Shown: positions 1-32,410 of the stretch, one piece after another
Numbering within the stretch: the first letter of the stretch is position 1
Layout: every line of letters starts with the position of its first letter
Origin: a virus
Strand: one strand, 5' to 3'
IMG/VR virus record: IMGVR_UViG_3300047476_001353
Location: 1-32,410 of that record
Length of the DNA stretch: 32,410 nucleotides
The notes under the pieces: generated by a model
The model's database searches: none
What the model saw: only the letters and a program-made list of their open reading frames with translations
What the model was told of the DNA's origin: nothing
Program-made: the position numbers and the translations under genes

Positions 1-263
1 CTCTTGGTACTTCAGGTACTCTTGGTACTTCAGGTGCTACTGGTGGTCTTGCTTGTACTTCAGGTGCTACTTGTCTTGCTTGTACTTCAGGTGCTACTGG
101 TGGTCTTGCCGGTACTCTTGGTACTTCAGGTACTCTTGGTACTTCAGGTGCTACTGGTGGTCTTGCTTGTACTTCAGGTGCTACTTGTCTTGCTTGTACT
201 TCAGGTGCTACTGGTGGTCTTGCCGGTACTCTTGGCGCTTCAGGTGCTACTGGTGGTCTTGGT
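1..263 (-). repeat. Tandem 114-bp coding repeat (38-residue PEVPR/PEVQAR unit)
   Basis: The same sequence recurs at positions 1, 115 and 229, a period of exactly 114 bp (38 codons). About two full copies and a diverging third are visible, and the array continues past the left edge. Inside each unit are shorter 9- to 18-bp sub-repeats encoding PEVPR, PEVQAR and ARPPVAPEV. The first two units look essentially identical at the DNA level, which suggests recent expansion. The period is a multiple of three, so copy-number change keeps the frame. Confidence 0.9.
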
Positions 264-799
264 GTTGATGCCGCTAACGACAGGCCTGGTGCTGCAGCAC
301 GAGGTGCGGTCAATGTTGTTATATGCCGCCTGAGTGTTCCTATTTTTCCACTAACAGCTCTCTGGATTCTACGAGCATCTCTTCTGATGAAGCGAGGACT
401 GAATCTTCTTAGTGCACTACGATTGCGACGCTGACCAGAAGATCTGGCATCCCTTCTGCGGCGGCCGCCCAGATCAAAATCTGGAACACCAGTATTACTG
501 CTAGACGTATCAAACAGTTTAATAATATCTCTAAGAAGTTTATTTTGTTGCTCAGCGCCAATGACCAATTGGTCAGATGTTATATTCATCCCACTCAAAA
601 GATCAGCTGTTTTAGTCTGCCCACTCTGTTGCAACAGATTAGATCTTTGCGCAGATATAGCATCATCGTTAGTGACTTGTTTAAACGATCTCATGACAGA
701 TTTTAATCTATTAACAGCGGCAAGAGAAGGATTGCGCTCTATTGCAGCACGAGAACTTCCAACTTTTTGCTCATTTGGCTGCTTTGGTAGTTCTTTCAT
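1..799 (-). CDS. PEVPR-repeat virion protein, C-terminus cut by window edge; possible tape-measure/tail protein
   Basis: I do not recognise this protein with certainty. At least 266 residues are visible from the ATG at 799 to the left edge, with no stop. Residues 1-105 look helical and polar and contain a segment EQQNKLLRDIIKLF (about 83-96). Residues 111-160 are strongly basic (GGRRRRDAR, then RRF and RRDARR). From about residue 180 the chain is a proline-rich repeat of PEVPR, PEVQAR and ARPPVA units. The ATG overlaps the stop of the upstream holin-like gene as ATGA, so it is translated in the same leftward operon. It is the next soluble protein after the gp26/gp51 pair; in many tailed phages the gene after the tail-assembly chaperones is the tape measure. 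That is the main reason for suggesting a tape-measure or tail-internal role, and it is inference only. Confidence 0.6.
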   Translation of the reverse strand, partial: MKELPKQPNEQKVGSSRAAIERNPSLAAVNRLKSVMRSFKQVTNDDAISAQRSNLLQQSGQTKTADLLSGMNITSDQLVIGAEQQNKLLRDIIKLFDTSSSNTGVPDFDLGGRRRRDARSSGQRRNRSALRRFSPRFIRRDARRIQRAVSGKIGTLRRHITTLTAPRAAAPGLSLAASTPRPPVAPEAPRVPARPPVAPEVQARQVAPEVQARPPVAPEVPRVPEVPRVPARPPVAPEVQARQVAPEVQARPPVAPEVPRVPEVPR

Positions 800-1101
800 G
801 CTATGTTATCTCTTTCATCCACACTTCTATTTCTTCTAACTTTCTCGAGTCCACGAGTCCATGCAGTGATGCCTAGAATAGCACCAAATGAAATGTGTAT
901 GAGACCACCATTAGTCAAGGTAATACTGCTCCATGGCATGTAGCTAACATTTTCTACACCAAAAGCATGTAGAAATACTGGCATGGCCATGGTCAATACA
1001 GGATAAAGAACAAAGTCGACAAAGCATATCAACATATAAAGCCAACCCATAGCTGGCCTCCAATAAGATTTAATCCAATTTTCTTCAACATTATTTGCCA
1101 T
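796..1101 (-). CDS. Holin-like 3-TM family membrane protein
   Basis: This 101-residue protein starts at the ATG at 1101 (MANNVEENW); a longer reading from 1170 would run through the gp51-like ORF and is unlikely. A WRPAMGW motif (residues 15-20) leads into a long hydrophobic stretch at about 20-45. A second one lies at about 65-81 (GGLIHISFGAILGITAW), followed by a basic, charged tail. This matches my memory of the GTA_holin_3TM family (PF11351), which forms inner-membrane pores for endolysin release. Its start lies inside the gp51-like ORF and its stop overlaps the next ATG (ATGA), so it is translationally coupled on both sides. No endolysin is seen beside it. A structural or assembly role for the membrane protein cannot be excluded. 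Confidence 0.65.
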   Translation of the reverse strand: MANNVEENWIKSYWRPAMGWLYMLICFVDFVLYPVLTMAMPVFLHAFGVENVSYMPWSSITLTNGGLIHISFGAILGITAWTRGLEKVRRNRSVDERDNIA

Positions 1102-1276
1102 TTTTTTCGCGCTGCTCTTTAAGTTCCTGAAGGAATTGTAAAAGCATCTGTACAAAGATGTCGCGTTCAAATGGTATAAGGTCTTCGACTTCAGCTATTG
1201 AATACTTGTGATGCTGAATCAAAGAGAACAACATTTGATAGTAGTTCTCTAGAGTATTGTGATTCAGCCCAATGTA
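1091..1276 (-). CDS. 51: gp51-like -1 frame extension of gp26 (tail-assembly chaperone T-part)
   Basis: This ORF is open in the -1 frame relative to gp26, immediately downstream of a seven-T run. After a -1 slip translation continues YIGLNHNTLENYYQMLFSL and ends EKNGK at the TAA at 1093-1091, adding 61 residues. The core, LIQHHKYSIAEVEDLIPFERD, resembles the small gp51-type proteins of T4-like phages as I remember them, and the pattern of tail-chaperone T domains. The only in-frame ATG (1234) would give a 47-residue protein that lacks the first 14 residues, and no good ribosome binding site precedes it. Expression as a gp26-gp51 fusion of 293 residues is therefore the better reading. T4 itself has separate genes 26 and 51. 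Frameshifting is inferred, not shown. Confidence 0.65.
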   Translation of the reverse strand, partial: YIGLNHNTLENYYQMLFSLIQHHKYSIAEVEDLIPFERDIFVQMLLQFLQELKEQREKNGK

Positions 1277-1971
1277 AAAAAATCAGTCAGACTCGTTAGT
1301 TCAATGACACGATCTTTGCCGTTTGAATTCTTGTATTCAAGCTTATGGTAAAGTCGGGGTGTATTAGACATAAAGGCCTGAATTTTTTCTAGTGTTGCAA
1401 CGTTACAATCATCCAAGAATTCTTCTACATCCTTATTTGAATAATCCGAAGCCTCGTAGATGTCTTCGCCATCATAGATCTTATCAATACATCTTAGTAT
1501 CAGTTCATAATATGCAGAATTAGTCTTAAAATAGTCCTTATCATCAAAAATAGATGCAGCAGGCCACTTCATTACAATACCCATGGAATCAGTGATCTTA
1601 ATTACCTTTTCTACATTTTCCGGAAATTCTACTTCAATCTTATCTAGATCAATTTCGAAATCATAGATCCTTTCATCATCGTTATCTCTATAAGATACCT
1701 TCACAATGTTGCTGACTGATATTGATCGTAGCTTTAGGAACAGATATTCTAGATCAAATACAGAAAGCTTATCAATATCAAACGAATCATCCATACAGCA
1801 GTTGTTTACTATTTGCTTCATGGCTCTAAAGATATCAGCAGAATCTTCAGATGACTTGGCCATAAGAAGAATCTTTTCTTCTCTCACCAAGAATTGTCTG
1901 AATGTTTGCTTCTTTGAGGTAGAAGGTATTTTGAATTCGTGAATAGAATGCTTTACTTTAGGTAGTGCCAT
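1264..1971 (-). CDS. 26: gp26-like baseplate hub/tail assembly protein
   Basis: The 235-residue protein begins MALPKVKHSIHEFKIPS and has the typical gp26 core FRQFLVREEKILLMA (about residues 25-39) followed by AMKQIVNNC and FDIDKLSVFDLEYLFLKLR. T4 gp26 is 208 residues and belongs to the T4 baseplate family (PF12322). It is classically called a hub subunit, but its N-terminal organisation also resembles tail-assembly chaperone G proteins. A good ribosome binding site (GGAGAA, 8 bases before the ATG) lies in the 15-base gap after the tube-like gene. The last seven codons carry the T TTT TTT slippery site that links it to the gp51-like ORF. Identification is confident; the chaperone role is inference. 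Confidence 0.85.
   Translation of the reverse strand: MALPKVKHSIHEFKIPSTSKKQTFRQFLVREEKILLMAKSSEDSADIFRAMKQIVNNCCMDDSFDIDKLSVFDLEYLFLKLRSISVSNIVKVSYRDNDDERIYDFEIDLDKIEVEFPENVEKVIKITDSMGIVMKWPAASIFDDKDYFKTNSAYYELILRCIDKIYDGEDIYEASDYSNKDVEEFLDDCNVATLEKIQAFMSNTPRLYHKLEYKNSNGKDRVIELTSLTDFFTLG
1276..1282 (-). promoter_or_regulatory. Candidate -1 programmed frameshift site, T TTT TTT
   Basis: On the minus strand the gp26 codons read ACT GAT TTT TTT ACA TTG GGC TGA, so the heptamer T TTT TTT is in the canonical X XXY YYZ phase. The 0-frame stop follows four codons later (1266-1264). Slipping back one base gives TAC ATT GGG CTG and enters the gp51-like ORF. A CTCTAGAG palindrome lies downstream, but I could not identify a convincing pseudoknot. 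Polymerase slippage on seven U residues would produce the same product. Confidence 0.6.
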
Positions 1972-1986
1972 TATATTAGTTCTCCA

Positions 1987-2619
1987 CTATGCTCGCTTAA
2001 AGCGCCAATGATTAAATGCAAACTGCACATTAACTTTAAATAGATTATTGTTATTACTCCAAGACAGAGCATTATCCGTTACTGAGATAGGAAATGCATC
2101 TATCAGTTCTATTATACCGGTAGGTATTACTGGAGGCGGAGTATTACCTACAGATTTATTAGTACCTCTATTGTTGAATATTTTTATTTCAACAATCTTT
2201 GAAACAATAGTATCCTTATAATTTGTTGCATATAATTGTCTCAATAATCCAGGGACTTCTGAAACAGGAACTCCAGCGATAGGATCGCCGTAGTTAACAA
2301 TTAAATTGGACCACTTATAGAAAAGATCAAAGACTTCTTGATTTTCTGCTTCTATAAAAGATATATCAATATCAGAAAATTGTACATTTGTAGGAGATTT
2401 GACGACATTACCTACGCCATATCTTCTAGTTTCATAATTAGCAAAATTAACTCCTGGCATCTTAACACTATCTGCACGGTATGTCAGTAGTTCTGATGTA
2501 TCTCTGCCGAAAGAACTAGCTAGTCCTGCAGGTGGCGAAAATACAACTTCATATCTATTTGTTTGAAGTACGCCATATCTATTTACATTAGATGTAAAAT
2601 TTTGTATATTGAATGCCAT
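1987..2619 (-). CDS. 54: Tail-tube-fold protein, probable tube initiator (gp54/gp19-like)
   Basis: I place the start at ATG 2619 (MAFNIQNFTSNVN), which overlaps the previous stop as TAATG, giving 210 residues; an upstream ATG at 2649 would add 10 residues inside the preceding gene. The pattern RYEVVFSPP, then YRADSVKMPGVNF, then a VQFSDIDISFIE strand and a FDLFYKWSN helix is that of the gp19/gp54 tail-tube family. The chain ends FKVNVQFAFNHWRFKRA. T4 gp19 has 163 residues and gp54 has 320, so length does not decide between them. Gp48, the partner of gp54, is encoded just across the divergent promoter, and gp54 starts the tube on the baseplate, so I favour gp54. It could instead be a tube subunit. 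Confidence 0.6.
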   Translation of the reverse strand: MAFNIQNFTSNVNRYGVLQTNRYEVVFSPPAGLASSFGRDTSELLTYRADSVKMPGVNFANYETRRYGVGNVVKSPTNVQFSDIDISFIEAENQEVFDLFYKWSNLIVNYGDPIAGVPVSEVPGLLRQLYATNYKDTIVSKIVEIKIFNNRGTNKSVGNTPPPVIPTGIIELIDAFPISVTDNALSWSNNNNLFKVNVQFAFNHWRFKRA

Positions 2620-3227
2620 TAGACTACTTGACTCCTGGACTTGTTCCACACAGTGTCTTTGTCTGTCTTGACAAACTTTTCGGTCGGAAGCATGAGTGCT
2701 ACATCCCAGAACGAAGGTTCTATATTTAAAAATTTTGACTGTACATGATCAAACAAGTAATGCTTTACACACGGAGCAAAATATCTAAATCTTGCAGCCT
2801 TGTTTAATAACTCATAACTTACTTTAAGCTTTGTAGTAGAGTCAAATTTCTTATTATTGGTAATAGCATACAACTGATCCATTAACTTTGCTCTTAGCAC
2901 TGGTGGTAGATAGTGAAGATTAATTCCTAGAAAACCGTCTGGCTTTAGACCTATTACAAATATAAGAGGGAACAAATCATAGTAAGGTAGAGTTTTCTTA
3001 TGCTTTGGATTATAGAAAAATGAATACATGCTCCCAATGGAATTTTCGTCAATTATATTAGCCAGATTATCTGCATCAGGATCTTGCATGAGCTTCTGGC
3101 GGTTGACGGATGTAATCGCCAATGCTCGGGTACGAAACCAAGTTCTTGCATCTCTTTGCCGAATAGTTTGATCAATTCCTTCAGCCTTACCTAGTTTGGC
3201 TATGCGCTGAAATATGTATGAGGTCAC
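2619..3227 (-). CDS. Conserved T4-like virion protein, gp2-like DNA end protector candidate
   Basis: The 202-residue protein starts at a GTG (3227) that overlaps the gp4 stop as GTGA. It has no signal peptide or membrane segment. Its recognisable core is SFFYNPKHKKTLPYYDLFPLI (about residues 69-89) followed by FLGINLHYLPPVLRAKLMDQ (about 99-118); the N-terminus carries DARTWFRTRA. I recall this YYD-FPLI and GINLHYLPP pattern from marine T4-like phages, next to gene 4. In T4 genes 2 and 4 are also adjacent, and gp2 protects the ends of packaged DNA. The gp2 assignment depends on position and memory of annotations, not on a motif with known chemistry, so it is tentative. Confidence 0.5.
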   Translation of the reverse strand: MTSYIFQRIAKLGKAEGIDQTIRQRDARTWFRTRALAITSVNRQKLMQDPDADNLANIIDENSIGSMYSFFYNPKHKKTLPYYDLFPLIFVIGLKPDGFLGINLHYLPPVLRAKLMDQLYAITNNKKFDSTTKLKVSYELLNKAARFRYFAPCVKHYLFDHVQSKFLNIEPSFWDVALMLPTEKFVKTDKDTVWNKSRSQVV

Positions 3228-3667
3228 TTACCGAATATCTCCTTTTCAGTCATAATTTGAAAAGTCCAGCCTCTATCTTTGCAGTACTCTTTGGCGGCAT
3301 TCCATTTACTGCTATTGACGCCCCAAGTATATACTTCATTAATATACTTCTTATTTATCTTGTCCGTCTTAGTTGGCTCCATTGTTTGCTTGAGAGGCTT
3401 AACTTCTATCATAATGGTTTGTTGCTTGCCGGCAGTATTTTGTGTACATATAATAAAATCGGGAAAGTAACGATGGGGTCTGCCGTCAACAGGGGATATA
3501 TAAGGTATGGCCTTTTCTTCTGAAGACCACCAAATAACATTTGGATGTAAGTCAAAGTGACTCATGAGCCGAAGCTCCCAGCTTGAACGATACGTTATGC
3601 TACTGACGTCTCCTCTGTACTTAGCGGGGTTTTTTGGTTTAAACATACCTTGATAATATTTAGCCAT
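3224..3667 (-). CDS. 4: gp4 head completion protein, TnsA-like nuclease fold
   Basis: The 147-residue protein starts at ATG 3667 (MAKYYQGMFKPKNPAKY); the GTG one codon upstream is less likely. T4 gp4 is 150 residues. The sequence tracks the gp4 family: YRSSWE (E31), the segment EEKAIPYISPVDG, HRYFPDF (D70), and IMIEVKP (E88, K90). The E, D and ExK pattern fits the TnsA-type restriction-endonuclease fold, so a DNA-trimming or end-processing role during head completion is plausible. It is the first gene of the leftward operon, 33 bases from a late-promoter-like element. Catalytic activity is not established here. Confidence 0.9.
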   Translation of the reverse strand: MAKYYQGMFKPKNPAKYRGDVSSITYRSSWELRLMSHFDLHPNVIWWSSEEKAIPYISPVDGRPHRYFPDFIICTQNTAGKQQTIMIEVKPLKQTMEPTKTDKINKKYINEVYTWGVNSSKWNAAKEYCKDRGWTFQIMTEKEIFGK

Positions 3668-3681
3668 CACTTTGGACTCTC

Positions 3682-3689
3682 AATAAATA
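3682..3689 (+). promoter_or_regulatory. Rightward late-promoter-like element (AATAAATA)
   Basis: The sequence AATAAATA is 7 of 8 bases of TATAAATA and lies 31 bases before the gp48 ATG. A strong ribosome binding site (AAGGAAG) lies between the two. It forms a perfect 8-bp inverted repeat with the leftward element 10 bases away. Confidence 0.6.
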
Positions 3690-3699
3690 AGTCAAACTC

Positions 3700-3707
3700 T
3701 ATTTATT
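3700..3707 (-). promoter_or_regulatory. Leftward late-promoter-like element (AATAAATA)
   Basis: On the minus strand the sequence reads AATAAATA, 7 of 8 bases of the T4 late promoter TATAAATA. It is 33 bases ahead of the gp4 ATG and heads the leftward operon. T4-type late promoters need only this -10 element with the phage late sigma factor. Confidence 0.6.
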
Positions 3708-3720
3708 TGAAGGAAGTAAT

Positions 3721-4608
3721 ATGTCAGGAGCACTTGTCGGCGTCGGCCTTCGGGCGGCTGCACTTTTTGCAGTAGGTGATGCCGCAGCAGTATATGGAGA
3801 TCGAGGCAGGTATATTGCAGCTGATCAAAATCTAACATTCCCAGCTGATATATCCGATGCATATATTCATATGCGTTTCTCTGAATATACAAGAAGATCA
3901 ATTCGCGAGCAGCCTTTTTATAATCCTCTAAACAGTATAAGGTTGCCAATACCTTCTAAACTTGTTGATACTACATCAGTGACTTATAGCACCGAAAGTC
4001 TTGGACCAGTTTATGGCATGGCGGCAGAGGCTGTGGCATCAGCAGGATTTAATCGCCAAACAGGCGCATTACCAAATTTGTATAATTTTGGCGCCGCTGT
4101 TGGCGCAGAAGCAGTGTCAGCGCTACCCTCGCGGGCCCAGGGAGCATTAACATCAGCTACAGGGTTGGCTGTTAATCCTTATCAAACAACAACCTTTAAG
4201 ACACCAGAATTTAAAACTCATTCATTTTCATGGAAGTTCACGCCGAACAATAAGCCCGAAAGCGATATATTAGAAAGAATAATTAGAATATTTAAATATC
4301 ATAGCTCTCCGGCTCTCAGCGCCACTGGCTCTTTCTTCACTTATCCTGAAATACTAGAGATACGAATTTTTCCTAATGATGAATATCTTTATAAGTTTAA
4401 ACCCTGTGTAGTTAAAAATGTATCTGTTGACTATGCACCAGCAGGTCCATCTTTTTATAGAGGCTCTAGAGCGCCAACAGCCATAGGATTATCTATAGAG
4501 TTACAAGAAATTGAACTATGGACAAAAGCAGACTACTTTAGAACACCAAGAGGTGTACCACAGCCAGTATCTAGTGTCAATCAACCAAACCTAGCACCGA
4601 GATCTTAA
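3721..4608 (+). CDS. 48: gp48 baseplate tail-tube cap
   Basis: The 295-residue protein has an N-terminal small-residue region, then SIRLPIPSKLVDTTSVTY (about residues 76-93). The C-terminal half has KTHSFSWKFTPNNKPESDI (about 163-181), a helix ILERIIRIFKYH, and FKPCVVKNVSVDYAPAGP. This order matches T4 gp48 as I remember it (FTWDLTPRSTED, then GPCQIQSIRFDKTPNG, then a LTLEI-type strand before the end), although T4 gp48 is longer (364). Gp48 caps the baseplate hub and begins the tail tube with gp54. It is the first gene of the rightward operon, after a strong Shine-Dalgarno sequence. Confidence 0.75.
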   Translation: MSGALVGVGLRAAALFAVGDAAAVYGDRGRYIAADQNLTFPADISDAYIHMRFSEYTRRSIREQPFYNPLNSIRLPIPSKLVDTTSVTYSTESLGPVYGMAAEAVASAGFNRQTGALPNLYNFGAAVGAEAVSALPSRAQGALTSATGLAVNPYQTTTFKTPEFKTHSFSWKFTPNNKPESDILERIIRIFKYHSSPALSATGSFFTYPEILEIRIFPNDEYLYKFKPCVVKNVSVDYAPAGPSFYRGSRAPTAIGLSIELQEIELWTKADYFRTPRGVPQPVSSVNQPNLAPRS

Positions 4609-4612
4609 TCTG

Positions 4613-5488
4613 ATGGAAAGATACTTCGAGAAATTTAGCTCAATAAGCTATGCTAATACTATTGCTAAAAACATAACTCAGAGAACAACTTTTGTTAACT
4701 CTGTCTACAATAATCCTCTGTTCTATTATCCATATGACATAGCACAGTCAGAGCGTCCCGATGGTATTGCCGGCCGCTACTATGGCGATGAATATATGTC
4801 GTGGTTGCTTTATCTATCAAATAAGGTAATTGATCCATACTATGACTGGTATATGGATCAAGCTACGCTGCAAGACTTCATTACCAAAAAGTATGAATCG
4901 TTGGCCAAAGCAATGACAAGAACCAAGTTCTATAGAAATAACTGGTATAGTGATCAAACCCCAACGATCAGCGCAAGTGCTTATAGTATATTGTCACCGA
5001 ATCATACCAAATATTATGAACCGGTTCCCATCAATGGAGAAATAGTCAATAATCCTACTGAGTATACAAGAAGAAAAGAAGATTGGACCGTTACTACAAA
5101 TCAGATAGTAAGCTATGCTGTTGCCAATGGTTCGTCTTTTGAAACCGATGAGATTGTTGATGTAGTCTTCAATGCAAATCAAAAAGGTACTGGTCAAGTA
5201 ACATTTGCAAACACAACAACTACAATACTGCAGCATATGGCTGGTGTGGTAACTACGGGCACTATTGGATCAAGTTATCTCTATGGGCGAGATAGTAAAA
5301 CAAATACTGCATTTACTGCAGTCAATAGCTCGATATTGTCAATACCTGCCAACGAGGCATCATTCTGGAGCCCTGTTACATACTACGATTATGAAGATGA
5401 ACTAAACGAACAAAATAAATCAATACTGGTACTGAAGAATGAATACTCCAGTACTGTATCTAAACAGCTTAAGCAACTATTGAGATAA
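4613..5488 (+). CDS. 53: gp53 baseplate wedge subunit
   Basis: The 291-residue protein has the gp53 signature early: RYYGDEYMSWLLYLSNKVID (about residues 55-74) followed by PYYDWYMDQATLQDFITKKY. T4 gp53 (196 residues) has the equivalent WVLLMCNDNYDPYYGW segment. The C-terminus (EDELNEQNKSILVLKNEY, about 261-278) matches the helical end of gp53. The extra length comes from a beta-rich insert at about residues 130-255. Gp53 clamps neighbouring wedges together. Only four bases separate it from gp48, and no strong ribosome binding site is visible, which suggests coupling. Confidence 0.85.
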   Translation: MERYFEKFSSISYANTIAKNITQRTTFVNSVYNNPLFYYPYDIAQSERPDGIAGRYYGDEYMSWLLYLSNKVIDPYYDWYMDQATLQDFITKKYESLAKAMTRTKFYRNNWYSDQTPTISASAYSILSPNHTKYYEPVPINGEIVNNPTEYTRRKEDWTVTTNQIVSYAVANGSSFETDEIVDVVFNANQKGTGQVTFANTTTTILQHMAGVVTTGTIGSSYLYGRDSKTNTAFTAVNSSILSIPANEASFWSPVTYYDYEDELNEQNKSILVLKNEYSSTVSKQLKQLLR

Positions 5489-5496
5489 TTATAATA

Positions 5497-6732
5497 ATGA
5501 CAAATACAACATATCGTCTTGGTGATGTAGAAATTTCAGAATTAATCATATATTCTGAGCGTGGATCTACACGACTACTGAATTCTTTGGTTAGTACTTC
5601 CATCTACGAGAGCATATTCACACCCGGCATTGTATGTGATATCAAGGTCATCGACATGAATGACCAGCTCGGTCAGCTAAGATTGTCGGGTGATGAGCTT
5701 GTATACATGGAGCTTTATGTTCTAGGTAGTGAAAGAGCAAAATACAACTTTGCCTTGCATAAACTATCTGAGTTAGAAAATGTTGGTGCACAAAAAGGTA
5801 AGATGTATACATTACAGTGTGTATCTGAAGAAGCAATGTTTGCTAAGACCAATTTTGTTCAAAAGAGTTACAATCAGCTTTGCTCCGAGATGATTGAGGA
5901 TATACACACAAATTATCTAAAAAGTGTTAAGCCGATTGTTGTAGAGCCAACTCGCCTCCCGCAGCGTATTGTTATACCACATAAAGGCCCCTATGAAGCT
6001 ATTAATCTTATTAAGCGGCGCTCTGTGTCGGCTGAGCAAGATGCGTCATTGTATATGTTCTTTGAAAATAGAACTAATGAGCAGCAGACATTTAATTTTG
6101 TTACTATGGAGAAGATGTTTACCGGCTCACCAGTAAAAGACTTTCAGATGTCTGATGCTATTAATATCAATTCATTGGCTAGAGCTGATGATAATATCAT
6201 TTCATTCAAAATTCCAAATCAGTTCAGCTCGACAGACAGAATTGCTCATGGTGGGCCACGAAGAGTGACCACATTCAATTTTACTACATGGGAATTTGAG
6301 ACACGTAACGTGCAGACCGATGATTCTGCTTTCAATGATGGCGGTACTGGTACTATGAACTCATCATCGTTTAGAAATAGATATTTTAACGCAAATATTC
6401 CACCACAGGCAATGATCCCGGTTGATAATTCACAAAGGCCGGAAACTCATATTCCGGAAGCAACACCTAATCTTCAAGCATACATGGCATCTATGATGCA
6501 GAACTCAATAAAGATTAAAGTAATCGGCGATACTATATTAACTGCTGGTGTAACCATTAACTGTCAGTTGCCCAACAGGCAAGCATTTACCGGTGCATCA
6601 GCAGAAGATCCATTAATCACTGGCAAGTTTCTCATTACGCGTGTACATCACCGAATTGCTGAAGCTATGGACAAGCCAAGATATACATGTATCATTGAAG
6701 CTATTAAGGGTAGATATGAGGAAACAGTCTGA
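5497..6732 (+). CDS. 27: gp27 baseplate hub subunit
   Basis: The 411-residue protein (T4 gp27: 391) opens with a strand-rich domain, LGDVEISELIIYSE, then TSIYESIFTPGIVCDIKVID (about residues 33-52), typical of hub proteins with tube-like domains. A later part, IVIPHKGPYEAINLIKRRSV (about 158-177) then ASLYMFFENR, matches the hub-domain pattern in which a helix over a beta sheet precedes an FFEN strand. Gp27 trimers connect the tube to the gp5 spike. The stop overlaps the gp5 start (TGATG), in line with hub and spike being made together. Confidence 0.85.
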   Translation: MTNTTYRLGDVEISELIIYSERGSTRLLNSLVSTSIYESIFTPGIVCDIKVIDMNDQLGQLRLSGDELVYMELYVLGSERAKYNFALHKLSELENVGAQKGKMYTLQCVSEEAMFAKTNFVQKSYNQLCSEMIEDIHTNYLKSVKPIVVEPTRLPQRIVIPHKGPYEAINLIKRRSVSAEQDASLYMFFENRTNEQQTFNFVTMEKMFTGSPVKDFQMSDAININSLARADDNIISFKIPNQFSSTDRIAHGGPRRVTTFNFTTWEFETRNVQTDDSAFNDGGTGTMNSSSFRNRYFNANIPPQAMIPVDNSQRPETHIPEATPNLQAYMASMMQNSIKIKVIGDTILTAGVTINCQLPNRQAFTGASAEDPLITGKFLITRVHHRIAEAMDKPRYTCIIEAIKGRYEETV

Positions 6733-8267
6733 TGACTGAAAGAGATTTTGGAAGCCGAGTACAAACATGGATCGGTATAGTAGTCAATGTAATGGATCCG
6801 CACCAAAGCGGTCGTGTACAAGTTCGTGTATTTGGTAGACACGATGATGTTGCTAATATTCCAGATGCAGATCTACCGTGGGCACAAGTACTGCAACCCA
6901 TAACATCTGCAGCCCGCGGAAGAATTGGTACCGCTCCTGTAGGTCTCATAGTAGGTTCTAGAGTATACGGAAACTGGCTTGATAACGATCATCAATACCC
7001 ACTAATCATGGGCACTGTCGGACGTGCTGGAGCACCAATACCTGGACAGACTGAGGGCGGTGCACCATCAGTCAATACAGCATTGGGTAGTATACCTGGA
7101 GCAACACAGAATAATACAAGTAATCCATACAGTAGTCTTGCTCCATCTAGAATTGCAATTGATGCCATAGACTCAAATGCATCAGACATTGATGCTATTG
7201 AATTGGGCAATGGTATTGTGATTACTTCTGCTGTAGAAGAAGGCATGCAATTTGCAACACTTCCTACAACAGCGTCAGCTGATGCCAATCAAACAGATAT
7301 TTTAGAAATACTTCAGAGTATTGATCCATCAAGTTCTTTATCAGCTTTACCGTGTCTTCAAACAGGTGCTACTCAAATAAGTCTTTCTATTAATCTTGGC
7401 TCTATATCTTCTGGCTTTATTAACATGCTAACTGATGCAGTTACTAGAACATTACTATCCATAATAGATCAGTTAGGAATAAATACCGTATTGAGTGCTA
7501 TTGATAGTGCAGCAGGTGCGCTTGATAATTTTACCGACGCCTTTAATGCATTGCAATCTGGCGGACTCTGTGCAGCGCCTGCTGCTTTGAGTTCTATTTC
7601 ATCTGGCACACAAGCATTGGCTAAATCAGTATCACAGATTAAAACTGCTGCTGCTAAAGTTGGCAATGCTTCAAATAATATTCGAGCTGTAATTGGAAAA
7701 GAATCGGATGATATATTGTCACGTGGTATTACGGCTTCATTTGCTCCAGTATCGGTAGTTATTAGTCCCCCAGTAGGATACGTACAAGAATACTATCCAT
7801 ATGATAGCGATCCATATCCAGGCTATATTCGTTGGACTGATTCTAGCGGCGAGGGTGATCCAGTTTTTACAGCTCGTAACGGTCAGCCAAATTACATCTC
7901 TGCTGCACAACACAGCAGCTATGATGTATCTAAATATCTACAGGGTGAATTAACCAAAGCTGTGCGTACTGGTAATTTAAACACATCGAGCCTACAAAGC
8001 ATATTAACACAGGCGACCGGCTTAGGTCAAGCATCGGCATTATTGAGATCTGTTGGTACCAATAGCCCAGCACAGAACTTATTACTAGCTGCTAAACTAT
8101 TGCCGTCTCTATATTCTACAGTTACTGGAGTATTTAATTCTAATATTTCAGCTTCAATACTACCAAGTTCTGGAGCAATACAACAATCAATGAATCGTTT
8201 TACAGAAGCGCAAACAGTTCTTGCAACTAGAAGAGCAAGAATGGAAAATGCGTTCAGAAGGCTATAA
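6732..8267 (+). CDS. 5: gp5-like hub protein: OB-fold without lysozyme
   Basis: The 511-residue protein starts with a gp5/VgrG-type OB-fold: GIVVNVMDPHQSGRVQVRVFG (about residues 14-34) and VYGNWLDNDHQYPLIMGTVG (about 78-97). In T4 the OB-fold is followed by a lysozyme domain and the beta-helix. Here no lysozyme motif is seen; residues 100-340 are small-residue-rich and helical (for example SSGTQALAKSVSQIKTAAAK). A conserved-looking segment follows at about 345-385 (VGYVQEYYPYDSDPYPGYIR), then a helical tail. The beta-helix is a separate gene beginning four bases after the stop. So the T4 gp5 polypeptide appears split and its cell-wall enzyme is missing or encoded elsewhere. Confidence 0.8.
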   Translation: MTERDFGSRVQTWIGIVVNVMDPHQSGRVQVRVFGRHDDVANIPDADLPWAQVLQPITSAARGRIGTAPVGLIVGSRVYGNWLDNDHQYPLIMGTVGRAGAPIPGQTEGGAPSVNTALGSIPGATQNNTSNPYSSLAPSRIAIDAIDSNASDIDAIELGNGIVITSAVEEGMQFATLPTTASADANQTDILEILQSIDPSSSLSALPCLQTGATQISLSINLGSISSGFINMLTDAVTRTLLSIIDQLGINTVLSAIDSAAGALDNFTDAFNALQSGGLCAAPAALSSISSGTQALAKSVSQIKTAAAKVGNASNNIRAVIGKESDDILSRGITASFAPVSVVISPPVGYVQEYYPYDSDPYPGYIRWTDSSGEGDPVFTARNGQPNYISAAQHSSYDVSKYLQGELTKAVRTGNLNTSSLQSILTQATGLGQASALLRSVGTNSPAQNLLLAAKLLPSLYSTVTGVFNSNISASILPSSGAIQQSMNRFTEAQTVLATRRARMENAFRRL

Positions 8268-8270
8268 TTT

Positions 8271-8963
8271 ATGTCAGATACAAATAGACGCCACCCAGAA
8301 TCTAATTTCTCAACCACATACCCATATAATCAAGCTACAGTAACTAGAAGCGGCCATGAATTTCATATTAATGATGCTCCTGGTAATGAAAGCTTAAAAG
8401 TTTCACACACTACCGGTACATATGTGGAAATTGAAAAGTCCGGACGCTGGGTGCAGACAGTGGTTGAAAAAGTATATAATTATTTCAAGAACACCTTTGC
8501 AATGACTGTTGATTCGCATGCAGACATTAAAATTGGTGGCACATATAATTTTAATGTTGACAAGTCATCATATGAAGCCATCGGTACTGATAAAACTATT
8601 GGTATTGGTGGAGATTTAATTGATGGCGTCGGCGGTGTAAGACAGCTGCATACCGAAAAGGACAAGCTTGAAAGCATCAATGGTTCATCTACATCATCAG
8701 TCAAAGGTGATGTAAATGGCAATATTGATGGTGCTTTGGTGACTACGGTTAATGGAACAAAGACCGATGTACTTGCCAATGATTGGTCTGTAAGTGGCAA
8801 AAATATTGAAATGTCTATTGATGGCGACTTTAGAGTCAAGTGTAAAAACTTTATAGTTAATGCTGAAAGCTCCATAACAATCAACACGGGCGGTGGACCT
8901 ATTACCATTACAGCAGCAGGTGTTGTATATGTTAATGGCACACAGATCAGACTGAACGACTAA
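8271..8963 (+). CDS. gp5 C-terminal beta-helix spike as a separate protein
   Basis: The 230-residue protein corresponds to the C-terminal part of T4 gp5. Near the start, VTRSGHEFHINDAPGNESL (about residues 25-43) then GTYVEIEKSGRW matches the strand that enters the triple beta-helix. From about residue 75 there are short repeated strands with regularly spaced G and V, such as VKGDVNGNIDGA, VSGKNIEMSIDGDF and ITINTGGGPITITA. Such repeats form the membrane-piercing needle under the hub. It starts three bases after the upstream stop, so it should be made in step with the OB protein. No PAAR-type tip is seen at the C-terminus or as a neighbouring gene. Confidence 0.85.
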   Translation: MSDTNRRHPESNFSTTYPYNQATVTRSGHEFHINDAPGNESLKVSHTTGTYVEIEKSGRWVQTVVEKVYNYFKNTFAMTVDSHADIKIGGTYNFNVDKSSYEAIGTDKTIGIGGDLIDGVGGVRQLHTEKDKLESINGSSTSSVKGDVNGNIDGALVTTVNGTKTDVLANDWSVSGKNIEMSIDGDFRVKCKNFIVNAESSITINTGGGPITITAAGVVYVNGTQIRLND

Positions 8964-8977
8964 AGAAAGTAAATGAC

Positions 8978-9400
8978 ATGACCACCAGAGCAGATAGATA
9001 TACGCAACTCGACAAGATACCAGATTTATTTTCTGACTTTCTTGATGACTTTACGCCCCATCCTATTACCAAGGACTTGTCAAGATCTAAAAGTGATAAG
9101 GCGGTTAAACAGTCTATCAGAAATCTAGTACTCACTAACTATGGCGAGAGACTTTTTCAGCCCAATATAGGTTCATCTGTTTACAGATCCTTATTTGAGC
9201 CGGATGATGCATTTTTGGAAAATGATATTGTCGACAGCATTACCCGAACTATTACTAATAACGAGCCGCGGGCCAATCTAGTTGATGTTACAGTCTCACC
9301 GTCTAATCAAGATAATGCTATTAGAATAGACATTACATTTTTTCTCATAAATAACATGCAATTACAAAGCGTTGACGTCATCTTGAGAAGAGTACGATAA
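8978..9400 (+). CDS. 25: gp25 baseplate wedge subunit
   Basis: The 140-residue protein (T4 gp25: 132) belongs to the GPW/gp25 family (PF04965). The characteristic segment is AVKQSIRNLVLTNYGERLFQ (about residues 46-65) followed by PNIGSSVYRSLFEP. The later parts have RTITNNEPRANLVDVTVSP and a final strand. Gp25 joins the wedge core with gp6 and gp7 and is the most widely conserved wedge protein across contractile injection systems. Its stop overlaps the gp6 start as TAATG. Confidence 0.95.
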   Translation: MTTRADRYTQLDKIPDLFSDFLDDFTPHPITKDLSRSKSDKAVKQSIRNLVLTNYGERLFQPNIGSSVYRSLFEPDDAFLENDIVDSITRTITNNEPRANLVDVTVSPSNQDNAIRIDITFFLINNMQLQSVDVILRRVR

Positions 9401-11220
9401 TGGCAAATAATTCTATCAGCCTAGTGAGTTTAGATTTTGATACTTTAAAAAATCAGCTCAAGACATATCTGAGGGGTCAAGCTCAGTTTTCTGACTATGA
9501 CTTTGACGGATCTAATATGTCCGTGCTTCTTGACATCTTGACTTATAACTCACATCTCAATGCATTCTATTTGAATATGGTGGCGTCTGAGATGTTCTTA
9601 GACTCAGCACAGCTTCGTAACTCTGCTGTATCAATTGCCAAGGCGCTAAATTACACCCCCAGATCAGCCAAATCAGCCGTAAGTTTTTTGGATCTTAGAT
9701 TTCCTCAGTCGGGGTTGAGTTCGTTTACAATACCTGTAAACACTAAATTTACTGGCAAAAATTCCAATGGATCGTTCACGTTTATTACTGGCGAATCTAT
9801 AGTATTGTATCCTTCGAATGGTGCCTTTACAGTCAACTCATTGCCAGTTTATGAAGGATCCGTTATTACAGATACCTTTGTAATGGACTATGCAATAGAG
9901 AACCAAAGATTCATTTTGTCCAATAAAACTATTGACACCAGTTCTATATCGGTCTTGGTAAGTGAAGACAATGGCCAGACAAATACTTTATTTTCTAGAG
10001 CAACGACGCTGTTTGGGCTTGATGCAAGTTCCAATTCATATTTCATACAAGCAACAGATGATCTAAAATATGAAGTAGCTTTTGGTGATGGAACATTTGG
10101 ACGTATTCCTAAGGATGGATCTACTCTTGTGGCTACCTATAGAATTACTGTAGGTACCAAGGGCAATGGCACTACAAACTTTGTATTGAATGATAACCTA
10201 GGAACATATAACGGATATACCAATGCTATTATACCAACAATCAATGTAGCCCAGGTTGGTTTTGGTGGTGGCAGTGCAGAGACGCTAGAGGAAATAAGAT
10301 TTAGAGCTCCCAGAGCCTATCAGACCCAACAGAGAGCAATAACCATCTCTGATTATTCTACTCTCATAGTTCAAGAGTTTTCTGACGTCAAGGATGCTTA
10401 TGTATATGGCGGTGAAACAATATTGGGAAGCCCGCAGTATGGCAAAGTTTTCATAACTCCGCTGACTTATTCGGGCGAGAGATTATCAAGCACTGAAAAG
10501 ACTAGCATTGAAACATTTATGAAAGATAGATGTCCTCTCGGCATACAGCCAGTAATCATTGATAGTGATTATCTGTATATTATACCTGTGACTGTTGTAA
10601 AGTATCAGCAAAGTAAGACTCAAAGCACACCGAGTGATATTTCAGCTGCAGTGAAGCAGGCCATAGAGTCCTTTAATGAAACACAACTAAATGCATTCAA
10701 TATTGAATATAAGTCATCTAAGCTAGAAGCAGCAATAGATAATTCTCATCTTTCTATATCTAGCAATCAAACAGAAATTACTCTCAAGAAGTTAGCCCGA
10801 CTTCAGCTTAATTCGATTACATTCCCTACTGCCCAATTCAGAAATGCTATTATTCCTGGGTCGTTCTATAGCAGTGAGTTTACTTCCAATGGAAGGAAGT
10901 ATCAATATACCGACTTCAACCCAAATAATAATACGTTTACTACCGTGCAACTAGGAAATGAGATTAAGGTAATAAACAGTTCTTCTAAACTATATCTAAA
11001 GGACTTGACTGTATCTGGGTCTATAACGTATACGGAAGTCGGATCTATTAACTATAGTACTGGGACGGCCTCATTGAATTCAATTGTAATTTCCGATTTT
11101 ATAGGAAAGGATGGCATAGAATTCTTTGCAAAGCCAGTGTCGGAAGATGTGACAGCAACACAAAATGACATATTAGCCATAGAAGTAGAATCAATTCAAG
11201 TCACGGTAAGGCAGTCTTAA
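9400..11220 (+). CDS. 6: gp6 baseplate wedge subunit (baseplate J-like)
   Basis: The 606-residue protein (T4 gp6: 660) begins with the gp6 core: DFDGSNMSVLLDILTYNSHL (about residues 35-54), NAFYLNMVASEMFLDSAQ and LRNSAVSIAKALNYTPRSA. The middle part has FGDGTFGRIP (about 229-238) and the J-domain-like segment LEEIRFRAPRAYQTQQRAIT (about 297-316) with SDYSTLIVQEF. Gp6 dimers tie the wedges into the continuous inner ring of the baseplate. The start overlaps gp25 and the stop overlaps the next gene (TAATG), so gp25, gp6 and the gp7-position protein form one coupled wedge unit. Confidence 0.92.
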   Translation: MANNSISLVSLDFDTLKNQLKTYLRGQAQFSDYDFDGSNMSVLLDILTYNSHLNAFYLNMVASEMFLDSAQLRNSAVSIAKALNYTPRSAKSAVSFLDLRFPQSGLSSFTIPVNTKFTGKNSNGSFTFITGESIVLYPSNGAFTVNSLPVYEGSVITDTFVMDYAIENQRFILSNKTIDTSSISVLVSEDNGQTNTLFSRATTLFGLDASSNSYFIQATDDLKYEVAFGDGTFGRIPKDGSTLVATYRITVGTKGNGTTNFVLNDNLGTYNGYTNAIIPTINVAQVGFGGGSAETLEEIRFRAPRAYQTQQRAITISDYSTLIVQEFSDVKDAYVYGGETILGSPQYGKVFITPLTYSGERLSSTEKTSIETFMKDRCPLGIQPVIIDSDYLYIIPVTVVKYQQSKTQSTPSDISAAVKQAIESFNETQLNAFNIEYKSSKLEAAIDNSHLSISSNQTEITLKKLARLQLNSITFPTAQFRNAIIPGSFYSSEFTSNGRKYQYTDFNPNNNTFTTVQLGNEIKVINSSSKLYLKDLTVSGSITYTEVGSINYSTGTASLNSIVISDFIGKDGIEFFAKPVSEDVTATQNDILAIEVESIQVTVRQS

Positions 11221-13463
11221 TGTCAACCATTGAGAGATACGTATCCCCATTTATACCGCAACAGTTCCCTCAGTTCTATAAAGCTGAGGGACCTAACTTC
11301 ATAGCATTTGTAAAGGCCTATTATGAATGGTTAGAGCAATCCAACCAGGCCGTTGGGCATGCAAGATCTCTTCTTGACTATAATGATATTGATGAAACTT
11401 TACAAGAGTTTGTAAAGTATTTTGCATCTGAGTTAATTGCTAATTTACCTGAAGCAGCAATCGTAGATAAAAGATTTTTAATTAAACATATTTTAGATTT
11501 GTATAGATCCAAAGGAACAAAGAGAGCTCATGAGTTGCTCTTTAGATTTGTATTTGGTGAAGATATAGAGATTTATTTGCCTAATGAATATATCTTTAAG
11601 CCATCTGACAATACTTGGAAAATTCCTACATATATTGAGGTCACGTTTAACTCAAATCTACCAAAGATTGTAGGCACGGAGATACAAACTTCCGGTCGTG
11701 CAGGAACTGCTATTGTGAATAGCTTTTCCAAAAAGATCATTAATGGTAGAACAGTAAACATATTAGAGTTAGATGATATTCGTGGAAAATTCTTACAGGG
11801 CTATAAAATCTATCAAACTAATGGCACCGCCATAACTGCTGCCAATGCTCCAATTATAACTGGTTCTTTATCGGGTATTGCAATATCACAGGGTGGCTCT
11901 GGATATAGTGTCGGAGACATACTTGATATTACAGGATCTGGTATTCAGGGCCAGGCAAAAGTTGTATCAGTTATTGATGAATCAACTGGCGCATTAAACT
12001 TTCTTTTGCTTGATGGTGGCACCGGATACTCTACTAATGCAATAGTGACCGTAGAGCCAACAATCAATTTGCTTATTGATTCACCTGTAGGTTACTTTGC
12101 CACACAAGATAGTATAGTAGATTCCACTACAAATGCAAACGGCACAATAACATTTGCTAATAGTTCTTTTATTCAAATCATAGACTTCAGCCCATCTCTA
12201 TCCTTTACAGAGGGTGGATCCGTAACGTCATCCACTGGATCTGCTACTGTTACTCGTGTATCTGGTGGAACTGGAACCGGAGCTTCGTTTAGAGTAGGTG
12301 GACTCAATAATCGTGAGTTTGTTGATATTGTAGTTGAAAACGTTGGAGATTATTTGAGTGTTCCATTGGAGTCACAAACCAATACATTTGATATAGCAGT
12401 TACGTCAGTAACTGGTACTTTTGGTGTTGGCGATGATGTGTCTAGCACTGCAAATAGCCTACAACTTGAGTGTGCTTACGTAGGTTCAAATACAATAAGC
12501 AACGGCGAGTCTTTATCAAACTCATCTGTAGGTATATCAGATTTATATGTTTATAAGAGTGATGGTACACATGTCTGGTGTGTTTCATCAACTGATAGCT
12601 CTTTAGATAATGCTAATATTGTTGTTGGCACTATTCTGGTAAGCAACATTTCATCATCTGTAATTCAACTTTCCGTGACTCCTGAAAAACAAACTATAAG
12701 CGGTAATGGTACAATAGTATCTTCAAGTCCATCGGTAATCAGAGTTGATTCTAATAGTTATTTTGTTCCTACAAAAACACTGACCAACTTGTCAGCTACC
12801 GGTAGTGCTACTATCTCATCTGTTACTCGACTAACTGATTGGGGATTGCCTAAATTAGGTTTAACGGACTCGAACTTAGATACGATTCTCACGGACGGAC
12901 TTACATTTACTACACTGGAAGTTGGAACAATAGCATTCCTATCTCGTATCAACCCAGGTTCAAATTTTGTTACTAGACCACACATTGATATTATAGAGCC
13001 AGCCATAGCGGGACTAAATATTACAGATACATTTGGTCGCATTAAAGGCCACAATGCAGTAGTAGACTCAAGAATTGTAGGCGGCAACGGAATTGTTACC
13101 TCAGTAGAAGTTATAAACTCTGGTTATGGTTACTTGCCAGGTGAATCTGTTAACCTATCATTTAGCAATAATCAAACTGTAGTTAATGGAACATCTATTA
13201 TCTACTCATTTGGTAAGGGTGAAGGACGATGGATGAACAGGAAAAGCTTTGCAAGTGATGAAATGAAGATTCAAGATAGTTACTATTATCAAGACTTTTC
13301 ATACGAAATTATTGCTCAACGAATGCTTAGCTCTTATGAACAACTAGTCCGAAACCTAGTACACCCATCGGGTAAAGCTTTATTCGGTAGATTTAGATTA
13401 CAAGATACATACACAAGTGATCAGTCTACTGTAGTTTACTCTCAAATAACAGCCACGGCGTAA
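11220..13463 (+). CDS. Baseplate wedge/structural protein in the gp7 position
   Basis: The 747-residue protein follows gp6 with a TAATG overlap and precedes gp8, which is the position of gene 7 in T4. Its N-terminal 130 residues are helical and conserved-looking: GPNFIAFVKAYYEWLEQ (about 24-40), SLLDYNDIDETLQEFVKYF, and LDLYRSKGTKRAHELLFRFV. The rest is beta-rich and holds GxGY modules such as GGSGYSVGDILDI and GGTGYSTNAIVTV that recur in the gp8-like protein. The C-terminus (LVRNLVHPSGKALFGRFRL) is again helical. I recall this N-terminus from marine T4-like structural proteins. T4 gp7 is larger (1032), and I cannot align the two by eye, so the gp7 function is inferred from position. Confidence 0.6.
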   Translation: MSTIERYVSPFIPQQFPQFYKAEGPNFIAFVKAYYEWLEQSNQAVGHARSLLDYNDIDETLQEFVKYFASELIANLPEAAIVDKRFLIKHILDLYRSKGTKRAHELLFRFVFGEDIEIYLPNEYIFKPSDNTWKIPTYIEVTFNSNLPKIVGTEIQTSGRAGTAIVNSFSKKIINGRTVNILELDDIRGKFLQGYKIYQTNGTAITAANAPIITGSLSGIAISQGGSGYSVGDILDITGSGIQGQAKVVSVIDESTGALNFLLLDGGTGYSTNAIVTVEPTINLLIDSPVGYFATQDSIVDSTTNANGTITFANSSFIQIIDFSPSLSFTEGGSVTSSTGSATVTRVSGGTGTGASFRVGGLNNREFVDIVVENVGDYLSVPLESQTNTFDIAVTSVTGTFGVGDDVSSTANSLQLECAYVGSNTISNGESLSNSSVGISDLYVYKSDGTHVWCVSSTDSSLDNANIVVGTILVSNISSSVIQLSVTPEKQTISGNGTIVSSSPSVIRVDSNSYFVPTKTLTNLSATGSATISSVTRLTDWGLPKLGLTDSNLDTILTDGLTFTTLEVGTIAFLSRINPGSNFVTRPHIDIIEPAIAGLNITDTFGRIKGHNAVVDSRIVGGNGIVTSVEVINSGYGYLPGESVNLSFSNNQTVVNGTSIIYSFGKGEGRWMNRKSFASDEMKIQDSYYYQDFSYEIIAQRMLSSYEQLVRNLVHPSGKALFGRFRLQDTYTSDQSTVVYSQITATA

Positions 13464-13481
13464 GAACAGGCTAATAAAAAT

Positions 13482-16400
13482 ATGACATCACTGCTAACCA
13501 TCAATCATTATATTGATCAGGTAAACACCTTCATTGAAAGTGTCAGACACTCCAATGGAGCTTATTACTTATTTGCAGCTCGACCAAATCCTTGGTTGGC
13601 AGGAAATGGTTCTGAAGATGAGACTGCAGTTATAGCAGTCAATACTTCAGTATCTCAGGTAGAACTCAATACTTACAATGAGCTCATCTTTGGCAAGCTT
13701 ATTGCTAATGGTGATATATCATATGCAATTCCCAAAAAGGTTTGGGCTGCAAATACTGTATATGATCAATATGACCAAGACGATGCAAGTCTTTACTCTA
13801 AAGATTTCTATGTTCTGACTACACCTTCTTATGGTGTATACAAGTGTATATACAATAATAATGAAGCTAATTCTACAGTTATGCCATCGCTGGTATTGAC
13901 TGATGGTACTTTTGAAACCAGCGATGGGTATGTTTGGAAGTACATGTATACGGTAGATGCAGCAGCAAATACTAAGTTTACTTCATCTAGCTTTATCCCT
14001 GTAACTGTAAATACAGAAGTTCAAGCTGCCGCTGTTCCTGGTACAATCGACGTCATCAATATAGCTAATGGTGGCATTGGATATAATGCATATGAGACAG
14101 GCCAGATCCAGGCTATCATCAACAGAAACACAATTAAAATCAGCAATACTTCATCGTCTGTAAATGGTTACTATAATAGATCATCAATTTATCTAAAGTC
14201 TGGATATGGCGCAGGACAAATTAGAGAGATAACCGGTTATAATGGTGTAGCCAAAACTGTAACAGTAGCAGACATAGACGTATACACTAGATTTGATTTA
14301 GCTAATACTACATTTGTAACGGACGGCGGATCGGTCGGTGAGATAATAAAACAGACTGTAGATACAATTGCAACATCCAATACTGTTGGTTACTTTAGCT
14401 TTGGTGCAAATGTAAAGCAGACAGATTCTGGTGTTGAGGGGTTAGTTTTAGCTGCAAATAATAGCACACTCAAAGTATCACGATACATAAGCAGTGTAGA
14501 GTTTGGTGCAAGACTCCCTATAAGAGATACTAGTGATACTGGTGCGCTCATCTCAAGCAGCGCAGACAAGAAAGTAAATATTAGTACAAACTCGTCTCTG
14601 TTCAGCACATTGCTCCTTACATCGGGCTCGGGATACACAGCAAATGCTACAATCACTATTGGAAGCAATACAGGCGCCGGCGGTGTTGCAAATGCTTCGG
14701 CCAATTCATCTGGTAAAATAACAGCTGTTCTAATATCTAGCAATGGAAGTGGTTATCTTACCGAGCCAACAGTTACCGTTTCTTCACCTGTTGCCCAAAC
14801 ATTCAATGCTAATACAGCTGTTACCGCAGGAACTGGTGCTGGAAGTAACAACGTTGTTGAATTAGCCTCCGCAATATTCCTAAGACAAAACGACATTGTA
14901 AGATATTCTGTAGCCACTGGTAATACAACAATTGGCGGGCTTGTAGGTGGTTCACAATACTATATTCAGTTTGCAAATGATACACACGTTGCTTTCTCTC
15001 TAACTGCAAATACAGTTTCTGCAAATAGAATAGCTCTGACTAAAGGTCCTACTGAAACGGGACACTCTATTCAAGGTCAAACTGCCACAGGTAGAATATT
15101 GCCTCGAAATATTATAGCTGCAAATTCTTCCACGGGAACAACGGATTTTGCTACCGATTTTCCAATTAATAGCTATATTAGAGTTGGCCAGAATGCTAAC
15201 AATAACATAAGAAGAGTTTCTTTTTCCAACTCAACATCGATAGTGGTTGATATTCCGTTTATCACTACCGAATCCGGTGCAAATACATTTAAGCTGTCGA
15301 CAGCAACAGAACCACTTACAATAAGTGTTTCCTCTGCATCTGGTGTAATTTCAAATTCTACGATTGACTTTAGACAGTTTTCTATCTCAAACCTTACTCT
15401 TGGTGGGGTATCGTTTGTTATTGGTGAAAGGGTTCAAGCGGTCGATGCATCCAATACTGCTCTTGGTGCTAACGGAACTGTATCATTTACTAACAACTCT
15501 GTTCTAATGATATCGGGTGCGCAAGGTTCTTGGACCACTGGTCAAAAAGTCAGGGGTTTGACTTCATTGCAGCGTGCTAATATTGATGAAGTTATTCAGG
15601 CACCAAGCGTTACAGTAACAAATCCTAATGGTCAATTCTCCATTGGATTCCCAGTCTCGTTTACTGATACGTCAGATACACCTACAGGAAACGCAATTTT
15701 AAGTGATGTTGTTAATTTGATATCCGGAACAATGGATTATGAAATTGGACCTACAGTAAGGATAACAGGTGATGGACAGGGAGCATTAGCAGTAGCAGAA
15801 GTTGATACGTCTAACGGAACTGCTAACGCAATATCTGGTATAACCATTATAAATCCAGGTAACAACTATACAGAAGCTACTATAGAGATATATGCCAATA
15901 CTGATTTTGGTAATGGTGCTTCTGTAACAGCTTCTATATCTCCGCTCTTAGGTCACGGTGCAGATCCTGTAGTAGAACTTGGCGCTAGATATGCGGCCAT
16001 AACTACTAAGTTTGATACACTAGTTAATGAGTCTTATTTCTTGCCGACTGATGTTTCATTCAGAAAGACAGGTATAATTAAAGATCCATATTTTGCAAAT
16101 GCTGCACTGACTCTACAGGACTTTAATGTTGTAAATCTGACTTTGCTGAATACATCTGGCACATGGACCAATGGAGAAGTAGTAGTACAACAATCTACAA
16201 ATGCTGCTGGAGTGGTTGTATTTGGAAATAGTACATCGATCACACTCAATGGTACGCTAGGTAGTTTTATTCAATCTACAAACAATACACTAAAGATTGA
16301 AGGATATGCTTCCGGTGCGTCGGCAAACGTTTCTGTTGCTTCAATATTAAGATTTACGACCGGTGACATAATTAGTCAAGAAAATACTGGTGCAACAGCT

Positions 16401-17108
16401 GTAGTTGTAGGTGGTAACAACACTACAATTCAGGTATCAAATATAGTTGGAAGATTTGCAAATGGATTGGCGCTGACATCACCTAATACAGAAGCAAAGG
16501 CTGTGGTCAATGCTATTTCTATTAAATCCGGAACAAGAAATGTTACTACATCTTTTGGTTCTAAATTTAATCAAACTGGAAGGTTGACCCTTGGGTCTAA
16601 TACTTCCGCGTTTACAAATTTTGAAGTAATAACTCAAAGTACTACTAATGCTAAAGCAAGAGTATTGAGTGGCACTTCAGATCTTGATCTTGCTTTGACC
16701 CCAGTTTCTATAAATCCGTTCTTGATTGGTGACGTAATTACCAATGGAACAACTGGAGCTGTAGGCACTGCTGTGTTTGCAAACTCTACATATGTGAAAC
16801 TTACAGGGGTTTCAAACACACAACAGTTCTCTGTAGGGAATAGGATAAATAGCATATCCGCAAATGCTGACATTGCCAATGTGTACTCTGTGCTTATTAC
16901 ATACGACATGTCTAAGCTTAATCAGTTTTCCACTGGCAGCAATCAGCTAACTGGCGCTAACTCAGGTGCTACTGCGGTATGCATAGGAATCACACTGCCG
17001 GATCTTATAAGAGAGTCTGGTAAGATTATATACACTGAATCTTCAAATACAGTCATTGATAGAAGTCAAGGATCTACTGAAGAAATTAAATTGGTAATAA
17101 AGTTCTAA
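13482..17108 (+). CDS. 8: Enlarged gp8-like baseplate wedge protein
   Basis: The 1208-residue protein carries gp8 landmarks at both ends, yet T4 gp8 is only 334 residues. N-terminal matches are YYLFAARPNPW (about 28-38), the PKKVWAANTVYDQYDQDD strip, and DGYVWKYMYTVDAA (about 149-162). A segment FRKTGIIKDP (about 860) parallels the T4 FRQISIITNP. The end, DLIRESGKIIYTES then STEEIKLVIKF, parallels the T4 gp8 C-terminus as I remember it. Between these landmarks lie two long beta-rich inserts, about 185-855 and 870-1160, with GxGY repeats such as SGSGYTANATITIG. Gp8 dimers sit on the outer wedge and contact gp10. The inserts may decorate the baseplate surface. Confidence 0.8.
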   Translation: MTSLLTINHYIDQVNTFIESVRHSNGAYYLFAARPNPWLAGNGSEDETAVIAVNTSVSQVELNTYNELIFGKLIANGDISYAIPKKVWAANTVYDQYDQDDASLYSKDFYVLTTPSYGVYKCIYNNNEANSTVMPSLVLTDGTFETSDGYVWKYMYTVDAAANTKFTSSSFIPVTVNTEVQAAAVPGTIDVINIANGGIGYNAYETGQIQAIINRNTIKISNTSSSVNGYYNRSSIYLKSGYGAGQIREITGYNGVAKTVTVADIDVYTRFDLANTTFVTDGGSVGEIIKQTVDTIATSNTVGYFSFGANVKQTDSGVEGLVLAANNSTLKVSRYISSVEFGARLPIRDTSDTGALISSSADKKVNISTNSSLFSTLLLTSGSGYTANATITIGSNTGAGGVANASANSSGKITAVLISSNGSGYLTEPTVTVSSPVAQTFNANTAVTAGTGAGSNNVVELASAIFLRQNDIVRYSVATGNTTIGGLVGGSQYYIQFANDTHVAFSLTANTVSANRIALTKGPTETGHSIQGQTATGRILPRNIIAANSSTGTTDFATDFPINSYIRVGQNANNNIRRVSFSNSTSIVVDIPFITTESGANTFKLSTATEPLTISVSSASGVISNSTIDFRQFSISNLTLGGVSFVIGERVQAVDASNTALGANGTVSFTNNSVLMISGAQGSWTTGQKVRGLTSLQRANIDEVIQAPSVTVTNPNGQFSIGFPVSFTDTSDTPTGNAILSDVVNLISGTMDYEIGPTVRITGDGQGALAVAEVDTSNGTANAISGITIINPGNNYTEATIEIYANTDFGNGASVTASISPLLGHGADPVVELGARYAAITTKFDTLVNESYFLPTDVSFRKTGIIKDPYFANAALTLQDFNVVNLTLLNTSGTWTNGEVVVQQSTNAAGVVVFGNSTSITLNGTLGSFIQSTNNTLKIEGYASGASANVSVASILRFTTGDIISQENTGATAVVVGGNNTTIQVSNIVGRFANGLALTSPNTEAKAVVNAISIKSGTRNVTTSFGSKFNQTGRLTLGSNTSAFTNFEVITQSTTNAKARVLSGTSDLDLALTPVSINPFLIGDVITNGTTGAVGTAVFANSTYVKLTGVSNTQQFSVGNRINSISANADIANVYSVLITYDMSKLNQFSTGSNQLTGANSGATAVCIGITLPDLIRESGKIIYTESSNTVIDRSQGSTEEIKLVIKF

Positions 17109-17134
17109 AAAATTGGAACCAGAGGATCGACCGT

Positions 17135-20100
17135 ATGACTTTAGAGACTAGCTTTAATGCCGCTCCATACTTTGACGACTATAACGCAAATGCTAACTTT
17201 TATAGAATTTTGTTTAAGCCCGCCGTTGCTGTACAAGCTCGCGAGCTTACTCAAATGCAGACTATTCTGCAGGATCAATTAGAGAAGTTTGGCAACCACA
17301 TCTTTAAAGATGGGTCGATTGTCGAGGGGTGCACAATAAACTTTGACTCACAATACCAGTACGTAAAACTGCAAGATACTAATGCCAATGGAGCCGCATA
17401 TACTGTTACGGACTTCATTGGCAATAAGGTAGTATCAGCGGCAAACTTGCAAGCAGTTATCGTCAATGGTGTTGTAGGCTTTGAGACAAACGACCCAGAC
17501 CTCAATACAATCTTTGTAAGATATCTTAATTCAGCCACATATGCAAATGGTGTTCAGCAAAAGACATTTGACGCAGGTGAAGCGCTGACAATTAGAACGT
17601 CAGAAAACACACTAATACAATCAGTGAGTGTAGCCACATCTGGATTTGATCCAGTAGGAAATGGCTATGCAGTGTCTATATCCGAAGGTACAATTTTTAA
17701 GAATGGCTTCTTTGTAAGAGTAGATCCTCAGACCCTCATAGTTTCCAAGTACAATACTGCACCTGACAATTTGTCAGTTGGCTTTGTAATGACAGAACAG
17801 ATTGTTACTGCCGATGCCGATGCATCTCTATATGACAACGCACTAGGTTCGACTAACTTCAATGCTCCTGGTGCAAATCGTCTTAAGCTTATTGCAAATC
17901 TAGCAGTAAAAACTACAGAAGACACATCAACTACAACCGACTTCTTCTCAATTATCAATTTTAAGGATGGCAATCCAGTTACCATCTTTACTAATCCACA
18001 GTATGCTAAGATTGGCGCCGAGATGGCCAAGCGTACATACGAAGAGTCTGGTAACTATATTATTGACCCATTTGAACTCACTGTTACTTCTAATACTACA
18101 AATGCAAATAATCTAGTACTAGAAGTTGATAAGGGTCTGGGCTACGTATACGGCTATAGAGTAGAATTTGCAGACAAGAATAGAGTAACAATGAGGAAGG
18201 GCACGGATACTGTGTACTTCCCCAATCAGATTGTTACTGCAAACTATGGCAACTATGTATTTGTAAATGAAGTTGCAGGTCCTCTGGATTTCAGAAATTT
18301 AGATGAAGTTTCATTGCGTAGCGCAGCAGGAACTACTCTCACAAGCGGAGACTACAGCCCTGTTGTAGGTGCACTGCCGCTGAAGCAACCACCTGGTAAT
18401 CAGATAGGTACTGCAAAGGTTCGCGGCATTGAATATTACAGTGGAATTCCTGGTACACCAGATGCTGTTTATAAGTTATATCTATTTGATATAGTCATTA
18501 ATGAAGCAGGACTAGCATTTGAAGATGTAAGGTCGATTTATGCACTTAATGCAAGCAGTGTTCCTGCATATGCAGATGCAGTTCTTGACGGCGGGCTTGC
18601 TGTATTAAGAGAAACTGGTTCACCAGACCTCGTGTTTAGCTTGGGTAGTTCTGCTGTAAAGGCTGTTAATACGGCTGTAATGTCGTTTATCTATAGAACG
18701 GCAACTGATCTATCATTTGGTACTGATGGTGTTGCTACTCTCAGTGCGCCAACTTCACACCCAGGTGGCACGGATACTATCTTCCCACGCGGATCTCTAT
18801 CTGAAGATAATGAATCAAGATTTATTGTAGTACCCAATACTTCTGTGAATGGAGCTTCACTTGGTGCTACTGTAGGTGTTACCAGTGGTTGCACGCTTAT
18901 TACTTCTGCATCTGCATTTACTTCTACTGTTGCTGTTGGGGACTATATCATCTTTTCTGATGGTACAGTATCAAATACGAACATTCGAAGAGTAACTTCT
19001 ATTGCAAACACCAAAGCATTAACAATTAACTCTTCCTCTTCATTCACCAATACAGCTGCATCCATTGCACGCAGATTCCCTGCTGGAGTTCCCATCAGTT
19101 TCCAGAAAGATGATGCAGCTTATATTAATGTAGCTTCCGATGGTACTAGTGCAACAATCAATATTGGTACAACCGTTGCTGCAGGCTTTACAGGGTATGT
19201 GGCATTTGACACCTTGCGTGAAGGTGCCGTGCATGCTTCAAAGCAAATTAACAAGAATCGCTTTGTAAAGATCCAGGCCAATACACACCCAAATACTACC
19301 AGAGGACCATGGTCTCTTGGACTTCCTGATGTACACAAGATCAGAAATGTGTATCAGGGCACAACAGGTACAACATCAGATTCAAATAAAACTTCGCAAT
19401 TTGTTCTTGATAGTGGACAAAGAGCATCACATTATGGATTGTCTTCTATACAGATCAAGACAGGGTCATCTCACACAATCGGTGCAAATGACATTCTGAC
19501 TATTGAACTTGATCATTTCACAATTGATACATCTTCTGGTGTCGGTTATTTCTCTGTAATGTCATATCCAATTGATGATGTAAATACCGCCAATACTTCA
19601 GCCATTCAAACAGCTGATATACCGCTGTATACATCAGAGACAGGATCAGTATACGATCTTAGAGACTCTCTTGACTTTAGACAATACTCTTCCAATACAG
19701 CAACCAGCAGCACCACTGCTGCAGGCGCTTCTATCAATCCTTCCTCAACGGTTACACCTCTAATTGATCCAATCTATGGAGCCTACACTCCTGTTGCTGA
19801 TGAAAGCATGGAAACTGCATTTAGTTACTATCTCGGCAGAAAAGATAAGGTGTCATTATCTTCTGAAGGAAAGATTAATATAACAGAGGGTGCACCTTCA
19901 ATTAGCCCAGTCTCTCCCAGAGACCTTGATGGGGCAATGACCCTGGGTACTGCAACTGTTCCTCCTTATCCTTCTTTGTCACAAAATGACGTCAGAATCT
20001 TTAACCGCCCAGAATATGGTGTATCTCTAGATCTACAGCAGTATCGCCGCTATACAATGAAGGATATTGGTGTAATTGATAAGAAAGTAGCAAGACTAGA

Positions 20101-23100
20101 ATACTACACCTCACTATCATTGCTTGAGACATCAGCAAAGACACTAATCATTAAGGATGATGCAGGTCTAGAAAGATTTAAGAATGGTTTCATTGTGGAT
20201 CCATTTAAGGGCTTTGCTGTTTCTGATACAAAGAATCCAGAATACAAGGCTGCTATTGACATCAAGATGCAAGAGCTAGCTCCGACCATTACTAGGACAT
20301 ATATTGATCTAGACTATGATGCTGCATTGAGTTCTAATGTAGTTAAGACAGGTAGCCTTATCCATTTAGAATCTAATACCACTCCTTATATCGAACAATT
20401 ATTTGCATCGAAGACAAGAAACTGTGTAGAGAACATTATCTATACATGGAATGGTAATATTGATCTGACTCCAGGTGGTGATGCTCAACCTGACATTGAT
20501 AGAAATCCGGACATAGTTGGAAGCATTGACTTATCCGGTATTACTGATCTTACAAATGCTCTCCCAAGCATTATTTCACCAGAAAGAATCATTAGCACTT
20601 CAACAGTGCAAAGTGTAAGAAGTGCATCTACTACAACTGGTACTCAAGCGTCTGGTATTACAACGACAACTACTAGAGACGTTTTTGCTACAACATCTAC
20701 TACTACAGGAAGAAATGAGCTTGACTTCAGCGCAATCACGCTGAACAACACGTTTGACTATGGTGAAGTAGTCCAGGATGTATCAATCCAGCAGTTCATT
20801 AGATCAAAGCTAATTAAGTTTAAGGCTTCCGGACTCAAGCCTAATACAATTGTGTACGCATTCTTCGATGGACAAGCAGTATCGCAACACTGCACGCCTA
20901 CTGACTCTTCATATGTTGCAACAGGTGATTTAGGTGACGAGCTTCGCAGTGATTCTGCAGGCTTTGTATATGGTACTTTTGCTATACCTGCACAAACATT
21001 CAAGGTTGGTGAAAGAGTATTCAGGCTTGTTGACGTTGCATCTATTGTCACTCAAGAAGACTCTATCACTACTCAGGCCGCATCAACTTATATTGCTAGC
21101 AATATTGCTATCACTAAGGCCAGACATAAGCTAGCTACTAGAACTCCACAGATAGCTATTAATTCAACTACAGTAACAAATACAACTATATCTTCAAGGC
21201 TTGTCTCTACTATGACAAGCAGTGTGTCAATTCCAGCACCAAGACCAGTAACTCCTCCTGTTATACGACCACCAACGCCCAGGGCACCTGCTAGAGATCC
21301 TATTGCACAGTCTTTCTTGATTGCAGATGGTGGAGAGAATAGCGGCGTTTACATTGATAGCATTGATCTTTACTTCAGCACTGCTCATGCTGACTTGGGT
21401 GTTGAAGTTCAAATCAGAGAAATGGAAAATGGCTTTCCAACTCTCAAGATTGTTCCTTTTGGTAGAAAGGTGCTCAATGCAAATGAAATTAACACAAGCA
21501 GTGATGCAACTTCTCCAACCAGATTTACATTTGATACGCCAGTATTTTTGAAGTCTGGTGATGAATATTGCTTTATCGTGATGCCAATCGGAAGCAACGA
21601 TGGTTATAATATCTGGTGTGCAGAGCTCAGTGGAACTGATATTACTACAAATACTCCTATATTTGTGAATAATTCTACAGGTGTGCTTTTCACCTCTTCT
21701 ACAAATAGAGTCTGGACACCTTTCCAGAAAGAAGATATTAAGTTTGCTATCAATCGCCACAGATATATCAAGTCCTCAGGAACAATTGTTTACACCAATA
21801 GCAACACTGAGTACATGACAGCTAATAACTTCTTGGGAACATTCCTACCGGGTGAGACCGTCTACGTTTCTAATGGTGTAGTTGGTGTCTCTGCTAACGT
21901 TATTGGAAATACTACCAGCAATACAATTAATGCTGTTGCAACTGGAACAAATACCCAATTGTTGTTTGCTACAAATTCATTGGTGTATATTTCTTCTGAA
22001 AATGGACAGTTAACTGATATTAGACAAATTACAGGCATACCTAATGCTAATCAGATTACACTCAATGCACCGTTGTCATTTGGAGAATCCAATGGTTCTA
22101 TTGGTGTTCTAAAGGCCAACGGACAACTTACAGGTTCTTTGCTTCGCTGGAATTCTGACTCCAATCTAATACATCTAGAGCAAAGCACCGCAAATGCAAT
22201 CTCTAACTTTACAACAGCAGTAGTGGCCAATGCTCTTCTAATTGGTGCTACATCAAGAGCTCGAGCTAATTTGGTATCAGTCGATAGTGTTGACTATAGC
22301 GTAGTCATTCCGCAGTTTTCTTACATTGTGCCGAATGGTTCTACAGCTCAGATCAAGATTAAGGGATATGATTCTGCACTTGATAGCTCATTCACAACTG
22401 TAGGTTCAGACATTGAGACATTCTTTACTGACAAGGATCGAAACGTAAAGTCTAGATCTATAGAGTTACAAAATGGTACAGGCAAGACCATGCAGGTATC
22501 TATCAACGTATCTACAGATACAGATAGGGTTACTCCAGTATTTGATGATATTAAATCTGACATGCTAGTTATTGAAAACAATGTAAGCAACAATGCATCG
22601 CTTGCAAATGAAGATTTACCTACGGGTGGCAACACTGCCGCAAAGTATATTTCAAAGAGAGTGGTCCTTGCAGAAGGACAAGATGCGGAAGACTTGCAAG
22701 TATATCTGTCGGCCTATAAGCCTTATCAGACCGATATCAAGGTCTACGCTAAGTTCTTGAATAAGGAAGATGGAGAGCTTATTGACGATAAATATTGGAC
22801 CCTTATGCAGCAGACCACACCTGAAGGTGTAGTTAGCAGCCGTGTCGATCGAAATGACTTTAAAGAGTTTCAATATAGCACACCAACAGGTTATGCGCCA
22901 ACAACAAATGTAGCCGCTTACTTCTCTGTAGCAATTAATTCTAATACTGGTGTATCCAATACTAACGATACAATTGCAATCACGGATGCAAATACATATT
23001 TTGCTACCGGTGACTTGATCTTGTACCGTGGAGACTCGTTAAATGATGTCTCAAATAACAACTACTATCATATAATCTCTTCTAATACTACTACAGTTAA

Positions 23101-23356
23101 GTTGTCTACTGCATTTAATGGATCATCTGCTAATTTGACATCCAATACCACTGGCACTGGTGCTGGTACAATCTACTTGGTACCATTTACCGCCTATAAG
23201 GAAATTGGTGGTTCAAATGCTGTATCTTACTTTACTAAGGAAGGCGGTTACTTCCATGGCTTTAAAACTTTTGCCATCAAGATTGTAATGACTTCGGAAG
23301 AAGGATCACATTTGATTCCTAGAGTAGCAGACATGAGAGCGATTGCAGTTCAGTGA
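17135..23356 (+). CDS. Giant DUF4815-type virion structural/fibre protein (2073 aa)
   Basis: The N-terminus has the pattern SFNAAPYFDDYNANANFYRI (about residues 5-24) then VQARELTQMQTILQDQLEKF (about 32-51) and GSIVEGCT, which I recall as the DUF4815 domain of large marine T4-like structural proteins. A long beta-rich body follows. At about 1366-1388 a proline-rich hinge (PRPVTPPVIRPPTPRAP) separates it from a jelly-roll-like part with DSIDLYFSTAH and VEVQIREMENG. The C-terminal part has AKYISKRVVLAEGQDAEDLQ then KVYAKFLNKEDGEL. It follows gp8 at the position of gp9/gp10 and may serve as the fibre-anchoring outer baseplate piece. A ribosome binding site, AGAGGA, lies 9 bases before the ATG. 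Confidence 0.75.
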   Translation: MTLETSFNAAPYFDDYNANANFYRILFKPAVAVQARELTQMQTILQDQLEKFGNHIFKDGSIVEGCTINFDSQYQYVKLQDTNANGAAYTVTDFIGNKVVSAANLQAVIVNGVVGFETNDPDLNTIFVRYLNSATYANGVQQKTFDAGEALTIRTSENTLIQSVSVATSGFDPVGNGYAVSISEGTIFKNGFFVRVDPQTLIVSKYNTAPDNLSVGFVMTEQIVTADADASLYDNALGSTNFNAPGANRLKLIANLAVKTTEDTSTTTDFFSIINFKDGNPVTIFTNPQYAKIGAEMAKRTYEESGNYIIDPFELTVTSNTTNANNLVLEVDKGLGYVYGYRVEFADKNRVTMRKGTDTVYFPNQIVTANYGNYVFVNEVAGPLDFRNLDEVSLRSAAGTTLTSGDYSPVVGALPLKQPPGNQIGTAKVRGIEYYSGIPGTPDAVYKLYLFDIVINEAGLAFEDVRSIYALNASSVPAYADAVLDGGLAVLRETGSPDLVFSLGSSAVKAVNTAVMSFIYRTATDLSFGTDGVATLSAPTSHPGGTDTIFPRGSLSEDNESRFIVVPNTSVNGASLGATVGVTSGCTLITSASAFTSTVAVGDYIIFSDGTVSNTNIRRVTSIANTKALTINSSSSFTNTAASIARRFPAGVPISFQKDDAAYINVASDGTSATINIGTTVAAGFTGYVAFDTLREGAVHASKQINKNRFVKIQANTHPNTTRGPWSLGLPDVHKIRNVYQGTTGTTSDSNKTSQFVLDSGQRASHYGLSSIQIKTGSSHTIGANDILTIELDHFTIDTSSGVGYFSVMSYPIDDVNTANTSAIQTADIPLYTSETGSVYDLRDSLDFRQYSSNTATSSTTAAGASINPSSTVTPLIDPIYGAYTPVADESMETAFSYYLGRKDKVSLSSEGKINITEGAPSISPVSPRDLDGAMTLGTATVPPYPSLSQNDVRIFNRPEYGVSLDLQQYRRYTMKDIGVIDKKVARLEYYTSLSLLETSAKTLIIKDDAGLERFKNGFIVDPFKGFAVSDTKNPEYKAAIDIKMQELAPTITRTYIDLDYDAALSSNVVKTGSLIHLESNTTPYIEQLFASKTRNCVENIIYTWNGNIDLTPGGDAQPDIDRNPDIVGSIDLSGITDLTNALPSIISPERIISTSTVQSVRSASTTTGTQASGITTTTTRDVFATTSTTTGRNELDFSAITLNNTFDYGEVVQDVSIQQFIRSKLIKFKASGLKPNTIVYAFFDGQAVSQHCTPTDSSYVATGDLGDELRSDSAGFVYGTFAIPAQTFKVGERVFRLVDVASIVTQEDSITTQAASTYIASNIAITKARHKLATRTPQIAINSTTVTNTTISSRLVSTMTSSVSIPAPRPVTPPVIRPPTPRAPARDPIAQSFLIADGGENSGVYIDSIDLYFSTAHADLGVEVQIREMENGFPTLKIVPFGRKVLNANEINTSSDATSPTRFTFDTPVFLKSGDEYCFIVMPIGSNDGYNIWCAELSGTDITTNTPIFVNNSTGVLFTSSTNRVWTPFQKEDIKFAINRHRYIKSSGTIVYTNSNTEYMTANNFLGTFLPGETVYVSNGVVGVSANVIGNTTSNTINAVATGTNTQLLFATNSLVYISSENGQLTDIRQITGIPNANQITLNAPLSFGESNGSIGVLKANGQLTGSLLRWNSDSNLIHLEQSTANAISNFTTAVVANALLIGATSRARANLVSVDSVDYSVVIPQFSYIVPNGSTAQIKIKGYDSALDSSFTTVGSDIETFFTDKDRNVKSRSIELQNGTGKTMQVSINVSTDTDRVTPVFDDIKSDMLVIENNVSNNASLANEDLPTGGNTAAKYISKRVVLAEGQDAEDLQVYLSAYKPYQTDIKVYAKFLNKEDGELIDDKYWTLMQQTTPEGVVSSRVDRNDFKEFQYSTPTGYAPTTNVAAYFSVAINSNTGVSNTNDTIAITDANTYFATGDLILYRGDSLNDVSNNNYYHIISSNTTTVKLSTAFNGSSANLTSNTTGTGAGTIYLVPFTAYKEIGGSNAVSYFTKEGGYFHGFKTFAIKIVMTSEEGSHLIPRVADMRAIAVQ

Positions 23357-23565
23357 AATATTTAAAAGTAAAGGGCAATGAAGAGCTGGTAAGAGATACC
23401 GGCTCTTCTGCTATATTAAATACAGATAATGATGCTCTTAATGCTTACAAAGCTCGAAAAGCAAAAGAAACTGCAATGGATCAAATTATCAAAGAATATC
23501 CAAGCATGAAATCTGATGTTGCAGAAATAAAGAATCTACTTAAACAGCTACTGAGGCAGAATTAA
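23353..23565 (+). CDS. Small conserved coiled-coil protein between giant structural protein and fibre
   Basis: The 70-residue protein starts at a GTG overlapping the preceding stop (GTGA) and ends with a TAATG overlap into the fibre gene, so it is coupled on both sides. The sequence has EELVRDTGSSAILNTDNDAL (about 10-29) and a C-terminal helix with hydrophobic spacing, DVAEIKNLLKQLLRQN. I recall small proteins with an RDT-SNAILNTD motif and a helical end at this place in marine T4-like phages, but not their function. An assembly cofactor or short adaptor for the fibre is possible. Confidence 0.75.
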   Translation: MKYLKVKGNEELVRDTGSSAILNTDNDALNAYKARKAKETAMDQIIKEYPSMKSDVAEIKNLLKQLLRQN

Positions 23566-25838
23566 TGACAATCACTGTCACTCCTATTCAAAATAACCAG
23601 ACGTTTGGCGCCTGGCTTTCCACGACAAATAGATTAGCAAACATCATTTCCCAGAATACTGTTACTGCTGATACATCGCTCGGCGGCTCAGTGACCACTG
23701 GAAATGTCTTTGTTAATGGCCATTTTGGCGCTTCATATCTGTATGCAGAGAATGCTCTTATTGGCGGCAATGTATCGTCAAATGGAACTTTGAACCTTGC
23801 AGCTAATGCTGCTTTCAAATATGCAAGCTCTAATATAGCTATTGTTACAGCAAATTCTACAAGTACCAATGTTGCTATTAGTGCAGAAAATACTGCAATC
23901 TTAAGCAATACTTTGTATATCACCGCATCAGTCAATGCTATCGGTGTTGTAGCTATTGCAAACACACTGTCTGTAGCAAATGCAGCTACATTTAATGACG
24001 TCATCAATGTCGAGGACATTATTCCGTCGGTCAATGCTGCTTTTGACTTAGGCAGTACCACAAACCTATTTGATGGTGCGTTTGTTAAAACCGTGAACTT
24101 TGAAGCAGGTTCTGCTAACAGTACAATCTACACCGGTACAGCCAACAATTCAAATAATCTAAACAATCAACCAGCTAGTTTCTATACCAATGCCACAAAT
24201 ATTACCACTGGTACTTTGGCAACAGCAAGACTTCCTGCCACAATTAATGCAACCACTATCAACATCACTACTGCAAATATTGTTACACTGACAGCAAATA
24301 ACTCTAATGGTACTCTTGGTCAAATTCTACTATCAAATGGAACTGGCATATATTGGGGCGCTCCGGAATCCTTTGTAACATCTGTAGGCTCCGGAAGTGG
24401 TTTAACGGGTGGTCCAATCACCAGTTCGGGATCCCTATCAATATTGGCCAATACCGGCATTGATGCCAATGCTACTGGTGTTTATGTCAATTCAGCATAT
24501 ATTGGAACTCTAACGGCTAATAATGCTACAAACTTTGATGGACAACCAGCATCCTACTATACCAATGCCACAAATTTGACTACAGGCACAGTACCCACAG
24601 CAAGACTTCCTGCCACAATTAATGCAACCACTATAAACATCACTACTGCAAATATTGTTACACTCACTGCTAATAATTCAAACGGTACTCTTGGTCAAGT
24701 CTTGACATCAAATGGCACTGGCATATATTGGGGAGCTGGGGGAGGTGTATCATCAGTAGCTACCGGTAATGGATTGACCGGTGGTACTATTACTACAACG
24801 GGTACTGTATCGGTTAGAGCTAATACAGGAATTATTGCTAATGCTACTGGCGTCTATGTCAATTCAGCATATATTGGAACTTTGACAGCTAACAATGCTA
24901 ACAACCTAAACAATCAACCAGCTAGTTTCTATACCAATGCCACAAATATTACCAGTGGTACTTTGGCAACAGCAAGACTTCCAGCAACAATCAATACAAC
25001 CACTATTAACGTTACCACGGCAAATATTGTTACACTTACTGCTAATAACTCTAATGGTACTCTTGGTCAAATCTTGACATCAAATGGCACTGGCATATAT
25101 TGGGGTGCACCAACAATACCAAGTGGAACAACCACTCAGGTTCAGTTTAATAATTCGGGTGCATTTGGTAGCTCAGCATCATTTACATATAATCCTACCA
25201 CCATAACACTTACTGTATCAAACACTATTGTTGCTAATGGCTTTATACGAGTGGGTGCTAATGTGGTTGCCTCCACGGACAGGCTCCTTATTGGTAATGC
25301 TTCAGTCAATACAGTTATAACTGCTGGTACTATCAGCTTAAACGGTATCAATTTTGAAAGTACAATGAATTCCGGATTTGTAGTAAATCGAGTATCTAAT
25401 TCTTACACCAGTTCTGTACCACTAACTACTGTAATACCTTTTGATGATACTATACCTACATTTACTGAGGGTACGCAAATCTTAAATTGTGCCTTTACTC
25501 CCCGAGATGTTGCAAATAAGATTAGAATTAGGGCACAAGCAACGGGCTCAACTAATACAGGAGGACAATGGTCCATGGTCCTTATTGATTCCGCCGATCC
25601 AGCCAATCAAGTTGCAAGAGCTGCTACAGGAGTAAGTCCAAGTAACCCAAATGAAATGCATACATGCGTGCTAGAGTTTATACACAATACAGCTGCAGCT
25701 CAAAATCAACAAATTAATTACAGTATCATGGTCGGACCAGCCAGCCTATCTTCTTCATTGCGTATAAATGGCAGTAGTTCAAGAGTATACGGCGGCGTGA
25801 TGGCAGCTACAATGACTGTTGAGGAAATTCTACAATGA
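23565..25838 (+). CDS. Modular tail fibre with three repeated shaft units
   Basis: The 757-residue protein is a fibre. The N-terminus (NQTFGAWLSTTNRLANIISQ, about 10-29) is a likely attachment segment. Residues about 202-515 hold three copies of a module: QPASFYTNATNITTGTLATA, then RLPATINATTINITTANIVT, then GTLGQILTSNGTGIYWG. The C-terminal 200 residues lack the repeat and contain VSNSYTSSVPLTTVIPFDDT and a long beta-rich region ending MTVEEILQ, a probable receptor-binding head. The shaft modules are also found in fainter form in the fibres at 26953 and 28743. The stop overlaps the next start (ATGA), as expected if the small downstream protein helps fold the fibre. Confidence 0.8.
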   Translation: MTITVTPIQNNQTFGAWLSTTNRLANIISQNTVTADTSLGGSVTTGNVFVNGHFGASYLYAENALIGGNVSSNGTLNLAANAAFKYASSNIAIVTANSTSTNVAISAENTAILSNTLYITASVNAIGVVAIANTLSVANAATFNDVINVEDIIPSVNAAFDLGSTTNLFDGAFVKTVNFEAGSANSTIYTGTANNSNNLNNQPASFYTNATNITTGTLATARLPATINATTINITTANIVTLTANNSNGTLGQILLSNGTGIYWGAPESFVTSVGSGSGLTGGPITSSGSLSILANTGIDANATGVYVNSAYIGTLTANNATNFDGQPASYYTNATNLTTGTVPTARLPATINATTINITTANIVTLTANNSNGTLGQVLTSNGTGIYWGAGGGVSSVATGNGLTGGTITTTGTVSVRANTGIIANATGVYVNSAYIGTLTANNANNLNNQPASFYTNATNITSGTLATARLPATINTTTINVTTANIVTLTANNSNGTLGQILTSNGTGIYWGAPTIPSGTTTQVQFNNSGAFGSSASFTYNPTTITLTVSNTIVANGFIRVGANVVASTDRLLIGNASVNTVITAGTISLNGINFESTMNSGFVVNRVSNSYTSSVPLTTVIPFDDTIPTFTEGTQILNCAFTPRDVANKIRIRAQATGSTNTGGQWSMVLIDSADPANQVARAATGVSPSNPNEMHTCVLEFIHNTAAAQNQQINYSIMVGPASLSSSLRINGSSSRVYGGVMAATMTVEEILQ
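24168..25107 (+). repeat. Three tandem fibre modules, 372-375 bp period
   Basis: The DNA recurs at 24168, 24543 and 24915 (spacings 375 and 372 bp, both multiples of three). Each copy is about 195 bp of high identity followed by a more variable spacer. Copies two and three also share the preceding stretch encoding GIxANATGVYVNSAYIGTL. High DNA identity suggests recent duplication or gene conversion among copies. Confidence 0.85.
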
Positions 25839-26209
25839 ATCTAACTTTTTTATCAGCATATTATGCAAACGAAGAAAATACAGTTGCAATTGCACGGACT
25901 GAAGATGGCAGATCTGTAGTTATATCTATTAATGATACTCCCGACATGTGGGCTAGTATGCTAACTCAGATTGTACCCACCGCCTATATTCCATCTCCAC
26001 CGCCAATGAGATCTATTGCCAAGACTACAATATATCGCAGAGCAACCGATCAGGAACTTGCTTTGCTTGAAGCTACTCTTCCGACTTTACCTCTTAGGGA
26101 TCGTATGATGTGGCAAGATGCTGTAGGTGGCACTGTGTATGCTGAGGAAGTAATGCCTTTCTTTGTAGCAGCAGTCGGTCAGGCAAGGGCCACTGAGTTA
26201 CTTGCTTAA
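25835..26209 (+). CDS. Small fibre-associated protein, possible fibre chaperone
   Basis: The 124-residue protein starts inside the stop of the fibre gene (ATGA). The first 45 residues look like two short strands with FLSAYYANEENTVAIARTED. The second half has RRATDQELALLEATLPTLPL (about 69-88), RDRMMWQDA and QARATELLA at the end. A similar combination, T-x-E-x-x-L, a PLR segment and a terminal RA-ELLA, occurs in small proteins encoded next to tail-fibre genes of proteobacterial phages as I remember. A role in folding or capping the fibre is suggested by position. It could also be a separate minor tail protein. Confidence 0.65.
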   Translation: MNLTFLSAYYANEENTVAIARTEDGRSVVISINDTPDMWASMLTQIVPTAYIPSPPPMRSIAKTTIYRRATDQELALLEATLPTLPLRDRMMWQDAVGGTVYAEEVMPFFVAAVGQARATELLA

Positions 26210-26210
26210 A

Positions 26211-26218
26211 TATAAATA
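26211..26218 (+). promoter_or_regulatory. T4-type late promoter, exact TATAAATA
   Basis: This is an exact match to the T4 late promoter TATAAATA in the gap between 25835-26209 and 26240-26566. By T4 spacing (element at about -13 to -6) transcription would begin near 26224, 16 bases before the next ATG. It would drive the second half of the adhesion operon. Confidence 0.8.
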
Positions 26219-26233
26219 CTCCATAAAGGAGTA
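26217..26233 (+). promoter_or_regulatory. RNA hairpin hiding the ribosome binding site of 26240
   Basis: TACTCC (26217-26222) pairs perfectly with GGAGTA (26228-26233) over the loop ATAAA. The 3' arm contains the Shine-Dalgarno GGAG, so a read-through RNA can mask it. RNA started at the adjoining late promoter (about 26224) would lack the 5' arm and expose it. T4 genes e and soc use this arrangement. Confidence 0.55.
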
Positions 26234-26239
26234 ATAAGA

Positions 26240-26566
26240 ATGGCTCAAAAGGTCAACATTGTCATGGACCAAGGCACTACTTTTAGTGTCACATATGAGT
26301 TCACAGATGATAACGGTGATCCCATTGACTTCAGTGCGTATACCGGTACTGCACAGATGCGTAAGTCGTATTCAACATCGACTTACTATGCATTTACGGT
26401 TGGGTTGAATACAATTGGTACAATCAGTCTATCTATGAATGCAGCGAATACTTCAGCTATTACAGCAGGTAGGTATGTATATGATCTAGAGGTAACTGAT
26501 ACAAATAGTGTTATCTCTAGATTGGTCGAAGGAATAGTTACGGTAACACCACAGGTAACTAGGTAA
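26240..26566 (+). CDS. Small Ig-like structural protein
   Basis: The 108-residue protein has an all-beta pattern: KVNIVMDQGTTFSVTYEFTD (about 4-23), DFSAYTGTAQMRKSYSTST, then a C-terminal GRYVYDLEVTD and VEGIVTVTPQV. This matches small Ig-like proteins (the MDQGTTF, GRYVYDLE and EGIVTV anchors) that I remember from marine T4-like tail regions, related in pattern to the N-terminal domain of upper baseplate proteins. It has the strongest ribosome binding site of the region (AAGGAG, 8-base spacing) and its own late promoter, suggesting high late expression. Exact location in the virion is unknown. Confidence 0.75.
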   Translation: MAQKVNIVMDQGTTFSVTYEFTDDNGDPIDFSAYTGTAQMRKSYSTSTYYAFTVGLNTIGTISLSMNAANTSAITAGRYVYDLEVTDTNSVISRLVEGIVTVTPQVTR

Positions 26567-26571
26567 AGACC

Positions 26572-26952
26572 GTGTCAAACAATATAAAGCTCAAGATAAT
26601 CAAGAATCCCAATGCAATAAAGCTTGCAAATGTAAACTTTGCATATGTGGCATCACCTAAGAGTCAACCGACAATTGTCAGAAGCGCATCTGTTAACCTA
26701 GTACCGTATTCAAATACCGCACAGATGTTGGCAAATGATGCCACCACTTATGCCAATGCAGTCAATTATGTCAATAGTCAAAACTTTGTTAATACTTCTC
26801 AACTCTCAACAAACCTAGCTAATTTGACTGTGTCATCTCTGTCGGACGTATCAGTAACACTGCCTATCACCAAAGATAGTACTCTTGTGTACAACACAAC
26901 AAATAATAAATATGAAGTAAAACAATTAGACGTCGACGGAGGAACTTTCTAA
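26572..26952 (+). CDS. Small fibre-region protein ending in DGGTF
   Basis: The 126-residue protein starts at a GTG five bases after the previous stop. The N-terminus is NIKLKIIKNPNAIKLANVNF and the end is LSDVSVTLPITKDSTLVYNT (about 93-112), NKYEVKQLDVDGGTF. The LSDV, LVYNTTNNKYEV and DGGTF combination recurs at the C-termini of marine T4-like fibre-region proteins as I remember. The next gene starts directly after its stop and ends in DGGSF. A short adaptor or fibre fragment is likely; function unknown. Confidence 0.75.
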   Translation: MSNNIKLKIIKNPNAIKLANVNFAYVASPKSQPTIVRSASVNLVPYSNTAQMLANDATTYANAVNYVNSQNFVNTSQLSTNLANLTVSSLSDVSVTLPITKDSTLVYNTTNNKYEVKQLDVDGGTF

Positions 26953-28251
26953 ATGGCCAACAACTTAATTCAGATCAAGAGAAGCGCCACAGCGGCCATT
27001 CCGGCGGCACTTGCCAATGGTGAGCTTGCATTTACATCAAACGGCGACGTTCTCTATATTGGTAGTCCTAATGGATCCATTGTAGGAATCGGTGGTGCTA
27101 GATTCCCAGGCACGCTGACAGCCAATCAAGCGCTGGTTGCAAACTCTACTAGCGGCATTAATGAGATTAGGGTAGGCACAGCTAACGTAGGTGCTGTTTA
27201 TGCAAATGGTAGTCTAGGTACCGCAGGACAAGTACTGACGTCTAATTCTACCGGTGTTTATTGGTCTAGCGTTTCATCTGGTGGTGGTGGCACAGTAACT
27301 TCTGTTGGTACAGGAAACGGTCTAACCGGTGGTCCAATTACTAGCAGTGGCACAATATCAGTTCTTGCAAATAACGGTATAGTAGCTAATTCAACTGGTG
27401 TCTTTGTAAAGGCCGGTACCGGAGTCACAGTCAATGCTACCGGTGTACATATTGGTCAGGCAGTAGAAACAACCAGTGATGTAACATTCAATAAGATTAC
27501 TGCCACAGGCAATGTAGCACTCGGTGATGCTATTACGGATCTAGTTTCAATAAACGGATCTGTTAACACCAATATTATGCCTTCAACTAACAACACCTAT
27601 TTGCTTGGTAATAATAACTTGCGCTGGAGTGAAATCCATGCAGCAAATGTACATTCAAATACCGGTTACTTTGATGGTTCGGTACAGATTGGTGGTAACC
27701 TATCAGTACTTGGTACTACATTCACAACAAGTGCTAATAACTTAATTGTTGATGATCCTCTAATTCAACTAGCTGCAAATAATATTGCAAGTGACTTGCT
27801 TGATATTGGTTTCTATGGTAGCTATAATCCTGATGGTGGCACACATGAACATACCGGTTTATTCAGAGACCAGACAGACAATATCTACAAGCTGTTTACG
27901 GGTCTACAAGACTCACCAACAACTACTGTTAATACTACAGGTGTAGGTTACACAATAGCAACCCTGCAGGCTTATTTGAGTTCTGGCGGTCTTACAGCAA
28001 ATGCAACTACAATTGCCATTACAGCAAATGCTTCAGTCAATGTAGCAATTATAGCCAATACTCTAACACTTTCAACTGCATTGGCAGGCACGAGCGGTGG
28101 TACAGGCAAAGCAACTATAGCTAATAATGCATTGCTTGTTGGTAACTCTATAAACGGCTACAATGAGTTGACTTTAGGCACTTCTGGTTATGTGCTACAG
28201 TCCAATGGCACTGCTATAGTATATGATACATTAGACGGTGGTTCATTCTAA
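26953..28251 (+). CDS. Tail fibre with Mtd-N-like start and DGGSF end
   Basis: The 432-residue protein starts LIQIKRSATAAIPAALANGE (about 5-24), with the IKRS and GELA pattern of Major tropism determinant N-terminal-like fibre heads. A GTAGQVLTSNSTGVYW segment (about 88-103) and VTSVGTGNGLTGGPITSSGT (about 115-134) are shared with the modular fibre at 23565. The middle has NNLRWSEIHAANVHS (about 216-230) and FYGSYNPDGGTHEHTGLF. It ends YDTLDGGSF, like the preceding gene. Multiple small-residue repeats fit a trimeric fibre shaft. It is a second adhesin-type protein; receptor unknown. Confidence 0.75.
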   Translation: MANNLIQIKRSATAAIPAALANGELAFTSNGDVLYIGSPNGSIVGIGGARFPGTLTANQALVANSTSGINEIRVGTANVGAVYANGSLGTAGQVLTSNSTGVYWSSVSSGGGGTVTSVGTGNGLTGGPITSSGTISVLANNGIVANSTGVFVKAGTGVTVNATGVHIGQAVETTSDVTFNKITATGNVALGDAITDLVSINGSVNTNIMPSTNNTYLLGNNNLRWSEIHAANVHSNTGYFDGSVQIGGNLSVLGTTFTTSANNLIVDDPLIQLAANNIASDLLDIGFYGSYNPDGGTHEHTGLFRDQTDNIYKLFTGLQDSPTTTVNTTGVGYTIATLQAYLSSGGLTANATTIAITANASVNVAIIANTLTLSTALAGTSGGTGKATIANNALLVGNSINGYNELTLGTSGYVLQSNGTAIVYDTLDGGSF

Positions 28252-28270
28252 TTAATTTGGGATTTATATT

Positions 28271-28753
28271 ATGAGTGATAAACCTATAGATATGTACTTG
28301 TCTAAGCAGGAGAACCTCTTAATTGAGTTTATTAGGAGGTCTCTGCAGGCAGAAACTAAAGTAGCACTGTTAGATCTAGCAATTCAAGAAGCCAATAAGA
28401 AAGCTGGGGAGTCAAGCGAACAGCTTGGTAACGTTACCGTTGCTCTTGAACAAGCCCTTGACGGACTTAAGTTGGTTACCCTTGAAAGAGACAACCTCAA
28501 AGAAAAGTTAAGAACGGTAGAGAAACATTTAAATGATTGTTTGGTAACAAGCACCAAGTTAAATTCAGACTCCTCTGAATCGATTGTTAAATTAAATACC
28601 GTATTAAACGACTACACCGTATTGAAAGAGAACTATAATCGTGTATGTGAAGAACTCAGTCGACTGCAGTTAGCTAACGAGAGTTCAAGTTTATCCACCG
28701 CAAGAAAAAAGAAGCCTATGAAGCAGGACTCAGAGTGGTCAGATGGCGAATAA
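28271..28753 (+). CDS. Coiled-coil protein inside the fibre cluster
   Basis: I do not recognise this 160-residue protein. It is almost wholly helical with heptad-like spacing: LLIEFIRRSLQAETKVALLD (about 16-35), LKLVTLERDNLKEKLRTVEK, VLNDYTVLKENYNRVCEELS. The C-terminal 25 residues are basic and then acidic (RKKKPMKQDSEWSDGE), probably flexible. There is no proline break or membrane segment. Its stop lies 11 bases inside the next fibre gene, so it is made with that fibre. It could be a fibre chaperone, a trimerising co-factor or a spacer in the virion. Confidence 0.75.
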   Translation: MSDKPIDMYLSKQENLLIEFIRRSLQAETKVALLDLAIQEANKKAGESSEQLGNVTVALEQALDGLKLVTLERDNLKEKLRTVEKHLNDCLVTSTKLNSDSSESIVKLNTVLNDYTVLKENYNRVCEELSRLQLANESSSLSTARKKKPMKQDSEWSDGE

Positions 28754-29720
28754 TACATTTAGACACAAAAGAAGCACGGTCAGTGGTGTGGTTCCAACTA
28801 CTGGAGACTTATCTGCGGGTGAGCTAGGTATTAATCTAGCCGACAAGAAACTGTTTACGGCTAATAGCAGTGCAGTATTTGAACTTGGATCTAATTTAAC
28901 TAATCTAGCAGTTAGCGGCAATCTAACTGTCAATAACATAGCCATGGCTGGTGCGCTAACTGTAAATGGCAATATAAGTATAACAAAGAATGATTCGAGA
29001 CTGTCATTTACTACAGTAGCTGGTAGTTCTAACGTATATTTTGTACAACAAAGCGATGACAACTTTGTGCTTGCTACTACAAACAGCTCAGGTGCAACCC
29101 GACCTGTTTTTAATGTATTTGCAAATACTAATGTGCCAAATCAAAATAGTGCATTGAGATTCAATGGGCCCATTGATATGGGTGTTCAAGGTATCTACGC
29201 TAATAACAGTTTAGGTACTGCTGGTCAAGTACTTACATCAAATGGCGCAAGTGTATATTGGTCTACCGTATCTGGCGGTGGCGGAGGTGTTGCTGGTTCC
29301 AATACGCAAGTTCAATTTAATGATTCGGGTTCAGCTGGTGCAGCTGCCGACTTTACGTTTGATAAAGCATCTAATACTCTTACTGCTACAGTAATATCAG
29401 ATGCGGCAGGAAAGATAAGAGACATTCCCGTTGTTACTCAGTCATCGGCTTATCAGCTGTCTACATCTGATGCGGGTGAGTGTATTTCTACTAGCACTGG
29501 TGGTATTGTAGTCAACGGCGCAGTTCTTGCTACTGGATTTACTACTACCATATTCAATAACTCTGCATCTAATACTACTATAACTGCAGGTGCTGGTGTA
29601 ACAATGTATCTTGCAGGATCAAGTTCAACTGGTAACAGAACATTACTACAGAGAGGCCTTGCTACAGTAGTTTGTGTTGCAGCTAATACATTTGCTATTA
29701 CTGGAAGTGGACTGTTTTAA
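28743..29720 (+). CDS. Tail fibre protein with tip-like C-terminal domain
   Basis: The 325-residue protein starts TFRHKRSTVSGVVPTTGDLS (about 4-23) with AGELGINL, the same type of fibre N-terminus as 26953. GTAGQVLTSNGASVYW (about 158-173) repeats the shaft module of the other fibres. The C-terminal part, RDIPVVTQSSAYQLSTSDAG (about 224-243), then TTTIFNNSASNTTITAG and GNRTLLQRGLATVVCVA, is a domain I recall at the ends of many phage fibres. That suggests it is a complete short fibre. Its stop is one base before the next ATG. Confidence 0.75.
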   Translation: MANNTFRHKRSTVSGVVPTTGDLSAGELGINLADKKLFTANSSAVFELGSNLTNLAVSGNLTVNNIAMAGALTVNGNISITKNDSRLSFTTVAGSSNVYFVQQSDDNFVLATTNSSGATRPVFNVFANTNVPNQNSALRFNGPIDMGVQGIYANNSLGTAGQVLTSNGASVYWSTVSGGGGGVAGSNTQVQFNDSGSAGAAADFTFDKASNTLTATVISDAAGKIRDIPVVTQSSAYQLSTSDAGECISTSTGGIVVNGAVLATGFTTTIFNNSASNTTITAGAGVTMYLAGSSSTGNRTLLQRGLATVVCVAANTFAITGSGLF

Positions 29721-29721
29721 T

Positions 29722-30438
29722 ATGGTGGGCATAGTCAATATGGTGGCCGGTAACCAGCCGCGCATTCATGATTTAACTTTAAGTGGTTCTAATAGTACTT
29801 CTACTGCTACTACAATAACAATTCCAGCCGCTGCGGCCGCTGGTGATATTGCAATATTGTTTGATAGAGCAACTAATAGTGGTCTTGGCGCTCCAAATGC
29901 AGTAACACCATCCGGATGGACTGAGTTAAATACGACGTCAGTCAGTACCTCAGGTGGAAGTTTAAGATCTTCCATAGCTTATAAAGCACTTGTTGCTGGT
30001 GATCCCGGTACTACTGTAACTGGCATGAACCGATTGGGTGCCGGCGGTATTACAAAACTGATGACAACTTTTAGACCAATTTACAGAAGTAGTGTATTAC
30101 GATATGCACCGGTTGCATTTAACTTTGGCAGTATTAACAATGGCCAATCTGTGCCCAGCCAAACTATTGATAAGACTACAATATTCAATAACAATCCAGG
30201 TATAGTAGTTGCACAGTATACTTCTTATAATACCTCCCTTGCTGGTGCTGGAGTAGTCAGAGGCTTTACAACCACACTTCCAACACCTACTGAACTAAAT
30301 AACGGTATCGTGCACTACATAAAGTACACTACTGCCCTTCTAGGATCTAACCCTGCTTCTAATACTACTGTTAGCTTATCGGGTGCACCATTTGGTAGCC
30401 GATTGATACTACAGTCTGGCATATTGACTATTAATTAA
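29722..30438 (+). CDS. Tail-tip/receptor-binding-like protein
   Basis: The 238-residue protein is read from ATG 29722, just after the previous stop; an upstream ATG at 29674 would overlap the preceding gene by 47 bases. The beta-rich sequence has AAAAAGDIAILFDRATNSGL (about 38-57), then PSGWTELNTTSVS, SSIAYKALVAGDPGTTVTG and a series of short strands. The GDIAILF and PSGWT pattern occurs in phage tip proteins as I remember, typically jelly-roll receptor-binding domains. Position after a fibre gene supports a tip role; direct evidence of binding is absent. Confidence 0.7.
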   Translation: MVGIVNMVAGNQPRIHDLTLSGSNSTSTATTITIPAAAAAGDIAILFDRATNSGLGAPNAVTPSGWTELNTTSVSTSGGSLRSSIAYKALVAGDPGTTVTGMNRLGAGGITKLMTTFRPIYRSSVLRYAPVAFNFGSINNGQSVPSQTIDKTTIFNNNPGIVVAQYTSYNTSLAGAGVVRGFTTTLPTPTELNNGIVHYIKYTTALLGSNPASNTTVSLSGAPFGSRLILQSGILTIN

Positions 30439-30450
30439 AGGAATAACTAT

Positions 30451-30771
30451 ATGTCTGAATATAGATGGAACATCAACCAGCTGCTATGTGCTAAGAGTCT
30501 AGATGGATTAACAGATGTAGTACGTGAAGTAAGCTGGTCTCGTATCTTGACTAATGGCCAATACACAGTATTGTCATCCGGTAGATCATCAGTAAGTGAA
30601 CCACAACCATCATCATTTACTCCATATGATCAACTCACTGAACAGCAAGTAACATCCTGGCTAGAAACTATAGTAGATGTTGCAGCAATTGATGCTATGC
30701 TTAACGAACAATTAATAGCTCTTATGCAACCACCACAAGAAGTAGTATTACCTCTACCGTGGATTCAATAG
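30451..30771 (+). CDS. Small DUF7936-like phage protein
   Basis: The 106-residue protein begins SEYRWNINQLLCAKSLDGLT (about 2-21), then VVREVSWSRILTNGQY, SFTPYDQLTEQQVTSWLETI (about 55-74), and ends PLPWIQ. This order (a W in the first strand, DVV-x-V-x-W, PYDQLTEQQV-x-x-W, PLPW at the end) is a family of small phage proteins that I remember as DUF7936. Function is unknown; these genes are usually next to fibres. AAAGGAA, 8 bases before the start, is a good ribosome binding site. Confidence 0.75.
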   Translation: MSEYRWNINQLLCAKSLDGLTDVVREVSWSRILTNGQYTVLSSGRSSVSEPQPSSFTPYDQLTEQQVTSWLETIVDVAAIDAMLNEQLIALMQPPQEVVLPLPWIQ

Positions 30772-30786
30772 ATCATAATAGCCCGT

Positions 30787-30794
30787 AATAAATA
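30787..30794 (+). promoter_or_regulatory. Late-promoter-like element before gp13 (AATAAATA)
   Basis: AATAAATA, 7 of 8 bases of TATAAATA, lies in the 47-base gap between the DUF7936-like gene and gp13, 24 bases before the gp13 ATG. It has the same one-base variant as the divergent pair at 3.7 kb. Confidence 0.6.
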
Positions 30795-30818
30795 TACAAA
30801 GTAACGGATTAAAAAGAT

Positions 30819-31559
30819 ATGGCTCTACCTACAGATAAAGCTTCATTCAAAGAGTATTGTCTCCGCACACTCGGTAAGCCTGTTATTGAGATCAATGTAG
30901 ATGATGATCAGGTTGACGATCGTGTGGATGAAGCTCTGAGTTACTACTGGGACTATCACTTTGATGGTACAGAAAAGATCTTCTATCGCTATCAGGTAAC
31001 ATCACAGACAAAGATTGACAGATACGTTCCAGTTCCTGAGAATGTAATCGGTGTTGTCAACTTGTTCCCAATTGGACAAGGCTTGAATACCAACAACCTA
31101 TTCAACATTCGTTATCAGATTGCATTGAATGACTTGTACACACTGACGTCGGTGTCAATGGTACCTTATTATATGGCACTGACACATGTTCAGTTCCTGG
31201 AGCAGATGCTAGTAGGCCAACAGCCGTTGCGATATAACAGACATGTCAATAGACTTTACATTGATATGGACTGGAGCATAATCAACGTCGGTGACTACAT
31301 TGTAGCCGAAGCCTATCAAGTAGTTGATCCTACTGTATATGCCGATGTGTGGAAAGATAGATGGTTATTGCGCTACTCTACTTGCTTGATCAAGCAACAG
31401 TGGGGTAACAACCTAAAGAAGTTTGGCGGTATGCAGATGCCAGGCGGCATCACATTCAACGGCCAGCAAATCTATGATGAAGCTACCGCAGAACGCAAAG
31501 AGCTTGAACAAGAAATGATCTCTTCTTACTCACTTCCAGTTACTGATATGATAGGCTAG
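30819..31559 (+). CDS. 13: gp13 neck protein
   Basis: The 246-residue protein (T4 gp13: 309) opens SFKEYCLRTLGKPVIEINVD (about 9-28), then QVDDRVDEALSYYWDYHFDG (about 31-50) and a PVPENVIGVVNLFPI strand. The helix-rich middle has MALTHVQFLEQMLVG (about 117-131), then IDMDWSIINVGDYIVAEAY, DRWLLRYSTCLIKQQWGNNL, and a terminal helix. The EY, GKPVI-x-I, DDR-x-DEAL arrangement is that of gp13 in T4-like phages. Gp13 with gp14 closes the head after DNA packaging and joins the tail. It begins a new transcription unit with the AATAAATA element upstream. Confidence 0.85.
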   Translation: MALPTDKASFKEYCLRTLGKPVIEINVDDDQVDDRVDEALSYYWDYHFDGTEKIFYRYQVTSQTKIDRYVPVPENVIGVVNLFPIGQGLNTNNLFNIRYQIALNDLYTLTSVSMVPYYMALTHVQFLEQMLVGQQPLRYNRHVNRLYIDMDWSIINVGDYIVAEAYQVVDPTVYADVWKDRWLLRYSTCLIKQQWGNNLKKFGGMQMPGGITFNGQQIYDEATAERKELEQEMISSYSLPVTDMIG

Positions 31560-31566
31560 TAGATAC

Positions 31567-32142
31567 ATGCTTTCATTCTCAAGATTCATTACCGAAGCAG
31601 CCTCTGTTGTCGAAAAGAAGATTCCTTTTGATAAGAAGGCGGATCCAGGTTGGCACCAAGATGGCGATCATATGATTGTTTATCACGGCACCCATGAACG
31701 TAATATTCCTAATATGATGAAGGATGGTCTAAACCGACCAGATCCAAAGACTGGAATGATCTCTGTTACTCACGACCCCAATACTGCACATGCATATGCT
31801 GCAATGTCAGGTCATGGTGGTGAAGCAGGATTCAGACAAGCAGGCCAAAAAGTAACCACTACACCACACAACGAAAGAGCTGTGGTCAAGATGAAGATTC
31901 CTATGTCGTGGGCAAAGGAACATATGGACCACAATATGAGTGGCAATATCGGTGCGGATGATAAGTCCAATGATCTAAAAGATGCCCGTGTCAGAATGAC
32001 CGACAAGAGAGAACATGAGAGATGGCGTAAAGCCAATCCTGGAAAGCCAGGGCATGTCTACTACAGTGGAACCGAAATTCGTTTCAAGAAATCAGTCCCA
32101 CCAGAGTTCATGGTCGGTCATATGAAGAAGTATGATAACTAA
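31567..32142 (+). CDS. ADP-ribosyltransferase-like protein with capsid-targeting-like tag
   Basis: The 191-residue protein starts MLSFSRFITEA, the pattern of T4 capsid-targeting sequences (MKTYQEFIAEA in T4 internal proteins), with an I-x-E|A prohead-protease-like site after E10. The rest has ART-fold landmarks: IVYHGTHERNI (37-47, with H40), KDGL (52-55), MISVTHDPNTAHAYAAM (64-80), and SGTEIRFKKSVPPEFM (167-182, with E170). These resemble the beta1 YHGT strand, the central strand and the catalytic-Glu region of H-Y-E-type ARTs. The expected role is ADP-ribosylation of a host or phage target after injection, like T4 Alt. The ribosome binding site is weak. Activity and cleavage are inferred. 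Confidence 0.65.
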   Translation: MLSFSRFITEAASVVEKKIPFDKKADPGWHQDGDHMIVYHGTHERNIPNMMKDGLNRPDPKTGMISVTHDPNTAHAYAAMSGHGGEAGFRQAGQKVTTTPHNERAVVKMKIPMSWAKEHMDHNMSGNIGADDKSNDLKDARVRMTDKREHERWRKANPGKPGHVYYSGTEIRFKKSVPPEFMVGHMKKYDN

Positions 32143-32410
32143 ATGGCAACAATATCAGAAGCATTTGTCTACTGCTGGGTGGATAGAGCAACAAACAAGC
32201 TATACGTAGGATCACATAAGGGATCTACGGATGACGGTTATATTTGTTCCAGCAAGCATATGTTAAAAGAATACAAGGAAAGACCTACAGATTTTTCTAG
32301 ACAGATAGTGGCTGAAGGTCTGCACTCTGATATGAGAAAGTTTGAAGGTGCTATTCTCAAGTCAGTCAACGCTAAAAATGACGAGCAGTTCTATAATAAG
32401 CATAATAATG
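32143..32410 (+). CDS. GIY-YIG endonuclease-like protein, C-terminus cut by window edge
   Basis: The first 89 codons are visible from the ATG at 32143, immediately after the ART-like stop. VYCW (9-12) and LYVGSHKG (20-27) fit the GIY and YIG elements, followed by DDGYICSSK, RPTDFSRQIVAEG and the FEGAIL segment that would hold the catalytic Glu, ending FYNKHNN. Related small proteins in T4-like phages (Seg-type) are homing endonucleases that cut intronless relatives and spread with neighbouring DNA. A freestanding position between neck genes fits that. The right edge prevents checking for a DNA-binding C-terminal domain. Confidence 0.75.
   Translation, partial: MATISEAFVYCWVDRATNKLYVGSHKGSTDDGYICSSKHMLKEYKERPTDFSRQIVAEGLHSDMRKFEGAILKSVNAKNDEQFYNKHNN

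What the first reader, a model, noticed from the sequence alone, without database searches (positions are those of the whole stretch)
31567..32142. ART-like effector with a predicted capsid-targeting tag (Alt-like injected enzyme)
MLSFSRFITE|A matches the T4 capsid-targeting/prohead-protease pattern (MKTYQEFIAE|A in internal proteins), and the remainder carries YHGT, a central strand and a TEI segment of ADP-ribosyltransferases. The combination suggests an enzyme packaged in the head, trimmed by the prohead protease, and delivered with DNA. T4 Alt is such an enzyme but is much larger, so this would be a compact version. It sits beside gp13, in the late operon, which fits packaging.
Basis: partly seen in the sequence, partly recalled or inferred. 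Interest (0 to 1): 0.75.

Follow-up and report, generated by a model that had tools for sequence, protein, structure and literature searches.

The report
Tagged, head-packaged phage ADP-ribosyltransferase
This phage gene very probably makes a small NAD-using enzyme with a ten-residue packaging tag that puts it inside the virus head, so that it enters the bacterium together with the viral DNA; the same tag is found on dozens of other proteins of related environmental phages and so offers a way to list what such phages inject.

Summary
Observation confirmed. ORF 31567-32142 (191 aa) begins MLSFSRFITE|A. It matches T4 IPIII (MKTYQEFIAE|A) at the four positions known to matter: 4 and 7 for targeting, 8 and 10 for cleavage. 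The rest is an ADP-ribosyltransferase (ART)-superfamily domain: H40, Y77 and E170 are invariant in 16 relatives, AlphaFold pLDDT is 84.7, and the listed top PDB matches are ARTs. TM-scores are low (about 0.35). It resembles Alt only in inferred delivery, not in lineage. (1) The gp13-gp14 gap where it sits is a cargo slot in relatives: empty, or holding a homing endonuclease and/or a tagged protein from several unrelated families, including a second ART family. It sits at ORF starts ahead of about 40 unrelated cargos, including the anti-CBASS protein Acb1 and further ARTs, and on basic proteins encoded directly before the prohead protease. (3) A tagged compact ART of another family, LIMEstone1 ORF173, was detected in virions by mass spectrometry (one peptide). 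Packaging and trimming in this phage, and the enzyme's substrate, remain inferred.

The parts
31567..31596 (+). Predicted capsid-targeting sequence MLSFSRFITE (residues 1-10); cleavage predicted after E10
   Evidence: Position-for-position match with T4 IPIII at residues 4, 7, 8 and 10; kept in most divergent homologues; on ~40 unrelated cargos; predicted as a low-confidence helix 4-15
31597..32139 (+). Mature ART domain, residues 11-191 (20.4 kDa, pI 9.4): H40 (31684-31686), Y77 (31795-31797), E170 (32074-32076)
   Evidence: Invariant H/Y/E in 16 sequences; AlphaFold pLDDT 84.7, pTM 0.81; Foldseek PDB top hits KptA/Tpt1, DarT, PARP14; profile hits KptA, PARP15; size and pI
31567..32142 (+). 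Whole tagged ART gene, including stop codon
   Evidence: 100% identical in IMG/VR contig L004/L013, 97% in L005/L006, 79% in L176-178, 75-76% in L007
30819..31559 (+). gp13 neck protein, left border of the cargo slot
   Evidence: PHROG 211 head-tail adaptor Ad2, E 3.9e-41
32143..32409 (+). GIY-YIG homing endonuclease (runs off the window; 211 aa in L004), co-occupant of the slot; gp14 follows it in L004
   Evidence: PHROG 314 homing endonuclease 2e-7, Pfam SegE 0.0016; L004 map

Best explanation
The gene encodes a cargo protein of a T4-like phage. Residues 1-10 form a capsid-targeting helix that binds the prohead core. The phage's gp21 protease cuts after FITE, freeing a basic 20 kDa ADP-ribosyltransferase that stays in the head with the DNA and is ejected into the next host. 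There the H-Y-E active site uses NAD+ to modify a host target (protein, nucleic acid or a small signalling molecule) in the first moments of infection, most likely to disarm defence or redirect host machinery. Shown by sequence: the tag, its modular reuse, a matching protease and protease sites in the same phage group, and the ART signature and fold class. Shown elsewhere: virion presence of a tagged compact ART of a different family (LIMEstone1 ORF173). Inferred: packaging, cleavage, injection, catalysis and target for this protein.
For: Tag: F4, F7, I8 and E10 coincide with the T4 CTS positions shown by mutation to govern targeting (4, 7) and processing (8, 10); ten residues suffice in T4 (PMC9026906; T4 sequences). 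Protease context: contig L013, 100% identical to the window over 3161 nt, carries gp21 beginning MKLITELTEEIEYITE|AKEDG, with the same ITE|A; gp23 of relatives carries a QTLTE|T-type site. Modularity: among 16 distinct non-endonuclease ORFs seen in the gp13-gp14 slot, 15 start with the tag or a recognisable variant (10 strictly), from at least seven unrelated families. Divergent homologues at 35-79% identity keep the tag although it varies in sequence. Tagged cargos elsewhere include Acb1 (5.9e-38), other ARTs (5.7e-12, 9.6e-7) and a zeta-toxin-like kinase. Four contigs encode a very basic tagged protein abutting the gp21 start. Virion evidence: LIMEstone1 ORF173 (MKTFLQYLQE|S...YHGS, 153 aa) is among the proteins found by ESI-MS/MS (PMC3296691). 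ART.
Against: No virion proteome or assay exists for this phage. ORF173 belongs to the second ART family and rests on one peptide (11.8% coverage). Pfam ART-PolyVal scores below its cut-off for the window protein (13.5 against 31.2 bits), and Foldseek TM-scores are only 0.31-0.38, so the fold match is to the core, not the whole chain. The homologue in Vibrio phage Kuja has no tag and lies among early or metabolic genes, so the domain can work without head packaging. Some tagged cargos (for example a poly(A) polymerase-like protein, L189) are not obvious injected effectors.
Confidence: 0.8

Rival explanations
1. The protein is an ART of the phage, but it acts inside the infected cell after late expression; the N-terminal helix is an anchor or partner-binding segment, not a packaging signal.
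For: Homologues in Vibrio phages lack the tag and lie in early/metabolic regions. The tag helix alone could bind other partners. T4 ModA and ModB are deployed later in the infection cycle (PMC9503650).
Against: The tag is swapped between unrelated cargos and ends in the protease motif; a tagged ART is in LIMEstone1 virions; tagged basic proteins abut gp21; late head-gene position.
Confidence: 0.12
2. The protein is packaged by the tag, but the domain is not an active ADP-ribosyltransferase: either a KptA/Tpt1-type RNA 2'-phosphotransferase or an inactive ART fold that binds a host factor, as T4 IPI binds GmrSD.
For: Best PDB matches by sequence and fold are KptA/Tpt1. All three T4 internal proteins IP1-IP3 act as inhibitors rather than known enzymes (PMC12373910).
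Against: H40, Y77 and E170 are all invariant in 16 divergent sequences, unexpected for a catalytically dead fold; no KptA model comes near its cut-off (18.8 against 231 bits).
Confidence: 0.15
3. The tag resemblance is chance and the gene is an ordinary accessory gene carried along with the homing endonuclease next to it.
For: A homing endonuclease shares the slot, and such elements do carry neighbours along.
Against: Tag counts exceed shuffles by 20 to 0.58 and the scrambled pattern by at least 120 to 4; tagged genes occur in the slot without an endonuclease (L026, L075, L095, L150, L182).
Confidence: 0.02

Closest known systems
T4 internal proteins IPI, IPII, IPIII (CTS-tagged, gp21-processed, injected)
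   Same: N-terminal 10-residue tag with an aromatic residue at 4 and F at 7 and [LI]xE| at 8-10; basic cargo; variable accessory gene with the tag as the conserved part
   Different: Cargo is an ART-superfamily domain rather than an inhibitor fold; the gene lies between gp13 and gp14, not in the T4 ip loci; homologues extend to distant environmental phages
T4 Alt (head-packaged ADP-ribosyltransferase)
   Same: ART superfamily; inferred head packaging and gp21 processing
   Different: Much smaller; single short N-terminal tag; H-Y-E residues without an ExE/QxE motif; Alt did not appear among the sequence or fold matches
LIMEstone1 ORF173 and Ackermannviridae relatives (phrog_4700)
   Same: Compact tag-plus-ART architecture (MKTFLQYLQE|S ... 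YHGS); virion protein by mass spectrometry
   Different: Different ART family (the ART-PolyVal-like family B of this report); encoded beside a threonine lyase gene, not gp13
Vibrio phage Kuja QGZ16011.1 and 144E46.1 QZI89742.1
   Same: Closest homologues in sequenced phages, about 42-45% identity over the ART domain; predicted folds superpose (TMt 0.93 for Kuja)
   Different: No CTS on the ART itself; hypothetical proteins in early/metabolic regions of Ackermannviridae
KptA/Tpt1 RNA 2'-phosphotransferases
   Same: Nearest solved structures by profile and fold
   Different: Far below family cut-offs; the invariant E170 is that of H-Y-E transferases (from general knowledge, KptA uses Arg/His residues instead)

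Membership tests
T4-type CTS-tagged internal proteins | N-terminal ~10-residue tag with targeting residues 4 and 7 and processing residues 8 and 10 (E) | tested here: met
   MLSFSRFITE against T4 ipIII MKTYQEFIAE (criteria from PMC9026906)
T4-type CTS-tagged internal proteins | A gp21-type prohead protease in the same phage | tested here: met
   gp21 on L013, 100% identical to the window over 3161 nt; S77 family E 3.9e-36 for the L024 orthologue
T4-type CTS-tagged internal proteins | Present and trimmed in virions, injected with DNA | not testable with these tools
   Needs virion proteomics; only an analogue (LIMEstone1 ORF173) has been detected
ADP-ribosyltransferase superfamily | ART fold | tested here: met
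   Foldseek PDB: the top 50 listed are KptA/Tpt1, DarT and PARP chains, best E 1.7e-4, prob 1.00; TM-scores only about 0.35
ADP-ribosyltransferase superfamily | H-Y-E catalytic residues | tested here: met
   H40, Y77, E170 invariant in 16 sequences; their placement in the active site was not checked on coordinates
ADP-ribosyltransferase superfamily | NAD+-dependent transfer of ADP-ribose | not testable with these tools
   Needs an assay
T4 Alt family (R-S-E ART) | Catalytic [E/Q]xE motif of R-S-E ARTs | tested here: not met
   Residue two before E170 is G, and is never E or Q in the 16 sequences
KptA/Tpt1 (RNA 2'-phosphotransferase) | Match above the family cut-off | tested here: not met
   18.8 bits against a cut-off of 231; Pfam PTS_2-RNA not reached for the window protein
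Pfam ART-PolyVal (PF18760) | Match above the gathering score | tested here: not met
   13.5 bits against 31.2; family B is near the cut-off (29.6 bits) and L268 is above it (47 bits)

The most novel reading that the evidence does not exclude
Environmental T4-like phages use one short, portable N-terminal code (M-x-[ST]-F-x-x-F-[ILV]-x-E|) to load many unrelated host-takeover and anti-defence enzymes into the head, with the gp13-gp14 gap acting as a cassette slot whose cargo is exchanged while the tag is kept. Reading the tag would list the injected proteome of uncultured phages, including head-delivered Acb1 and several ART families.
Probability: 0.6. Interest if true: 0.85.

Novelty: new variant of a known kind. 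Interest (0 to 1): 0.72.

Why it matters
Which proteins a phage injects is normally known only from proteomics of cultured virions. A tag that can be read from DNA would make the injected repertoire of uncultured T4-like phages predictable, and the tagged set already includes an anti-CBASS protein and at least two ART families, so untested tagged proteins are good candidates for new counter-defence functions. The window protein gives a compact case in which packaging, cleavage and catalysis can each be tested by a simple mutant.

Tried and rejected
DLP6, Cr30 and phiM12 head regions contain no convincing ORF with the tag (one match inside a longer phiM12 ORF), so the nearest cultured relatives gave no direct proteomic check. 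The phage collection held no tagged homologue of the window family: only untagged Vibrio homologues. Family C (L021, L035, L105, L162) had no significant Pfam match (L021) or PHROG match; its model (pLDDT 80.5) resembles GNAT acetyltransferases only weakly (best E 0.01). One genome-contig scan found a single relative, on a phage-like contig in a Verrucomicrobia MAG (L194, MLRLKDFITE|K). TATAAATA was not enriched in the window (1 found, 3.5 expected), so T4-type late-promoter evidence is lacking. The proteomics paper on PD10.3/PD23.1 could not be mapped to the ORF173 homologue in the text held. No Rfam match in the window. A literature search found no report of the tag in cyanophages.

Full report
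What was checked. The ORF at 31567-32142 is real: 191 aa, ATG start 7 nt after the gp13 stop, followed without a gap by a GIY-YIG homing endonuclease. It is conserved in IMG/VR at 100, 97, 79 and 75-76% identity with dN/dS 0.05 against L005. The mature form would be 181 aa, 20.4 kDa, pI 9.4.

The tag. T4 sequences taken from NC_000866 give ipIII MKTYQEFIAE|ASVVKAKG. In T4 the first ten residues suffice for packaging; residues 4 and 7 control targeting, 8 and 10 control cleavage (PMC9026906). The window tag MLSFSRFITE|A has F4, F7, I8, E10. Contig L013, which is the same phage by 100% identity over 3161 nt, carries a gp21 beginning MKLITELTEEIEYITE|AKEDG. In its relatives gp21 keeps [IL]xE near both ends in most sequences, and gp23 carries a strongly conserved QTLTE|T-type site near residue 55. 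The predicted cleavage site therefore matches the sites expected of the phage's own protease.

Chance. In 1555 distinct ORFs of at least 100 aa from related contigs, 20 carry the strict tag, against 0.58 expected from shuffled N-termini; at least 12 of these are not homologues of the window protein, which was itself a search query. Of the 85 matches read, 77 lie within 20 codons of the start of their open frame, and the residue after E10 is A, G or S in 23 of 41 clusters, neither of which the pattern imposes. Positions 4, 5, 7 and 10 are imposed by the pattern and are not independent evidence.

The cargo slot. Over 113 loci with gp13, the gp13-gp14 gap is empty in most, or holds a homing endonuclease and/or a tagged protein. 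Sixteen distinct non-endonuclease ORFs were seen there, counting L182; fifteen begin with the tag or a recognisable variant, ten by the strict pattern, and one (L156) does not. They belong to at least seven unrelated families: the window ART (with a remote relative in L150), a second ART family with Pfam ART-PolyVal at 1.4e-6 (L026, L075, L095), a possible GNAT-like family (L021, L035, L105), a GNAT (L154), a ParB-like nuclease (L130), a GP88 protein (L145) and a helix-turn-helix protein (L099). Position and tag stay while the cargo changes.

Wider cargos. Clustering the tagged ORFs from the pattern scan gives 41 cargo clusters. Pfam finds among them Acb1 (L265, 5.9e-38, starting at residue 15, directly after the tag), two ART-PolyVal proteins, an ADPrib_exo_Tox domain, a zeta-toxin-like kinase, an S-adenosylmethionine lyase domain, a 5'-nucleotidase and several unknowns. 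In four contigs a very basic tagged protein (net charge +23 to +26) ends exactly where the gp21 match begins. T4-like head or tail genes were recognised on 22 of 80 stretches; the others are too short or too distant to say.

Homologues of the window ART. Thirteen of the sixteen aligned sequences have the tag, a variant of it, or an [IL]xE site at or near the N-terminus of the domain (for example L176 MLRFSQFITE|A, L182 MKRFTQYIKE|D, L186 MISFIEYLSE|A, L189 MKTLKEYLHE|S). In L179 the domain is embedded in an 818-aa protein with IME|A before it and VNE|A after it, next to a module resembling the tagged protein encoded after gp23 in L024 and L032. The Vibrio phage homologue in Kuja has no tag, showing that tag and domain are separable.

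The domain. H40, Y77 and E170 are invariant across 16 sequences down to 33% identity. A profile of these finds KptA/Tpt1 (7.6e-4), then PARP15 and other ARTs. The AlphaFold model has pLDDT 84.7 and pTM 0.81, with the tag as a low-confidence helix. The top 50 PDB matches listed by Foldseek are all ART-superfamily chains, best E 1.7e-4 and probability 1.00, but TM-scores are 0.31-0.38 for the leading matches, so only the core agrees. The residue two before E170 is never E or Q, so this is not the R-S-E type of T4 Alt.

Experimental anchor. LIMEstone1 ORF173 is a 153-aa tag-plus-ART protein of the second family (MKTFLQYLQE|SEHPVFGNLLLYHGS) and appears in the virion mass-spectrometry table with one unique peptide and 11.84% coverage; ORF174, beginning MPTSKLFE|S, is also there (PMC3296691). 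It is an analogue, not a homologue close enough to prove the case for the window protein.

What is known. CTS-tagged internal proteins with variable cargo are established in T-even phages, where IP1-IP3 inhibit GmrSD nucleases (PMC12373910; PMC3012670). Packaging of phage ARTs was argued from MuF fusions and gene neighbourhood (PMC9503650). P1 DarB has an N-terminal packaging signal (PMC9024508). I found no report of this tag on compact ARTs, of the gp13-gp14 cargo slot, or of its spread in environmental phages; the library held is only open-access papers, so this is weak evidence of absence.

Verdict. I put tag-directed packaging of an ART-superfamily protein at about 0.8. The window gene alone is a new variant of a known kind; the broader tag-and-cargo pattern is the more interesting result.

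Noticed in passing
L005:9767-11183 and L176:1199-5101: The large terminase gene (gp17) looks interrupted by intein halves (CITGDTKVTIQ... and ...IVNHNC), with a GIY-YIG endonuclease ORF between them in L176; the copy on L004 is uninterrupted. This resembles the fractured-gene split-intein arrangement.
   Followed up: no
L026:1339-2031: A second copy of the gp13 5' end fused to an apparent HNH endonuclease lies just before the intact gp13 gene.
   Followed up: no
L265:3342-3833: The tag precedes an Acb1 anti-CBASS domain (Pfam 5.9e-38), suggesting head-delivered anti-CBASS.
   Followed up: partly
L206:12941-13237, L214:1858-2142, L246:1284-1565, L273:435-719: Very basic tagged proteins of about 95 aa end exactly at the start of the gp21 protease match, the position of prohead core genes.
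   Followed up: partly
L179:5392-7845: An 818-aa ORF contains the ART domain and other cargo-like modules separated by [ILV]xE motifs, as if it were a polyprotein for the prohead protease.
   Followed up: partly
L183:5082-6923, L186:5594-6546, L189:5968-12469, L268:7600-8580: Several tagged genes lie close together, including a poly(A)-polymerase-like protein in L189 and a tagged ART next to another tagged gene in L268.
   Followed up: partly
window 2-799, - strand: ORF with proline-rich repeats (APEVQARPPVAPEVPRVP) at its C-terminal end; not examined.
   Followed up: no
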